A DNA stretch of 64,000 bases from Domibacillus sp. DTU_2020_1001157_1_SI_ALB_TIR_016 (GTDB lineage: Bacteria; Bacillota; Bacilli; Bacillales; Domibacillaceae), in NCBI RefSeq assembly GCF_032341995.1, contig NZ_CP135439.1:2356001-2420000 (forward strand), read 5' to 3'. Positions 1 to 64,000 of the stretch are shown here, piece after piece. The position numbers and the translations under genes are program-made. Positions within the stretch are counted from its first letter, which is position 1. Every line of letters begins with the position of its first letter. The notes under the pieces are model-generated. The model saw nothing but the letters and a program-made list of their open reading frames with translations. It was not told where the DNA came from and did no database searches.

Positions 1-782
1 TCACAAGCAGCCAGCACATCCGGCATGTTATGAATAAACGGCTCAACCGCCACATTATCAGGCTTCCCTGCAGTCTGCAGCTCCGTCGAAACGCGTTCAT
101 AATGAACATCACCCGTGACATACAGCACCTGGTAGCTGCGGTCCGCCAAGTTGTTCAACGCCCCGATTACCGCATCATTAATAGGACGGGCGCCGCGGCT
201 TCCCCCAAAAATAAGAACGGTTTTTCGGTCAGGTGTAAACCCGTACTTTTGCAGTACACCCGCCCCGCTCGCTTCGATTACTTCGGAAGCTCTAGGATTA
301 CCGGTAAGAACGGTTTTTGCTGCCGGAAAGTGTGTTTTTGCTGCGTCAAAACAAACCGCCACTTTATCCACATACTTGCTTAGAAATTTATTTGTCAGTC
401 CCGGCACGCTGTTCTGTTCATGGACAATTGAAGGGATTCCCATTTTCGCAGCTGCATACACGACTGGTCCGCATACATAGCCGCCTGTACCAATCACAAC
501 ATCCGGCTGAAATTCTTTTAGCATTTTTTTACAGTCGTTAACGCCTTTTAAAAAGCGCATAACCGTTTTCACGTTTTCAAATGAAACTGCCCGGCGGAAT
601 CCAGTAATGTCGATTGATTGAAAGGGAATCCCTTCCCGTACAACAAGCTTGGATTCTAGTCCTTTTTCTGTTCCGATGTACAGGAACGATGTGTCCGGGT
701 GTTTCTTTTTAATCATTCGAATAAGTGCGAGTGCCGGGTAAATATGTCCGCCCGTTCCTCCGCCGCTGACTACTATTTTCAA
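1..782 (-). CDS. murG: MurG, lipid II-forming GlcNAc transferase (partial, C-terminus outside window)
   Basis: Transfers GlcNAc from UDP-GlcNAc to lipid I, giving lipid II, on the inner face of the membrane. About 260 N-terminal codons are present and the C-terminal part runs off the left edge. The protein opens with [19 protein letters not shown], the glycine-rich loop of the family, and later has [12 protein letters not shown] and [12 protein letters not shown], both typical of MurG. I chose the TTG at 782 because GAGGTGA lies a few bases upstream and no ATG fits. It follows spoVE, as in B. subtilis. Identity is certain from motifs and context; the start codon is inferred. Confidence 0.93.
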
Positions 783-911
783 TTCTGTCACCTCAATAAT
801 TCATCTGGCAGCTTTTGTTGTTTAAACAGCTGTCCAATGCATTTTCATCTTAAATCAATGTGTCACGAGAATCAAATATTATCTTGAAAAACCCGTAAAT
901 TTCCTTCAATA

Positions 912-2027
912 CTACCGCATATGACGGCTTGCACTTAAAACAATTCCCGCCAATGCCAGTGTCATAGTTAAAGAAGAGCCTCCGTAGCTTAAAAACGGCA
1001 GGGTTACCCCTGTTACTGGAAGGAGTCCTACTACGACCCCAAGGTTAATAAAAGACTGCAGGCTGATCATAGCCGTCAAGCCGAAAACGAGCAGCATGCC
1101 AAATGGATCGTCAATCCGCATGGCAATATATACTCCGCGCCAAATAAGCAGGAAAAATAAAAGAATAATCCATACAGCACCAAGAAAGCCCGTTTCTTCT
1201 GACCATATGGCAAAAATAAAATCAGTCTGCGGTTCAGGAAGATAGTAATATTTCTGCCGGCTTTCTCCGTAGCCATGCCCAAAAAGCCCACCCGGTCCAA
1301 CTGCATAAAGAGACTGAATAATTTGAAACCCACTTCCAAGCGGATCCGACCATGGATCCAAATAAGCCGTAATACGTTTCATTCGATAGGGTGCCGATGC
1401 AATCAGTCCAACCAATCCAATCACTGCTGTTACACCGATCGTAATAAAAAAGCGAATCGGTGCTCCCGCACTGAACAGCAAAAGAAAAGCAGTTCCCCCC
1501 ATAACGGCTGCTGTTCCAAGATCCGGCTGCAGCATAATTAAGCCAAAAGCAGCCCCGATAACAGAAAGCGGGAAAAAGAGCCCTTTCCAAAATAAGTGAA
1601 TGGTTTTCTTTCGTTCAGACAGGATGGATGCCAGATAAAAAACAAGAGCCATCTTCATCCACTCAGAGGGCTGGAAGGACAAAGAACCTACGCCAATCCA
1701 GCTTTGTGACCCGTTGCGCACCATCCCAATCCCTGGAATTAGCACAGCGATCAGCAGCAGAAATGCGACGATAAGCGCATGCTTTGAATAGGTCTTGAAA
1801 ATTCTATAATCAAAGCGTGAGAATACCGTCATCACCACGATCCCGACTGCAGCAAATACGGCTTGTCTTTCTACAAAATAAAAAGAATTCCCATAGTTAA
1901 ATTGCCCCCATACTTCTCCAGCGCTTGCGACCATCAGAAGGCCGCTTCCTGTTAACAACAAGACAAGCAGCAAAAACAGTTTGTCCGTTCCACGAGTAGA
2001 AACAGCAGCCACCCCTCTCATGCGCAT
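912..2027 (-). CDS. spoVE: SpoVE, SEDS-family peptidoglycan glycosyltransferase for spore cortex
   Basis: A polytopic membrane protein of the FtsW/RodA/SpoVE (SEDS) family, 371 residues, close to the usual ~366. The C-terminal signature GVTLPFLSYGGSSL and the central LPEPQTDFIFAIWSEE loop are clear. SEDS proteins polymerise lipid II with a partner class B PBP; SpoVE works with SpoVD in making the spore cortex, and spoVD lies upstream in this cluster. A second SEDS gene (ftsW) is at 37.1-38.2 kb, so this one takes the sporulation role by position. Its first ATG comes directly after the T-tract of the terminator that follows murD, and Shine-Dalgarno support is weak, so the start is uncertain. 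Confidence 0.88.
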   Translation of the reverse strand: MRMRGVAAVSTRGTDKLFLLLVLLLTGSGLLMVASAGEVWGQFNYGNSFYFVERQAVFAAVGIVVMTVFSRFDYRIFKTYSKHALIVAFLLLIAVLIPGIGMVRNGSQSWIGVGSLSFQPSEWMKMALVFYLASILSERKKTIHLFWKGLFFPLSVIGAAFGLIMLQPDLGTAAVMGGTAFLLLFSAGAPIRFFITIGVTAVIGLVGLIASAPYRMKRITAYLDPWSDPLGSGFQIIQSLYAVGPGGLFGHGYGESRQKYYYLPEPQTDFIFAIWSEETGFLGAVWIILLFFLLIWRGVYIAMRIDDPFGMLLVFGLTAMISLQSFINLGVVVGLLPVTGVTLPFLSYGGSSLTMTLALAGIVLSASRHMR

Positions 2028-2028
2028 T

Positions 2029-2058
2029 AAAAAACCGGAGCCATCAAGGCCCCGGCTC
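2029..2058 (-). terminator. Intrinsic terminator between murD and spoVE
   Basis: On the minus strand a 9-bp stem (GCCGGGGCC / GGCTCCGGT, two G-U pairs) with a 5-nt loop is followed by TTTTTT. It ends only a few bases before the spoVE ATG, so spoVE-murG would need read-through or a promoter overlapping the terminator. Confidence 0.75.
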
Positions 2059-2062
2059 TTTC

Positions 2063-3412
2063 TTATAACGTATTCACACAGTCGATAAATATGTCTCCGC
2101 GTTCTTCAAAGGTTTTATATTGATCCCAGCTTGCACAAGCTGGAGACAATAAAACAACATCTCCTGCTTTTGACAGTGCAGCTGCTTTTTGTACCGCATC
2201 AGTCATATATTCCGCTTTTTCAATGCAGGTAATGCCGGCTTTTTCCGCCGTTTCTCTCCATTTTTCTGCTGTTTCTCCAAACGTCACAACTGCTTTGACA
2301 TCGTGCAGGTATGGAAGCAGGTCATCAAAGCCGTTACCCCGATCGAGCCCTCCCGCGAGCAGAATGATAGGAGCTTGAAAGGCTGTGAGGGCACTTTTTG
2401 TCGCAAGCGTATTGGTTGCTTTAGAGTCGTTGTAAAACTTCCGGCCATTCCATTCGCGTACAAACTGAGTCCGGTGTCTCACACCCGAAAATGTCTTAAG
2501 AACATGGATAATCGCTTCATTTGCTACACCTGATAGTTTAACTGCCGCAATGGCCGCCAAAATATTTTCAAGGTTATGGCTGCCCGGCAATGCGATATCT
2601 GCTGTCGGCATAATCGCTTCTTCTTGAAAATACACCATTCCATTCTCGATATAAGCCCCATTTTCTACTTTCTGGCGCACGGAAAATGGAATTACATTCG
2701 CCATACTCGCCCCAGCCAAAGACAGAAGAGCTTCTTGATCCGCGTTAATAATTAAAAAGTCTTCGCCAGTCTGGTTTTGCGTGATTTTCATCTTTGCTCC
2801 AACGTACTCTTCCCGTGATCCATGATAGTCTAAGTGGGCATCATAAATATTCGTGATAATCGCAATGTGAGGACGAAATTCCTGAATCCCCATTAACTGA
2901 AAAGAGGAAAGCTCAATCACCACATGGTCTTCCGGCTTGGCTTGCTGTACGACCTCAGATGCTACCTTGCCGATATTACCGGCAAGCACAGTGCCTTTGC
3001 CGCCTTTTTTCATCATTTCATCGATCAGTGTCGTCGTTGTTGTTTTGCCGTTAGTGCCGGTGATGCCAATAAACGGCGCTTCAGAAATCAGTCCGGCAAG
3101 CTCTACTTCCGTAATCACCGGCAGTCCGTCTAAGACCGCCTTGGATATGATCGGATTTGAGTAGGGAATACCCGGGTTTTTCACGACCAGCTCGAACCCT
3201 TCATCCAGCAGTTCTACCGGATGGCTTCCGCAGATCACTTTAATTCCTTCTGCCGAAAGTGAGCGGGCAGCTTCATTTTCTTCAAGCGGCTTTCCATCAT
3301 TGACTGTGATAACAGCGCCTAGTTTTTTCAGCAAACGGGCAGCTGCGAGCCCGCTTTTTGCTAAACCTAATACAAGTACTTTTTTTCCGTTAAATTGATT
3401 GATCTGCTTCAT
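2063..3412 (-). CDS. murD: MurD, UDP-MurNAc-L-alanine:D-glutamate ligase
   Basis: Cytoplasmic ATP-dependent ligase that adds D-glutamate to UDP-MurNAc-L-Ala. The N-terminal Rossmann segment [18 protein letters not shown], the Mur-ligase ATP loop [13 protein letters not shown], and the C-terminal HRTQFV and NDSKATNT motifs are present. I start it at the ATG at 3412 (449 residues, family ~450), preceded by GGAG about 10 bases upstream. The in-frame ORF runs 26 codons further upstream into mraY, but that part has no family similarity. The start overlaps the mraY stop (ATATGA), which suggests translational coupling. Confidence 0.95.
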
Positions 3413-4380
3413 ATGTTCCATACTCCAATCCATAGACCGACCGCTGCTGCAATTACACCGACGGACCAAAAAGTGACCACTACACGCCACTCAGACCAGC
3501 CGCCTAGTTCAAAGTGATGGTGCAGCGGACTCATTCTAAAAATTCGTTTCCCTCTAGTTTTAAATGACCAAACCTGCAAAATAACCGATAGTGTTTCTGC
3601 TACAAATACAATCCCAATAAGAAGAAGCAAAAACTCAAACTTCGTTAAAATAGATAGAACCGCGATCGCACCGCCCAGCGCAAGCGATCCTGTGTCTCCC
3701 ATAAATACATGGGCCGGATAAGCGTTAAACACAAGAAAACCGATGATGGCCCCAACAACTGAAAAAGCGAAAATGGCTGTTTCATCAAGCCCCTGGCTCC
3801 AGGCAATAACCGCATATGCTCCAAATGCAACAGCTGCCGTACCCGATACGAGACCGTCAAGTCCGTCGGTTAAGTTCACTGCGTTTGAAAAGCCGACCAG
3901 CCAGAAAAGAACAAACAGCGCGTATAAAATGCCCAGGTCAACGGAGAAAAAACCAAATGAAAGCTCCGTTGATAATCCTTGCTGCGCATAAATCACATAA
4001 AAGATAATAGAAATAATAATTTGGCCGATTAATTTTTGCAAGGATGTCAGACCAAGGTTGCGCTTCATCACGACTTTAATAAAATCATCTAAAAACCCAA
4101 GAAGTCCAAATCCAATGGTTACAAGTAAAAGCAAGGTTGTTTCTGTACCGATTGAATCAAATAATTGGGCAAAAAACAACGTCGTCACAATAATAGATAG
4201 CAAAAAGACGATTCCGCCCATTGTCGGAGTGCCTGATTTTTGCTGGTGAGACTTCGGTCCTTCTTCACGAATGCTCTGACCGAACTTCAGTCTCCTTAAA
4301 AAAGGAATAAATAACGGGGCAATAAGAACCGTAATTAAAAACGAAACCGCAATAATTAACGCTATCTGCCACTCATTCAT
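3409..4380 (-). CDS. mraY: MraY, phospho-MurNAc-pentapeptide translocase
   Basis: Integral membrane enzyme that moves phospho-MurNAc-pentapeptide onto undecaprenyl phosphate, forming lipid I. At 323 residues it has the expected length. Visible motifs are [26 protein letters not shown] and MSPLHHHFE, which hold the Asp and His residues of the active site. About ten hydrophobic segments are seen. It overlaps murE by ATGA at its start and murD at its end, so the three genes are tightly coupled in one operon. Confidence 0.96.
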
Positions 4381-5852
4381 GCCTGTCCACCGTCCTTCTG
4401 AAGAAGTGCTTCTTTCGCAATCTCCCGATCATCAAAATGAAAAACATCTTTTCCAATAAGTTGATACGTTTCATGGCCTTTTCCTGCAATCACAACCGCG
4501 TCGCCAGGCTTCGCCGTACGAATCGCTTCAAAAATGGCTTCTTTTCGATCCTCAATCACCGTATAGCGCTCCTGCGGCACACCTGCTTCCATATCTTTTA
4601 AAATGGCTTTCGGGTCTTCGCTGCGCGGGTTATCCGATGTGAAGATCGCTTCATCTGCATATTTGCAAGCCGCCTGTGCCATAAGCGGGCGCTTTGTTTT
4701 ATCACGGTCACCGCCGCATCCGGCAATGGCAATTACCCGCCCTTTTGTTAATGGCCGAACCGTTTGAAGAACATTAATTAAGCTGTCCGGTGTATGCGCG
4801 TAATCAACAATCACCGAAATATCACGGTCATTTGGCACCACTTCAAAACGGCCTGCTACTCCTTCCACCTGCTCAAGCGCTGTTTGAATGGTTTCCGGCT
4901 TGATGTTTGAGACGAAGCCGGCCGCAAACGCAGCAAGCATATTATACACATTGAAGCGGCCTGCTAATTTTGACTGAACTTGCAGCTCTCCGCCCGGATA
5001 CGTGATGGTAAAAGCTGTTCCTCCCGAAGTGAGCCGAATATCCTTCGCACGAATGTCTGCTGGATGGTCAATGCCATAGGTAACAACATGCGCCGCTGTC
5101 ATCGAACGGTAAACAGCGGAAGCTGCATCATCGGCATTTAACACCGCAAAAGACGGACGGTCGGAATGCATTACATTTCCAAGGCGGGCAAACAACAGCC
5201 CTTTCGCTGTCCGATATTCATCCATTGTTTTATGAAAATCGAGATGATCCTGCGTTAGGTTGGTGAAAACTGCCACATTAAAAGCAGTGCCGTTTGTCCT
5301 CCCTTCTTGGAGTGCATGAGAAGATACTTCCATAACCGCAGCCGTTACACCTGCTTCTTTCATATTTGAAAATGTTTTTTGGAGCGTAAGGCTCTCTGGT
5401 GTCGTGTTTTTCGTTTCAATAGTCTGGTCGCCAATCTTCATATACATCGTTCCGATTAAACCAGTCGTTTCTCCGTGAGCCCGCAAAATATGGTCAATTA
5501 AATGGCTCGTAGTTGTTTTTCCGTTTGTTCCTGTAATCCCAATTAGATGGAAGGAATCTGTCGGGTAACCGTAAAAATGAGCCGCTAAAAGCGCCATTGC
5601 CCGTTTTGTATCCGGTACATAAATAACTGGAACAGATACGTCCACAGGCCGTTCTGCTACAATGGCAGCTGCCCCTTTTCTCACTGCTTCTTCCGCAGCG
5701 TTATGGCCATCAAAGGTAAATCCTTTTATACAAATAAATATTGATCCCTCTTGAACGAGGCGGTGATCGTTTTCCATCGACGTAATCGCCGGATTTCCAT
5801 CCTTATCTTGCTGATAAAATGGAAGTGCTCGGAGCACAGTTGATAAATCCAC
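4377..5852 (-). CDS. murE: MurE, UDP-MurNAc-tripeptide synthetase (meso-diaminopimelate type)
   Basis: Cytoplasmic ligase that adds the third stem-peptide residue. The ATP loop [13 protein letters not shown] lies near residue 110, and [10 protein letters not shown] near residue 410 is the DNPR signature of enzymes that use meso-diaminopimelate. This fits the dapH and dapL genes at 58.8-60.7 kb. The gene starts with GTG at 5852, preceded by AAAGGA about 10 bases upstream. Length (491) matches the family. It overlaps mraY by 4 bases and is separated from spoVD by a terminator-like hairpin. Confidence 0.96.
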
Positions 5853-5914
5853 GTTTTTTCAATCCTTTCTTTTCTGCAAACACTATGTACAATTTCCCGC
5901 GATTTCTATTGTAA

Positions 5915-5972
5915 CGAAAAAAAGCCGCCGATGCGAATGCTTTTCAGCCTGTTTCGATCAAATTTGGCGGCA
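5915..5972 (-). terminator. Probable terminator after spoVD
   Basis: On the minus strand GCCGCC pairs with GGCGGC across a long ~35-base loop and is followed by TTTTTTT. The long loop makes it less certain. It would separate the spoVD transcript from murE-mraY-murD. Confidence 0.5.
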
Positions 5973-5981
5973 TAGGGTCTT

Positions 5982-7874
5982 TTATTTTAATAAAACGCGT
6001 ACTTTGCTTCCTCTCTCTACTTTTACTCCTTGTTTCGGCGATTGGTACACGACCTTATCGCCCGCTCCTTCAGCTACAATTTCAACATTGATCAGCTGTT
6101 CTTTTAATTTTTCTTTTGACAGACCAATCAAATTGGGCACTTGAATGAAATCCGGGTCATTCCAGGCTTTTTCTTTTTCGATCTGATTCGTTTGTTTTTC
6201 AACGTTTAACAGCGGAAGAACATCCTGCATCATTTTTCCGACAATCGGGGCGGCGACTGTACCGCCAAACTGAACCGTGCCTTTTGGGTTATCAATAGCC
6301 GTGTAAATGACCACTTTCGGATCGTTTGCCGGCGCCATTCCGATAAAAGAAACAATATGGTTGTTTTCAAGATAACGGCCGTCTTTCGCTTTCTGGGCGG
6401 TACCTGTTTTCCCTCCAACCCGGTATCCGTCTACGAAAGCGTTTCGTCCGGTTCCTTTGGCTACTACATTTTCAAGGGCACGCCGCACTTCTTTCGATGT
6501 TTCTTCACTAATGACCCTGCGTACCTTTTTCGGCTTACGAACCTCTTCCGTTTTGCCTGTCTCCGGGTTTGTCCAGCTCTCGGCTACATACGGCTCATAC
6601 AATATGCCGCCGTTTATCGCCGCGGACACTGCTGTCACCTGCTGGATAGGTGTAACGGCTACACCTTGTCCGAAAGCTGCCGTTGCCGCTTCTACCGGAC
6701 CGGCCGATTCCTCTGTAAAAAGGATTCCAGTTCCTTCTCCATACAAGTCAATGCCTGTTTTTTCGCCGAATCCGAATTTGCGAATGTAGGAAAAAAGCTT
6801 TTTTTCACCAAGACGGGAACCGAGCTCTACAAAACCCGGGTTACAAGAATTCTGCACGACTTCAAGGAAAGTCTGATGGCCGTGCCCTTCCCGCTTCCAG
6901 CAGCGCAGCCGCGCACCATCCACTTCCACGTAACCGGGGTCATTAAAATGATCCTTATCAAGATCTACTTTCTTTTCTTCTAAAGCAGCTGCCAGTGTAA
7001 TGATCTTAAACGTTGATCCCGGCTCAAATGTGCTCCATACAGGAAGATTTCGATTATATACATCTGGATCATATTTACTAAAGCGGGCCGGGTCATAAGA
7101 CGGGCGTGAAGACATCGCCAAAATAGCCCCTGTGTTCGGATCCATCGCGATACTCATAGCTGCATCCGGCTTGTACGTTTTTTCAGCCTGATCCAGCTCT
7201 CTTTCCATTACAGCTTGAATATCCGCATCAATCGTTAAACTTAAATCCATTCCATTTACCGGTTCCTCATAATGATTGGTAAGCCCCGGCATTTGGTTTC
7301 CTTTCGCATCTGTATACATTTGGATTGAACCTGGTTTGCCAGAAAGCTTTTTATCATAATAGGCTTCGATCCCGGCAAGCCCCTGGTTGTCAGCTCCCGT
7401 AAATCCAATAATGTGGGCAAGCCTGTCCTTCATCACGTAATCCCGGATCGAGTCTTCCCCAAGCCAGACTCCTTTTAATTGAAGATCCCTTACCGCCTGC
7501 GCGGTTTCAGCGGATAAATGCCTGCCTTTGGAAGAAAGACGTTCAATTGAAGAACGTTTTGTCATTCGTTCATACAAAACCGATTCTTTCTCCCCGAGAA
7601 CGGCGGCCAGCTTCTTGGCCGTTTGTTCCGGGTCATCAATTTGAGCCGGAATCACATAAACCGTCGGCGCATTTTTATTCCCCACTAATACTTTTCCATT
7701 TCGGTCCAGGATCAGACCGCGCTCCGGCTCAGCAGGGATGCTTCTTCCCCACAGTTCTTCTGCTTTATCTGTCAGCTCACCCCCATTAACAAGCTGGATA
7801 TAGCCGGTGCGGATGACCAATGCCGAAAAAGCCAAAAAAGACAAAAGAAGGATCCAAAACATTCGCACCCGCAT
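5982..7874 (-). CDS. spoVD: SpoVD, sporulation class B penicillin-binding protein
   Basis: Membrane-anchored transpeptidase of 630 residues. An N-terminal membrane segment is followed by a PBP dimerisation domain and a transpeptidase domain with the active-site motif STFK (Ser287), an SCN-type motif in VVQNSCNPGF, and KTGTAQ. One PASTA domain lies at the C-terminus. In the family SpoVD crosslinks spore cortex peptidoglycan and partners SpoVE. I start it at the ATG at 7874, eight bases after AAGGAG; a GTG three codons upstream touches the Shine-Dalgarno. A CATATGAT sequence near 7898-7905 resembles a SigE -10, but I see no good -35. Confidence 0.93.
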   Translation of the reverse strand: MRVRMFWILLLSFLAFSALVIRTGYIQLVNGGELTDKAEELWGRSIPAEPERGLILDRNGKVLVGNKNAPTVYVIPAQIDDPEQTAKKLAAVLGEKESVLYERMTKRSSIERLSSKGRHLSAETAQAVRDLQLKGVWLGEDSIRDYVMKDRLAHIIGFTGADNQGLAGIEAYYDKKLSGKPGSIQMYTDAKGNQMPGLTNHYEEPVNGMDLSLTIDADIQAVMERELDQAEKTYKPDAAMSIAMDPNTGAILAMSSRPSYDPARFSKYDPDVYNRNLPVWSTFEPGSTFKIITLAAALEEKKVDLDKDHFNDPGYVEVDGARLRCWKREGHGHQTFLEVVQNSCNPGFVELGSRLGEKKLFSYIRKFGFGEKTGIDLYGEGTGILFTEESAGPVEAATAAFGQGVAVTPIQQVTAVSAAINGGILYEPYVAESWTNPETGKTEEVRKPKKVRRVISEETSKEVRRALENVVAKGTGRNAFVDGYRVGGKTGTAQKAKDGRYLENNHIVSFIGMAPANDPKVVIYTAIDNPKGTVQFGGTVAAPIVGKMMQDVLPLLNVEKQTNQIEKEKAWNDPDFIQVPNLIGLSKEKLKEQLINVEIVAEGAGDKVVYQSPKQGVKVERGSKVRVLLK

Positions 7875-7925
7875 TGTCCACACTCCTTTTCTTCATGATC
7901 ATATGCTTCATTTGAGGAAAATTGA

Positions 7926-7988
7926 CAAAAAAAAGAGACGTCCCGGCGATTTAGTGACTGGCACTAAAAAGCGAGACTGCTCTCTTTA
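7926..7988 (-). terminator. Possible terminator after pbpB
   Basis: The minus strand after the pbpB stop has AAAGAGA pairing with TCTCTTT around an inner TTTAGTG/CACTAAA hairpin, followed by a run of T. The stem is interrupted, so termination may be partial. Confidence 0.4.
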
Positions 7989-10193
7989 TCGGGATTGATC
8001 CGAGTCTTCATTTGCTTTTTGGTTAGCTTCTTCCGCACTGCCAGGCTCTTCAAGCTTAATAATAAGCTTCTGGCCTTCTTTTACAGATTTGTTTGGTTCA
8101 ATATTTTGAGATACCACATAGCCGGATCCTGAATAGCTAACTTTAAGCCCCATACTCTCAGCTACTTTCATCACATCACGCATGGCCCAGCCTTTCATAT
8201 TTGGCATCGTCCACTTCTCAGATGTCAGCAGGATAGCTTTTTCTCCCTGCAACAGCTTTTCGCCGGCCGCTGGTACTTGCTTTTCAATTTTACTGCCTGT
8301 ACCGATCACGACTGGATCCATTCCGGCGTCTTCATACGCCTTACGTGCTTCTGATGTTCTCTTGCCGGTAAAATCTTTTAACGTTACGGTTTGAGAAATA
8401 ATCGTTTTATCCGGCTTGATATTTAAATATTGAAGACTGTTTCGCATAACAGGATTGAAAATCTTTGAAACAGGAGCTGATCCGGACTCCCCATCCAGCT
8501 GCGGCTTCGCAACCGCTACATATACGATGAGTTCCGGATCTTCTTTTGGAGCCATGCCCATAAAAGAAAACAAGTAATTGTTTGATCCTGTTAAGTAGCG
8601 CCCATCTTCTCCGACCAGCTGCGCGGTTCCTGTTTTCCCAGCCACATCGTATCCTTCAATATGATACGGCTTGCCAGTGCCATGTTCTGCTGTTACGACC
8701 GTTTCCAAAATGTCTAGTGTTTCGGCTGCCGTTTCTTTAGAAATAGGCTCACCAACCACTTCCGGTTTTGTGTCAACAATCGTTTTTCCGGTCGTATCAT
8801 CCACAATTTTATCAATAATATACGGCTTCATCATTTTTCCGCCATTGGCAATCGCTGTCGCCGCCTGGATCATCTGCATCGCATTTACTGTTGATCCTTG
8901 GCCAAATGCTGTTGTGACTTGTTCAAGCGGATAATTATACAAAATACTGCCTGCTGCTTCGTTAGGCAGTTCAATACCTGTTTTACGCCCGAAATGGAAG
9001 TCTTCAAGATACTGCCTGAAAACACCCGGCGACATTTGTTCCAGCATATTCGCAATCGCTACATTGGAAGAGCGCTGAATGCCTTCTTTATATGTAATAT
9101 TGCCCCAGCCGGCCCCGCCGTTATGATCTCCAATACTGCCTCCGCCTTTTACTTTATATCTTCCTGACTTGTAAAGAGCATCGGCTTCAAACGTGCCTTC
9201 CTCAATCGCCGCTGCCAGTGTAAAAATTTTCATCGTAGATCCGGGCTCATATGAATATTCAACGAGGTCGTTCATCCAGTTTACATCAAGCCCTTCCCGC
9301 GTGCCCGGATGAAAAGTAGGACGCTGGCTCATTGCCAAAATTTTGCCTGTTTTAGCTTCGGCTACAATGGCAAACGCTTTGGATGGATTGTATTGCGCTT
9401 CTACTTCACTTAATGCGTCTTCCATAAATGTCTGGATTTTAGAGTCAATGGTTAAATACATATCATCGCCGTTTTGCGGCTCAGTGACCATTTCTTGTTT
9501 TTCAGGAAGCAGGTAACCCCATAAGTCGCTCGTATAACGGATTTTCCCATTTTTGCCCTGCAAATATTTTTCATAGGATTTTTCAATGCCCATCTGGCCT
9601 TTTGTTTCAAACGTAACATTCCCATTTTTATCTTCTTGTTCAATTTGCTGTGTAAAGCCGATTAAATGAGAAGCAAATTTTCCATTTGGATAAAACCGTT
9701 TCGCCTGTCGGGTAAATGTAATACCGGGCAGCTTTTCGGCTTCAATTTTTCGCTTTACGCTGTTTGTCAGCCCGCGCCCTGCCGTGCCAAACTCCACCTG
9801 GAATGCTCCTTCTTTTTTCAAACGCGCCAGTATATCTTCCTCATCCATATCAATATATTTCGCCAGCACCTTTGCTGTTTTCTCTGGATCTACTACATGA
9901 TTTGGAGATTCTGGATTCGTTGTTACAGAATCGTCTAAAATCGCTGCCATTGTAAATGAAGTAGTATCTTCTGCGATTACTTCTCCATTTGTATCATAAA
10001 TCGTTCCCCGGCTCGCTTCAAGAACATCCGTGCGCATGTATTTTTCAAGCGCTTCGTTTTTAAGTTTATGTCCGTCTGCTGTTCCGGTCGCCTGAATGTA
10101 AAATACCCGTGAAAATAAGATAAAAAAGAGGAGGGCGAACCCGACGTACAGGATCGCAACTCCTATTTTCCGATTGTTTCTATTTTCCATCAT
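7986..10193 (-). CDS. pbpB: PBP2B, division class B penicillin-binding protein (FtsI-like)
   Basis: Septal transpeptidase of 735 residues (B. subtilis PBP2B is ~716). A single N-terminal membrane segment (residues ~10-30) is followed by the dimerisation domain, the transpeptidase domain with STMK at Ser319-Lys322, SSN in IQRSSNVAIAN, and KTGTAQ at Lys520. Two PASTA domains lie at the C-terminus, including FTGKRTSEARKAYEDAG and MPNMKGWAMRDVMK. The start overlaps the ftsL stop by ATGA. The position between ftsL and spoVD is the standard arrangement. Confidence 0.95.
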   Translation of the reverse strand: MMENRNNRKIGVAILYVGFALLFFILFSRVFYIQATGTADGHKLKNEALEKYMRTDVLEASRGTIYDTNGEVIAEDTTSFTMAAILDDSVTTNPESPNHVVDPEKTAKVLAKYIDMDEEDILARLKKEGAFQVEFGTAGRGLTNSVKRKIEAEKLPGITFTRQAKRFYPNGKFASHLIGFTQQIEQEDKNGNVTFETKGQMGIEKSYEKYLQGKNGKIRYTSDLWGYLLPEKQEMVTEPQNGDDMYLTIDSKIQTFMEDALSEVEAQYNPSKAFAIVAEAKTGKILAMSQRPTFHPGTREGLDVNWMNDLVEYSYEPGSTMKIFTLAAAIEEGTFEADALYKSGRYKVKGGGSIGDHNGGAGWGNITYKEGIQRSSNVAIANMLEQMSPGVFRQYLEDFHFGRKTGIELPNEAAGSILYNYPLEQVTTAFGQGSTVNAMQMIQAATAIANGGKMMKPYIIDKIVDDTTGKTIVDTKPEVVGEPISKETAAETLDILETVVTAEHGTGKPYHIEGYDVAGKTGTAQLVGEDGRYLTGSNNYLFSFMGMAPKEDPELIVYVAVAKPQLDGESGSAPVSKIFNPVMRNSLQYLNIKPDKTIISQTVTLKDFTGKRTSEARKAYEDAGMDPVVIGTGSKIEKQVPAAGEKLLQGEKAILLTSEKWTMPNMKGWAMRDVMKVAESMGLKVSYSGSGYVVSQNIEPNKSVKEGQKLIIKLEEPGSAEEANQKANEDSDQSR

Positions 10194-10537
10194 TTCGGCT
10201 CAACAACCTTAATGTTTTTGCTTAAATCCAGTCCCATCGCTTTGGCACGTTCCCAAATTTTTTCATACGTGCTTTCTTCGCTGATTTGGACCTCAAGATC
10301 ATGATTCACTTTTTCCTGCTCCTGGATTTTCGCTTCTACATCTTGAATTTGTTTGTTTGTTTCATAGATCGCTGCCTGTGTAGAGATAAGCTTTGCACTC
10401 ATAAAGCAAACTGTTAATACAAAAACAAGAAACAGTACCTTTTCTCCAGGAGTAAAAAATGACCTGCTGATCTTCCGCTGTTTAACAGAAGCCTTTTTAG
10501 GCTGTTCGACAATCGGCTTTCTCGCTGTATTGTTCAT
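10190..10537 (-). CDS. ftsL: FtsL, divisome membrane protein
   Basis: Small bitopic division protein of 115 residues. A basic cytoplasmic N-terminus (about 30 residues) precedes one membrane segment (FLVFVLTVCFMSAKLI, ~35-52). An external coiled-coil region (NKQIQDVEAKIQEQEKVNHD) follows. FtsL forms a complex with DivIC and DivIB that activates septal synthesis. Sequence conservation in the family is low, so the call rests on topology and its place between rsmH and pbpB, with the pbpB start overlapping its stop. Confidence 0.9.
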   Translation of the reverse strand: MNNTARKPIVEQPKKASVKQRKISRSFFTPGEKVLFLVFVLTVCFMSAKLISTQAAIYETNKQIQDVEAKIQEQEKVNHDLEVQISEESTYEKIWERAKAMGLDLSKNIKVVEPK

Positions 10538-10549
10538 TTCGATCCCCCC

Positions 10550-11497
10550 CTAATTGGTTTGTTTTCTTTTTTCTGCAATACGCAGTTTGGCTGAACGTGC
10601 CCGATTGTTTTCTGTCAGCTCTGTTTCAGTCGGGACAATCGGTTTTCTTGTTACCAGCTTTAAAACAGGTTCATATTCTTCCGGGATTACAGGTAAGCCG
10701 GGCGGCAGCTCCGGCCCTGCAGACGCTTCCTTGAAAACCGTTTTGCAAATACGGTCTTCAAGCGAGTGGAAGGTGATAACACTAATACGCCCATCGACAT
10801 TCAATAAATCGATCGCATCGTGAAGTGACCGTTCAAACACACCCAGTTCATCATTTACCGCAATTCGAATGGCCTGGAAAATACGTTTGGCCGGATGGCC
10901 GCCTTTTCTTCTTGCCGGCGCCGGAATTCCTTCTTTGATCAGTTCCGTCAGCTGGCCTGTCGTTTCAATCGGCTGAACTTCCCGCGCAGCTTCAATTTTC
11001 CGGGCAATTTGCTTGGAAAACTTTTCTTCTCCATACCTGAAGAAAATGCGGACCAGCTCTTCAAAAGACCATTCATTTACAACGTGATAAGCAGTCAGTG
11101 CAGCACTTTTGTCCATTCTCATATCAAGAGGTGCATCATGATGATAGCTGAAACCGCGCTCCGGTGTATCAAGCTGAGGTGATGAAACACCCAAGTCGTA
11201 CAAAATGCCGTCAATTCCCGTAACATTTCGTTTGTGAAGCTCTTCCTTCACATGTTCAAAGTTGCTTTTTATAAATTCAACACGCTCAAGAAACGGAGTA
11301 AGCCGTTTTTTCGCATGTTCAATCGCGGTTTCATCTTGATCAAATGCATATAGTTTTCCGTTTGGCCCAAGCTTTGACAGCAAATATTCACTGTGTCCGG
11401 CTCCGCCGAGTGTACAATCTACATAAATTCCGTCCGGGCGGATATTCAGCCCGTCGACTGTTTCATGAAGTAGGACAGTCGTATGATTAAATTCCAT
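10550..11497 (-). CDS. rsmH: RsmH (MraW), 16S rRNA m4C1402 methyltransferase
   Basis: SAM-dependent methyltransferase that N4-methylates C1402 of 16S rRNA. The N-terminal [15 protein letters not shown], the SAM loop [15 protein letters not shown] and the inserted helical region with [20 protein letters not shown] are diagnostic. At 315 residues it is of normal length. It lies between mraZ and ftsL, 12 bases before ftsL, as in nearly all Firmicutes. Confidence 0.96.
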
Positions 11498-11519
11498 TTT
11501 CTTATCAGTCCAATCAGCA

Positions 11520-11951
11520 TTATAAATCGAAATCAGTTAAATTTTCCGCTATGTCTGCGAATGAATCCGCCGATGCTTCCACATACTCATCCCATGCTGC
11601 GGCACACCAGATTTCCATCCGGTTTGACACTCCAACAATCACACATTCTTTTTGAAGTGAGGCATATTGCAGAAGCGGGGCGGGGATATTGATTCTGCCC
11701 TGCCGGTCAAGGGTACAGTCGTTTGCTCCCGAAAAGAAAAAACGGGCGAACGCACGTGAATCCTTCTTTGTTAACGGCAAAGCGGCAAGTTTTTTCTCGA
11801 GTACTTTCCACTCGTCCAGGGGATATAAAAACAAGCACTTGTCCAATCCGCGTGTGACCACAAAAGTTTGGCCGGCTTCACCGCGGAATTTTGCGGGGAT
11901 AATCAATCTGCCTTTTTCATCGACCGAATGACGGTATTCACCCATGAACAT
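11520..11951 (-). CDS. mraZ: MraZ, transcriptional repressor of the dcw cluster
   Basis: First gene of the division/cell-wall cluster; 143 residues with two SpoVT-AbrB-like MraZ folds. The N-terminal [16 protein letters not shown] and the repeat [16 protein letters not shown] each carry the DxKGR/DxxGR signature. MraZ forms a ring that binds GTGG-type repeats upstream of its own gene, and such repeats are present here at 11982-12005. The start at 11951 gives the family-typical MFMGEY. Confidence 0.95.
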
Positions 11952-11958
11952 AATGCTT

Positions 11959-12006
11959 CCCCACTTTCTACACTAACTTTACCACATCCCCCCACTTTGC
12001 ACCACC
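11959..12006 (-). promoter_or_regulatory. MraZ-type operator repeats and probable mraZ promoter
   Basis: On the minus strand the motif GTGG occurs at 12005-12002, 11995-11992 and 11985-11982, exactly 10 bases apart, and again at 11964-11961 beside the ribosome-binding site. Evenly spaced GTGG/TGGG boxes are the known target of MraZ. TAAAGT just after the third box (11981-11976) may be the -10; the -35 would overlap the boxes and is poor. Confidence 0.6.
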
Positions 12007-12042
12007 AATTTCATGTTGCAGATCTTTTCATTTCGTTTACAT

Positions 12043-12070
12043 AAAAAAGCCTGCCCTAAGAGCAGACTTT
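12043..12070 (-). terminator. Terminator after bshC
   Basis: On the minus strand AGTCTGC and GCAGGCT form a 7-bp stem (one G-U) with a 7-base loop, followed by TTTTTT. It isolates bshC from the mraZ promoter. Confidence 0.8.
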
Positions 12071-12074
12071 TCAT

Positions 12075-13691
12075 TTATACATATAGAAGATAATGGCCGC
12101 CATCGTGTTTATATGGCTGATTCAACAAGTCATCAATAAAAGAAGGGCCGTACACATTTAAAAATGGATATATATTCCACACTCTTTCCTGCAGTCCATC
12201 CGGGCGCAGAGCGGCTTGTACACGGTCAAACCGGCGTAAGGCCGCATCGTGTGTCTGCTTCAAAACAGCGTCGCTTTTTTGAAGCAGCAGCTCAATTTGC
12301 CGTTCATGATACTGCTTGTTTTTTTCAACAATCGGTGCAAGGCCATTATGAAGCTCGGCCGCACGCGCTTCAATTTTCTCATAGCTCGCCATCAAATCCT
12401 GCTTCATATGGGCAACAAGCTCATCAAGGTGGTGATCACGAATAGAGTCCATATAAGCAGATTTTTCATTTTGCACGCCTTGCTGCACCGCCGTTTCAAT
12501 CGGTGTCCCAATCTCTAAAACAATTTCCACCACTGTCCGGTCTACAATCGTAATATTTAATCTTGGCATAATAAGCGGCATCGTAAGCCCGATATATTCA
12601 AAAGCTCCTTTTAACTCCGCCCAATAAGCAATCTCGCCTGGACCGGCGATAAAAGCAAGTGTAGGAAACAGCCATTCCTGCATGAGCGGCCGCGTCACAA
12701 CATTGTTACTAAAGGATTCCGGCGACGTTTCCAGAAGCTGCAGTAAATCATCTTCTGTGTACGACCTCCCGCTTTTGCTGATAAACAGCCCGCCTTCCCT
12801 TTCAAGCAGGTGGCGCTCTCCCTCTTCAATCAGGAATAGATTCGCCGGCTGGCCGCTCGTTTCAATTGCAGGCGTAAAGCCGGCTTGTTGAAGCTCCTGC
12901 TGCGTGGAGTGCACCGCTTCTGCAATCGGGCCGCTTTCCACAATCAGCCTCTTGAAAAACGGCGCTTCAAGCTTTCGAAGCTCCGGGTCTGCCGCATCAA
13001 TCAGCAGCAGGCCGTGCTTGGCAAAAAAGGATCCGGTTAAAAAAGCAAAAAAATCGGTAAATGTGCGGCTTGCCTTCACCGCTTTTTTCACATCATGAAG
13101 AAGCTGGTTCGTATAGTGTGTTTCTTTTAAACAAGCAAAAACAGAGGCCACCCAGCCGAGCATTTGCTCTTGATCGTAGACCGTGCTTGAGGCGGCCTGT
13201 TTTTTCATAAACCGCTCTGGGTATCCTATTTTTTGCATACTCCCGTTTTTTTCTACAAACACATGGTTAATTTCCAGCAGATCATGATCCTCGCCGGCAA
13301 TCCAAAAAACGGGGACAACCGGAATACCCAGCTGCTCTTCCTGCTCTCTCGCCAGGTGCAGAATCGAAATGATTTTATGTATAGAATAAAGCGGACCTGT
13401 TAAAAGTCCAGCCTGCTGGCCGCCGATCACGACAACCGATTCAGGGTCTTCAAGCTTCTGAAGAGAGTGCTCTGTTTGCGCTGTCACATGATGCGGCGCC
13501 ATATAATTCCGAATGATGCCAGCCAGCTCTTTTCGCTTAAACATTCGTGTCCGCACCTCTTCTGACCGCTGCTGAAAAGACTGCTGCGAAAATGGATCGT
13601 AGTCAAAAAAGCCGCCTGCCTGCTTTGAGCCGCTTATATATTCCCTAGCAAAGGGGGTCAAAGCGGGAACAGAAATGCGTTTTTGTTCCAT
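12075..13691 (-). CDS. bshC: BshC, bacillithiol synthesis cysteine-adding enzyme
   Basis: Member of the BshC (YllA) family, which is needed for the last step of bacillithiol synthesis, joining cysteine to GlcN-malate. It has 538 residues, like B. subtilis BshC. Family segments seen include VVIGGQQAGLLTGPLY, PVFWIAGEDHDLLEINH and FIAGPGEIAYWAEL. A helical stretch lies in the C-terminal third (AHMKQDLMASYEKIEARAAEL). I start it at the ATG at 13691 with AAAGGAAG upstream; the reading frame is open 28 codons further but without family sequence. It lies just upstream of mraZ, as in B. subtilis. Confidence 0.94.
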   Translation of the reverse strand: MEQKRISVPALTPFAREYISGSKQAGGFFDYDPFSQQSFQQRSEEVRTRMFKRKELAGIIRNYMAPHHVTAQTEHSLQKLEDPESVVVIGGQQAGLLTGPLYSIHKIISILHLAREQEEQLGIPVVPVFWIAGEDHDLLEINHVFVEKNGSMQKIGYPERFMKKQAASSTVYDQEQMLGWVASVFACLKETHYTNQLLHDVKKAVKASRTFTDFFAFLTGSFFAKHGLLLIDAADPELRKLEAPFFKRLIVESGPIAEAVHSTQQELQQAGFTPAIETSGQPANLFLIEEGERHLLEREGGLFISKSGRSYTEDDLLQLLETSPESFSNNVVTRPLMQEWLFPTLAFIAGPGEIAYWAELKGAFEYIGLTMPLIMPRLNITIVDRTVVEIVLEIGTPIETAVQQGVQNEKSAYMDSIRDHHLDELVAHMKQDLMASYEKIEARAAELHNGLAPIVEKNKQYHERQIELLLQKSDAVLKQTHDAALRRFDRVQAALRPDGLQERVWNIYPFLNVYGPSFIDDLLNQPYKHDGGHYLLYV

Positions 13692-13793
13692 GGATGTACT
13701 TCCTTTCTTTCGGACAAATTTTCTTGTTCGAGTATACCACCTGTCGGATTGAAAGGGAAAACAATGTGCCTGCACAGCTCCAATTCTTTTTCC

Positions 13794-14666
13794 TTATCTG
13801 CCCAATTCGGCTTCTTTTCCTTTTATAAGATGGTATAAGAGCGAAAAAGCGGGGGTCTCAACGCCCCTTTGTGCTGCTTCTTCCAAAAGAGCTCCTACGA
13901 TTGCGTCTAATTCCGTTTTCCGCCCCGCTTTTATGTCTCGAAGCATCGAGGATTCATTGGCGGCTGTCTGGCGGCACACTTCGAAAACAGACTGCGTAAC
14001 GGATTCCTTCGTTTTAAAAGGAAAAACGGCCGCAATTTCTGCACATAATTTTTCTGCCGCTGCAGCGTATTCGCTGTTTTCAGCCAGCTCTCCGTTTTTC
14101 GCATGTAAAAGGGCAGTTAACGGATTAATCACTGCATTTGCGGCCATTTTATCAACCAGCATCTCGTATGCACTTTCTTCCCATTGAAAAGAAAAAACAG
14201 GCGTTTCCAGTTCACGGACAATCGCTTCCTCTCCCCCTTTAACACAGGCTATTTTCGTTTGGCCACGCCCGTTCACCTGCACTGTACGCTCGTCTATTTT
14301 GGCTGCCCCATGCGTCACAGAGCCGGCATAAATATTTGAAAAAGGAAGCTGCTGAATCAGCTTAAGATGGCTTAAACCATTTTGGATAAACAGCAAAGAT
14401 GATACTCTTGGAAGGTGCTGAAGGATTTCCGGCAAATGGTACTGCTTCACCGCTGCAACGATTAAATCCGTTTCCGGAGGCGCAATAGCGGCTGTTTGAA
14501 CCGGATAAATATGTGACTGCCTCTGCTCAATGACATGAATGCCTTCCTCTTCAAGGCGTTTCCGTTGTACGTTTGTTCTCGTTTGAATAGTTATGCGGTG
14601 GCGGCTGCTCCACTCTGCAGCAAAAAACAGCCCAAGGGCACCTGCTCCAATAATATGAATGTTCAT
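13794..14666 (-). CDS. panE: Ketopantoate reductase family protein (PanE/YlbQ)
   Basis: NADPH-dependent reductase family that makes pantoate for coenzyme A. The N-terminal dinucleotide fold is clear (MNIHIIGAGALGLFFAAEW, GxGxxG). KMAANAVINPLTALLHAKNG holds the conserved Lys and Asn of the active site, and the C-terminal helical domain ends with RGVETPAFSLLYHLI. Length is 290 residues. It sits between bshC and ylbP, where B. subtilis has ylbQ (panE). Other KPR-family reductases use different substrates, so the exact substrate is inferred from position. Confidence 0.85.
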   Translation of the reverse strand: MNIHIIGAGALGLFFAAEWSSRHRITIQTRTNVQRKRLEEEGIHVIEQRQSHIYPVQTAAIAPPETDLIVAAVKQYHLPEILQHLPRVSSLLFIQNGLSHLKLIQQLPFSNIYAGSVTHGAAKIDERTVQVNGRGQTKIACVKGGEEAIVRELETPVFSFQWEESAYEMLVDKMAANAVINPLTALLHAKNGELAENSEYAAAAEKLCAEIAAVFPFKTKESVTQSVFEVCRQTAANESSMLRDIKAGRKTELDAIVGALLEEAAQRGVETPAFSLLYHLIKGKEAELGR

Positions 14667-14775
14667 GTATCTCTCCCAGTTTGTAAGCGATAACAGGATC
14701 GCTACTTTTTTTATTTACTTTATTATATAATAAAGGAGACAAATCAAGAGAGAGTTTGCAAAGGAGATTGAGGAA

Positions 14776-15231
14776 ATGGGCTTAGCAGTTGAGAATCTGA
14801 AGATGAATTTCAAAACGATGGAAGAGTTTAAATCCTTCAAAGAATATGGACTTGAAGAACTTTCGATGATTGAAGAATTACAAACTTCCATGGTGGAAGA
14901 CAATACCAATTCGCCTTTTTACGGCATTTATTACGGGGACCGGCTTGCTGCCCGTATGTGCCTGTACATCCGGCAGGATACATTAAATCTTGTATCCGGA
15001 AACGATCAGTATGTGGAAATATGGAAGCTTGAAGTGCTGCCGGCTTTTCAAAAGAAGGGACTTGGGGCATTGCTTGTCCAGTTTGCCAAGTCGTTTGAAC
15101 TCCCTATCATGACAAAACCGCGCGTAAAGTCACAGTCTTTTTGGGAGAAAGTAGATTTTAAGCCGGTATCCGAAAACAGCACACGCCTTATTTGGCTTCC
15201 TGAAAAGAAAAACGCTCAGAAAACAAGCTGA
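14776..15231 (+). CDS. ylbP: YlbP-like GNAT-family N-acetyltransferase
   Basis: A 151-residue acetyltransferase-fold protein. The acetyl-CoA-binding region is visible as VEIWKLEVLPAFQKKGLGALLVQFAK, containing the QxxGxG/A motif. The N-terminal AVENLKMNFKTMEEFKSFKEYG is typical of Bacillaceae YlbP. AAGGAG lies 9 bases before the ATG. It is divergent from panE and convergent with rpmF across a bidirectional terminator. The substrate is unknown. Confidence 0.88.
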   Translation: MGLAVENLKMNFKTMEEFKSFKEYGLEELSMIEELQTSMVEDNTNSPFYGIYYGDRLAARMCLYIRQDTLNLVSGNDQYVEIWKLEVLPAFQKKGLGALLVQFAKSFELPIMTKPRVKSQSFWEKVDFKPVSENSTRLIWLPEKKNAQKTS

Positions 15232-15273
15232 ACTCACGCGCAATCTGTTCTCCTTTATCCATACTCTAATGAC

Positions 15274-15310
15274 AAAAAAAGCGAAGAGCCATGGCCTCTT
15301 CGCTTTTTTT
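15274..15310. terminator. Bidirectional terminator between ylbP and rpmF
   Basis: GCGAAGAG pairs with CTCTTCGC around a short loop, with a run of A before and a run of T after, so it can act on both strands. Confidence 0.85.
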
Positions 15311-15327
15311 GAAAGATGTAAAAGATG

Positions 15328-15501
15328 TTATTTGCTAACAACTTCTTTACCTTTATATGTTCCGCACTCTTTGCATACGCGGTGCGCAAGTTTCATCTCA
15401 CCGCAGTTTGGGCAAGCTACCATACCTGGCACTTGAAGTTTGAAGTGCGTACGGCGTTTGTTTTTGCGTGTAGTAGAAGTTCTTCTAAAAGGTACTGCCA
15501 T
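15328..15501 (-). CDS. rpmF: Ribosomal protein bL32
   Basis: A 57-residue protein reading [20 protein letters not shown] at its start, with a zinc-ribbon of four cysteines (CPNC near residues 30-33 and CKEC near 43-46) and the ending [11 protein letters not shown]. This is the zinc-binding form of L32. A strong AAGGAGGTG precedes the ATG at 15501. It follows ylbN and is probably cotranscribed with it, as is usual for the DUF177-rpmF pair. Confidence 0.97.
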
Positions 15502-15563
15502 GTGATATACACCTCCTTAACGGAATAAAAACTATATGAAGCCAGAATAGCTGTACTTCTCAA

Positions 15564-16094
15564 TTACTCATCATCGGACGTAAAGAAGTTTTGAAGTCCT
15601 GCTAATCTTGGATCAACAGCCGGCTTCTTTTTTTCGGGAAGCTCTTCTTCTTCTTCAAAAAACGCCCAATCTTTCCCAGACTGAACAACATGCTCATCCG
15701 CTTCTTCACTGAAAATCTGCATTGGTACCTCTAAAATGATCGCTTCTTTTAAAATCGGCCGGAGATCTATTACATTTCCCTCCGGAAAGTGAACATCTTC
15801 TGTTTCGTATGATTCGCCTTCCTCCGGCTTTAATAAAAACCGTTCTGTCAGCGGAATTTCAAACGAGTAAGGCACGTCTACAAGTGTCCGAGAACAAGGG
15901 ACAATCATTTCACCCGTTGCTTTTACATGGAAAACAATTTGATCATGACGAATATCAGCTCTGCCTGTTACGTGGACAGGCGAAATGCGGCGTATGTCAT
16001 TATCGAGTGTTGTTAAGTCTGTTACGTCAACTGTTTCATCAATTTCAAGACCGCGGTCGCGGTATTTTTGCAGTTGAATTATTGACCATTTCAT
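15564..16094 (-). CDS. ylbN: YlbN, DUF177/YceD-family protein
   Basis: A 176-residue acidic protein of the DUF177 family, which is almost always encoded directly upstream of rpmF and, in other bacteria, has been linked to 23S rRNA accumulation. Family features include FHVKATGEMIVPCSRTLVDV in the middle and the acidic C-terminus ending DPRLAGLQNFFTSDDE. Biochemical function in Bacillaceae is not established. Confidence 0.9.
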   Translation of the reverse strand: MKWSIIQLQKYRDRGLEIDETVDVTDLTTLDNDIRRISPVHVTGRADIRHDQIVFHVKATGEMIVPCSRTLVDVPYSFEIPLTERFLLKPEEGESYETEDVHFPEGNVIDLRPILKEAIILEVPMQIFSEEADEHVVQSGKDWAFFEEEEELPEKKKPAVDPRLAGLQNFFTSDDE

Positions 16095-16240
16095 TTAATC
16101 ACCTCAAGGCAACAAAAGTAATTATAGCCCTCTCCCGATTGAATGTCAATATATTTTCTTTACAGTGAAATACCGGTTTGACTTTTTATTCACCATCTTT
16201 GAAAATGAAAGAACATTCTCCTGAAGAAAGGACGTTTCAC

Positions 16241-17428
16241 ATGAACGCAGCCGGCATTGTTGTTGAATACAATCCATTTCATAATGGACATCTCTACCAT
16301 ATAAATGAAACGAGGCGTTTGTCAAATGCAGACACCATTATCGCGGTAATGAGCGGCTCATTTTTACAGCGCGGAGAGCCGGCCATTGTTGATAAGTGGA
16401 CCCGTACAAAGGTAGCCCTGCAGCACGGTGTTGATATTGTCGTTGAACTTCCATACGCTTTTTCAACGCAGCGGGCTGAAATATTTGCGCAGGGCGCCAT
16501 TGAAATTCTTTCCCATTTAAAGTGCCGTTTTTTTTGCTTTGGCAGTGAAAATGGCGGTATGGATCCTTTCCTCCACACCGCAGAACAACTGAAAAAAAAC
16601 AGCATAGAGCTTGATACCTGCGTCCGCTCCCTTATGAAAGAAGGAATGAGCTACCCCGCCGCCCAGACAAAAGCAAGAAACGAAGTGTTCGGAGAAAATG
16701 CACTGCCGCTTGATTTATCAAAGCCGAATAACATTTTAGGCTTTCATTATGTACAAGCCAACCTCGGGCTGCCCACGCCTATGCAGCCGCTGACGATTCA
16801 GCGAAAAGGAGCAGGATTCCATGATACTGAATCAACAGGGCCGATTGCAAGTGCGACAGCGATTCGGCACCGCCTCTTTACTACAGAAGAACCGATTCAT
16901 GATGTTATGCCTTCGCTGAGTGCTGAAGCCATGCAAAACCGTCCGCTGCATTCATGGGAATCTTACTGGCCTCTGCTTCGCTATCGCCTGCTGTCCATTG
17001 AACCCGGCCGTCTTGCTTCCATTTATGAAGTAGAGGAAGGCATCGGGCCAAGACTCACAGAAGCAGCACGGCAAAGCAGCTCCTTTGCCGGCTTTATGGA
17101 ACAGGTTAAAACGAAGCGTTACACGTGGACTCGCCTTCAGCGAATGATGACCCACATTTTAACTGACACCGATAAAGCAAGTATGCAGAAGGCTCAGCAG
17201 ACTTCGTTTGCACGGCTGCTTGGCATGACAGAAAGTGGGCGTGCATATATCCGGTCCATTAAAAAAGAAATGGAAGTGCCGCTGCTTTCCCGCACGGCTG
17301 CTGCGGGCAGCCTGCTTGCGCTGGATATAAAAGCATCCCGTGTGTTCGCTTCCGCCCCTAACGCGAGTGAAAGCTACGTGCGTTCTCTTTTAGAACAAGA
17401 ATATTCCATGCCGCCGATTTTACTTTGA
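16241..17428 (+). CDS. tmcAL: TmcAL (YlbM), tRNA(Met) cytidine acetate ligase
   Basis: Nucleotidyltransferase-like enzyme that uses ATP and acetate to form N4-acetylcytidine at the wobble base of elongator tRNA-Met. The N-terminal GIVVEYNPFHNGHLYH holds the HxGH motif. MSGSFLQRGEPAIVDKWTR and LSKPNNILGFHYVQA are family landmarks. I start it at the ATG at 16241 after AAAGGA; the 21 codons upstream in frame do not resemble the family. Length 395. Its last 9 coding bases overlap the end of the convergent ylbL. Confidence 0.92.
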   Translation: MNAAGIVVEYNPFHNGHLYHINETRRLSNADTIIAVMSGSFLQRGEPAIVDKWTRTKVALQHGVDIVVELPYAFSTQRAEIFAQGAIEILSHLKCRFFCFGSENGGMDPFLHTAEQLKKNSIELDTCVRSLMKEGMSYPAAQTKARNEVFGENALPLDLSKPNNILGFHYVQANLGLPTPMQPLTIQRKGAGFHDTESTGPIASATAIRHRLFTTEEPIHDVMPSLSAEAMQNRPLHSWESYWPLLRYRLLSIEPGRLASIYEVEEGIGPRLTEAARQSSSFAGFMEQVKTKRYTWTRLQRMMTHILTDTDKASMQKAQQTSFARLLGMTESGRAYIRSIKKEMEVPLLSRTAAAGSLLALDIKASRVFASAPNASESYVRSLLEQEYSMPPILL

Positions 17429-18457
17429 CGCAGATAGGTTTCTTAAATAGTCCACTGCGTCCGAAAAAGTTTGAACCGGTACAATAACCATGCTTGTTCC
17501 AATATCCTCTGCAGCTTTTTTCGCTTCCTCATAATTGGTTTTGACATCTGTACGGCCCGCCGGCAGCTTATCATCCGGTGCAAAGAAAAACTGCGCCCCT
17601 GCCCGGTCGGCCGCTACGACTTTTTGAGCGATGCCTCCAATCCGGCCAACTGTGCCGTCCGGGGCAATTGTTCCCGTTCCAGCTACCTTTAATCCAGCCG
17701 CCAAATCCTCTTCTACCAGCTGGTCGTAAATTTCAAGTGAAAACATAAGGCCGGCAGAAGGACCGCCAATGTCATCTGCTTTCAGCGTTACCTTTGGGTC
17801 GCTTTTGAGCGCTCGATCATCGGCCAGACTGATGCCAAGGCCGGATTTGCCGCCCAGCTCCGCGAATGCTCTCAGCTGAACGGTTTTTTCATAATTTTTT
17901 TTATCGCGTGTAAATGCGACTGTAATTCGGCTGCCTGGCTTTTTCGCCTGCACATAATCCGTCATTTGTTTAGACGATGTGACAGAACGGCCATCAATAG
18001 ATATAATGCGGTCGCCTGCTTCAAGTACCCCTTCCGCAGGCATATCAGGAAATACACTTAACACATAAATACCTTTGTATATCCAGCTGTGCGGTTTGCC
18101 CGCTTCCTTAAAAGCAACCGCTATGGCATTTTGCTGTGAGGTGTCCATTAAATGAACCTGCCTTACGTTAAATTCATTCTCCGATTCGTGTGAATAGCGA
18201 ACCGTTTCTTTTGGGAGAATTTCCTCGTAATCCCGAAGAAATGCCCACGCGTATGAATAAATGTTAGCAGGCCCCATCTGTATCGTGGTCAGCATCAATG
18301 TGCTTGTATCATTTTCGTCTCCTTCATCTACATTAACAATTGGATTAAGCGTGTGCGCTTCTCCCGGTCTTGTAATGTAAAACGGCAGCGGGATAAAGGC
18401 TGCCACAATAATCAACAGCAGAATCGCATATAAGAGCCCTGTTCTTTTATTTTTCAC
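17420..18457 (-). CDS. ylbL: YlbL, PDZ and Lon-type (S16) membrane protease
   Basis: A 345-residue protein with an N-terminal membrane anchor (GLLYAILLLIIVAAFIPLPF), a PDZ domain near residues 125-200 (GVLEAGDRIISIDGRSVTSS), and a C-terminal S16 peptidase domain. The catalytic Ser lies in GGPSAGLMFSLEI and the Lys in RIGGIAQKVVAADRAGA. The active site is expected outside the cell. I prefer the GTG at 18457, which has GGAAGG ~10 bases upstream; the frame remains open 20 codons further. In B. subtilis ylbK precedes ylbL; here that gene is absent. Confidence 0.88.
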   Translation of the reverse strand: MKNKRTGLLYAILLLIIVAAFIPLPFYITRPGEAHTLNPIVNVDEGDENDTSTLMLTTIQMGPANIYSYAWAFLRDYEEILPKETVRYSHESENEFNVRQVHLMDTSQQNAIAVAFKEAGKPHSWIYKGIYVLSVFPDMPAEGVLEAGDRIISIDGRSVTSSKQMTDYVQAKKPGSRITVAFTRDKKNYEKTVQLRAFAELGGKSGLGISLADDRALKSDPKVTLKADDIGGPSAGLMFSLEIYDQLVEEDLAAGLKVAGTGTIAPDGTVGRIGGIAQKVVAADRAGAQFFFAPDDKLPAGRTDVKTNYEEAKKAAEDIGTSMVIVPVQTFSDAVDYLRNLSASK

Positions 18458-18617
18458 ATTTGTTCTTCCTTCCATGCAGAAATCATCCAGCTCTATAACT
18501 GGTATGAATTGTTTCATTAGTCTATTCTTTCTGCCTTTACATATCCTTTTGTACAGGCTCTTTTATTGTACAAAATTTTAAAAAGGCGCGCTTTATATTC
18601 TAATCAGGGGGCTTTTT

Positions 18618-19745
18618 ATGTGGAAAACTTATGCTGCCGCCTGCTCTATTACGCTGCTGGCTGCCGCTCTTTTATTTTCACCTCAAGCCGGCTTGAAGGC
18701 AGCAGTCTACGGTATGGATATATGGTGGAAAACTGTTTTTCCATCCCTTCTTCCTTTTCTTATTTTAACAGAGTTAATGACAGGTCTTGGCGTGATTGCT
18801 TTTTTCGGCTCCATTCTAAGCGGTTTGATGCGGTTTTTTTTCCGCATTCCCGGTCCAGCCGGTGTGACTTGGATGCTGTCACTTGCTTCAGGATTTCCGG
18901 CCGGCGCAAGAATGGCTGCACAGCTTCGCACGGAGCAGTCAATCACCCGTAAGGAAGCAGAACGGCTCGTTGCGATGGCCCATTCCTCTAACCCATTATT
19001 TATTTTAAGTGCGGTGGCCAGCGGTTTTTTAAAAAGTCCGGAGACCGGCCTGCTGCTTGCCTCAGCTCATTACAGCGGTGCTTTTTTAGTCGGGCTTACG
19101 ATGCGTTTTTATGGGAAAGAAGAAAAAATAGAGAGAAAAAAAATAAAAACAGCCGGACCTCTTCAGGCATTTAAAGAAGCACGCGAAAAAGATGGACGGG
19201 TCTTTGGCACCCTGCTCGCGGATGCAGTACTGTCTTCTGTTAAAACACTTGTACTGGTTGGCGGCTTTATTCTCTTTTTTTCTGTCTTAACCACTTTGCT
19301 GCATAAGTATGGAGTAGCCGCTTTTTTATTTTCTCTTCTTGGCTCCAATGAAACAAGCATGCCTGTCTTTAAAGCGCTTTTTGCTGGTTTTTTCGAACTC
19401 ACGTCTGGTGTGCAGCTCTCCTCTTCCGAATCGATTCCTTTACCCGTAAGCCTGCTGCTGATCAGTGCTATTCTTGGCTTTAGCGGCTTAAGCGTTCACG
19501 CGCAGGTAGCGGCGATTATTAGTGAAACGGATATCCGTTTCGGCCCTTTTTTCGCCGGCCGTATTCTTCATAGTGTATATGCAGCATTCATTACTTTTTG
19601 TTTGTTATCATGGCCTGTTTCTTTTCCGAAGGCGGCTCTATCGTTTGCACCAGAGCATGGCATGCTGATCACAGTAGTTGTTCTGGGTGTCGCTTCTCTT
19701 TTGCTGGGAATCCGATATTCAAAAAGCCGGACCAAAAGAGTTTAA
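18618..19745 (+). CDS. ylbJ: YlbJ, sporulation integral membrane protein
   Basis: A polytopic protein of 375 residues with about eight hydrophobic segments and Gate (nucleoside-recognition-like) features such as VFPSLLPFLILTELMTGLG and LSLASGFPAGARMAAQL. YlbJ of B. subtilis is made in the mother cell and is needed for normal heat-resistant spores; its transport function is unproven. AGGGGGC precedes the ATG. The terminator stem shared with coaD begins inside its last codons. An AT-rich stretch upstream (about 18575-18605) could hold a SigE promoter, but I could not fix one. Confidence 0.86.
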   Translation: MWKTYAAACSITLLAAALLFSPQAGLKAAVYGMDIWWKTVFPSLLPFLILTELMTGLGVIAFFGSILSGLMRFFFRIPGPAGVTWMLSLASGFPAGARMAAQLRTEQSITRKEAERLVAMAHSSNPLFILSAVASGFLKSPETGLLLASAHYSGAFLVGLTMRFYGKEEKIERKKIKTAGPLQAFKEAREKDGRVFGTLLADAVLSSVKTLVLVGGFILFFSVLTTLLHKYGVAAFLFSLLGSNETSMPVFKALFAGFFELTSGVQLSSSESIPLPVSLLLISAILGFSGLSVHAQVAAIISETDIRFGPFFAGRILHSVYAAFITFCLLSWPVSFPKAALSFAPEHGMLITVVVLGVASLLLGIRYSKSRTKRV

Positions 19746-19763
19746 TCTTTCGGCCCGGCTTTT

Positions 19764-19766
<3 letters not shown>
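19721..19766. terminator. Bidirectional terminator between ylbJ and coaD
   Basis: AAAAAGCCGG pairs with CCGGCTTTTT (outer stem ~10 bp, inner mismatches), with T-runs on both strands. The first arm lies within the ylbJ coding end and the last bases reach the coaD stop codon. Confidence 0.75.
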
Positions 19767-20827
<1,061 letters not shown>

Positions 20828-20895
20828 ATTTTAACCTGCCATTCGTTTTTCTTCATTCATGGTATCATAAACGTATAAATGAAATCTATAGGGTG

Positions 20896-20930
20896 AAAAA
20901 GAAACCCCGCCTTTGGCGCGAGGTTTCTAC
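20896..20930 (-). terminator. Terminator after the 20.9-22.3 kb gene
   Basis: On the minus strand GAAACCTCGC pairs with GGGGTTTC around a loop, followed by CTTTTTC. It lies between this gene and rsmD. Confidence 0.65.
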
Positions 20931-22330
20931 AGTCCATAAGATGTCAGCTCAATGGCTTCATTGGATTCTTTTACTTCAAAGAGAAACACTTTTTGAAACC
21001 AAATTTTATCTATATACGTTATACCGTCGATTTGGTCAAGAGCACGTTCATACAAAAGATGCGGATGGTTATTTACATATACCTGGTTTCGAGCTGCATC
21101 GAACCGGTATACGTCCACTCCTTTTTTCATCCTCCACTGCTGCGGCGATACTTTTTGAACAGAAAACCCGAGAGCTTTAGCTGCGTCTTCAAGCGGAATA
21201 TACAGCAGGCCATTTTTTGTTTTAACATGAAAAGATACTGGCTGATCCTCTACGGTAACAAGCCGTCCATCAAAAAAAACAAGAGGCAGAGACGGAGGGC
21301 GGCTGCTTTTGTTTTCTTTAAAAAAGTTTGTCTGCGCACCTTTTACTGCTGACAGCACCTGGTCAAGCTTAACGGCATTTACTTCTTTGCCTTTAAGCTG
21401 CAAAAGTGCTTCTTCCCATTTCTTTTCTTCTTGTTCAGTCAGTATGTCCGTAACTTGCTCCTTCATCTCGGCGGCTTTCATATACATCGGTTTTGCGTTA
21501 TATAAAGACACAGCAAGGAATGACGCCATCCATTGTTCATCTGCCGGAAAAATAAAGTGTTTTTTAACATACGTATACACCGCATTTGTGTGGATGGTGT
21601 TTAAATCACTTTGCTGCCGGATAAACAGTAATCCGTCGAGCTGCTGTGGTTTAATATCAGAAGAGATCACAACGGTCTGCCTTGGAAGGTCTTCTGTAGA
21701 AAATGGCATGTCCATTAACCCTGACGGAAGCTGCACGGTGTCTCGTGCAAAAATGGCCCCTCCTGAAAATTGGGTTTCTTTTAAACGTTCTTTTTGCCAG
21801 AAAAGCGGCGGCCTTTCTGCTTCCCCTTCAAAGGAATAAAAATCAATTTCTGAAAGCTGCTTGGCGGCTTTTTGCTCAATAGAGGATATCCATTGTCCAC
21901 CTCTTTTTGTATGGTCCGTTATGAGCAGCGTTGTTTTGGCTGGTGTCATTTCTTCAAACGCTGCCTGCCAATTGTTCAATAAAAAAGAACGCGGAGAAAG
22001 CGAAGCCGGAATCGTGTATTGAATCGAGACATTTTCGCCTTTTACCGTAATGGTTCCCGACTGACTGCTCGTTATGCACGTATCTCCTTTTGAACAGGAT
22101 ACTTCTTCTGCATCGGCAGGCAGCCTCATTGTTAAATTCGTGCCTTCCGATACGGAAGCAAGCGTTTGCTTGATCATAAAGCCGCTTTCTTTAACATCTA
22201 TTTCAATCGTCTGGTTTGTGATTACTTTCTGGGAAGCGCTTGATCGTTTCTCATAGCCAATCCATTGAACTGTTAACAATACGCCGGAGACTGCTGTTAA
22301 AAGCAAAAGAAACACAAGGACTTTCTTCAT
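20927..22330 (-). CDS. Exported or membrane-anchored protein with copper-amine-oxidase-N-like stalk domain
   Basis: A 467-residue protein I do not recognise by name. An N-terminal hydrophobic segment (VLVFLLLLTAVSGVLLTVQWI) suggests export or anchoring. Two cysteines sit close together in VSCSKGDTCITSS near residue 85. The last ~110 residues (VFFDGRLVTVEDQ, LLYIPLEDAAKALGFSVQKV, VYVNNHPHLLYERALDQIDG) resemble the stalk or copper amine oxidase N-terminal domain that many Bacillaceae surface proteins carry. A helical stretch near residues 270-330 lies between. It is a single-gene unit between rsmD and a conserved plus-strand gene. B. subtilis has no equivalent at this position that I know of. 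Confidence 0.7.
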   Translation of the reverse strand: MKKVLVFLLLLTAVSGVLLTVQWIGYEKRSSASQKVITNQTIEIDVKESGFMIKQTLASVSEGTNLTMRLPADAEEVSCSKGDTCITSSQSGTITVKGENVSIQYTIPASLSPRSFLLNNWQAAFEEMTPAKTTLLITDHTKRGGQWISSIEQKAAKQLSEIDFYSFEGEAERPPLFWQKERLKETQFSGGAIFARDTVQLPSGLMDMPFSTEDLPRQTVVISSDIKPQQLDGLLFIRQQSDLNTIHTNAVYTYVKKHFIFPADEQWMASFLAVSLYNAKPMYMKAAEMKEQVTDILTEQEEKKWEEALLQLKGKEVNAVKLDQVLSAVKGAQTNFFKENKSSRPPSLPLVFFDGRLVTVEDQPVSFHVKTKNGLLYIPLEDAAKALGFSVQKVSPQQWRMKKGVDVYRFDAARNQVYVNNHPHLLYERALDQIDGITYIDKIWFQKVFLFEVKESNEAIELTSYGL

Positions 22331-22459
22331 GCATAATCCACACTCCTTAAGAACTATGACCTATCCCTATCATATCAAAAAAAATTTTCACTGACGATGA
22401 AATTTGTCCAAATCAAGTGAACATTGCTTATAATAAGGGAGATGAATGGAGGTATTTAG

Positions 22460-22834
22460 ATGATTCAACGATTTATTGAACTTGGTGAAGGATATTCAGA
22501 TTTATATGAGCTTCTTGATATTGCGGAACGCGCAGCCGGCCGGATTTCGCAATTTGTTGCCCTGCACTCTGCCAGCGGTACGTCATGTGCTGTTATTCTA
22601 CATCCAACGGAGACAGGCAGTTTTCAGCCGATTTATGTATGCCGGGAAGGCATTCCTAATCCTTATCAAAAAGAAAATGAACGGTTTCGCTTGTTTCAGC
22701 AGGCTGCAGCTTCAGCGGGTAAGCCGCTCATTGAGCTAGAAGTCAAGCCTTCCTCCCAGTTTGCCGAAAAAACGTTGTACTACCAGTATTTAATCGGCAT
22801 TTTACGCCTTAACCATTATCTTCGTCCGCTTTAA
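22460..22834 (+). CDS. Conserved Bacillaceae protein of unknown function
   Basis: A 124-residue soluble protein starting MIQRFIELGEGYSDLYELLD. The opening FIELGEGY and the central GTSCAVILHPTETGSFQPIY look like a conserved family, which I believe corresponds by position to one of the small ylb genes (possibly ylbA), but I cannot prove it. TGGAGG lies 8 bases before the ATG. No catalytic motif is visible. It is convergent with the SASP gene. Confidence 0.72.
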   Translation: MIQRFIELGEGYSDLYELLDIAERAAGRISQFVALHSASGTSCAVILHPTETGSFQPIYVCREGIPNPYQKENERFRLFQQAAASAGKPLIELEVKPSSQFAEKTLYYQYLIGILRLNHYLRPL

Positions 22835-22873
22835 ATAAAAGGTTAGGTTAAAGATGAATATTGATAATGACGA

Positions 22874-22922
22874 CAAAAGGCAGAGGACCCAGTTTCCTTG
22901 GATTCCCTGCCTTTTGCTTTTT
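22874..22922. terminator. Hairpin between the 22.46 kb gene and the SASP gene
   Basis: CAAAAGGCAG pairs with CTGCCTTTTG (10 bp), and a T-rich run follows on the plus strand. The inner arms also pair in part (AGGACCC / GGATTCCC). It can serve the convergent genes on both sides. Confidence 0.6.
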
Positions 22923-22938
22923 AGTTTCATCGTGCTTC

Positions 22939-23121
22939 CTAACGGCGGGACAATTGCTGTTCCGCCATTTGCACGACGCGTTTCGTGATTTCACCGTTGA
23001 CCCGCGACGGGGCATCGGCCCCGGGCTGAACACCAAATTCAGAGGCAATTTCGTGCTTCAATTGGTCAATAGCTTGCTGGGCTCCAGGGACCAACAGCCG
23101 GTTGCGATTGCTGCTCGACAT
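22939..23121 (-). CDS. Alpha/beta-type small acid-soluble spore protein
   Basis: A 60-residue DNA-binding spore protein. It carries both family signatures: the germination-protease site [11 protein letters not shown] and the C-terminal [15 protein letters not shown]. These proteins coat spore DNA and protect it from UV damage, and are degraded at germination. GAGGGAGTGA lies upstream of the ATG. Expression is expected in the forespore (SigG), but I did not fix a promoter. Confidence 0.93.
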
Positions 23122-23211
23122 GATTCAATCACTCCCTCTTTTTTGTTCGCCTTGCCTTACCAGTATGGGGCGCTTCTATCCTTTCCATCCTGGTAACTTA
23201 ACCAAATAAAA

Positions 23212-23404
23212 AAGCCTGTCTAAAGACAGGCTTCAGGCTGTTGACAAACGCCCGCTTTCAGCGTTACTTGCCGGCTGTTAATGCTCATGACCCGAAAAGG
23301 TCACCCCGCTTCCCAGCCAGCGGCGTTCCTAGAAAGCCAGACGTTTTCAATCAGCCTGCTTTCTTACTTTTTCTACAATCTCAAGTCTGTTTAAAAACAG
23401 GCTT
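23212..23404. repeat. Dispersed ~150-bp repeat, copy 1, inside a duplicated terminator hairpin
   Basis: Positions 23234-23383 match 57138-57288 closely, starting CAGGCTGTTGACAAACGCCC and ending in TCTCA. The ends carry a short imperfect inverted repeat (TGTTGACAAA and, near the other end, TTTTTCTACA). The element is flanked by two versions of one hairpin: AAGCCTGTCTAAAGACAGGC at 23212 and AGTCTGTTTAAAAACAGGC at 23384. The left hairpin has a run of A outside it (a T-run for the minus strand, serving ylbG) and the right one a run of T. No ORF is visible inside. Confidence 0.8.
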
Positions 23405-23407
23405 TTT

Positions 23408-23689
23408 TTATACACCAATTTTATAATCGTATTCTTTTGCTTTATCGGGACGGGAGTTTTCGTAGTCCACCTTTAAAAACGGCTTTTCGGAAAAATCAAC
23501 TTTCTTAACAAAAGAAAATCCCGTCAGCTTTTCCGCCAGTTCCGGCGCTTCTGCATGGTTGCAATAAAGAACCGCATACTTCATTTTTTTTGAGACGTAA
23601 TGAATATTCCCGTATTTGCGTAATGATTTGGCCGGCTTCAATGAATGAAGCCATACAATCAATGCCTGCCTTTCTGTCAGCATGTCCAT
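23408..23689 (-). CDS. ylbG: YlbG, DUF2129 family protein
   Basis: A 93-residue cytoplasmic protein of the UPF0298 (DUF2129) family, recognised from RQALIVWLHSLKPAKSLRKYG and KKMKYAVLYCNHAE. It lies directly downstream of ylbF, as in B. subtilis, and upstream of rsmD in the conserved order. Function unknown. The stop lies a few bases before the terminator-repeat element. Confidence 0.88.
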   Translation of the reverse strand: MDMLTERQALIVWLHSLKPAKSLRKYGNIHYVSKKMKYAVLYCNHAEAPELAEKLTGFSFVKKVDFSEKPFLKVDYENSRPDKAKEYDYKIGV

Positions 23690-23707
23690 CCCCCGCTTTT
23701 TTACTTT

Positions 23708-24148
23708 TTATGCCGAACAGCCACAAGAACCGCCGCTTCCACAGCTTCCACATCCGCTCGAAAATATAGAGCCGGCTCCTGGCACCTTTACCTGCTCTGA
23801 TACAGACCGGGCAACAAGCAGGCTCACTTCATCGAGCAGCTGCTGCAGTTCCGTTTCCGCCCGTCTAAAGGCTGCGACATACTCATCCATATCCATTTCT
23901 CGTTTGGCTGTACGTGTTTCCATCATAATCCGCTTATAGTCCGGATGATATCGCCCAAAACGCTGTACTTCTTCATATTGTTCTTTCAGACGGCTGAAAG
24001 CGACAATTTTATGTTTAACGGATTCTTCCGTATAAAGTTTCTTGTAACATTCACGGTACTGCACGGCTTGCTCCGATTGAAGAATCATATCTCCAAGTGC
24101 GTCTGCTGCATCGGCAATGTTAATAAGTTCCATTGTTGTTGCAATCAT
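23708..24148 (-). CDS. ylbF: YlbF, Y-complex (RicF-type) regulator with cysteine-rich tail
   Basis: A 146-residue helical protein of the YlbF/YmcA family (RicF). With YmcA and YaaT it forms a complex that affects RNase Y-dependent mRNA processing, competence, biofilm formation and sporulation. The body is helical (SVKHKIVAFSRLKEQYEEV). The last 20 residues are Gly/Cys-rich (CGSCGSGGSCGCSA, five cysteines), consistent with the Fe-S cluster ligation reported for this complex. It sits between ylbC and ylbG. RNase J1, rather than RNase Y, is the ribonuclease encoded in this window. Confidence 0.9.
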   Translation of the reverse strand: MIATTMELINIADAADALGDMILQSEQAVQYRECYKKLYTEESVKHKIVAFSRLKEQYEEVQRFGRYHPDYKRIMMETRTAKREMDMDEYVAAFRRAETELQQLLDEVSLLVARSVSEQVKVPGAGSIFSSGCGSCGSGGSCGCSA

Positions 24149-24184
24149 ATGTGCACCTCCATCGGCTTATTCTACCACATATCG

Positions 24185-25201
24185 TTACTTTCCGGTGAAA
24201 ATTTGTGTAAAATGCGTTCGGTAGGCACCGGTACCAAATGAAGTAAACGTATCGCTCAACAACAATTCCCGCTCATCCGGTGAATTGAGCCATGCTTCCA
24301 TCGCAGCGGGTGCGTCCGGATAATTGGCATTAATCATTTCATCCGCTTGATCAAAAGACAAACCTGCTTTTGTTAAACGCTGCTTTAAATCTCCAAATCG
24401 AGGTGATTGATGCCCAAAGTAGTCAGCTTCAAACATGTCCTGGCTGTGTGACTTGGCTGCGCTGTTTAATTCAGGCGCCCAATCAAGCACCGGCACGCCT
24501 TCTTTGTCCCTGATGAAATGACTTATATCAGCCAGCTGCGCTTCACTTCCGCGCTCAATATGAACCCATGCCGACCTGCCCGGTGAAGGAACTTCCGGCA
24601 ATACCCCTTCATACACAAGCTCATAAGGCTTCATTTTCAGCAAAACGTCCGCTGTCATAAATCGGATACCCGATAAAATGCCAGTCTGCTGATCAATATA
24701 AAGCTGGGCGTAAAAATCGCCAATTGGAATAAGCGGCCTGATATTCAGCTCTTCTTCCGACAATTCAAAGCGATAATAGCTGTCATTTGCATGGGCTACG
24801 ATTTCAGCTTCTGGATACCGGGAACGGAAAATTTCGCTGGCAGAGCGGCCGAGTAAGAACGGAGACGTATTCATCTCTCCCTTTGCAAAAATCGTAACAA
24901 CCTGGCTGTTTTGGACTCCCGCAAGCATATAGCTTTCAGACGTTTTATATACCCACCATGTATAGCCATAGGCAGATGGCTCTCTCCGAACTGGCTCCCC
25001 GTATTTTTTGATGAGCACTTCCTGTGATGCACCGATCAGGGTCCCCAAGCCTTCTTTCGGCGCCGGTTCTATATCTGCCGGCAGGCGGGGATCAACCTTT
25101 CCACTGTTCACGGGAGGCAGTGAAGGCGGCCCCTCGCCCTTTTCATCTATTGCTTTGTCAGCATAAATGCCAATCAGCATGATAATTAAAAAAATGACCA
25201 A
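24185..25201 (-). CDS. ylbC: YlbC, secreted CAP-domain protein
   Basis: A 338-residue protein with an N-terminal membrane segment (VIFLIIMLIGIYADKAI), a CAP-associated region (residues ~55-190), and a C-terminal SCP/CAP domain (SHSQDMFEADYFGHQSPRFG, FGTGAYRTHFTQIFTGK). In the family the CAP domain is extracellular; its activity in bacilli is unknown. The TTG at 25201 has no Shine-Dalgarno. The frame stays open upstream and AGGGAGATGAT lies ~30 bases further on, so the true start may be a few codons earlier. Confidence 0.85.
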   Translation of the reverse strand: MVIFLIIMLIGIYADKAIDEKGEGPPSLPPVNSGKVDPRLPADIEPAPKEGLGTLIGASQEVLIKKYGEPVRREPSAYGYTWWVYKTSESYMLAGVQNSQVVTIFAKGEMNTSPFLLGRSASEIFRSRYPEAEIVAHANDSYYRFELSEEELNIRPLIPIGDFYAQLYIDQQTGILSGIRFMTADVLLKMKPYELVYEGVLPEVPSPGRSAWVHIERGSEAQLADISHFIRDKEGVPVLDWAPELNSAAKSHSQDMFEADYFGHQSPRFGDLKQRLTKAGLSFDQADEMINANYPDAPAAMEAWLNSPDERELLLSDTFTSFGTGAYRTHFTQIFTGK

Positions 25202-25414
25202 AATCTTAAAAACAGCTCGCAGACGATCATCTCCCTATCCAGTCCTTCTCTTTCTTTCATCAGTATATCATTCCCTTTCTATGTTTCAAAAACTTTCCTT
25301 GCCTGCATTGCATTTTGTTCAGTTTCACTCCTTAACTCCATTGCGTGAAAGCGCATTTTCGACTATGATAAAAAGAAGAAATAAATGGATGATATAGCGG
25401 AAAGGGGTATGTGT

Positions 25415-25771
25415 ATGAAATTTGAGAATACAGGCTTGGAAAGCATGCAAATTGACTTGAACCAGCTGACTCATATCATGGAACAGCACGGGATGGTTCT
25501 GGCAGGACAGTGGGATTATGAACGTGTCACCTATGACCGCAAATTTGAATTAAAAGAAGGTATATATTATTTACGTATCTTTGGTTTTGCCGCAAAAGGA
25601 GACGTGGGAGCTGAAGATGCTCTGATCGAGTTAATGGCGCCGCTTCTCGGCAAACACTATTATCCACACGGCGTAGAATATGGGGACAATGAATATTTCC
25701 CAGAGTCTCTTGTTCAAACCTGTGAAAAGCTGCTGACCGATATAAAAGGAGAAATTCTTTATTATGTATAA
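25415..25771 (+). CDS. YugN-like family protein
   Basis: A 118-residue protein with the YugN-family features KFENTGLESMQIDLNQLTHIM, WDYERVTYDRKFELK and the ending LLTDIKGEILYYV. Function unknown; in B. subtilis yugN lies elsewhere, so this is a relocated or extra family member. I start it at the ATG at 25415, eight bases after AAAGGGG; an ATG two codons upstream is too close. A bidirectional terminator separates it from the DUF420 gene. Confidence 0.8.
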   Translation: MKFENTGLESMQIDLNQLTHIMEQHGMVLAGQWDYERVTYDRKFELKEGIYYLRIFGFAAKGDVGAEDALIELMAPLLGKHYYPHGVEYGDNEYFPESLVQTCEKLLTDIKGEILYYV

Positions 25772-25808
25772 AAAAAGCTTTCCTCTTTTCAAAGAGGAAA
25801 GCTTTTTT
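25770..25808. terminator. Bidirectional terminator
   Basis: AAAAAGCTTTCCTCTTT pairs with AAAGAGGAAAGCTTTTTT in a near-perfect stem of about 17 bp, with A- and T-runs at the ends. It serves the convergent yugN-like and DUF420 genes. Confidence 0.9.
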
Positions 25809-26271
25809 AATGACCGCCTAAAATGGCTTTAAACATAGATGTAGTTGGACCGCCTGTGTAAAAAACATACAAAAGCAAGTATACCGCTACACCCGTAATC
25901 GCGGTGAAAAACCAAATAACACTCGTGACAGGCCCTATTTTCCGATGAAGGACCCATTTACTTTTCAAGCCGCTGGCAATAGAGACGATCCCAAAAACAG
26001 CTCCTGTTGTGGCCAGAAAAATATGAAAAACCAAAAAAATCGTATAATAAATTTTAATGTTGTCTGGACCGCCAAATGCCGTATTGCCAATAAACAGCGT
26101 GCGGCTTACGTAAATGGTGAAAAACGTAAGAGCAAAAAGCCCTGCTAAAAGCATCGTTTTTTTATGTTTCTCTATTTTTCTCTGTTTGATTTGTGCCCAG
26201 CCGATCGCTACGAAAACAGCGCTTAAAACGATAAAAAACGTACTGATCGTCGGCAAAATTGGTAATGACAT
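25807..26271 (-). CDS. DUF420 membrane protein (YozB-like)
   Basis: A 154-residue membrane protein with four or five hydrophobic segments (LPILPTISTFFIVLSAVFVAIGW, MLLAGLFALTFFTIYVS). The motif HKKTMLLAGLFAL near residue 36 and the later LHRKIGPVTSVIWFFTAITG carry histidines conserved in DUF420. Genes of this family often accompany cytochrome oxidase assembly genes; it lies 62 bases from ctaG and is probably cotranscribed. A role in caa3 assembly is inferred from context only. Confidence 0.82.
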   Translation of the reverse strand: MSLPILPTISTFFIVLSAVFVAIGWAQIKQRKIEKHKKTMLLAGLFALTFFTIYVSRTLFIGNTAFGGPDNIKIYYTIFLVFHIFLATTGAVFGIVSIASGLKSKWVLHRKIGPVTSVIWFFTAITGVAVYLLLYVFYTGGPTTSMFKAILGGH

Positions 26272-26332
26272 TTTTCTTCCTCACTTCCATTATATAAAAC
26301 AAAAGAAATGGCAGACCATTTCTTTTAATAGA

Positions 26333-27238
26333 TTACATTGTTTTATTGTGCCGGGCAAGTGCGGCCTCTGTTAGTTTGTCCGCCTCTTTTTCTTCTTTTC
26401 TCACCCATTCAAAAAAGACCTGGGCCAGAACAACACCAAATACAATTTCCTGTACAACTTTCATGACAATGCCGCCGGTTTTTTGGTCTTCAACAACCGC
26501 CATGTTAGAAAATAGTTCCGGTCCGCTTAACTGCAAGTTCGATAACGTGGAGGAAGGCACACAAAGCTCCATCGCTTTAAGCCATGCGGTTCCATCAGAG
26601 TAAGTGGCATAAAGCGGTGCGGATGCAAAAATAATCAGCGCGCAGGCAGGCGTAAGCAATATGCCATTCGCAAAAATGTAGCCGACTTTTTTTAATCCAT
26701 CCAGCCCTTTTTCTCCCGGCTGCTCATTCACAAGCGGCCACCACATGCAAACAGCAAAGAAAAACAACATAACCGTATATAAACTGTGAAATACCTCGTT
26801 CATCTTAACAAAATCAAAAATGAGCGGAATGTGGTAAAAAGAAAACAAACCGTTAAATAAAATAAGCGCAAGCAGCGGTCGCGACGAAAATGAAAAAAGC
26901 GGTTTTACTACAGGAAGAGTCATAACAGGCCGCCATATCCACCAAGGAATCGCTTTAATAAAAAGAGGCGGCACAACAAGATAAAGCACAGCCATTTGCA
27001 GCATATGATAGGTCATCATAATATGCCCAAGCAGATCAAGCGGCGAGCCTTTGATCGTATACAAAATGATCACTGCACTTACAAACAGTAGCGCCTGGCG
27101 CTTTGTGAGCGGTTCACTGTTTTGAAAATGCCGGCGCCCTTTCGTTGTCACCCAAAAGAACAGCATGATTATAACCAACAGTACAGCCAGAAAATAGGGG
27201 CTCCAAAGAGCGGAAAAACCAAATATACGGATCGGCAT
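26333..27238 (-). CDS. ctaG: CtaG, cytochrome c oxidase assembly factor (caa3-CtaG family)
   Basis: A 301-residue polytopic protein of the caa3_CtaG family, needed in B. subtilis for active cytochrome caa3. It is unrelated to the Cox11-type CtaG of proteobacteria. Family segments include LLGHIMMTYHMLQMAVLYLVVPPL and WWPLVNEQPGEKGL. I start at the ATG at 27238, spaced 7 bases after GAGGTG; a GTG three codons upstream overlaps that Shine-Dalgarno. It is the last oxidase gene before DUF420 and is separated from ctaF by a strong terminator. Confidence 0.9.
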   Translation of the reverse strand: MPIRIFGFSALWSPYFLAVLLVIIMLFFWVTTKGRRHFQNSEPLTKRQALLFVSAVIILYTIKGSPLDLLGHIMMTYHMLQMAVLYLVVPPLFIKAIPWWIWRPVMTLPVVKPLFSFSSRPLLALILFNGLFSFYHIPLIFDFVKMNEVFHSLYTVMLFFFAVCMWWPLVNEQPGEKGLDGLKKVGYIFANGILLTPACALIIFASAPLYATYSDGTAWLKAMELCVPSSTLSNLQLSGPELFSNMAVVEDQKTGGIVMKVVQEIVFGVVLAQVFFEWVRKEEKEADKLTEAALARHNKTM

Positions 27239-27329
27239 TTTTCCCACCTCATTTGTATTTCACTGCTTCTCTTATTATATCGTCCGCCCACATACTTGAC
27301 AACGACAGCAAATGACAAGTTCTTGACAG

Positions 27330-27369
27330 AAAAAAGTGCTCCCCGGCAATGTCGGGGAGCATTTTTTTC
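27330..27369 (-). terminator. Terminator after ctaF
   Basis: On the minus strand TGCTCCCCG pairs with CGGGGAGCA around a short loop and is followed by CTTTTTT; a run of A on the other side suits both strands. It divides ctaCDEF from ctaG. Confidence 0.88.
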
Positions 27370-27702
27370 TCAGAGCCAAATAATCGTTAAAAAAGCAAGA
27401 ATCGTCACAAATGCTACCACGATGCCTGAGTACATAAATAACTGCGGCGCTTCATGGCCTTTGTGACTCATATGCATAAAATAGTACAGCTGAAAGATGA
27501 CCTGTACGACCGCTAGAAGCAATACGAACGGAACAACAAACCATTTAGAAAAACCCGCTCCCACTGCAGCAAAAGCAATGACGGTAAAAAAGATCATCAT
27601 CGTAAACGTAATAACCTGCATTCTCATTTCTTCTGCATTCTTTTTACGGCGATATTCATACGTAACTTTAGGATCTCCTGACTTTGGGTGTAAATTCGCC
27701 AT
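27370..27702 (-). CDS. ctaF: CtaF, cytochrome caa3 oxidase subunit IV
   Basis: A 110-residue membrane protein with three hydrophobic segments (TMMIFFTVIAFAAVGAGFS, VPFVLLLAVVQVIFQLYYFMHMS, VAFVTILAFLTIIWL). It belongs to the COX4-prokaryotic family. It follows ctaE after 3 bases. It is a small structural subunit with no cofactors. Confidence 0.93.
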   Translation of the reverse strand: MANLHPKSGDPKVTYEYRRKKNAEEMRMQVITFTMMIFFTVIAFAAVGAGFSKWFVVPFVLLLAVVQVIFQLYYFMHMSHKGHEAPQLFMYSGIVVAFVTILAFLTIIWL

Positions 27703-27705
27703 TCG

Positions 27706-28335
27706 CTATCCCACCATTCCCATTAAGTATACAACCGTAAAGATAAACACCCATACTACATCGATAAAATGCCAGTAAAGACTTGCTAAATAAAATTTAG
27801 GTGCATTGTACAGATTAAGACCGCGTTTTGCATTTCGAACCATCAACGCAATAATCCAGGAAAGACCGAAGACGACGTGTCCTCCGTGAAAACCAACAAG
27901 CGTATAAAAAGCAGATCCAAATGCGCTGCTTGTAAATTTGTGTTCAAACTCATGATAGTAATGATAAAATTCATAAATTTCACATGCAAGAAAGCCCAAG
28001 CCGAGCACAACGGTTATAAACAGCCATTGCTGCATTTTTTTAAAGCTGTAGTTTTTCATATGATAGATCGCAAAAACCGATGTTAAAGAGCTGGTTAAAA
28101 GCAGCATTGTCATTAAAAAAACGAGCGGCAATTCAAACAGGTCACTTGCTTTGGCATGCGTATCGCTTGGCACACTATCTTTCAGGGCTAAGTACGTTGC
28201 AAATAACGAAGCAAATAAAACGGTCTCGCCCCCCAGGAAAAACCAAAAGCCAAGAAATTTATTTTTCCCTTCAAGCGTTGCCTGCTCAGGCGATTCGGGC
28301 CACGTCTGCGGAGTGAATTTTTGTTCAGCTGCCAT
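27706..28335 (-). CDS. ctaE: CtaE, cytochrome caa3 oxidase subunit III
   Basis: A 209-residue membrane protein with five hydrophobic segments. The segments GGETVLFASLFATYLAL, FHGGHVVFGLSWIIALM and YWHFIDVVWVFIFTVVYL are typical of the COX3 family. Its ATG overlaps the ctaD stop by one base (TAATG), showing translational coupling. Confidence 0.95.
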   Translation of the reverse strand: MAAEQKFTPQTWPESPEQATLEGKNKFLGFWFFLGGETVLFASLFATYLALKDSVPSDTHAKASDLFELPLVFLMTMLLLTSSLTSVFAIYHMKNYSFKKMQQWLFITVVLGLGFLACEIYEFYHYYHEFEHKFTSSAFGSAFYTLVGFHGGHVVFGLSWIIALMVRNAKRGLNLYNAPKFYLASLYWHFIDVVWVFIFTVVYLMGMVG

Positions 28336-30212
28336 TACCGTGTTCCTCCTTCCGCCTCATCCAGCAAGTCTTCTTTATGAATATGGTAGCCATGATCATC
28401 TTTAACGGAGCGGTACAGCATCGCGCCAAATGTGATCAGCATACCGATAATCAGCACAGGAATGGCCCAGTCCTTACCTTCATCAGCATGATACATGGCG
28501 CCAAATGCAGCGATAAACAGCCCAAGGGAAATTACAAACGGTACAAACGAATTGTTTGGCATGTGAATGTCACCAATTGGTTCAGCTGGTGTCATATCTG
28601 TTTTTCCTTCCATCTTTTCGATCCAAAAAGCATCCAGTCCGCGAACGAGCGGAAGCTGCTTGAAATTATAGAAAGGAGTCGGAGATGGAATCGCCCATTC
28701 AAGTGTACGTCCATCTTTCCATGGGTCTCTACCTACCTGTATATTGTTTTTCTGCGTAATGACGATATTCACAAGCAGGACGAGAATGCCAAGAGCCATC
28801 AAACCCGCACCGATCGAACTGATTAAGTTCCCTGTCTCAAGTCCCTGCCCTTCAAGGAATGTCCATACACGGCGCGGCATTCCCATCAATCCAAGAAAAT
28901 GCTGAATAAAGAAGGTTAAATGGAAGCCGACTAAAAACAGCACAAACGTAATTTTGCCCAGCTTCTCGCTAAGCATCGTGCCAAACATAAGAGGCCAATA
29001 AAAGTGGGCACCTCCAAGCAGCCCGAGAACGATTCCCCCTACGATTACATAGTGGAAATGCGCAACAATAAAGTAGCTGTCATGGAACTGGTAGTCAGCT
29101 GGCGCAGCAGCCTGCATCACTCCTGTTACGCCGCCCATCACGAAAGAAGGAATAAACGCAACTGCGTACAGCATCGGCACAGTGAATTTAATGCTTCCTC
29201 CCCAAATCGTTAAAATCCAGTTGAAAATCTTAATGCCCGTCGGAACCGCAATAGCCATTGTAGCAACGGCGAAAATCGCATTGGCAACAGGACCAAGCCC
29301 GGTTGTAAACATGTGGTGTGCCCACACCATAAATCCAAGGAAGCCGATCAGCACCGTAGCAAACACCATAGATGAGTAGCCAAATAAGCGCTTTCTCGCA
29401 AAAGTCGGGAATATTTCCGAAAAAAGGCCAAACGCCGGCAGGATGAGAATGTATACTTCCGGGTGGCCGAAAATCCAGAAAAAGTGCTCCCAGATAATGG
29501 TGTTCCCCCCCATTGCTACATCAAAAAATCCCGAGCCAAACATCCGGTCAAAGATGAGCATAAACAATCCAACGGTAAGCGGAGGAAATGCAAACAAAAT
29601 CAGAGCGGACGCTACAAATGTTGTCCATGTAAAAAGCGGCATTCTCATATACGTCATTCCCGGTGCACGCATGTTGATAATCGTTACTAAAAAGTTAATG
29701 CCGCCCATCAGTGTGCCGAAGCCGGAAATTTGAAGCCCAAGAGCATAAAAGTCAATGCCATGCCCTTCGGAAGCAAGTGAAAGTGAGGCGTAGGACGTCC
29801 AGCCTGCATCAGGTGCTCCGCCCAGGAACCAGGAAAGATTTAAAAACAGGCCCCCGAAAAAAAACAGCCAAAAACCAAGTGCATTTACAAAAGGGAAAGC
29901 CACATCGCGCGCGCCGATTTGAAGCGGCATCACAGCGTTCATAAAAGCGAATAAAAGCGGCATAGCAGCCAGGAAAATCATGGTAGTGCCGTGCATGGTA
30001 ATAATTTCATTAAACAAACCGGCACTGACAAAGTCATTATTCGGCACAGCCAGCTGAATGCGGATCATCATCGCTTCAATACCGCCGACAATAAAGAAAA
30101 AGCCGCCGGCAAGCAAATATAAAATAGCGATTTTCTTGTGGTCCACTGTCGTTAAGTATTCCCAAACTGTGCTGGTAAATCCCCGTTTTTGTTTATGTGC
30201 AATGCTACTCAA
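28335..30212 (-). CDS. ctaD: CtaD, cytochrome caa3 oxidase subunit I
   Basis: The catalytic heme-copper subunit, 625 residues with at least twelve membrane segments. The Cu-B/heme a3 site is seen in FGHPEVYILILPAFG (the His-Tyr crosslink pair) and the heme ligands in HDSYFIVAHFHYV. These carry out oxygen reduction and proton pumping. The start is TTG at 30212, with AAGGAGGT eight bases upstream. The C-terminus extends past helix XII with a charged tail (DDHGYHIHKEDLLDEAEGG). Confidence 0.96.
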   Translation of the reverse strand: MSSIAHKQKRGFTSTVWEYLTTVDHKKIAILYLLAGGFFFIVGGIEAMMIRIQLAVPNNDFVSAGLFNEIITMHGTTMIFLAAMPLLFAFMNAVMPLQIGARDVAFPFVNALGFWLFFFGGLFLNLSWFLGGAPDAGWTSYASLSLASEGHGIDFYALGLQISGFGTLMGGINFLVTIINMRAPGMTYMRMPLFTWTTFVASALILFAFPPLTVGLFMLIFDRMFGSGFFDVAMGGNTIIWEHFFWIFGHPEVYILILPAFGLFSEIFPTFARKRLFGYSSMVFATVLIGFLGFMVWAHHMFTTGLGPVANAIFAVATMAIAVPTGIKIFNWILTIWGGSIKFTVPMLYAVAFIPSFVMGGVTGVMQAAAPADYQFHDSYFIVAHFHYVIVGGIVLGLLGGAHFYWPLMFGTMLSEKLGKITFVLFLVGFHLTFFIQHFLGLMGMPRRVWTFLEGQGLETGNLISSIGAGLMALGILVLLVNIVITQKNNIQVGRDPWKDGRTLEWAIPSPTPFYNFKQLPLVRGLDAFWIEKMEGKTDMTPAEPIGDIHMPNNSFVPFVISLGLFIAAFGAMYHADEGKDWAIPVLIIGMLITFGAMLYRSVKDDHGYHIHKEDLLDEAEGGTR

Positions 30213-30243
30213 CGGTTTTACCTCCTTTACCCTGATTCTATAT

Positions 30244-31329
30244 TTATTCTACTTTAAGGCTCATCAAGTACGCAGCAAGCTGATCTGCTTCCTGATCAGA
30301 CAATTCTCCATACGTGCCTGTCATTTTATTGCCTGGTTTGTACTCTTCCGGATTTGAAATCCAATTCTTCAATTCTTCTTCGTTATGCTCAAGAATACCT
30401 GCTATTCTTTCACGTTCTCCAAATCCTGCAAGGTTTGGCGCGGTACGGGCTGCCTCGGGACGTGCATCAGCCGTTGTAACAGCATGACAGCTCAAACACT
30501 TTTGATTGAATATTTCCTGCCCTGCAGCTGCAGCTGGATCCTCTGGTTTTGCTTCTGCTGCTTTCGCGTCGATTGCCTGCATCGCTGTTACCCACTGGTC
30601 AAATTCCGGTTTTGGAAGCGCATGCACTTTAAAGTCCATTAAAGCATGGGAAGGACCGCAAAGCTCTGCACATTTCCCGTAAAATAGATTGTCTGCTTCT
30701 TCTGCTTTTTCACCATCAAACTCAAGCCAGATTTGATTGACGTTCTCTACATTTGTGTCTATTTTCCCGCCGGCCGCTGGAATCCAAAAAGAGTGTTTTA
30801 CATCGGATGCTTTTACGTTAAAGTACACCTTCTGATCCGTCGGAACAACGAGCTCCTGGCTTGTAATAATTTTTTGGTTCGGATATTCAAATTCCCACCA
30901 ATACAAATTGGCCCGTACGTTTACAACCATGGCATCTGTTGTACCGTCTTCCTTTTTCTTATCCATTGCTTTTGTGTCAGCTAAATCAAATGTAGCCAAA
31001 ACTGTTGGAATTGCTAAAATAATCAGTAAAATGATCGGAATAATCGTCCATATCATTTCGAGTACATGGCTTCCTTCCACTTGCTTTGGAATAGCCGGGT
31101 CATCTTTTTTGCGGCGGAACTTCAAAATCGCAATGGCAAATAAAACAGAGACAACGATGACCACGCCGACCATGATCCATGTGCTGAGCAACATGAGATC
31201 ATAGGCGGTTTGGCCTGCTTCACCAGCAGGAGTCAACGTTGAAAGAAATGGTTCGCCGCAGCCGGACAGAAAGAGCGCCGTCAGGCTGGTAAACGTAAAA
31301 AGACGCCAGTTTGTCAGCTTCTTTTTCAT
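30244..31329 (-). CDS. ctaC: CtaC, cytochrome caa3 subunit II with fused cytochrome c
   Basis: A 361-residue lipoprotein. The lipobox LSGC places the acylated Cys at residue 24. Two membrane segments follow (LLSTWIMVGVVIVVSVLFAIA, MIWTIIPIILLIILAIP). The extracellular Cu-A domain has the ligand motif CAELCGPSHALM, and a C-terminal cytochrome c domain carries the heme site CLSCH. This fusion defines caa3-type oxidases. It lies 31 bases before ctaD. Confidence 0.96.
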   Translation of the reverse strand: MKKKLTNWRLFTFTSLTALFLSGCGEPFLSTLTPAGEAGQTAYDLMLLSTWIMVGVVIVVSVLFAIAILKFRRKKDDPAIPKQVEGSHVLEMIWTIIPIILLIILAIPTVLATFDLADTKAMDKKKEDGTTDAMVVNVRANLYWWEFEYPNQKIITSQELVVPTDQKVYFNVKASDVKHSFWIPAAGGKIDTNVENVNQIWLEFDGEKAEEADNLFYGKCAELCGPSHALMDFKVHALPKPEFDQWVTAMQAIDAKAAEAKPEDPAAAAGQEIFNQKCLSCHAVTTADARPEAARTAPNLAGFGERERIAGILEHNEEELKNWISNPEEYKPGNKMTGTYGELSDQEADQLAAYLMSLKVE

Positions 31330-31413
31330 AGCGTATTACAACCCCTCTTTCGTTTGAAATGTTTACTAAAACAGTGCATATATATGGATTTCTTAAAAGA
31401 AGAATTCCCCTGT

Positions 31414-32319
31414 TTAAATAACGGTAACGATAACCATCGCAACGAAAATAATGGTTAAATACTGCAATGAATAAATAAACATATATCTTGCCCATTTCAA
31501 ATCATCTTTTGCTTTAAAGCCTGTTGCTGCCAGGGCAACCCAGCCCACGTTTAGCAAGGTAGCCAGAACGATAAACGCCATGCCAAGTTCTGTCATGAAA
31601 AACGGCAGCGGCAAAAGAAGCAGCGTCCAAACAAACATATGACGCTTTGTAACGGCAAATCCTTTTACAGTGGGAAGCATCGGAATTCCTGCTCTTCCAT
31701 ATTCATCAGCACGCTTCATCGCCAATGCGTAAAAGTGCGGCGGCTGCCAGATAAACATAATTAAAAATAGCATCCAAGCCAGCATATCCAGTGTTGGGTC
31801 CACAGCAGCCCAACCGATAAGAGGCGGCACAGCACCTGAGATGCTGCCAACGATTGTATTGCTGACATGACGGCGCTTTGACCACATTGTGTAAATCACC
31901 ACGTAGCTGATGATCCCAATGACTCCGATCACCCCTGCTGTAAAGGTCGTCATAAATAAAAGCGCTGATCCGACAATGACAAGCGCAAGTCCTATGGTTA
32001 GTACTTTTGGATAGCTGATTTTTCCGGTAACTGTCGGCCTTGTTTTTGTACGCTCCATTAAAGGATCGATGTCCCGGTCAATATAGTTGTTCAAACTTGC
32101 TGAGCCCGCAATGATAAGGGCGGAACCAATGAGTGTTAAAGCAATGGTATCAAGGTTGGCTAAAAACCGGATATCGTTTAAAATAAAAGCCAGCCACATA
32201 CCTGTAAAAACAGTTATTAAATTGGAGTTAACGATGCCGATCTTAATCAAGGCCATAAAATCTTTTACAGCCGTTGTTTCAGGCACACTTGTTTTATCTA
32301 ATGTTGTACTGCGCAACAC
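31414..32319 (-). CDS. ctaB: CtaB, protoheme IX farnesyltransferase (heme O synthase)
   Basis: Membrane prenyltransferase of the UbiA superfamily that converts heme B to heme O. The Mg/prenyl-diphosphate motif [20 protein letters not shown] is at about residues 75-95. Nine or so membrane segments are seen. I start it at the GTG at 32319 after AGGGGGGGAATA; TTG follows directly and is a possible alternative. The frame stays open 8 codons upstream. Product passes to CtaA, encoded divergently. Confidence 0.93.
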
Positions 32320-32628
32320 TATTCCCCCCCTTTCTTTAAACACACTATCTTAATCTTACTATAAAGGATATAGCTACGCTTTTCTACACAATTTAAAAAC
32401 ATTTCAAGCGAATAGACGCTCTCTTCCATATTAAATCATATTCACCGTTTTTATGTGAACGGCTGATGAACGATTTATGTCGAATTTGTGTCTTGTAAAA
32501 ACGATTTGTTTCCAGTGATTCTTTTTTGTAAGATAATAGAATAAATATGGGAATCGTCAAAAATGAAACGGCTTTCTTTCCCATGTATAAAAGGTTAGAT
32601 ATAGATAGATAGAGAGAAGAAGGTGAGC
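32320..32628. other. ctaB/ctaA divergent control region
   Basis: This 309-bp gap lies between the divergent heme A genes and holds no gene. For ctaA the best -10 candidates are TAAGAT/GATAAT near 32529-32537, with TTGTTT upstream at about 17 bp spacing. For ctaB, TATAGT near 32358-32363 on the minus strand may be a -10, but without a clear -35. In B. subtilis this region is controlled by ResD and CcpA. I could not fix operators here. Confidence 0.45.
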
Positions 32629-33534
32629 ATGTTGAACGGCTGGCTTAAATGGCTTGGAGTTGTGACCACATTGGTTATGCTTGCAGTTTTAATTGGCGGT
32701 GCACTTGTGACAAAAACAGATTCCGGGCTTGGCTGTGGTAACGACTGGCCGCTTTGCCATGGACAGGTTATTCCCGAAAACATTCAGGCAGAAACCATTA
32801 TTGAACTTTCCCATCGTGCTGTTTCTGGTGCAGCCGGACTTCTTGTCTTAGCGCTGTCTGTTTTTTCCTGGCGCTGTATTGGCCATAAGCGGGAAACAAA
32901 ATTCCTCTCTGCTCTGGCTTTTTTGTTTCTGCTTGTCCAGGCATTAATTGGAGCGGCGGCTGTTTTGTGGGGGCAAAACGACTTTGTGCTCGCTCTTCAT
33001 TTTGGCATCTCTCTTATTTCGTTTTCCGCCGTTTTATTGCTGACCCTGCTTATTTTTGAAGTGGATCAGCGATTTGATGCTTCCTCCATCGTGATTGACA
33101 GCCGAATGAAATGGCATACTGTCGGCGTTACCCTGTACAGCTATATCGTTGTATATACGGGGGCGCTCGTCCGTCATACAAAATCCAGCATGGTATGCGG
33201 GTCCTGGCCGCTGTGTGGAAATGATGAAATATTGCCTTCAAATTTGTACCAGTGGATTCAAATGAGTCATCGGGCGGCAGCCGGCTTGATTTTCATCTGG
33301 ATTGCTTATATCGCTTACCTTGCCCTTAAATACTATAAGCACCAGCGTGTTTTGTATTATGGATGGCTTATTGCCTTCATTCTTGTTTCACTGCAGGCAA
33401 TTGCAGGCGCGTTTATTATTTGGACTCGCTTAAATCTGTATATCGCTCTCGCCCACGCTTTATTTGTATCCTGCTTGTTTGGACTGTTGTGTTACTTTAT
33501 TCTGCTCGTCTCCCGAAGCAGAATCAATGCTTAA
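32629..33534 (+). CDS. ctaA: CtaA, heme A synthase
   Basis: Membrane oxidase of 301 residues that converts heme O to heme A. Eight hydrophobic segments form two repeats. Each repeat has a cysteine pair at its first outer loop (CGNDWPLC and CGSWPLC), and the heme-ligand histidines lie in [29 protein letters not shown] and IALAHALF. I start it at the ATG at 32629 with AAGG upstream; a GTG two codons earlier is the alternative. It ends just before a bidirectional terminator shared with pyc. Confidence 0.95.
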
Positions 33535-33535
33535 C

Positions 33536-33579
33536 AAAAAAGCACCGCCTCTTTTGAGACCGGTGCTTTTTGTTTTTTA
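33536..33579. terminator. Bidirectional terminator between ctaA and pyc
   Basis: AAAAAGCACCG pairs with CGGTGCTTTTT, with an imperfect inner stem. A run of A precedes it and TTTTTGTTTTTT follows, suiting both strands. Confidence 0.85.
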
Positions 33580-33581
33580 TT

Positions 33582-36500
33582 TTATTTTTCAAGTTCTACC
33601 AGAAGATCGCCCGTGGAAATGGCTTCGCCGTTTTGTACATGGACAGCTGTAACCGTTCCATCAAATGGTGCCTGTACCGTTGTCTCCATTTTCATCGCTT
33701 CGGTAATCATGAGATGATCCCCACGCTTTACTTTATCGCCTTTTTCAAGGATGACTTTAATGACTGTACCCGGCATCGTCGCCGCAATATGACCCTCGTT
33801 TTTCGGATCAGCTTTCACTTTCGCATTAACGGCTGATTTGATGCTCTCATCTTTAATCACCACATCACGCGGCTGGCCATTCAGCTCAAAGCTTAAAATG
33901 CGTGTTCCATCGACCTGCGGGTGACCGATCGAAACGAGTTTCACAATTAGTGTTTTTCCTGTTTCAATCTCAATTTCTTTTTCTTCACCGAGACGCATGC
34001 CGTACAGAAACGTTGGTGTATCGAGAACCGAAATATCGCCATACTGTGCTTTTACTTTTGCGTAATCCGTAAACACTTTTGGATACAGAGCATACGCAAT
34101 CACATCATGATCCGTGGGTTCTTCCCCGATTTCCTGCTCCAGCTCTTTGCGAAGGGCATCGAAATCAACGTCTTCCAGAAGTTCACCCGGACGTACGGTA
34201 ATCGGTGATTTTCCTTTTAAGATCACTTTTTGCAGTTGCTCTGGGAAGCCGCCAACCGGCTGGCCAAGATAGCCTTCAAACAGTTCAATCACAGAGTCAG
34301 GGAAATCAATTTTGTCGCCGCGAAGCAGCACTTCTTCTTCCGTCAGGTCATTCTGCACCATAAAGAGGGCCATATCCCCGACTACTTTAGAAGACGGCGT
34401 TACTTTGACAATATCACCAAACATAAGGTTCACGCGGCGGTACATATCTTTTACTTCGTCCCAGCGGTCGCCAAGGCCGACGCCTTTCGCCTGCTGCTGA
34501 AGGTTCGAATACTGGCCGCCTGGCATTTCATGCTCGTAAATTTCCGTATGCGGCGCAAGCATGCCGCTTTCAAACGGCGCATAAAACTTACGGACATCTT
34601 CCCAGTAGTAAGAGACTTTTTCAAGCGCATCAATGCTGACAGACGGAGTGCGGTCTGTTCCTTCGAGTGCATAGTGAAGCGTGTTGGCGCTTGGCTGTGA
34701 TGTAAGCCCCGCCATTGTGCTGAGAGCCGTATCAACGATATCGACACCCGCTTCAATCGCTTTCGTGTACATCAGCACACCGTTGCCGCTTGTGTCGTGC
34801 GTATGCAGGTGAACCGGAATATCAACCGCTTCTTTCAATTCAGAAATCAGGCGGTAAGCAGCCTGCGGCTTCAGAAGACCGGCCATATCTTTAATACCCA
34901 GAATGTGGGCACCCTGTGCTTCCAGCTCTTTCGCCATGTTTTTGTAGTATTCTACATTGTATTTTGCACGGGACGGATCATCGATATCCCCTGTGTAACA
35001 AATCGCCGCTTCAGCAATTTTACCGGACTGGCGGACTGCATCGATGGCAACCTCCATGCCTTTCACCCAGTTTAAGCTGTCGAAAATACGGAATACATCA
35101 ATGCCGGACTCAGCAGACTGCTGGACAAACTCTTTAATGACGTTGTCCGGATAGTTTTTGTAGCCGACCGCATTCGATGCGCGAAGCAGCATTTGGAACA
35201 AAATGTTCGGCACCTGCTTACGAAGTGTTTCAAGACGCTTCCACGGATCTTCTTTCAAGAAACGGTACGCCACATCAAACGTCGCTCCTCCCCACATTTC
35301 CATTGAGAACAACTCTGGAAGCAGGCGGGCTGTTGCCGGTGCAATGTGTGTTAAATCTGTTGTACGAACCCGTGTTGCAAGCAGTGACTGATGGGCATCG
35401 CGCATTGTCGTATCCGTTAACAGCACCTCTTTTTGTGCCTTTACCCAGTTAACAAGGCCGTCTGCTCCCTGCTCGTCCAGGATCTGCTTCGTTCCGTGTG
35501 CTGGTTTTTCGGACAGTTTCACTTTCGGGATGCGCGGCGTGTCAAAGACAGGCTTTTTCTTCTGCTCCACACCCGGGAATCCATTCACTGTGACAGTGCC
35601 GATATAATTGAGCATTTTTGTTCCGCGGTCTTTTCGTTTCGGGAATACAAACAGCTCAGGTGATTTGTCAATAAAAGACGTATCATAGTTGCCTGAAATA
35701 AAATCTTCATGGCGCATCACGTTTTCCAAAAACGGAATGTTTGTTTTAATTCCGCGGATCCGGAATTCCTGCAGGTTCCGCAGCATTTTAGATGCGGCCT
35801 GTTCAAAAGTCATCGCAAACGTCGATACTTTTACAAGCAGTGAATCATAGTATGGCGTGATGACCGCACCCTGGAAGCTGTTACCGGCATCCAGACGGAC
35901 ACCGTAGCCGCCGCCGGAACGGTAAGCCATGATGCGGCCTGTATCCGGCATAAAGCCATTTTCAGGGTCCTCCGTTGTAACACGTGACTGAATGGCATAC
36001 CCCATAGTGCGAATGTTCTTCTGCTCAGGAATGCCGACTTTGTCGCTGTGCAGCCCATGGCCTTCTGCCACAAGGATCTGCGTCTGTACAATATCGATTC
36101 CTGTAATCAGCTCCGTAATCGTATGTTCAACCTGTACGCGCGGGTTAACTTCGATAAAGTAAAAATCTTCACCTGCGGTTAAAAACTCCACGGTTCCCGC
36201 GTTCAAGTAGTCCACGTTTTTCATCAGCTTCACAGCCGCTTCACAGATACGATCACGCAGGTCTTCCGAAATCGAAACGGCCGGTGCCACCTCCACCACT
36301 TTCTGATGGCGGCGCTGAACCGAACAGTCACGTTCATACAAATGAACAACATTTCCTTCGTGGTCGCCGATAATCTGCACTTCAATGTGCTTTGGATTTT
36401 GAACAAATTTTTCTACATACACTTCGTCATTACCAAAGGCTGCTTTGGCTTCAGACTTCGCACGGTCGTATGCTTCACGTACTTCTCCGAGGTTTTGAAC

Positions 36501-37019
36501 AATCCGCATACCGCGTCCGCCGCCGCCAAGAGCCGCTTTGATGATAATAGGGAAGCCATGATTTTTCCCGAATTCAATGACTTCATCTAAGCTGCCAACC
36601 GGTCCGTCAGTGCCTGGAATAACCGGGATCTCTGCTTTAATCGCCTGTGTACGTGCTTTTACTTTATCGCCAAACATATCGAGGTGAGCGGATTTCGGTC
36701 CAATAAAGACAATACCTTCCTCTTCACAACGTTTTGCAAATTCGATATTTTCAGATAAAAATCCATAGCCGGGATGAATAGCATCGACCTCTGCCTGCTT
36801 GGCAATTTCAATGATACCCTCGATATCAAGATAAGCATCAATTGGTTTTTTTCCTTCTCCTACCAAGTATGCTTCGTCGGCCTTATAGCGATGATATGAA
36901 CCTGAATCTTCCTTCGAGTAAACAGCTACTGTCCGGATATGTAGTTCTGTGCAGGCGCGGAATACGCGGATGGCAATTTCTCCCCTATTTGCCACCAGCA
37001 CTTTGCTGATTTTTTTCAT
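33582..37019 (-). CDS. pyc: Pyruvate carboxylase
   Basis: Biotin enzyme that makes oxaloacetate from pyruvate, bicarbonate and ATP, refilling the TCA cycle. At 1145 residues it has full length. Domains in order: biotin carboxylase (residues 1-450; ATP loop GGGGRGM, then EVAPAVS and FIEVNPRVQVEHT), carboxyltransferase (~525-800; LLTDTTMRDAHQSLLATR, HLHTHDTSGNG), a tetramerisation region, and a C-terminal biotinyl domain with ITEAMKMETTVQAP. I start it at the ATG at 37019 with GGGGAG eight bases upstream; an ATG two codons earlier is also possible. It follows ftsW, as in B. subtilis. Confidence 0.97.
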   Translation of the reverse strand: MKKISKVLVANRGEIAIRVFRACTELHIRTVAVYSKEDSGSYHRYKADEAYLVGEGKKPIDAYLDIEGIIEIAKQAEVDAIHPGYGFLSENIEFAKRCEEEGIVFIGPKSAHLDMFGDKVKARTQAIKAEIPVIPGTDGPVGSLDEVIEFGKNHGFPIIIKAALGGGGRGMRIVQNLGEVREAYDRAKSEAKAAFGNDEVYVEKFVQNPKHIEVQIIGDHEGNVVHLYERDCSVQRRHQKVVEVAPAVSISEDLRDRICEAAVKLMKNVDYLNAGTVEFLTAGEDFYFIEVNPRVQVEHTITELITGIDIVQTQILVAEGHGLHSDKVGIPEQKNIRTMGYAIQSRVTTEDPENGFMPDTGRIMAYRSGGGYGVRLDAGNSFQGAVITPYYDSLLVKVSTFAMTFEQAASKMLRNLQEFRIRGIKTNIPFLENVMRHEDFISGNYDTSFIDKSPELFVFPKRKDRGTKMLNYIGTVTVNGFPGVEQKKKPVFDTPRIPKVKLSEKPAHGTKQILDEQGADGLVNWVKAQKEVLLTDTTMRDAHQSLLATRVRTTDLTHIAPATARLLPELFSMEMWGGATFDVAYRFLKEDPWKRLETLRKQVPNILFQMLLRASNAVGYKNYPDNVIKEFVQQSAESGIDVFRIFDSLNWVKGMEVAIDAVRQSGKIAEAAICYTGDIDDPSRAKYNVEYYKNMAKELEAQGAHILGIKDMAGLLKPQAAYRLISELKEAVDIPVHLHTHDTSGNGVLMYTKAIEAGVDIVDTALSTMAGLTSQPSANTLHYALEGTDRTPSVSIDALEKVSYYWEDVRKFYAPFESGMLAPHTEIYEHEMPGGQYSNLQQQAKGVGLGDRWDEVKDMYRRVNLMFGDIVKVTPSSKVVGDMALFMVQNDLTEEEVLLRGDKIDFPDSVIELFEGYLGQPVGGFPEQLQKVILKGKSPITVRPGELLEDVDFDALRKELEQEIGEEPTDHDVIAYALYPKVFTDYAKVKAQYGDISVLDTPTFLYGMRLGEEKEIEIETGKTLIVKLVSIGHPQVDGTRILSFELNGQPRDVVIKDESIKSAVNAKVKADPKNEGHIAATMPGTVIKVILEKGDKVKRGDHLMITEAMKMETTVQAPFDGTVTAVHVQNGEAISTGDLLVELEK

Positions 37020-37057
37020 CTTCATCTCTCCCCTGATCTGTTGATAAAATTATATAT

Positions 37058-37088
37058 AAAAAGGTTCAAATCTTTGAACCTTTTTATT
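37058..37088 (-). terminator. Terminator after ftsW
   Basis: AAAAAGGTTCAAA pairs with TTTGAACCTTTTT in a near-perfect stem. On the minus strand a T-rich tail follows, between ftsW and pyc. Confidence 0.8.
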
Positions 37089-37096
37089 TTTAAGAG

Positions 37097-38242
37097 TTAT
37101 AGTTTTTTTTCGTATTTTGACTGCATCGATATGTTAGCCAAAATACCAAGTGAAATTGAGAGCAGCAGTAAAGAAGATCCGCCATAACTGATAAATGGCA
37201 ACGGAACCCCCGTAATAGGGATGACCCCTGACATGCCGCCGAGATTGATAAATGCCTGTATCCCAATCATCGAAGAAACGCCGACTGCAAGCATTGAACC
37301 AAACGAATCGGGACTCTTCACGGCAATACGAAGGCCGTGTAACACAATAAATAAAATGCCGCCTATTGCAAAAATGACTCCCAGAATTCCAAGTTCTTCA
37401 GCGATAATCGCCATGATAAAATCTGTATGCGGCTCCGGTAAGTAGCCAAGCTTTTGTACACTTTGGCCAAGTCCCCGACCGGTCAGTCCGCCCGAGCCAA
37501 TCGCAAGATAGGAATTTACTAGATGATAGCCGTCGCCCTGCTCGTATTTAAAAGGATCTAGATAACTTGTTAGACGCCCCATTCGCTCTTCAGACAAAAT
37601 TTCATCTTTTTGCCAAAAGAACAGCGGCGACAAAAACAGGGAAAAAACACCAATCAACAGCATAAACCTAACAAGCTTTTTCATTTTTATACCGGATGTT
37701 AAGACGATTGTCAACCCAATCGCAAAAATGATCGCAGCCGTTCCGAAGTCAGGCTGAAGCGCTACAAGGAAACAAATGCTAAAAAGCATAATAACTGGCG
37801 GCGCAATACTGTTGTTAAGCGAGTTAATATTTTTTTGTTTTTTTGAAAATATGGCAGCCATATAAAGAATGACAACCAATTTAGCAAACTCTGACGGCTG
37901 AATCGAACGCGCCCCTATTTGAAACCAGCTTTGGGCATTGTTTGATACATGTCCAAATGCAAACAGTAAAAGCAGCATTCCAAACATGCCTGCCAGCATC
38001 CATTGCTGAAACCGCTTCGCTCTTAAACGCTGGTACGGAAAAAAGGATACAACGCCAAAAGCAATAAAAGCCATAAGAATATGTATCTTCTGCTTATCAT
38101 AAAAATAACCACTTTCAAGTCCCCACCGCTGAACGGCCATTACTGAACTTGCACTAAAAATCATCATCAGCCCAAATAAACATAAAATACAAAACACGGC
38201 CGCCAACGGATAATCATATGATTTTAAATTTCTTTTCCACAT
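37097..38242 (-). CDS. ftsW: FtsW, SEDS-family septal peptidoglycan polymerase
   Basis: A 381-residue membrane protein of the SEDS family, the division counterpart of the SpoVE at 0.9-2.0 kb. Ten or so membrane segments are visible, with LPEPHTDFIMAIIAEELG and the C-terminal VIPITGVPLPFISYGGSSLL. It polymerises lipid II at the septum with PBP2B (pbpB at 8-10 kb). It lies between ylaN and pyc, as in B. subtilis, and away from the dcw cluster. Confidence 0.93.
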   Translation of the reverse strand: MWKRNLKSYDYPLAAVFCILCLFGLMMIFSASSVMAVQRWGLESGYFYDKQKIHILMAFIAFGVVSFFPYQRLRAKRFQQWMLAGMFGMLLLLFAFGHVSNNAQSWFQIGARSIQPSEFAKLVVILYMAAIFSKKQKNINSLNNSIAPPVIMLFSICFLVALQPDFGTAAIIFAIGLTIVLTSGIKMKKLVRFMLLIGVFSLFLSPLFFWQKDEILSEERMGRLTSYLDPFKYEQGDGYHLVNSYLAIGSGGLTGRGLGQSVQKLGYLPEPHTDFIMAIIAEELGILGVIFAIGGILFIVLHGLRIAVKSPDSFGSMLAVGVSSMIGIQAFINLGGMSGVIPITGVPLPFISYGGSSLLLLSISLGILANISMQSKYEKKL

Positions 38243-38290
38243 ACAAACCTTCCATTCATGCGCTTACCGATAAGCGATACTCGTTAAGTT

Positions 38291-38319
38291 AAAAAAACTC
38301 AAACAGCTGTTTGAGTTTT
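38291..38319 (-). terminator. Terminator after ylaN
   Basis: AAAACTCAAACAG and CTGTTTGAGTTTT form a perfect 13-bp palindrome, with a T-run on the minus strand. It separates ylaN from ftsW. Confidence 0.85.
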
Positions 38320-38327
38320 CTGTCTGT

Positions 38328-38609
38328 TTACCGGTCAACGGATGCTTCATGCAATGCTGAAAGTTCTTGCTCAAGTGAGTCAATCAGCTGTTTGCCATCT
38401 GCTTCATCCACCAGTCCGAGACGTATAGCGAAGTCTATTTCACGGGATAAGCCGAACATTTGAGTGTCAAGCACTTCCTCGTATAAAGGACATTGCGGCA
38501 TCGTTAAATTGTCCATTTGCACTTTGATGAGACGCAAAATTTTTTCCGCATCCGCCTGCAACAGAGAGTAGGCCTTTTCCCGATGGTCTATTTTCATTTC
38601 AGATGCCAT
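38328..38609 (-). CDS. ylaN: YlaN, UPF0358 family protein
   Basis: A 93-residue, mostly helical protein. [20 protein letters not shown] and [32 protein letters not shown] are UPF0358 hallmarks. In B. subtilis ylaN is important for growth under iron limitation and has been linked to Fur and iron-sulfur homeostasis. GGGGGAG lies 8 bases before the ATG. A good SigA-type promoter precedes it. Confidence 0.92.
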
Positions 38610-38654
38610 AATTTCTCCCCCTGTTCCAAGAATGGAATCACTGTATATTAAAAG

Positions 38655-38683
38655 ATTTTATCGTTAATACAGGGAATTTGCAA
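38655..38683 (-). promoter_or_regulatory. SigA-type promoter for ylaN
   Basis: On the minus strand TTGCAA (38683-38678) and TAAAAT (38660-38655) lie 17 bases apart. The ATG follows ~45 bases after the -10. Confidence 0.6.
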
Positions 38684-38701
38684 GGAATTTTAACAGGCAG
38701 A

Positions 38702-38730
38702 CTGACAACACAAAATTTTCACGCTATACT
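38702..38730 (+). promoter_or_regulatory. SigA-type promoter for the 38.77 kb gene
   Basis: CTGACA (38702-38707) and TATACT (38725-38730) lie 17 bases apart. The gene's AAAGGAG is about 30 bases downstream. It is back to back with the ylaN promoter. Confidence 0.6.
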
Positions 38731-38773
38731 TGTGAGGAAACATAGTTCACTTACATAAAGGAGACATGATTCG

Positions 38774-39274
38774 ATGGAGCAAATCATTCCCATCAAAGGA
38801 AACGTCTCGTTTCCGCTCACTCTTGACCCTGGTGTGTGGATTTTCGACGACCGCCGCATTGATTTAGACGACTTTTTTTCCTCATCACCTCGGCCTGAAC
38901 GGGACACAGAGCAAGAATACATAAAAAGTACATCGAAATTTTGGGAAAAAGAAATTCGGGAAGGTGCGGTTTTTCCGCCGACGATTAAATCCGAAAAAAA
39001 ATATGAAAAAGAAAAAGTGCTCACCAGCACATTCGGCGTGCCGCTTTCACCCTTTTTAAAAAATGCGGTGCCGTCAGACATCGCTTCCCAAATTGTGATC
39101 GAAACAAAGGACGGTTCTTTTTCATTTCCCCTCGCAGAAGCGGACTCGCTCATCATGCAGTTTTCCTTTAAAGGAAAACCGCTGCGGGAAGACGGCCCCG
39201 TTTATGTCTTACTGAAAGATGGATCAAACCGTGACTGTCCGATCAAAAATGTAACGGCTATTTCTGTTCAGTAA
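38774..39274 (+). CDS. Conserved hypothetical protein, peptidyl-prolyl-isomerase-unrelated cytoplasmic protein
   Basis: A 166-residue protein that I do not recognise. The N-terminal half (IPIKGNVSFPLTLDPGVWIF, DDRRIDLDDFF) looks like a small beta domain. A charged linker of Lys/Glu (ESEKKYEKEKV-like, residues ~70-90) follows, then a second beta-rich half (IVIETKDGSFSFPLAEADSL). No signal peptide or membrane segment is seen. It is a single-gene unit with its own promoter, AAAGGAG ribosome site and a strong terminator, so it is very likely real. Its codon use resembles the neighbours. Confidence 0.75.
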   Translation: MEQIIPIKGNVSFPLTLDPGVWIFDDRRIDLDDFFSSSPRPERDTEQEYIKSTSKFWEKEIREGAVFPPTIKSEKKYEKEKVLTSTFGVPLSPFLKNAVPSDIASQIVIETKDGSFSFPLAEADSLIMQFSFKGKPLREDGPVYVLLKDGSNRDCPIKNVTAISVQ

Positions 39275-39308
39275 AAATCCATCTGCCTTCGGGCAGATGG
39301 ATTTTTTA
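39273..39308. terminator. Bidirectional terminator
   Basis: AAAATCCATCTGCC pairs with GGCAGATGGATTTT around a CTTCGG-type loop, with TTTTTT on the plus strand and a run of T on the minus strand. It serves both this hypothetical gene and the HD-GYP gene. Confidence 0.9.
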
Positions 39309-40409
39309 TGTACCAGACAATGTTGTATCCGTTTCTTTTATAAAAACGGTTGTTTCAACTGCTAGATTCACTTTATAAGGCACTTTTAAGTTGTGTCCGT
39401 CTTCCTCTAAAATAAGCAAAACAGGCCGGTCGCTGACATGCTCATTCTGCTCGCACACAATACCCTTCCGGCCGTCTGTAAGCCATACGGTTAAACCTGT
39501 TGGATACATCACGATCGCTTTGCGGAATTTTTCAATATACTCCGTTTCAAACTCGGTTCCTGAACCTGCATATAAAATTTCCATTCCTTCATGCGGCAGC
39601 ATCGCTTTGCGATAAATTCGATTTGAGGTTACCGCGTCGTATACATCGGCAATCCCAATCATTTTCCCGAAAATATGAATTTCATTTCCCTTTAAGCCGC
39701 GCGGATACCCAGAACCGTTTAAGCGCTCATGGTGCTGAAGCGCACAATGGGCTGCAGTCAGCGGCAGCCCGTGTTCTTTCCGAAGCAGCTCAAAGCCTAA
39801 TTCTGTATGAGATTTCACAATAGTAAATTCGTCACTTGTCAGCTTTGAGGGCTTTTTTAAAATGGCTAGCGGAATCAGCATTTTTCCTACATCGTGCAGC
39901 ATTGCCCCTAAGCCGATTTCTTCTGTTTGTTTTGGTGTTAAATTTTTCAGTTTCATACTGAGCGCCAGTGTGTAAATGGTCACGTTTAGTGAATGAGTAA
40001 AAATATAATCATCATGGGCATATAAGTGGGTCAATAAATCAATCGCTTCTTTTCGGCTTCTGATCTGCCTGATAATATCGCGGACAACAGAAACAAACTT
40101 TTTTTCCATTTTGTGAAAGCCGAATTTCGGTGAATCTGCCGATAAGTCCTTTTTCAATTGATTAAACGCTTCCGACATAACACAGAGAGCTTCTCTTCTT
40201 GTCCCTTCTGTTAAAACCGGGCGAATATAGATGTCATCCGTACGTGCATCTTCAATGTATAAGTATGAAATACCAAGCGAGTACAGCCGCTTCACGATAG
40301 GCGGTGTGAGCTCAGCACCGGCCTTCAGCAGTATTTGTCCTTTGCTGTTTAAAACATTTTCAGCAAGAAAGACATTTTCTTGGATGGATGACACAGCGAC
40401 TAATCTCAA
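39306..40409 (-). CDS. HD-GYP domain protein, candidate cyclic-di-GMP phosphodiesterase
   Basis: A 367-residue cytoplasmic protein. The HD-GYP domain covers about residues 125-290, with HDVGKMLIPLAIL (the HD pair), HHERLNGSGYPRGLKG (HHE and GYP) and IADVYDAVTSNRIYRKA. The family hydrolyses c-di-GMP. The N-terminal ~60 residues (VFLAENVLNSKGQILLKAG) match the small domain common in Bacillus HD-GYP proteins. There is no membrane segment. It starts with TTG at 40409 after AAGGAG. Target and activity are inferred from the family. Confidence 0.88.
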   Translation of the reverse strand: MRLVAVSSIQENVFLAENVLNSKGQILLKAGAELTPPIVKRLYSLGISYLYIEDARTDDIYIRPVLTEGTRREALCVMSEAFNQLKKDLSADSPKFGFHKMEKKFVSVVRDIIRQIRSRKEAIDLLTHLYAHDDYIFTHSLNVTIYTLALSMKLKNLTPKQTEEIGLGAMLHDVGKMLIPLAILKKPSKLTSDEFTIVKSHTELGFELLRKEHGLPLTAAHCALQHHERLNGSGYPRGLKGNEIHIFGKMIGIADVYDAVTSNRIYRKAMLPHEGMEILYAGSGTEFETEYIEKFRKAIVMYPTGLTVWLTDGRKGIVCEQNEHVSDRPVLLILEEDGHNLKVPYKVNLAVETTVFIKETDTTLSGT

Positions 40410-40442
40410 AATGTTCGAACTCCTTATATAGCCAAAATAACG

Positions 40443-40913
40443 TTATTGAATCGTTTCCTGTTTTAAAGCTGCCATAATTTGCCCGTCCAGCTTTTCGGCT
40501 GCCTGTAAATCGTATGTTTTTTCGGAAACAGGTTCTACTGTAATTCTCGATCCATAAAACATAACATCCCGCACTTCTTTAATAGACACTTCGATAACAG
40601 ATGCTTTTAACGGTACTCCCTCTAAATGAGAAGATAGGATTTTTGCACTACCACTGATTGTATAAGCCGATTCGGAGGCAAAAACAGCCAGGGAAACCAG
40701 TGCATTTTTATGAATATTGTGGATGATTTTTGAACGGCTGTCTACCGCTATACGCAGCGTTGTATCATTTAAAGCATACACCCAGGAAATCGCATTCATA
40801 AAAGGGGCCCCAGTTTCCGCGTCTACTGTCGAAAAAAATGAAAGGCGTTCCGATTGAAGTGCTTCGAACAATTCCGGTATTAAATATGGTTCGTTTCGAT
40901 TTGCCAACGCCAC
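40443..40913 (-). CDS. Pyridoxamine 5'-phosphate oxidase-fold protein
   Basis: A 156-residue protein of the PNPOx-like split-barrel family, recognised from RLSFFSTVDAETGAPFMNAISWVYA and KNALVSLAVFASESAYTISGSAKIL. Such proteins usually bind flavin, heme or F420; the ligand here is unknown. By position it may correspond to B. subtilis ylaL, but I cannot confirm this. It is probably cotranscribed with the HD-GYP gene, 33 bases downstream. Confidence 0.78.
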   Translation of the reverse strand: MALANRNEPYLIPELFEALQSERLSFFSTVDAETGAPFMNAISWVYALNDTTLRIAVDSRSKIIHNIHKNALVSLAVFASESAYTISGSAKILSSHLEGVPLKASVIEVSIKEVRDVMFYGSRITVEPVSEKTYDLQAAEKLDGQIMAALKQETIQ

Positions 40914-41013
40914 CGCTCCTTCTGACTTTTCTCCTATTATACCGATATTCTGTCTGCATTTCTATATGCTGCCCTCTCCCATGTTATACTACTTGTAAAA
41001 CGGAGGTGCCTCT

Positions 41014-41217
41014 ATGAGAGTAAAATGCATAATGTGTGACAAAATTGAATCAATTGACGATCAATTGCCTTCTGCTAAAAAGCTGCGCAACCGGCCTATT
41101 CATACCTATATGTGTGAAGCATGCCGAGCACGTATTGCGGAAAAAACCGAGCAGCGAATCCGTACAGGACAGTTTTTTGTTTATCGTTCTGGAAAAGAAA
41201 AAGAGTGGCTTTCATAA
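41014..41217 (+). CDS. ylaI: YlaI, small zinc-ribbon protein (DUF2197)
   Basis: A 67-residue protein with two Cys pairs (CIMC at residues 5-8 and CEAC near 34-37) that suit a zinc ribbon. The segment LPSAKKLRNRPIHTYMCEACRARI is typical of DUF2197. GGAGGTG lies 8 bases before the ATG. Its end overlaps the start of the next gene by 13 bases, suggesting coupling. Function unknown. Confidence 0.88.
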   Translation: MRVKCIMCDKIESIDDQLPSAKKLRNRPIHTYMCEACRARIAEKTEQRIRTGQFFVYRSGKEKEWLS

Positions 41218-41630
41218 GAAGCCTTCTGCTGGCTGGCACTGCAGGAGGAATAGTGCTCGGCTTTTTCTTAAAAGCAGCCGAATGGCTTACAGGAAAGAAA
41301 GTGTATACCTTACTGCTGAACGTTGATTTCATTCCTCTTCTTAACCGAATCGTGTGGCCGGAATGGATGGAATTTTTCTTTCACTTACTTCTTTCTTTTT
41401 CGATCACAGCTGTTTTTTTGGGACTGCTTTCAAAAACGAAGCGGCCTTTTACAACTGCTTTTGTTCTTATGCTGCCGACTGCTTTTCTGTACTACCCTTT
41501 ATCTATACTTTCTCACAAGTCCGTTGCTGCTCCGTACGATGGACAGGCTTTTGGCTGGTGGGCAGCAGGACACGCTTTATATGCCCTTGTCCTTGGTCTG
41601 TACGGGCAAAAAATAAAGCGGGAGGCATAA
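41205..41630 (+). CDS. Small integral membrane protein, YqhR-like
   Basis: A 141-residue protein with four hydrophobic segments (SLLLAGTAGGIVLGFFL, FFFHLLLSFSITAVFLGLLS, TAFVLMLPTAFLYYPLSIL, GWWAAGHALYALVLGLYG). It ends in a basic tail. I start it at the GTG at 41205, overlapping ylaI, since the open frame upstream lies antisense to nothing useful and encodes ylaI in another frame. The topology and the WPEWMEFFFH region suggest the YqhR family, but this is a weak match. Function unknown. Confidence 0.65.
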   Translation: MAFIRSLLLAGTAGGIVLGFFLKAAEWLTGKKVYTLLLNVDFIPLLNRIVWPEWMEFFFHLLLSFSITAVFLGLLSKTKRPFTTAFVLMLPTAFLYYPLSILSHKSVAAPYDGQAFGWWAAGHALYALVLGLYGQKIKREA

Positions 41631-41645
41631 GCCTCCCGCTTTATT
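41614..41645. terminator. Bidirectional terminator
   Basis: AAAGCGGGAGG pairs with CCTCCCGCTTT around a 6-base loop. It begins inside the last codons of the membrane protein gene and ends at the ylaH stop. Confidence 0.88.
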
Positions 41646-41959
41646 CAGCGTGCGGTTCTTTCTTGTTTTTGATGCTTTCTCAGCCTGAATTTATACGTCC
41701 CTAACACAAGGGCAGCTACAATCAGGCTTTCAACAACCGGCAGCTGGTAAGACAGGATTAAAAGCAGCAGGGAGCCGGCCGCAAGGGAAACATAAACGAT
41801 GGCGTTTTGCCACATTTTTAGTTTTTTTGCAAATCCGAGATTATAAACGAGAATGGAGAGGGCAATTAAAACAGCCCAGTAAATATAGATCGCTGTTTGA
41901 ACACCAAATGATTCAATAAGAGCCCGGAGAAGCGGGCCGACATGTTCCAATCCTTCCAC
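41645..41959 (-). CDS. ylaH: YlaH-like membrane protein
   Basis: A ~104-residue protein with three membrane segments (IYIYWAVLIALSILVYNLGF, IVYVSLAAGSLLLLILSYQLP, SLIVAALVLGTYKF) and a basic end. FAKKLKMWQNAIVYVSLA is characteristic of YlaH. I prefer the GTG at 41959, spaced 7 bases after GGGAGG; an ATG two codons upstream (41965) is too close to that site. It lies downstream of typA as in B. subtilis. Function unknown. Confidence 0.85.
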   Translation of the reverse strand: MEGLEHVGPLLRALIESFGVQTAIYIYWAVLIALSILVYNLGFAKKLKMWQNAIVYVSLAAGSLLLLILSYQLPVVESLIVAALVLGTYKFRLRKHQKQERTAR

Positions 41960-41990
41960 ACTCATTCCTCCCTATCCTTATGCTTAATGC

Positions 41991-43820
41991 TTAGTCCTGC
42001 TTATTCTTTTTCGCTGCGCGCTCACGTTCGTTTTTATCTAGGATTTTTTTGCGAAGACGGATCGATTCCGGTGTTAATTCGCAGTATTCATCATCATTCA
42101 AGTACTCAAGCGCTTCTTCAAGAGACATAATGCGCGGCTTTTTCATTGTAGCGGTTTGATCTTTGTTTGCAGAACGGACATTGGTTGCCTGTTTTGTTTT
42201 CGCGATATTTACCGTTAAATCATTGTCACGTGTATGTTCGCCCACGATCATACCGGCATAAATTTCTGTACCCGCTTCGACAAAAATTGTTCCGCGGTCT
42301 TCTACACCCATGATGCCGTATGTGGACGCTTTTCCAGTTTCCTGCGATACAAGAACGCCCTGGCGGCGGCCGCCGATGCGTCCTTTTTGCATTGGCTGAT
42401 AGCTGTCAAACGTGTGGTTGATAATGCCGTAACCGCGTGTCATGGTTAAAAACTCTGTTGTGTATCCGATCAATCCACGTGCAGGCACCATGAAAATCAA
42501 ACGGACCTGGCCGTTTCCATTGTTGATCATATCGAGCATTTCACCTTTACGCTCACCCATTGATTCGATGATAGAGCCGGTGTATTCTTCCGGCACATCA
42601 ATTTGAACGCGTTCAACCGGTTCACATTGAACTCCATCAATTTCGCGAACGATAACCTGCGGCTTCGATACTTGAAGCTCGAATCCTTCACGGCGAAGGT
42701 TTTCAATTAAAATGGATAAGTGAAGCTCGCCACGCCCTGATACGATCCACTCATCTGGAGAAGCGGTATTTTCAACACGAAGGCTGACATCTGTTTCAAG
42801 CTGTGCATGAAGACGTTCTTCGATCTTTCTTGATGTAACAAATTTTCCTTCGCGGCCAGCGAATGGGCTGTTGTTTACAAGGAAGTTCATTTGCAATGTT
42901 GGCTCATCGATGCGAAGTACCGGAAGTGCTTCTTGATGCTCCATTGGTGTAACTGTTTCACCAACGTTAATATCTTCCATGCCGGAAACGGCTACAAGAT
43001 CGCCGGCTTTTGCCGTTTCAATTTCAACCCGTTTTAATCCAAGGAAGCCAAACATTTTTGTTACACGGAACTGTTTTACTTTACCGTCAAGCTTCATTAA
43101 CGCTACAGACTGCCCAACAGACATTTCGCCGCGGAAAACACGGCCGATTCCGATACGGCCTAAATAGTCATTGTAATCAAGAAGAGCTACTTGGAATTGA
43201 AGCGGCTCGTCACTGTTATCAACCGGTGCCGGGATATGTTCGATAATCGCTTCGTATAGTGCTTCCATGTTTTCATCTTGTTTTTCCGGATCTGTACTTG
43301 CAGTTCCGTTAATACCAGACGCATAAATAACCGGGAATTCAAGCTGCTCATCATTTGCATCAAGCTCAATGAAAAGCTCAAGTACTTCATCTACTACTTC
43401 TGCCGGACGGGCAAAATCACGGTCAATTTTGTTAACAACAACAATCGGACGCAAATTTTGCTCTAGTGCTTTTTTCAATACGAAGCGTGTCTGAGGCATG
43501 CAGCCTTCATACGCATCGACAACAAGTAAAACACCGTCAACCATTTTCATGATCCGCTCTACTTCGCCGCCGAAGTCAGCGTGTCCTGGTGTATCCAAAA
43601 TGTTGATTTTTGTATCTTTATATTGAATCGCAGTATTTTTAGCGAGAATTGTAATACCGCGTTCGCGTTCAAGGTCGTTTGAATCCATCGCGCGCTCTTC
43701 TACATGCTCATTTGAACGAAAAATACCTGACTGCTTCAATAACTGATCGACCAGCGTTGTTTTTCCGTGGTCAACGTGGGCGATAATCGCGATGTTCCGT
43801 AAATCGTTTCTTGTTTTCAA
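41991..43820 (-). CDS. typA: TypA/BipA ribosome-associated GTPase
   Basis: A 609-residue translational GTPase. The G domain carries [10 protein letters not shown] (P-loop, residues ~14-23), the switch region [16 protein letters not shown] and NKID. Domain II and EF-G-like domains III and V follow, then the TypA-specific C-terminal domain with [18 protein letters not shown] and [22 protein letters not shown] sequence. It assists ribosome assembly, notably at low temperature or under stress. It starts with TTG at 43820 after GGAGG. As in B. subtilis it is divergent from ylaF. Confidence 0.96.
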
Positions 43821-43924
43821 CCTATTTCCTCCTGCCTTTTCTAGAAACTTCGTTTTGTTCGGTTTCCATTAACTGAGCTATTATACCACATCATAACCAC
43901 GATGCCTATTTGGAAAAAGCGGCA

Positions 43925-43954
43925 TTGCAAAAAAAGATCTCGTTGTACTACAAT
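43925..43954 (+). promoter_or_regulatory. SigA-type promoter for ylaF
   Basis: TTGCAA (43925-43930) and TACAAT (43949-43954) lie 18 bases apart, and AAAGGAGGT follows at 43961. The start codon is so close that the 5' leader would be only ~15-20 bases. Confidence 0.5.
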
Positions 43955-43976
43955 AGACAAAAAGGAGGTCTGCACT

Positions 43977-44162
43977 TTGCCTACTATTCAATGGCCGTTT
44001 TTAGGATTTGCTGTTTTAGCCGCTGCATGCATGATTGGCATCGGTATTGCCATCGGTGAAGGAAGTATTTTAGGCGGCGCGCTCTCTATTATCCTGCTTC
44101 TCGCTGTTATGGGATTTGGATTTTCGTACAAAGCGAAAATGCGCCGGGCAGGCAAATTATAA
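43977..44162 (+). CDS. ylaF: YlaF, small two-helix membrane protein (DUF5325)
   Basis: A 61-residue protein with two hydrophobic segments (FLGFAVLAAACMIGIGIAIG and ILGGALSIILLLAVMGFGF) and the basic end SYKAKMRRAGKL. I start it at the TTG at 43977, eight bases after AAAGGAGGT. The open frame extends 25 codons further upstream, but that part holds the promoter and ribosome site. Length and position next to typA match B. subtilis YlaF. Confidence 0.82.
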   Translation: MPTIQWPFLGFAVLAAACMIGIGIAIGEGSILGGALSIILLLAVMGFGFSYKAKMRRAGKL

Positions 44163-44231
44163 AAAGGTACAAGGTAACAATGCCTGGTGCCGGGCCGAGT
44201 AAAGCCCTACATATAACGGACTGCTTACAAT

Positions 44232-44269
44232 AAAAAGGAACAGCCGCACAAAGCGCTGTTCCTTTTTTC
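44232..44269. terminator. Bidirectional terminator between ylaF and the inositol phosphatase gene
   Basis: AAAAAGGAACAGC pairs with GCTGTTCCTTTTT around a short loop, with A/T runs for both strands. The 70 bases between ylaF and the hairpin hold nothing I can recognise. Confidence 0.88.
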
Positions 44270-45058
44270 TTAGCTCAAATATTTCTTTAAAATGTCTTCA
44301 TAAAGACCCGGCGCTGCCGCAAAAACCGGATTGATGGAAAGCATATCAATGTCTTCTCCGCTAATCGTGCTCACAATGCCGCCCGCTTCTTCGACAATCA
44401 TTTTACCACCGGCAAAATCCCACGGTGCATTCCGCATTGTAATATAGGCGCTTAAACGCCCTGAAGCTACATAAGCAAGTTCCAGCGCTGCTGACCCGTA
44501 TGATCTTACTCCGCGCACATCTTTCGCCAGCTGGATGAGTTTGTTTTGATCAAAATGCCGATTGTTAATCAGCCATGTGGCACTAATCCCTAATATAGCC
44601 GTTTCAACCGGTACTTGTTCGAGTTTTTGAAGCGGTGTATCGTTCATCCAGGCCCCATGTCCTTTTCTGGCATGATAAAGCTCGTCATGAACAATGTCAT
44701 ATATGTATCCAAGCTGGCCGATACCGTCCTCATAAATACCGATAGAAATGGCGAAATTACGCTGCTGGTGAACAAAATTCATCGTACCGTCAATTGGGTC
44801 GATCATCCATATCACACCATCAAGCGATTTGATTTGATCTCCCTGGCCTTCTTCCCCTAAAATACGATGATCAGGAAAGTGGGAGCGGATATTCTCTATA
44901 AAAAATCGCTCTGTTTCCTGGTCTACATTTGTCACTAAATCATTCGGATTTGACTTTGTCTGAATGGTGAGCGAATTAGTAAAGGATGCGCGTATATTTG
45001 TGCCGGCTTCCTGAATCCACCGCTTCACCGTTTGGTCTATTTTTGTCCAATTCGCCAT
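44270..45058 (-). CDS. Inositol monophosphatase family protein (YktC/SuhB-like)
   Basis: A 262-residue Mg-dependent sugar-phosphate phosphatase. The metal-site motifs are GEEGQG (residues ~70), WMIDPIDGTMNFVHQ (DPxDGT), and WDFAGGKMIVEEAGGIV (WDxAxG). B. subtilis yktC sits in the same order beside yktB. Family members act on inositol-1-phosphate, NADP or fructose-1,6-bisphosphate, so the substrate is open. Confidence 0.9.
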   Translation of the reverse strand: MANWTKIDQTVKRWIQEAGTNIRASFTNSLTIQTKSNPNDLVTNVDQETERFFIENIRSHFPDHRILGEEGQGDQIKSLDGVIWMIDPIDGTMNFVHQQRNFAISIGIYEDGIGQLGYIYDIVHDELYHARKGHGAWMNDTPLQKLEQVPVETAILGISATWLINNRHFDQNKLIQLAKDVRGVRSYGSAALELAYVASGRLSAYITMRNAPWDFAGGKMIVEEAGGIVSTISGEDIDMLSINPVFAAAPGLYEDILKKYLS

Positions 45059-45195
45059 GATACAGCCCCCGTCTCACTTCTATTCCGTTTTTTATCACCT
45101 TACACGAAATAAAAAGGCTTATCAAGTTTTTCCAACTTCTCATGATATGGTAACATTAATATGAAAAATGATTTGCAGGAAAGGATTACACTCCC

Positions 45196-45813
45196 ATGAA
45201 TTTTACCGGTTTTACAGAAGAAGATTTTCAGACCTTCCAAATAAATGGTCTTACAGAAAGAATGACTGCCATACAGGAACGGATCCAGCCGAAATTCAAT
45301 CAGCTCGGCAGCGCTCTGGCCGATGATTTGGCAGTACTGCTCGGACAGGAAATGTTTTTGCACATTGCACGCCACGCGCGACGTAAAGTGAATCCGCCAA
45401 ACGATACGTGGCTTGCTGTGGCAGACAACAAGCGTGGATATAAGCAGCACCCCCATTTTCAAGTCGGCTTGTTTGACGATCATGTTTTCGTTTGGCTTGC
45501 TTTTATTTACGAGCTGCCGCGTAAAAAAGAAATTGCCCAAGCCTTCTTAACTCATCAGCAGATGCTCGATAATACGATACCGGCTGACTATGTGGTGTCT
45601 CTCGATCATTTGAAAAAAGACGCTCAAACGTGGGAAGAGCTGAACGTTGAACAGGCTCTCGAGCGGTTCCGGGATGTAAAAAAAGCGGAGCTTTTAATTG
45701 GCCGCCACATTCAAGCGGATGACCCCGTGCTGCAGGATGGAAAAGCACTTTATACCCTTATTAAAGAAACGTTTGAAACACTTCTTCCTATTTATCAGCT
45801 TGCTTATAAATAA
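45196..45813 (+). CDS. yktB: YktB, UPF0637/DUF1054 family protein
   Basis: A 205-residue protein with the family opening MNFTGFTEEDFQTFQINGL, and HIARHARRKVNPPNDTWLAV and FQVGLFDDHVFVWLAFIYE in the middle. AAAGGA lies 9 bases upstream of the ATG. It is divergent from the inositol phosphatase gene and convergent with yktA. Function unknown. Confidence 0.92.
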   Translation: MNFTGFTEEDFQTFQINGLTERMTAIQERIQPKFNQLGSALADDLAVLLGQEMFLHIARHARRKVNPPNDTWLAVADNKRGYKQHPHFQVGLFDDHVFVWLAFIYELPRKKEIAQAFLTHQQMLDNTIPADYVVSLDHLKKDAQTWEELNVEQALERFRDVKKAELLIGRHIQADDPVLQDGKALYTLIKETFETLLPIYQLAYK

Positions 45814-45851
45814 ACAGCAGCCCATTTCCTCTGCCGAAATGGGCTGCTGTA
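45814..45851. terminator. Bidirectional terminator between yktB and yktA
   Basis: CAGCAGCCCATTTC pairs with GAAATGGGCTGCTG, a perfect 14-bp stem with a 7-base loop. T-tracts are short on both sides. Confidence 0.75.
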
Positions 45852-45852
45852 T

Positions 45853-46131
45853 TTACATGCGTATTTTTGTTTGTTCAGGAGCCTGCTTCATTTTTTGAAC
45901 AGCCCGGTAGGAAGAATAGCCGCTTACTTCTTCAAACTCATTGCAAATGCGCTTTTCTTCTGCTTTTCCTGGCACAATTTCTTTAAAGCGGCGATACCGT
46001 TCCATTAACGTTTCTTTGGCAATTCCTTTTTCATAAGCCTGCTCAATGGCTTCGAAAAAGGAAACGACATCAATCACTTCTTCCGTTGACCAGTCCGTTG
46101 AAAACGGGTACGAATATTCCATTTTTCTCAC
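45853..46131 (-). CDS. yktA: YktA, UPF0223 family protein
   Basis: A 92-residue helical protein starting [20 protein letters not shown], the hallmark of UPF0223, followed by [13 protein letters not shown] and [23 protein letters not shown] take 45853-46131, though the inner ATG (MEYSY, 46122) is more likely the start, with GGGAGGTGAG upstream. It is divergent from speA. Function unknown. Confidence 0.9.
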
Positions 46132-46190
46132 CTCCCTTTATTTATTCGCTTTTGTACAAGTCATCTCCTTGCTTGGGAAGAAAAATTTCT

Positions 46191-46218
46191 TTGCAAGGAC
46201 CATGCAAAGTGCTATAAT
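46191..46218 (+). promoter_or_regulatory. SigA-type promoter for speA
   Basis: TTGCAA (46191-46196) and TATAAT (46213-46218) lie 16 bases apart, with TGC before the -10 as in an extended -10. AGAGGTGG, the ribosome site of speA, lies ~25 bases downstream. Confidence 0.7.
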
Positions 46219-46255
46219 TCTTTTGCTTTAGCGAATGATTAGAAAAGAGGTGGAA

Positions 46256-47731
46256 ATGGCGTTGTCACAACACGAAACACCATTATTTGACGGGCTTCTT
46301 CGCCACGCCGAACGGAACCCAGTTCAATTTCATATTCCAGGTCATAAAAAAGGAAGCGGAATGGACCCCGTCTTCAAAGAATTTATCGGAGAAAATGCGC
46401 TTTCCATTGATTTAATTAATATTGCACCCCTTGATGACCTCCATCAGCCGCACGGTATCATTAAAGAAGCCCAGCAGCTGGCTGCCGAGGCATTTGGTGC
46501 TGACCATACGTTTTTCTCTGTTCAAGGAACAAGTGGAGCTATTATGACGATGATTATGGCCGTTTGCGGACCTGGTGAAAAAATCATTGTACCGCGTAAT
46601 GTCCATAAATCCATTATGACTGCGATTGTATTTTCTGGTGCAGTTCCGATCTTTATTCATCCTGAAATTGATAAAGATTTAGGAATTTCGCACGGTATTA
46701 CAACCGAGTCTGTTACTCGGGCATTAACAGAGCATCCGGATGCAAAAGGCCTGCTCGTGATTAACCCGACGTACTTCGGCATTGCGGGCGATTTAAAACA
46801 AATCGTTGATATTGCCCATTCATTCAACGTTCCCGTTCTTGTCGACGAAGCACACGGTGTTCATATCCATTTTCATGAAGACCTTCCGATTTCGGCTATG
46901 CAGGCAGGAGCTGATATGGCGGCCACGAGTGTGCATAAGCTGGGCGGTTCTATGACCCAGAGCTCTATCTTAAATGTACGCGAAGGACTTGTATCCGTAA
47001 ATCGTGTACAGACGATTTTGAGCATGCTGACAACGACATCTACGTCTTATATCCTGCTTGCTTCCCTTGACACCGCACGGAGACACCTTGCGATCAACGG
47101 GCATCAAATTATTGAGCAGACCCTGAAATACGCGCAGGAAACACGGAAAAAAATAAACGAAATTGATCACCTGTATTGTGTAGGGGAAGAAATTCTAGGC
47201 TCAAAAGCTACGTATGATTATGACCCGACCAAACTGATTGTTTCTGTTAAGAACCTTGGTATAAGCGGCCATGATGCAGAAAAATGGCTCCGGGACTGTT
47301 ATAACATCGAGGTAGAGCTCAGTGATTTATACAACATTCTCTGCATTATTACACCAGGGGATACGAAAGAAGATTGTGAACTGCTTGTGAAAGCTTTAAC
47401 TGAAATGGCAGCTTCCTTTAAAGGCACTGTTCAGTCTAGATATGCGCATGTAATGCTGCCGGATATCCCGCTGTTAGCACTGTCTCCTCGTGAAGCTTTT
47501 TATGCCGAGACAGAAACCGTCCCACTTGATGAATCAGCAGGCCGGATTATGGCAGAATTTATGATGGTTTACCCGCCGGGTATCCCAATTTTTATTCCGG
47601 GTGAAATCATTACAGAAGAAAACCTGCGTTATGTAAAAGAAAACGTAGCAGCCGGACTTCCTGTTCAAGGTCCGGAAGATGAAGAATTAAAAACATTACG
47701 TGTGATCCGCGAACGCAAGCCGATTTATTAA
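46256..47731 (+). CDS. speA: Arginine decarboxylase, PLP-dependent (group III)
   Basis: A 491-residue aspartate-aminotransferase-fold decarboxylase that makes agmatine, the first step of polyamine synthesis in Bacillus. Motifs: QFHIPGHKKGSGMDP at the N-terminus, FSVQGTSGAIMTMIMAV, DEAHGVHIHF, and the PLP Lys in SVHKLGG (Lys228). A C-terminal Orn/Lys/Arg decarboxylase domain follows (MVYPPGIPIFIPGE). I start it at the ATG at 46256 with AGAGGTG upstream; the TTG two codons on is the other choice. Order speA-sr1-pdhD matches B. subtilis. Confidence 0.94.
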   Translation: MALSQHETPLFDGLLRHAERNPVQFHIPGHKKGSGMDPVFKEFIGENALSIDLINIAPLDDLHQPHGIIKEAQQLAAEAFGADHTFFSVQGTSGAIMTMIMAVCGPGEKIIVPRNVHKSIMTAIVFSGAVPIFIHPEIDKDLGISHGITTESVTRALTEHPDAKGLLVINPTYFGIAGDLKQIVDIAHSFNVPVLVDEAHGVHIHFHEDLPISAMQAGADMAATSVHKLGGSMTQSSILNVREGLVSVNRVQTILSMLTTTSTSYILLASLDTARRHLAINGHQIIEQTLKYAQETRKKINEIDHLYCVGEEILGSKATYDYDPTKLIVSVKNLGISGHDAEKWLRDCYNIEVELSDLYNILCIITPGDTKEDCELLVKALTEMAASFKGTVQSRYAHVMLPDIPLLALSPREAFYAETETVPLDESAGRIMAEFMMVYPPGIPIFIPGEIITEENLRYVKENVAAGLPVQGPEDEELKTLRVIRERKPIY

Positions 47732-47763
47732 AAAAGAGCCGCTCCAGTTGGAGCGGCTCTTTA
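47731..47763. terminator. Bidirectional terminator shared by speA and the sr1 array
   Basis: AGAGCCGCTCC pairs with GGAGCGGCTCT around a 4-base loop, with AAAAAA before and TTTATAT after. On the minus strand it is a perfect terminator with TTTTTT and is the only complete terminator of the three SR1 units. Confidence 0.92.
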
Positions 47764-47772
47764 TATATCCGT

Positions 47773-47889
47773 TCAGTCATCACTCTCTGTTTCATGATCA
47801 CAGCCACAATGAGAGTATAAAACTGTCACCTTTTCTTCTTCAAAGTGCTCAATTGTTACTTTGCATGACTTGCAGATGATTGTTCCCAT
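47773..47889 (-). CDS. sr1P: SR1P-family GapA-binding peptide, copy A
   Basis: A 38-residue peptide beginning MGTIICKSCKVTIEHF and ending in a Cys/His/acidic tail (SHCGCDHETESDD). B. subtilis SR1P starts MGTIVC and has the FE.EKVT.LY core; here EEEKVTVLYS matches. The known peptide binds GapA and promotes its link with RNase J1. AGGGGGTT lies ~8-10 bases before the ATG. Copy A differs from B and C at three residues (Lys10, Val11, Thr34). Confidence 0.88.
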   Translation of the reverse strand: MGTIICKSCKVTIEHFEEEKVTVLYSHCGCDHETESDD

Positions 47890-47977
47890 GTTTTATAACC
47901 CCCTGTTTTTGTTTTTGAAAGTGATTTATGTTTATTAAATTTATATCCACTTGGAGCGGCTCATTTTAGCTATCCGT

Positions 47978-48094
47978 TCAGTCGTCACTTTCAGCTTCAT
48001 GATCACAGCCACAATGAGAGTATAAAACTGTCACCTTTTCTTCTTCGAAATGCTCAATTGTTGCTTGGCAAGACTTGCAGATGATTGTTCCCAT
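47978..48094 (-). CDS. sr1P: SR1P-family GapA-binding peptide, copy B
   Basis: A 38-residue peptide identical to copy C, starting MGTIICKSCQATIEHF. Four cysteines (C6, C9, C28, C30) and His27/His32 suggest possible metal binding; this is inference. AGGGGGTT is the ribosome site. The upstream part of its unit lacks the promoter and CcpN-like boxes found before copy C, so it depends on read-through. Confidence 0.88.
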   Translation of the reverse strand: MGTIICKSCQATIEHFEEEKVTVLYSHCGCDHEAESDD

Positions 48095-48182
48095 GTTTTA
48101 TAACCCCCTGTTTTTGTTTTTGAAAGCGATTTATGTTTATTAAATTTATATCCACTTGGAGCGGCTCATTTTAGCTATCCGT

Positions 48183-48299
48183 TCAGTCGTCACTTTCAGC
48201 TTCATGATCACAGCCACAATGAGAGTATAAAACTGTTACCTTTTCTTCTTCGAAATGCTCAATTGTTGCTTGGCAAGACTTGCAGATGATTGTTCCCAT
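48183..48299 (-). CDS. sr1P: SR1P-family GapA-binding peptide, copy C (promoter-proximal)
   Basis: A 38-residue peptide, the first encoded in the transcript. AGGAGGTT before the ATG is a stronger ribosome site than the AGGGGGTT of copies A and B. The transcript start is predicted about 45 bases upstream. In B. subtilis SR1 is made under gluconeogenic conditions when CcpN and CcpA release its promoter; the promoter here carries two CcpN-like boxes. Confidence 0.9.
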   Translation of the reverse strand: MGTIICKSCQATIEHFEEEKVTVLYSHCGCDHEAESDD

Positions 48300-48352
48300 G
48301 TTTTATAACCTCCTGTTTTTGCTTCTGAAAGCGATTTATGTTTCTTGAGTTA

Positions 48353-48400
48353 ATAATAATATAACACATTTAAAATTTCAAGCTCTAATTGTATAACATA
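48353..48400 (-). promoter_or_regulatory. sr1 promoter with two CcpN-like operators
   Basis: On the minus strand TTGAAA (48381-48376) and TATTAT (48358-48353) lie 17 bases apart. Two 11-mers fit the CcpN consensus TRTGHYATAYW as I recall it: TATGTTATACA (48400-48390), upstream of the -35, and TGTGTTATATT (48368-48358), covering the spacer and touching the -10. Confidence 0.72.
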
Positions 48401-48414
48401 TTTAAAAACGGGAC

Positions 48415-48453
48415 AAAAAACCCCCGGTTTCCTAAAATAAGGAAACCGGGGGT
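48415..48453 (-). terminator. Terminator after pdhD
   Basis: On the minus strand CCCCCGGTTTCC pairs with GGAAACCGGGGG around a 7-9-base loop and is followed by TTTTTT. It closes the pdh operon just before the sr1 promoter. Confidence 0.93.
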
Positions 48454-48471
48454 TTCAATGTAATCATTCGA

Positions 48472-49881
48472 TTATTTTACGATGTGAATTGGTGTTCCAA
48501 GTGCTACTTCTGCTGCTTCCATTGTCATTTCAGCAAGCGTAGGGTGAGCATGGATTGTCATCGCTACATCTTCAAGTGTCATACCTGCTTCAATCGCAAG
48601 ACCAAGCTCTGCCACCATGTCAGAAGCGCCTGAACCAGCGATTTGCGCGCCGATGATCAGTCCGTCTTCTTTGCGTGATACCACTTTTACGAAGCCGTCT
48701 GTGCTGTTAAGCGCAAGCGCACGGCCATTCGCTGCAAATGGGAATTTCGCAGATACGATTTCGATGTTTTCTTCTTTTGCTTGTGCTTCACTGTAACCAA
48801 CTGTTGCAAGTTCTGGCTCTGTAAAGCAAACTGCTGGAATCGCAAGGTAATCCACTTCAGATTTTTCTCCTGCAATCGCCTCAGCAGCAATCTTACCTTC
48901 GTAAGATGCTTTGTGGGCCAAAGGAGGTCCCGAAATGATATCGCCGATTGCGTAAATGTTTTCTACACTTGTACGGCACTGTTTGTCAACTTCTACCAAG
49001 CCGCGCTCTGCTACTTTCACGCCGACACCTTCAAGACCCATTTCATCCGTGTTCGGACGACGGCCTACTGTAACAAGTACGTAATCAGCTTCGATTGTTT
49101 CTTCTTTTCCGCCTGCTTCGTATGTTACTTTTACGCCGTTTTCTGTTTCTACGGCAGATTTAGCCATCGCGCTCGTTACGATTTCGATGCCTTTTTTCTT
49201 CATGTTGCGTTTAACAATCGCAGACATTTGTTTTTCAAAGCCGCCAAGAATTTCAGGAGCGCCTTCAAGAATTGTTACTTCTGTTCCAAAATCCGCATAT
49301 GCTGTTGAAAGCTCAGAGCCGATGTAGCCGCCGCCGACAACAACCATTTTTTTAGGGATTTCTTTTAGTGATAATGCGCCTGTTGAATCAATAACGCGGT
49401 TTGAAAATTTAAAGTTTGGAATTTCAATCGGGCGTGATCCAGTAGCAATGATCGCATTTTTAAATGTATACGTTTGTGCAGAATCTTCACCCATAACACG
49501 AAGCGTATTCGCATCGTTGAAGTAAGCTTCACCGCGAACGATTTCCACTTTATTTCCTTTTAGAAGGCCTTCAACGCCGCCTGTAAGCTTGTTCACGACG
49601 CCAGCTTTCCACTCTTGTACTTTGTCGAAGTTTACAGAAACAGCTTCAGCAATGATACCGATATCGTCAGAGTGTTTCGCCTGCTCGAAACGGTGAGCTG
49701 CTGTTAAAAGAGCTTTAGAAGGAATACAGCCTACGTTTAAGCAGACGCCTCCAAGATTTTCTTTTTCAACGATCGTTACTTTTTGTCCAAGCTGTGCTGC
49801 GCGGATTGCCGCTACATAACCGCCAGGGCCTGAACCAATTACTATAGTGTCTGTTTCAATTGGGAAATCTCCTACTACCAT
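48472..49881 (-). CDS. pdhD: PdhD, dihydrolipoamide dehydrogenase (E3)
   Basis: A 469-residue flavoprotein that reoxidises dihydrolipoamide with NAD. The FAD fold [19 protein letters not shown], the redox disulfide [13 protein letters not shown] (Cys47-Cys52), the NAD fold [20 protein letters not shown], and the C-terminal [14 protein letters not shown] with the catalytic His-Glu pair are present. It lies 3 bases after pdhC. In Bacillus the same E3 also serves other 2-oxoacid dehydrogenases. Confidence 0.96.
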
Positions 49882-49884
49882 CTC

Positions 49885-51249
49885 TTACGCCTCCATTAGT
49901 AAAAGTTCTGGGTTGTTTAACAACCGTTTAATGTGATTCAACGCATTTTGTGCAGTCGCTCCGTCAATCATACGATGATCAAAGCTCAATGATAATGCTA
50001 ACACAGGTGCCGCTACAATTTCACCATTTTTTACAATTGGTTTTTCAGCAATGCGTCCAATACCCAAAATTGCTACTTCTGGATGGTTGATAACTGGTGT
50101 GAACCATTGTCCGCCGGCAGAACCGATATTGGTGATTGTGCAAGATGCGCCTTTCATTTCTGCAGGAGCCAATTTGCCATCACGTGCTTTTACAGCAAGT
50201 TCATTGATTTCGTTAGAGATCGCAAACATTGATTTGCGGTCTGCATTTTTCACAACTGGCACCATCAAGCCTTTTTCAGTATCAGCTGCGATACCGATGT
50301 TGTAATAGTGCTTATGAACAATTTCGCTTGTTGCATCATCGATGGATGTGTTAAGCGCAGGGAATTCACGAAGCGCACTTGTCAAAGCTTTTACAACGTA
50401 TGGAAGGAACGTTAATTTTACGCCTTTTTCCGCCGCAATATCTTTGAACTTTTTGCGGTGTGCCCACAACTCGGTTACTTCTATTTCGTCCATTAGAGTA
50501 ACGTGTGGTGCTGTATGTTTTGAGTTGACCATCGCTTTGGCAATGGCTTTGCGGATGCCGCTCATTTTTTCGCGTGTTTCTGGGAACTCGCCTTCTGGAA
50601 TCGCTACTGCCGCTGCTGGTTTTGACTCTTCTTTTGCTGCTGGAGCTTCTTGTTGTACAGCTGCTTCAGCTTGTGCAGAAGTGTTCGCACCGCCGTTCAC
50701 GAATGCATCAATATCTTCTTTCACAATACGGCCATTTTTACCGCTGCCTGCTACTTGAGCGATGTTTACATTTTTCTCACGTGCGTATTTACGTACAGAT
50801 GGCATTGCAATGATGCGGCGGTTCGGGTCTACTTCTTCCTGTGTTTGAGCCGGGCCTGTGTGAATAGGACCTGTAGACTCTTTCGGCGCTTCTTCAACAG
50901 GTGCCTTATCAATGTTTTGACCGCCTTCTAAAGAAGACTGAACTTGCGCTTCTGTTTTTGCTTCGCCTTCGTCGCCGTGATCGTCGCCTTTGAATTTCAA
51001 ATCTTCGTATCCAGGAGCGTCAAATTTGATTAATGTATCACCAACGATTGCTGTAGTGCCCTCTTCAACCAGTACTTCTTCTACTGTTCCTGCAACTGGT
51101 GATGGGATTTCAACAACTGCTTTATCGTTTTGTACTTCGCAAAGTACGTCATCTTCCGCTACTTTGTCACCTGGCTTTACAAACCACTTGACGATTTCAC
51201 CTTCGTGAATACCTTCACCGATGTCTGGTAATTTAAATTCAAATGCCAA
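49885..51249 (-). CDS. pdhC: PdhC, dihydrolipoamide acetyltransferase (E2)
   Basis: The 454-residue core of the pyruvate dehydrogenase complex. One N-terminal lipoyl domain with the lipoylated Lys43 ([11 protein letters not shown]), a Pro/Glu/Ala-rich linker, a peripheral-subunit-binding domain (~146-185; [18 protein letters not shown]), a second Ala-rich linker, and the catalytic domain ending SFDHRMIDG (His425, Asp429). A 69-bp gap holding a hairpin separates it from pdhB. Confidence 0.96.
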
Positions 51250-51279
51250 TGCATTCAGCCTCCTAATAATTGAATTTTG

Positions 51280-51302
51280 AAAAGGAGGCAGTGCCTCCTT
51301 TT
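51280..51302 (-). other. Intercistronic hairpin between pdhB and pdhC
   Basis: AAAAGGAGGC pairs with GCCTCCTTTT in a perfect 10-bp stem with a 3-base loop. A T-tract long enough for full termination is missing. It may stop part of transcription, protect an RNA end, or mark a processing site. Its first arm contains AAAGGAGG, but no start codon follows. Confidence 0.7.
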
Positions 51303-51318
51303 CATGAATTAAGTATGA

Positions 51319-52296
51319 TTAAAATTGAAGAACTTTTTTCGCTGTTTCGATAACATCTTTATGGTTTGGAAGCCATACACCCTCTGCTTGTGAGAATGGG
51401 AATACAGTATCCGGTGCTGCTACACGCAGAACAGGAGCTTCCAGGCTTAAAATTGCACGATCGTTGATTTCTGCTACAACGTTCGCTGCAATACCGCCTT
51501 GTTTTTGCGCTTCTTGAACAACGATAGCGCGTCCTGTTTTCTCAACTGAAGCGATGATTGTTTCGATATCAAGCGGCTGGATCGTACGAAGATCGATTAC
51601 TTCAACAGAATGTCCTTCTTTTTCAAGCGCTTCTGCTGCTTTAAGAGATTCATGAACCATTGCGCCGTACGTAATGATTGAAAGGTCTGTACCTTCACGT
51701 TTTACTGCTGCTTTTCCAAGAGGAATTGTGTATTCTTCTTCTGGCACCTCTTCACGGAATGAACGGTACAATTTCATGTGCTCTAAGAAAATAACCGGAT
51801 CGTTGTCACGAATAGCAGAGATCAAAAGTCCTTTTGCTTCGTAAGGAGTAGAAGGAATAACTACTTTTAAACCAGGCTGCTGTGCTACCAATCCTTCTAA
51901 GCTGTCCGCATGAAGTTCTGGTGTATGAACGCCGCCGCCAAATGGAGAACGGAACGTTACAGGAGCAGAATAAGTTCCGCCTGAACGGTAACGCATACGT
52001 GCAAGCTGTCCGTTGATAGAATCCATTACTTCGTAAACAAATCCGAAAAACTGAAGCTCTGGTACTGGGCGGAACCCTTCTAAAGCAAGACCGACAGCTA
52101 AACCACCGATTCCAGATTCTGCAAGCGGCGTATCGAAAACGCGATCTTCCCCGAATTCTTTTTGAAGGCCTTCTGTTGCACGGAATACGCCGCCGTTAAC
52201 GCCGACGTCTTCGCCGAAAACAAGGACGTTTTCGTCATTTTTAAGCTCTACGCGCAAGGCATCCGTAATCGCTTGAATCATTGTCATTTGTGCCAT
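51319..52296 (-). CDS. pdhB: PdhB, pyruvate dehydrogenase E1 beta subunit
   Basis: A 325-residue transketolase-like subunit that, with PdhA, decarboxylates pyruvate with thiamine diphosphate. Motifs include [42 protein letters not shown], and [20 protein letters not shown]. It follows pdhA by 3 bases. Confidence 0.96.
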
Positions 52297-52299
52297 GGC

Positions 52300-53436
<1,137 letters not shown>

Positions 53437-53522
53437 TCATGCGGCTGTTTTCATTTATAATGACCTGTACCAGTTATTTTTTATAAATCACTAATACAAT
53501 TAAAAGCTTCGGTTAATAGTGT

Positions 53523-53551
53523 ATAATAACCGTGTTCATACGTCAATTCAA
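53523..53551 (-). promoter_or_regulatory. SigA-type promoter for pdhABCD
   Basis: On the minus strand TTGAAT (53551-53546) and TATTAT (53528-53523) lie 17 bases apart. The leader to pdhA would be about 105 bases. I see no terminator-antiterminator fold in it. Confidence 0.6.
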
Positions 53552-53786
53552 AAAGAATTTTTATAATTATCCTTTAAACCACTGCTTTCACGTGCTCTGT
53601 ACTAGTGTTTCTGTTTAATCTGTACTATAAAAAGAAAGCGCTTTTTTAAGCTGTTATACATTACATTTTTTACCCCTTTCCCCTATTCCCGGTTCCCAAA
53701 GCGTAAAACAAAAAATCGCTTCATTAACATTTTGCACAGTTTTTGATAAGATAAATACACTAAAAGCGAAAAAGGAATGAAACCAT
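53552..53786. other. pdhA/def divergent intergenic region
   Basis: This part of the 377-bp gap between pdhA and def holds no gene. GAAAGCGCTTTTTT at 53634-53647 has a cre-like palindromic core but lacks the outer TG/CA. For def, TTAACA near 53725-53730 and TAAGAT 17 bases further may be the promoter. The rest is AT-rich and I see nothing else in it. Confidence 0.4.
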
Positions 53787-54341
53787 ATGATTAAAATGAA
53801 TGACATCGTACGGGAAGACGATCCGGTTCTTCGGGAAAAAGCGAAAGAGGTGCCGCTTCCTGCTTCTGAAGAAGACAAAGCTATTCTCGCTTCACTGATT
53901 GAATACGTAAAAAACAGCCAGGATCCCGAAATAGCCGAAAAATACGGGCTGCGCCCCGGTATTGGTTTGGCTGCACCGCAAATTGGTGTTTCAAAACGAA
54001 TGATTGCTGTCCATGTAAATGATGAGAATGGAAACCAGCTCAGCTATGCGCTGTTTAACCCGAAAATTGTCAGCCATTCTGTTGAAAAAGCTTATTTAAC
54101 AAGCGGTGAAGGGTGCTTGTCCGTGGATCGTAACGTTCCGGGTTATGTACACCGCTATGCAAGAGTGACAGTAAAAGCGGTTACATTGGAAGGGGAAGAA
54201 GTAAAGCTGCGTTTAAAGGGGCTTCCTGCTATTTGTATGCAGCATGAAATAGATCACTTAAACGGTGTTATGTTTTATGATTATATCAATGAAAAAGCGC
54301 CTTTTCAGATTGAAGAGAACGCACAGGCAATCGAACGCTGA
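53787..54341 (+). CDS. def: Peptide deformylase
   Basis: Metalloenzyme that removes the formyl group from nascent chains. The three motifs are GIGLAAPQIG, EGCLSVDR and QHEIDHLNG (metal-binding Cys, His, His). At 184 residues, with the insertion typical of Gram-positive type II enzymes, it matches B. subtilis DefB (YkrB), whose position near pdhA it shares. Confidence 0.95.
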   Translation: MIKMNDIVREDDPVLREKAKEVPLPASEEDKAILASLIEYVKNSQDPEIAEKYGLRPGIGLAAPQIGVSKRMIAVHVNDENGNQLSYALFNPKIVSHSVEKAYLTSGEGCLSVDRNVPGYVHRYARVTVKAVTLEGEEVKLRLKGLPAICMQHEIDHLNGVMFYDYINEKAPFQIEENAQAIER

Positions 54342-54417
54342 GCAGTCTAATAGAATATGCCGATCTCTTTTCATTCCGATAGCCATATGATAAAATGGCA
54401 GTGAGGAGTGATCCACA

Positions 54418-54489
54418 ATGTTGAAGAGGCTGAAAAAAAAGCTCGCAAAACAGTGGAAAGATCTGCTTAGAAGAAAATCAATCGCATAA
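54418..54489 (+). CDS. Candidate 23-residue basic amphipathic peptide
   Basis: A tiny ORF reading MLKRLKKKLAKQWKDLLRRK then SIA. GAGGAGTGATC lies 4-10 bases before the ATG, an AT-rich TATGATAAAAT box lies ~30 bases upstream, and a hairpin terminator follows 14 bases after the stop. Eleven of 23 residues are Lys or Arg, arranged with Leu/Trp to form an amphipathic helix. I do not know a family for it. The well-placed expression signals favour a real gene, but the length makes chance possible. Confidence 0.55.
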   Translation: MLKRLKKKLAKQWKDLLRRKSIA

Positions 54490-54502
54490 TTTAGAATGGT
54501 TA

Positions 54503-54530
54503 AGCCCTTCCGTTACGAAGGGCTGTCTTT
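54503..54530 (+). terminator. Terminator after the 23-residue ORF
   Basis: AGCCCTTC pairs with GAAGGGCT around a 5-base loop (CGTTA), then GTCTTT. The T-tract is short. Confidence 0.65.
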
Positions 54531-54685
54531 ATGTATGAAACAAAAAGATGTTCTTTCGTGTCAAAACATCGTTCTTTCTATATAATAAAAACCAAGATCA
54601 CTTAATAAGACGCAGCATTAAAAACGAGAAGAACCGCTTTTATGGCGGTTTGTATATATTAAACCGGAATAAAGGAGAGAAAATC

Positions 54686-54895
54686 ATGATTTTCAAAGTG
54701 TATTACCAGGAAGACCGTTCTGAAGTGCCCGTTCGCGAAAAAACAAAAACCTTATATGCGGAAGCGCAAACAGAACGTGAAGTACGCCACGCATTAAAAA
54801 GCCGCCCATATAATATTGAGTTTGTTCAAAAGGTAACTGACAATCACCTTGAGTATGAGAAGAATTCCCCCGACTTTAAAGTGGAGCAGCTGTAA
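54686..54895 (+). CDS. rpoY: RpoY, RNA polymerase epsilon subunit
   Basis: A 69-residue RNA polymerase accessory subunit (YkzG, DUF1447). [20 protein letters not shown] and [20 protein letters not shown] are family signatures. I start it at the ATG at 54686 with AAAGGAGAG upstream; the frame is open 46 codons further, but that stretch has no family sequence and includes a TATAAT box (54581-54586) and a hairpin (AACCGC/GCGGTT, 54631-54649). It lies 3 bases before rnjA, the standard pair. Confidence 0.93.
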
Positions 54896-54898
54896 AGC

Positions 54899-56566
54899 AT
54901 GAAGTTTGTAAAAAATGATCAAACTGCAGTTTTCGCCCTCGGCGGTTTGGGCGAAATCGGCAAAAACACTTATGCCGTCCAATTTCAGGACGAAATTATT
55001 TTAATTGATGCAGGGATTAAGTTCCCTGAAGATGAGCTTCTTGGAATCGATTATGTGATTCCAGATTATTCCTACCTTCAAAAAAATGCGGATAAAATTA
55101 AAGGCTTGTTTGTTACACACGGCCACGAAGACCACATCGGCGGTATCCCTTACCTGCTCCGGGTTGTAAATGTACCGGTGTACGGCGGGAAGCTTGCACT
55201 TGGTCTTCTGCGCAATAAACTAGATGAACACGGCCTTCTGCGCCGCGCCCGCCTTCATGAAATCGGCGAGGATGACATTATCAAGTTCCGGAAAACATCC
55301 GTATCCTTTTTCCGGACAACCCATAGTATTCCAGACTCTTATGGTGTTGTAGTCAAAACACCGCAAGGCAATATCGTGCACACAGGCGACTTTAAATTTG
55401 ACTTCACTCCTGTAGGAGAGCCGGCCAACTTAACGAAGATGGCGGAAATCGGCAAGGAAGGCGTTCTTTGCCTCCTGTCTGATAGTACAAACAGTGAAGT
55501 GCCTAATTTCACGATGTCTGAACGGAAAGTTGGGGAAAGCATTCATAATGTGTTTCGAAAAGTACAGGGACGCATTATTTTCGCTACTTTTGCCTCGAAC
55601 ATCCACCGCCTCCAGCAGGTCGTTGATGCAGCTGTTGAAGACGGCCGAAAAGTCGGTGTGTTTGGGCGCAGCATGGAAAATGCGATTAATATCGGACAAC
55701 AGCTCGGCTATATCCGCTGTCCGAAAGACACTTTTGTCGACACTCACCAGTTAAATAAATTACCGGCGAACAAAGTAACAATTTTGTGCACAGGCAGCCA
55801 GGGTGAACCTATGGCGGCACTGTCACGCATCGCCAACGGATCTCACCGTCAAATTCAAATTCAGCCGAATGATACGGTCGTTTTTTCTTCCTCGCCGATT
55901 CCCGGCAACAATGTAAGTGTCAATCGAATTATTGATGCTTTGTCCCGGGCAGGAGCGGACGTTATTCACGGTCCGTTAAATGAGATCCATACATCCGGGC
56001 ACGGAAGCCAGGAAGAGCAAAAATTGATGCTTCGCTTGATTAAGCCTAAATTTTTCATGCCGATTCATGGTGAGTACCGGATGCAGAAAATGCACTGCCA
56101 GCACGCGATTGACTGCGGTGTTCCGCCGGAAAACTGCTTTATTATGGATAACGGCGACGTATTGGCTCTGTCAAAAGACGAAGCGCATGTGGCTGGACGC
56201 ATTCAATCCGGGTCCGTTTATATTGACGGAAGCGGCATTGGCGACATCGGCAACATTGTGCTTCGTGACCGCCGCATTCTTTCAGAAGAAGGCCTTGTGA
56301 TTGTAGTCGTAAGCATCAACAAAGAAAAAAATAAAATCGAAGCAGGCCCTGATATTATTTCGCGCGGATTTGTGTATATGCGTGAGTCGGGCGATCTTAT
56401 TTACGAAGCACAATCGATGCTGAATCGCCATGTAAAGCAGCTTCTCAATAACAGTACCACTCAATGGTCTGATATTAAAAATGAAATTACCGATACTCTT
56501 TCACCTTTCCTTTACGAGCGGACAAAACGCCGCCCGATGATCCTGCCGATCATTATGGAAGTGTAA
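54899..56566 (+). CDS. rnjA: RNase J1
   Basis: A 555-residue metallo-beta-lactamase/beta-CASP ribonuclease with 5'-3' exonuclease and endonuclease activity. It is central to mRNA turnover. The metal-binding motif HGHEDHIGG is at His74, His76, Asp78 and His79. GDFKFD and the beta-CASP part ([15 protein letters not shown]) and [11 protein letters not shown] follow. In B. subtilis SR1P promotes the GapA-RNase J1 contact, so the sr1 array at 48 kb may bear on this enzyme. Confidence 0.97.
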
Positions 56567-56572
56567 CAAAAG

Positions 56573-56606
56573 AAAACGCGCTCCTGCTTTTAGGAGCGCG
56601 TTTTTT
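56573..56606 (+). terminator. Terminator after rnjA
   Basis: AAAACGCGCTCC pairs with GGAGCGCGTTTT around a short loop and is followed by TTTTTT. The second arm supplies an AGGAG that lies about 11 bases before the GTG of the next gene. Confidence 0.9.
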
Positions 56607-56611
56607 CGGAG

Positions 56612-57127
56612 GTGTCTGCTATCATTCAGGTAAAGAGCCAGTCCCAGTATGCAGAAAATATTAAAAAGAACTATCGTTCATCCGCCTGCGGCCCCGTCAC
56701 AGTTTCGGTTATTTTAGATTATTGGGGATATTCGTGTACAGCAAACGATTTATATAAAAAACTTGGTACTACAAAAATTGGTTTATCCCGCTTTTTAATG
56801 GTTCGGAGATTAAAAAAACTGCTGGGCAGCAACTGGCGTGTTAGTTCCTCGGACCAGATTGGTGAAGTGATTCACGAGCTCGATCATGGCCGGCCCGTTG
56901 CCGCAAAATTTGACAAGTATTTCACCCTCCGCTTTTTTGCCAAGCCTTTGTTTGCGTATCATTGGGTCGTGCTGACAGGATATAAAATCCAGCAGGGGCG
57001 TATTTATTTGTTCCTGCATGATCATGGTGCTCCTGGACGAAAAAGCAGGATCCGCTGCATCTCATTTGAAGATCAGGCACATGTCCTCCGTTTTGTTCTT
57101 GTTTCGCCAAAGAACCCTCCACTTTGA
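56612..57127 (+). CDS. C39-like cysteine peptidase-fold protein
   Basis: A ~171-residue protein with papain-like (peptidase C39-type) landmarks: SSACGPVTVSVILDYWG, with the likely catalytic Cys near residue 26, and AYHWVVLTGYKIQ, with the likely His near 118, then a DHGAPGRKS stretch. There is no signal peptide. Substrate unknown. The start is doubtful: GGAGGT at 56608-56613 overlaps the only canonical codon (GTG at 56612), while the position 7-9 bases downstream has ATC/ATT. The stop lies inside a terminator hairpin. Confidence 0.68.
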   Translation: MSAIIQVKSQSQYAENIKKNYRSSACGPVTVSVILDYWGYSCTANDLYKKLGTTKIGLSRFLMVRRLKKLLGSNWRVSSSDQIGEVIHELDHGRPVAAKFDKYFTLRFFAKPLFAYHWVVLTGYKIQQGRIYLFLHDHGAPGRKSRIRCISFEDQAHVLRFVLVSPKNPPL

Positions 57128-57315
57128 GTGGAGGGTTCAGGCTGTTGACAAACGCCCGCTTTCGGCGTCACTTGCCGGCTGCGAATGCTCATGACCCGAA
57201 AAAGGTCACTCCGCTTCTCATCCGGCGGCGTTCCTTGAAAGACAGGCGCTTTCAATCAGCCTGCTTTCTTACTTTGTCTACACTCTCACCCTTCACTTTG
57301 AGTGGAGGGTTTTTT
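57113..57315. repeat. Dispersed ~150-bp repeat, copy 2, inside a duplicated terminator hairpin
   Basis: Positions 57138-57288 match the copy at 23234-23383. The ends have TGTTGACAAA and TTTGTCTACA, a 10-bp inverted repeat with one mismatch. It is flanked by two copies of one hairpin: AACCCTCCACTTTGAGTGGAGGG at 57113 with no T-tract, and CCCTTCACTTTGAGTGGAGGG at 57289 followed by TTTTTT. The first copy also carries the stop codon of the C39-like gene. No ORF is visible inside. Confidence 0.85.
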
Positions 57316-57973
57316 AGTGATTCATTTTTCTCTGGAATCGGTCAATATCTCTATCCGCACCAATAATAATTAAAATGTCGCCTAAATGAATAGGCTCATT
57401 CGCCTGTGGCGACACGATAATTTCTTTACCCCGTTTAATTGCTACGATATTAATTCCGTAAAGAGCCCGGATATCAAGGTCAATCAATGTATTGCCGGCA
57501 AGCGATTCATTGGCAATAATTTCGGCGATGGAATGCTCATCGGAAAGCTCTAAATAATCTAATACATTGTTTGAGACGATATTATTGGCAATCCGCCGTC
57601 CCATATCACGTTCCGGGTGGACAACCTGGTCTGCGCCGATCTTGATCAGCACTTTTTCATGATAATCATTTTGTGCCTTGGCCGTAACTTTTTTAACGCC
57701 CACTTCTTTCAACATCAGCGTCGTTAAAATACTGGACTGAATATCATCTCCAATAGCGACAATCACATGATCAAAATTTCGAATGCCCAGGCTTTTTAAA
57801 ACCGATTCATCTGTCGTATCTGCGACAACAGCATGAGAAGCAATCGAAGTAAACTCATTTACACGATCCTCATCTTTATCGATCGCCATTACTTCCATTC
57901 CTTGTTCACTCAGCTCCCGGCAAATGCTGCTTCCGAATCGACCGAGCCCAATAACGACAAATTCCTTTTTCAT
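57314..57973 (-). CDS. ktrC: KtrC, cytosolic regulatory subunit of a Ktr potassium channel
   Basis: A 219-residue RCK protein. The TrkA-N dinucleotide fold opens with VVIGLGRFGSSICRELSEQG, and the TrkA-C domain follows at ~135-219 (NTLIDLDIRALYGINIVAI). It gates a KtrD/KtrB-type membrane channel by binding ATP/ADP, and in Firmicutes its C-domain binds c-di-AMP. No membrane subunit is encoded beside it, as is usual for ktrC. The position beside rnjA matches B. subtilis ykqB. Confidence 0.92.
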   Translation of the reverse strand: MKKEFVVIGLGRFGSSICRELSEQGMEVMAIDKDEDRVNEFTSIASHAVVADTTDESVLKSLGIRNFDHVIVAIGDDIQSSILTTLMLKEVGVKKVTAKAQNDYHEKVLIKIGADQVVHPERDMGRRIANNIVSNNVLDYLELSDEHSIAEIIANESLAGNTLIDLDIRALYGINIVAIKRGKEIIVSPQANEPIHLGDILIIIGADRDIDRFQRKMNH

Positions 57974-58136
57974 GATTCTTCCCCCGCTGTCAACGTTAAA
58001 TAAAAGGTTTTGCTCTGACAGTTTACCACGAAAGGCCTTTAATTGCTTCCTCTCTTATTTTTCCTGCCCTTGCCATACACTCACTCTTTCTTACGAAAAG
58101 AAACAAAGAAAAACCGGCTGGCGCCGATCACCTGCT

Positions 58137-58592
58137 TTATTTTGTTTTTGACATTTCACCGAGAACGCGATTTAAACGCTTCTCAAGCATTTTCAGCCCG
58201 CTTCCTCCTGCTTGAAAGTGACGCAGCCGGCCTTCTTTATCGAAAACGTAATAAGCAGGAACATATTGATTTTTAAATGCATCTGTAAGCGTATGTTCAC
58301 TGTCAACAAAAATCGGCTGTGTGATTCCATGTTCTGCTGCTGCCGCTTTAATCTCTTCCAAGTCCAGATCATCCTCCGAAAGAGGCATGTGTACAGCCAG
58401 AACATTTAATGTATCCTTGTAATCATCACGGAATTTGTTGATGTTTGGCATGGCTTCTTTGCATAAGTGACAGCTTACCGACCAAAAATGAATGAGGGTT
58501 GGCTTTTCGCCAATTAACTCACTGGTAGACACTTTCCCGTTCAGCCACTTTGTTGCACCATTAAGCTCTGGCATTTGCTCTTTTAATTTCAT
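58137..58592 (-). CDS. ykuV: YkuV, thioredoxin-like thiol-disulfide oxidoreductase
   Basis: A 151-residue cytoplasmic protein of the TlpA/thioredoxin fold. The active site is CHLC (Cys41, Cys44) within PTLIHFWSVSCHLCKEAMP. VPAYYVFDKEGRLRHFQAGG holds the conserved cis-Pro. It is very close to B. subtilis YkuV, a reductase of disulfides. I start it at the ATG at 58592, after GGGGTG; the frame opens four codons earlier. The 170 bases upstream of it toward dapL contain no gene. Confidence 0.92.
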   Translation of the reverse strand: MKLKEQMPELNGATKWLNGKVSTSELIGEKPTLIHFWSVSCHLCKEAMPNINKFRDDYKDTLNVLAVHMPLSEDDLDLEEIKAAAAEHGITQPIFVDSEHTLTDAFKNQYVPAYYVFDKEGRLRHFQAGGSGLKMLEKRLNRVLGEMSKTK

Positions 58593-58765
58593 CCGTCCAC
58601 ACACCCCTTTTTTAATAGTATAGACACATCAGGGCCTAACGGTGTATCAAGCCCTGGTGAGCATTACAGATTAAAGGGTTTTTGTAGTTTCGTTTTCAGT
58701 TTGGAGGGCAAAGCCGGCTCGCTTAAATGGAGCGCTTTGTAAGATGGTTGGTCCTTTAAAAATGC

Positions 58766-59887
58766 TCAGCGGCTGCCCAGCTGCTCAAAGTAACCGCTGA
58801 TAAATGAAATTGCCGTTTGGATCGCCGTCTCATCCGGGTTTAATTTAGCGTGATGAAGGCCATACTCCGATCCAACACCAAGCCAAAACATAAGACCTGG
58901 AATTTCTTTCAGCATAAAGCCAAAGTCTTCTCCTGTCATGGCTTCTCGTGCCTGCACGAATTGGATATCTGGCTGCTGCATTGCAAATTGAATAAAGCGG
59001 CCCGTCACTTCCGGATCATTATACACTTGATAATAGCCGCTGCCGCAGTCGATTTCTGTTTCGCAGTCAAACGCCGTTTCTATCCCTTTTAAAAGAGACT
59101 GAACCCGTGCCTTTGCTTTTACCATTGCTTCTGGTGAAAGCGTGCGGATGGTGCCTTCCAGCCTTGCATGGTCGGCGATCACATTTTGCACAGTGCCGGC
59201 CGTCATTTTCCCTACCGTCACCACAGCACTATCAAGCGGGTCAACGTTTCGGGAAACGATAGACTGGAGCTGTGTAACAAAGTAAGAGGCCGCTACGACC
59301 ATATCCTTTGTTTCGTGCGGGTAAGCAGCGTGGCCGCCTTTGCCGCGAATATCAATAAACAGCTCTGACGTATTCGCAAATAAAAGGCCCGGCTTCGTGG
59401 AAATTGTGCCCGCCGGATGCTCCGGCGCAATATGAAGTGCATAAATTTCATCCGGCAGCCATGCGCGGAACTCTTTCGATGCCATCATCGGCTCGGCTCC
59501 TCCTGGTCCTTCTTCTGCCGGCTGAAAAATAAAAACTAAATCGTCATCAATCGGATGAGAAGCAAAATGAGTAATCACGCCAAGTGCAATGCTCATATGC
59601 AGATCATGGCCGCATGCGTGCATACGCCCTTCGTGTGTTGAAGCAAACGAAAGGCCGGTCTGCTCGGTAATAGGCAGGCCATCGATATCTGTCCGCCATC
59701 CGATTGTTTTAGATGGGTTAGACCCGTTTATTTTTACAAGAATGCCTGTCCGCCATGTTTGAATTTCCATCCGCTCCTGCGGAAGTGATCTTAAATACTC
59801 CAGCAAATAAGCCTGCGTTTTGAATTCTTGAAATCCGAGCTCTGGAATTTGGTGCAAATCACGTCGAATAGCCGTAAATTGGCTCAT
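58766..59887 (-). CDS. dapL: DapL-type N-acetyldiaminopimelate deacetylase (YkuR)
   Basis: A 373-residue M20 metallopeptidase-family enzyme that removes acetate from N-acetyl-LL-diaminopimelate in the acetylase branch of lysine/DAP synthesis. Metal ligands lie in [26 protein letters not shown] and [12 protein letters not shown]. It follows dapH by about 70 bases, making the usual dapH-dapL pair. The product, after epimerisation, supplies MurE. Confidence 0.94.
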
Positions 59888-59905
59888 TTCTTTTCCCCCT
59901 TTTTA

Positions 59906-59940
59906 GAAAAAGAACGCGCGAGCAGCTGCCCACGCGTCCT
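59906..59940 (-). terminator. Hairpin between dapH and dapL
   Basis: On the minus strand GGACGCGT pairs with GCGCGTTC around a ~12-base loop, followed by TTTTTC. It lies inside the dap operon, so it may act as a partial terminator. Confidence 0.6.
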
Positions 59941-59954
59941 TATGATTACCGCTT

Positions 59955-60665
59955 TTATAGTTTACGGAGTTCCTGCATGATTTCTGTTTTTGATTTTGTT
60001 TTATCATCGATCTGTTTAATCACGCGTGCTGGTGCTCCAACTGCAACAGAGTAAGGCGGGATATCTTCTGTAACGATCGCGCCTGCAGCCACGACAGAAC
60101 CTTCGCCAATACGGCAACCTTCAAGCACAACCGCATTTGCCCCGATTAAAACGTTGTCTTCTAAAATAACCGGTGAAGCAGAAGGCGGCTCAATCACACC
60201 CGCTAACACAGCGCCTGCACCAACATGGCAGTTTTTACCCGTTGTCGCACGCCCGCCAAGAACCGCATTCATGTCGATCATTGTTCCTTCGCCAACTACT
60301 GCTCCAATATTAATAGAAGCACCCATCATAATAACGGCATTATCTCCGATTTCAACTTGATCGCGGATTACAACACCCGGCTCAATACGCGCTTTAATGT
60401 TTTTCATATCTAAAAGCGGAATCGCAGAGTTGCGGCGGTCATTTTCCACTACGTAATCAGTGATTTTATCTTTATTTTGCTCAAGTGCTTCAGACACTTC
60501 TGCCCATTCACCGAACACAACAACAGATTTGCCTTCGCCAAATACTTTTGCTGATTCGCCGAAGTTAATGCCTTCTACGTCTCCGTTTACGTACACTTTT
60601 ACCGGTGTTGATTTTTTGCTGTTTCCGATAAAAGCAATAATTTCGTGTGCATCCATCATTTTCAT
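59955..60665 (-). CDS. dapH: DapH, tetrahydrodipicolinate N-acetyltransferase (YkuQ)
   Basis: A 236-residue left-handed beta-helix acyltransferase that acetylates tetrahydrodipicolinate. The N-terminal ~80 residues ([20 protein letters not shown]) are specific for DapH. Hexapeptide repeats follow ([34 protein letters not shown]), ending [26 protein letters not shown] lies upstream of the ATG at 60665. Confidence 0.95.
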
Positions 60666-60706
60666 AAGTATGTATTCCTCCTGGTCAATCTGTTTTTTCT
60701 GCTATT

Positions 60707-60735
60707 ACTGTATCAAAGCAGCGCCACTTTCACAA
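60707..60735 (-). promoter_or_regulatory. Possible promoter for dapH-dapL
   Basis: On the minus strand TTGTGA (60735-60730) and TACAGT (60712-60707) lie 17 bases apart, with the -35 inside the last ccpC codons. Confidence 0.42.
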
Positions 60736-61620
60736 GCGATTTTCTTCCGATTGTGCCATAAAAAGCTCCACTGTTTCGACAAATGCCTGCACTTGACGAA
60801 GTTCGAAAGCGGCATCATAGCCAAGAAGCCACGTATCACGCTGAATCGGTGCGCCTTCACGGTCAAGAAGCGGGATTTGAAAAAGATCATGTTCATGATT
60901 CGCTAATGTAATAGCTGGCAAAATCGCGTACCCAAGTCCATTAAACGCCATCTGCCGGCATGTTTCAATTTGGTCTACCACAATTGAGCGCTTTGGCGCC
61001 ATTTGAAAACGACTGTGCCACCATTCTTGTATTTCCTGATAGTAGCTTGAGTCACTTTTGAATTGAATAAACGGTTTGTCGGTGGAAAGCACATCTTCCA
61101 CATTTTGAATATCTTTATCGACTAAATAAAGCGGATCTTCAAACAAGTGAATTTTTCGCCCCTTCCATTCCGGCGTTCCACGTATAATGCCAACATGTAC
61201 ATCCCCTTCATAAAGCGCTTTGACAATTTCGCTGCTCCAGCCGGTAATCAGCTGAATTTTGGCCTGGGGATAGCGTTCTACGTACAGCTTTAGCACTTTT
61301 GGCAGCCAGTTTTGGCCGACGATGGTAGCGCAGGCGATTTTCAATGTTCCATGCACCTGCGGCTCAAGCAGCTGCAGCTCTTCGAGGAGACGCTCTCTTT
61401 TCTCCAGGGTTTCTTTTGCGTATTCCACAATTCTCTCACCTGCCGGCGTTAAAGAAAGCCCTTTTGTAGAACGGTTAAAAATTTTAACCCCCCACTCTTT
61501 TTCGACTGTCTGCAGGCGCTGGGAAAGAGCCGGCTGAGAAACAAAAAGCCGCTCTGCTGCTTTGCGCATATTCATTTCTTCTGCAAGAACGGTCAGCAGC
61601 CGAAATTCTGAAACAGACAT
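60730..61620 (-). CDS. ccpC: CcpC, LysR-family regulator
   Basis: A 296-residue LysR-type regulator. An N-terminal helix-turn-helix (RKAAERLFVSQPALSQRLQTVE) precedes a substrate-binding domain. In B. subtilis CcpC represses citB and citZ and responds to citrate; it lies beside ykuL and the dap genes, the same context as here. The flavodoxin genes ykuN-ykuP that follow it in B. subtilis are missing. Sequence and position support the name; target genes are inferred. Confidence 0.87.
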   Translation of the reverse strand: MSVSEFRLLTVLAEEMNMRKAAERLFVSQPALSQRLQTVEKEWGVKIFNRSTKGLSLTPAGERIVEYAKETLEKRERLLEELQLLEPQVHGTLKIACATIVGQNWLPKVLKLYVERYPQAKIQLITGWSSEIVKALYEGDVHVGIIRGTPEWKGRKIHLFEDPLYLVDKDIQNVEDVLSTDKPFIQFKSDSSYYQEIQEWWHSRFQMAPKRSIVVDQIETCRQMAFNGLGYAILPAITLANHEHDLFQIPLLDREGAPIQRDTWLLGYDAAFELRQVQAFVETVELFMAQSEENRL

Positions 61621-61624
61621 CCCG

Positions 61625-63082
61625 TCACTCTCCTTTCTTTAAAAACAAAAGCAGAATAAATGAAAGGGCCGCAAATAGGAAAACGACAAAATAAACCGCG
61701 TGCAGGGAAGAAGTCAGCCCTTCACCTAAAATAGCGCGGGCGGAAGCCGGTATATCTCCTTCTCCGCCGAGGAGCTCATTCACGGAGTTAACGCTCAGAT
61801 TATCCGCTCCGCTTTTACCTGCCAAATAAGCGGACAACTGACTGTTTAGTACACCGCCAAGCAGCGCTGCCCCTATAGCATTGCCGATATTTCTCATAAA
61901 CATATTGGCTGCCGTCGCAGCTCCTCTTTCATGCCATTCGACCGCATTTTGTATTGAAATGATAAAAGCAGTCGAGGTCAAACCCATTCCCACTCCTGTG
62001 ACGAAAGAAGAAGCGGCTGCCCACCAGGGGCCTAAATCCGGTGTCATGAACATAAACATTAAGCCGCCGGCTAACAGTGCTGCCCCTCCAATTAGAGTTG
62101 TAGCACGGTAGCCAATGGAATGAAGAAGGCGGCCGGATAAAGAGGAAGCAATCGGCCAGCCGATTGACATAGCGGTCAGCGTGAACCCGGCGATCGTAGC
62201 ACTTTTCCCCATCACACCCTGTACATAAGTCGGCAAAAAAGATGAAATGCCGATGAGCATAATGCCGGTCGTTAACGATACAAGGTTGGCAATTAAGATT
62301 GGACGCACCTTCCACAAATGAAAAGGCACAATAGGAGACGGCGTACGCCGTTCGTGCAAAGCAAAAAGACAAAACGAAACGGCTCCAAGCACCAGCAGCG
62401 GACCTGTATGAGCTGTGTTGCCTGCTTCAACTAACCAGTACATAAACGTTGAAATTCCTACTAAAAAAAGCACCGTTCCGATATAGTCGATATCCGGCTT
62501 TTTCTTTTCTACCTTCTCATGCAGGAAAAGGCCCAGCATGACCATCGAAACAACACCAAGAGGTATGTTAATCCAAAATACCCAGCGCCACGATACATAT
62601 TCTACAAGCAGTCCGCCAAGTGCCGGTCCGGAAACGGCCGAAATGCCCCACACACTCGACAGATAGCCTTGAATATGCGCCCGCTCTTCCTTGGAATAAA
62701 TATCGCCGACAATGGTCGTGGCAATGGGCATTACTGCACCGGCCCCCACTCCTTGAATAAAGCGGAAAAGAATCATCTGCTCCATTGAGCCGGCCAGTCC
62801 GCAAAGAATAGAGCCGGCCAAAAAAATCGTCATACCCGCAAATAAAACCGGCCGCCGGCCAAAGATATCCGATAGCTTTCCATAAATTAAAACAGTCGCT
62901 GCGTTCATAAGCAAATAAGCAGAGAACACCCAGCTATACAGCGAAAAACCACCAAGCTCCGCTACAATATCCGGCATAGCCGTTGAAACAATTGTTGCTT
63001 CGATCGCTCCCATAAACATGGCCAGCATCACAGCCGCCAAAACGAGAGGACGCTTTGTTTGTTTTGGTTTCAACCCTTTCAC
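61625..63082 (-). CDS. MFS multidrug exporter, DHA2 (14-TM) family
   Basis: A 485-residue transporter with ~14 membrane segments. The N-terminal MFMGAIEATIVSTAMPDIVAEL and YGKLSDIFGRRPVLFAGM (motif A), and GPALGGLLVEYVSWRWVFWINIPLG (motif C/D1) are typical of EmrB/QacA-type drug:proton antiporters. It lies 4 bases upstream of ccpC and is probably cotranscribed with it. I know of no such gene between ykuL and ccpC in B. subtilis. The start is GTG at 63082, with a weak ribosome site; TTG at 63073 is an alternative. The drug is unknown. Confidence 0.87.
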   Translation of the reverse strand: MKGLKPKQTKRPLVLAAVMLAMFMGAIEATIVSTAMPDIVAELGGFSLYSWVFSAYLLMNAATVLIYGKLSDIFGRRPVLFAGMTIFLAGSILCGLAGSMEQMILFRFIQGVGAGAVMPIATTIVGDIYSKEERAHIQGYLSSVWGISAVSGPALGGLLVEYVSWRWVFWINIPLGVVSMVMLGLFLHEKVEKKKPDIDYIGTVLFLVGISTFMYWLVEAGNTAHTGPLLVLGAVSFCLFALHERRTPSPIVPFHLWKVRPILIANLVSLTTGIMLIGISSFLPTYVQGVMGKSATIAGFTLTAMSIGWPIASSLSGRLLHSIGYRATTLIGGAALLAGGLMFMFMTPDLGPWWAAASSFVTGVGMGLTSTAFIISIQNAVEWHERGAATAANMFMRNIGNAIGAALLGGVLNSQLSAYLAGKSGADNLSVNSVNELLGGEGDIPASARAILGEGLTSSLHAVYFVVFLFAALSFILLLFLKKGE

Positions 63083-63093
63083 CCCAAATTCAA

Positions 63094-63121
63094 TAAAAAA
63101 AAATCCGCCGCCTGGCGGATC
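63094..63121 (-). terminator. Terminator after ykuL
   Basis: On the minus strand GATCCGCC pairs with GGCGGATT around a 4-base loop, followed by a run of T. It separates ykuL from the MFS gene. Confidence 0.85.
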
Positions 63122-63122
63122 T

Positions 63123-63563
63123 TTAATTTAATCCATCAACATAATAATTGAGCTGCTTTAAAATGACCCGTCTCGTTAATATACCCTCAAAATGGCCTTC
63201 TTCATCAGTTACACACAAAAAAGGATGATTAATAAGCTGTCCAAGCGCTTTTCGGAAGTGGTCATGAACCGTTAATCTCGGTTTATCAACGGCCATCACA
63301 TCCTCTACTTTCAGCTTATCAAGCCGCTCAAACTCAATACGTTCAAGACCGAGAAGCGCTTCCGTAATCATAGGAATGCTAATCAGCCCTTCAAGACGGT
63401 ATTTGGTATCCAAAACCGGAATAGCCGTGTAACCACTTTTCGTCAGAATCAGCAATGCATGCTCCAGACTGTTTCCCCGCTGGACAAATGCCACTTTCTC
63501 TCCCGGAATAATGTAATCCATAATATTTGTCTGCAGAACGTCTTTGTTTCTGAAGGAGATCAT
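63123..63563 (-). CDS. ykuL: YkuL, CBS-domain protein
   Basis: A 146-residue protein made of two CBS domains: residues ~10-70 (YIIPGEKVAFVQRGNSLEHA) and ~75-140 (VEDVMAVDKPRLTVHDHF). It probably binds an adenine nucleotide; in several Firmicutes YkuL-like proteins (DarB/CbpB) bind c-di-AMP. AAAGGAAG lies before the ATG. The upstream region carries a likely promoter and a cre-like site. Confidence 0.9.
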   Translation of the reverse strand: MISFRNKDVLQTNIMDYIIPGEKVAFVQRGNSLEHALLILTKSGYTAIPVLDTKYRLEGLISIPMITEALLGLERIEFERLDKLKVEDVMAVDKPRLTVHDHFRKALGQLINHPFLCVTDEEGHFEGILTRRVILKQLNYYVDGLN

Positions 63564-63584
63564 TGGTGTTCTTCCTTTCTTTTT

Positions 63585-63613
63585 TGTAAGCGCTTTACTT
63601 ACCTTCCATTATA
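63585..63613 (-). promoter_or_regulatory. Extended -10 promoter with a cre-like site for ykuL
   Basis: On the minus strand TGCTATAAT forms an extended -10 (TATAAT at 63613-63608) with no strong -35. GTAAAGCGCTTACA (63598-63585) begins about 10 bases downstream of the -10 and fits the CcpA-site consensus at 12 of 14 positions. It would lie at about +1 to +16, where CcpA would block elongation or initiation. Confidence 0.55.
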
Positions 63614-63687
63614 GCAAAATGCCTGTAGCTTCTACCAGAGAAACGAGCCGTTCTTCTTCAAAAAGATCCGGCCCTGGCCGCCTGATG

Positions 63688-63948
63688 TTACCCTTGTGCT
63701 TCCTGCTTCGCTTCTTGAAGAAGTTCAAAAATTTCGATTGCTGTCATGTCAATATCATCAAAAGGATACTTGCTTCCTTTTCCGTCCTTATCATATACTT
63801 CAAGTTCGAACGTGTCTTTATTTGGGAAATATTTTACCTGGCAGAGTGTTTTGCCGTTTAATTCAAACAAGCGCTGCTGTACCTCTCCCTGCTCTCCGCC
63901 TTCCTGCAGTGATTTAAGGCGCTGTACGATTCCAACTAATTGTGACAT
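63688..63948 (-). CDS. ykuJ: YkuJ family protein
   Basis: An 86-residue protein with the DUF1797 (YkuJ) features SQLVGIVQRLKSLQEGGEQGEVQQR and YDKDGKGSKYPFDDIDMTAIEIFELL. I start it at the ATG at 63948 after GGGG; the frame opens 14 codons earlier (63990), but that part has no family sequence. It precedes ykuL as in B. subtilis. Function unknown. The last ~50 bases of the window hold no other gene. Confidence 0.88.
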   Translation of the reverse strand: MSQLVGIVQRLKSLQEGGEQGEVQQRLFELNGKTLCQVKYFPNKDTFELEVYDKDGKGSKYPFDDIDMTAIEIFELLQEAKQEAQG

Positions 63949-64000
63949 ATATTGTCGACCCCTTTCTTTCGTTAACCATTTAGTAAGCACAAGAAATATA

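Follow-up and report, generated by a model that had tools for sequence, protein, structure and literature searches.

Organization of the sr1 Locus

The window, here the whole 64-kb stretch of Domibacillus DNA that was analysed, contains one tandem array, situated at the sr1 location between two genes that we take to be pdhD and speA (Table 1). The nearest named genomes of the source strain likewise belong to Domibacillus. Tandem Repeats Finder places the array at 47743-48343, with a period of 205, 2.9 copies, 95% matches, and no indels, and a repeat search sets the copy starts at 47760, 47965, and 48170 (spacing 205/205). Each of the three units comprises a ribosome site and a 38-residue open reading frame, and all three ORFs match the SR1P profile PF13790 well above its cut-off of 26 bits (62-64.8 bits). 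The ORF 3 peptide, the third to be transcribed, differs from the other two by Q10K, A11V, and A34T. The exact 205-bp period, the sr1 site, the ribosome site and SR1P-type frame in each unit, and the two identical peptides beside one differing at three residues had all been proposed in a prior sequence-only reading of this DNA, and each is borne out. With the Rfam covariance model for SR1 (RF02376) two of the three units reach the gathering score (59.5 and 47.9 bits; cut-off 45) and the first-transcribed unit falls below it. An NCBIfam search with the three array peptides returned no family, and a PLSDB search for the array on public plasmids gave no match.

Table 1. Features of the sr1 array, its flanks, and the SR1P-family loci elsewhere in the genome and in other genomes.
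Feature	Coordinates	Strand	Details
speA-type decarboxylase gene	46235..47731	+	convergent neighbour of array
Terminator-like hairpin	47733..47762	-	14-nt arms (inverted repeat), U tract; only intact one of the array
SR1P ORF 3	47889-47773	minus	38 aa; SD AGGGGG; three residues unlike ORFs 1 and 2
Junction 2	47946..47962	-	terminator left arm retained, right arm absent
SR1P ORF 2	48094-47978	minus	38 aa; peptide identical to that of ORF 1; SD AGGGGG, SD:anti-SD -10.6 kcal/mol
Junction 1	48151..48167	-	terminator left arm GAGCCGCTCC retained, right arm absent
SR1P ORF 1	48299-48183	minus	38 aa; transcribed first; SD AGGAGG, SD:anti-SD -11.5 kcal/mol
Promoter-like site TTGAAA-17-TATTAT	48353..48381	-	best of the region; 10/12 consensus matches
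CcpN-type box TGTGTTATATT	48358..48368	-	inside promoter spacer; exact match to TRTGHYATAYW
CcpN-type box TATGTTATACA	48390..48400	-	upstream of -35; exact match to TRTGHYATAYW
pdhD	48472..49881	-	upstream neighbour on array strand; followed by hairpin 48418-48455
SR1P-family ORFs beside or between pfkA paralogue and rpiB	L117:6660-7121; L120:6372-7785; L154; L155; L157; L160		Domibacillus and four genomes of another family
Stand-alone sr1-like gene	L118:5695-5811 (G000:C1:742694)		long inverted repeat downstream, identified by eye
SR1P-family ORF overlapping GAPDH 3' end	L119:5750-5893 (G000:C1:754750-754893)		start 5750, GAPDH stop 5765

The units are lettered A (unit 3, with ORF 3), B (unit 2), and C (unit 1, with ORF 1). 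Units A and B differ at 12 of 205 positions and units B and C at 22 of 205, 18 of these 22 being confined to the initial 31 positions, which precede the duplicated part. Short reads struggle with 205-bp repeats, and a draft assembly of the same species (G006, 180 contigs) has two copies where the source genome (G000) has three, so an artefact in which the repeat was duplicated or collapsed during assembly deserves consideration. It is nevertheless very improbable, because the units carry distinguishing substitutions and the G000 assembly consists of two contigs (3.39 and 1.71 Mb); three related assemblies, moreover, have a two-copy locus whose junction is similar. The array is real, and this Domibacillus genome carries three SR1P units.

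Promoter, Terminator, and Predicted Transcript

Around the array six promoter-like sites were found against 2.6 expected from shuffles, and the best of them, together with both CcpN-type boxes, lies upstream of ORF 1 only. The motif used for the boxes, TRTGHYATAYW, is what we take to be the CcpN consensus, and an exact scan of the internal units with it found no further box. A weak promoter-like match occurs inside ORF 3 (47843-47814, minus strand), and the window holds two more exact CcpN-box matches, at 15501-15511 and 63941-63951, about one being expected by chance. Among 75 sr1 loci, two CcpN boxes are present upstream in 44, one exact box in 18, and none in 13; two or more boxes arose in none of 1500 mononucleotide shuffles. 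Just past the transcription start, units 1 and 2 contain a candidate cre-like core, CGCTTTCA, judged by what we take to be the core motif, and unit 3 has CACTTTCA instead. The B. subtilis promoter psr1 has CcpN sites in the same two places, upstream of the -35 element and in the spacer, and the cre of that organism lies ~260 bp upstream of psr1 (PMC8464778, section 2.2.1).

The hairpin after ORF 3 is predicted to be stable (MFE -24.6 kcal/mol, z -6.3), and at neither internal junction is the fold better than that of shuffled sequence (MFE -5.5 kcal/mol, z 0.11). A simple terminator scan lists three sites, all at the pdhD hairpin, and leaves the hairpin after ORF 3 unlisted; the scan accepts loops of 3-8, and the arms of that hairpin are 2 apart. 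The repeat extends from near or just past the transcription start to the left terminator arm, and what was repeated is therefore not the whole sr1 gene, as the sequence-only reading had supposed. Neither the promoter nor the CcpN boxes nor the right terminator arm are part of the repeated unit, and the prediction is therefore one tricistronic transcript and not three SR1 RNAs. A single mRNA of ~615 nt is the simplest reading and the likely product of the array; folded at whole length it gives -140.9 kcal/mol (z -2.56, 20 shuffles). A description as three separate sr1 genes was rejected, the internal units being without promoter, CcpN boxes, and terminator hairpin. If each sr1 copy is expected to have its own CcpN-type promoter and its own intrinsic terminator, the former is present upstream of ORF 1 only and the latter, as a stable hairpin, after ORF 3 only. 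In our judgement the array is better called a polycistronic SR1P operon. It shares with B. subtilis SR1/SR1P (RF02376, PF13790) the peptide family, the speA-pdhD site, the CcpN-type promoter, the unit length of 205 nt, and a terminator past the last ORF, and it differs in having three ORFs per promoter and terminator where B. subtilis has one.

Distribution of sr1 Copies

Copies were counted at 80 speA loci outside the window. A recognisable SR1P ORF is present at 75, of which 73 have one copy and two have two, namely those of Domibacillus sp. PGB-M46 (L034; genome G010) and D. robiginosus (L035; genome G009); three of the five loci lacking an SR1P match are on contigs that end soon past speA. 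The rarity of sr1 arrays suggested by the sequence-only reading thus holds at this site (two of 75 readable loci, both in Domibacillus). At the sr1 site of the 13 genomes of the genus, G000 has three copies and G006, G009, and G010 have two; a single classical-type SR1P match is present in each of the remaining nine genomes, and in five of these it was seen beside speA. PF13790 matches occur in 325 of 397 sampled genomes of the order, singly in 302 and in two or more copies in 23 (among the latter G298, whose second match is 14 residues and under the cut-off). The highest counts are nine in G000 and seven in G010 (one under the cut-off), with at most three in the rest, and an array at the sr1 site is found among these 397 genomes only in G000 and one relative (G010, two copies). 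In 398 sampled genomes of the class, 145 have a PF13790 match and six have two or more. Tandem SR1P-family pairs also occur outside G000 and G010, at L153 (G392:C1:2274411-2274750, spacing 235) and L156 (G075:C1:133437-133740, spacing 196), and neither speA nor pdhD lies in the flanks covered for these two pairs. In the genomes sampled, SR1P is usually a single-copy gene, and arrays at the sr1 site are confined to one Domibacillus clade.

The two-copy loci of Domibacillus sp. PGB-M46 and D. robiginosus resemble the array in their similar junction, their decayed internal terminator, and the same change in the SD of the downstream unit; they differ in having two units, not three, and in their peptides. 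Several related sRNA units per genome are also known from LhrC of Listeria and NgncR_162/163 of Neisseria. Those multicopy or sibling sRNAs are non-coding and each has its own transcription signals, whereas in Domibacillus a single transcription unit holds all the copies, and they code for a peptide. Neither such an array nor paralogues of SR1P at glycolytic genes are described in the portions covered by a search of the SR1P literature (including PMC8152036, PMC8501984, PMC8464778, and PMC10898510; the main 2012 paper on SR1 conservation falls outside this coverage). The array is a rare and well-delimited variant of sr1 and not a categorically new element.

Duplication History and Selection

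The junctions of G006, G009, and G010, compared by eye, resemble that of G000, and the first duplication is for this reason probably older than the split of these lineages; the right terminator arm may have been left out of the copy at the outset or lost afterwards. Unit B has a leader like that of A and a body like that of C. Ala34 is encoded by GCT in both B and C; position 34 is threonine in the first copies of G006 and G010 and alanine, via a different codon, in the first copy of G009. The third copy looks like a recent hybrid formed by unequal crossing-over in this strain. Since the same-species draft G006 has two copies, the third may be either strain-level or collapsed in that draft, and it may be neutral.

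All three frames are open, and synonymous changes are in excess between copies, in agreement with the earlier impression that the frames are maintained. Between first and last copy the synonymous and nonsynonymous differences number 7/3 in G000 (p 0.00023), 6/1 in G006 (p 0.00013), 7/2 in G010 (p 0.00008), and 6/6 in G009 (p 0.0087), these being one-sided Fisher tests of synonymous against nonsynonymous changes per site in four comparisons that share ancestry and are not independent. Such an excess would fit selection for dose as well as it would selection for one good copy with gene conversion, and the two cannot be separated by it. The latter pairing belongs to a neutral account in which unequal crossing-over between 205-bp direct repeats adds and removes units and the extras change little, the excess reflecting selection for at least one good copy together with gene conversion. 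The hybrid appearance of B, the two copies of the same-species G006, and a unit tree in which the nine clade units group together (95/96) with no resolved branching among them are all compatible with neutral drift in copy number. All four clade assemblies, however, have two or more copies; the first and last of these are separated by 7 to 12 coding differences, every frame is intact, and we consider drift a possible but improbable explanation.

Peptide Dosage and Base-Pairing RNA

The SR1P of B. subtilis is a GapA-binding peptide that makes the interaction between GapA and RNase J1 stronger and increases the activity of RNase J1 (PMC8152036, section 4.2). The model that we favour, and hold to be moderately probable as a whole, is the conversion of a single-copy sr1 into a polycistronic SR1P mRNA under one promoter. 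A duplication that began close to the transcription start and ended within the terminator would have placed two SR1P ORFs behind one promoter, presumably before this strain, Domibacillus sp. PGB-M46, and D. robiginosus separated. Unequal crossing-over between the two units would then have yielded in this strain a third, hybrid unit, with a leader like that of the downstream unit and a body like that of the upstream unit. Judging from the two CcpN boxes, CcpN would repress the single sigma-A type promoter under an ample supply of glycolytic sugars. Read-through of the internal junctions would give one RNA of ~615 nt ending at the sole intact terminator, and its three ribosome sites, if all are used, would allow up to three SR1P per transcript in gluconeogenic growth. 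By homology with B. subtilis, the target would be GapA/RNase J1. At the level of sequence the model is supported by the array itself, its ORFs, the one promoter-like site with its CcpN boxes, the one terminator-like hairpin, the synonymous excess, and the rarity of the arrangement; a role in peptide dosage, that is, a higher dose of SR1P, is what these features suggest. The dose may rise less than threefold, as the internal SDs are slightly weaker (-10.6 vs. -11.5 kcal/mol).

The sequence-only reading had allowed for higher dosage of either the peptide or the base-pairing RNA. In B. subtilis the left terminator arm is where SR1 starts to pair with ahrC (PMC8464778, section 2.2.1), and at both internal junctions of the array this arm is without its partner; freed from the hairpin, the internal arms could turn the transcript into a multivalent ahrC-binding RNA. 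Among 36 windows of the unit, a single one inside the ORF gives z -3.2 for pairing with ahrC, at about +142, a value that is marginal after 36 tries, and an overlapping window gives z -2.4. Against unmasking of this kind, the left arm pairs with its own ahrC within the shuffle range in all eight scored genomes (59-138 of 200 shuffles as good), in a crude test that covered eight of the 13 genus genomes (G000-G006 and G010) and ignores RNA structure and accessibility. Pairing of the left arm is weaker at the expected +60..+140 stretch of ahrC (three genomes), the whole-unit ahrC duplex does not stand out from controls (matched by 70 of 300 query shuffles and 52 of 300 target shuffles), and the internal arm has diverged in D. 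robiginosus. A conserved ahrC seed in the left arm is unsupported by the crude test, its pairing being no better than shuffles. Dosage or unmasking of the RNA is unlikely, more so than neutral drift. Because units 1 and 2 would not end in their own terminator and left-arm ahrC pairing is no better than shuffles, the peptide half of the earlier proposal is preferred to the RNA half, albeit with low certainty.

SR1P Paralogues Elsewhere in the Genome

G000 has nine PF13790 matches, all above the cut-off, and the six on the 1.71-Mb contig C1 are further SR1P-family ORFs outside the window available to the sequence-only reading. Four of these six lie in gene clusters with pfkA and rpiB. Two are in tandem upstream of rpiB; in the second cluster, which also includes transketolase, MFS, and GntR genes, one SR1P ORF is directly 3' of a pfkA paralogue and one precedes rpiB. 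FCD-type GntR regulators adjoin the SR1P-pfkA-rpiB loci in Domibacillus. The same-strand arrangement PFK-SR1P-RpiB is also present in four genomes of f44, another family of the order (G297, G317, G355, and G374); other f44 genomes have one PF13790 match only, and the extra pair of G392 sits elsewhere. The remaining C1 loci are the stand-alone sr1-like gene, with relatives in G006, G009 (two), and G010, and the ORF that overlaps a GAPDH gene (Table 1). The latter is the third GAPDH gene of G000; pyruvate kinase follows the SR1P ORF, and genes for a RuBisCO-like protein (OiaX-like) and an OiaK-like kinase lie upstream. The overlap was seen in G000 only, and no GAPDH neighbour was present in the surroundings covered for the two nearest relatives of this peptide (10.8 kb in G008, 3.1 kb in G062), the 87 genomes with weaker matches being outside the comparison. 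Residues C6, C9, V21, and Y25 are invariant in ten aligned SR1P-family peptides of these loci.

A broader interpretation, offered tentatively and considerably less probable than the dosage model, is that SR1P has expanded into a gene family in the large-genome Domibacillus, its products acting as small accessory subunits for glycolytic enzymes. In one branch, the sr1 array, a dual-function sRNA would have given way to a dedicated tricistronic peptide mRNA; other branches would have been captured by pfkA/rpiB clusters, in a further family of the order as well as in this one, and in a single case by overlap with a third GAPDH gene. Every set of enzymes might in that way have an SR1P of its own, controlled by a separate regulator. 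The copies found next to glycolytic genes could turn out to be of greater interest than the array.

As a model dual-function RNA, SR1 acts both through its peptide and by base pairing, and the two roles are difficult to disentangle. By multiplying the ORF and dropping the promoter and terminator, the array would amount to a natural experiment in favour of a role for the peptide. Independently, the location of paralogues next to PFK/rpiB and GAPDH genes hints at an association of SR1P-type peptides with enzymes of central carbon metabolism, and these neighbours are candidate enzyme partners for them.
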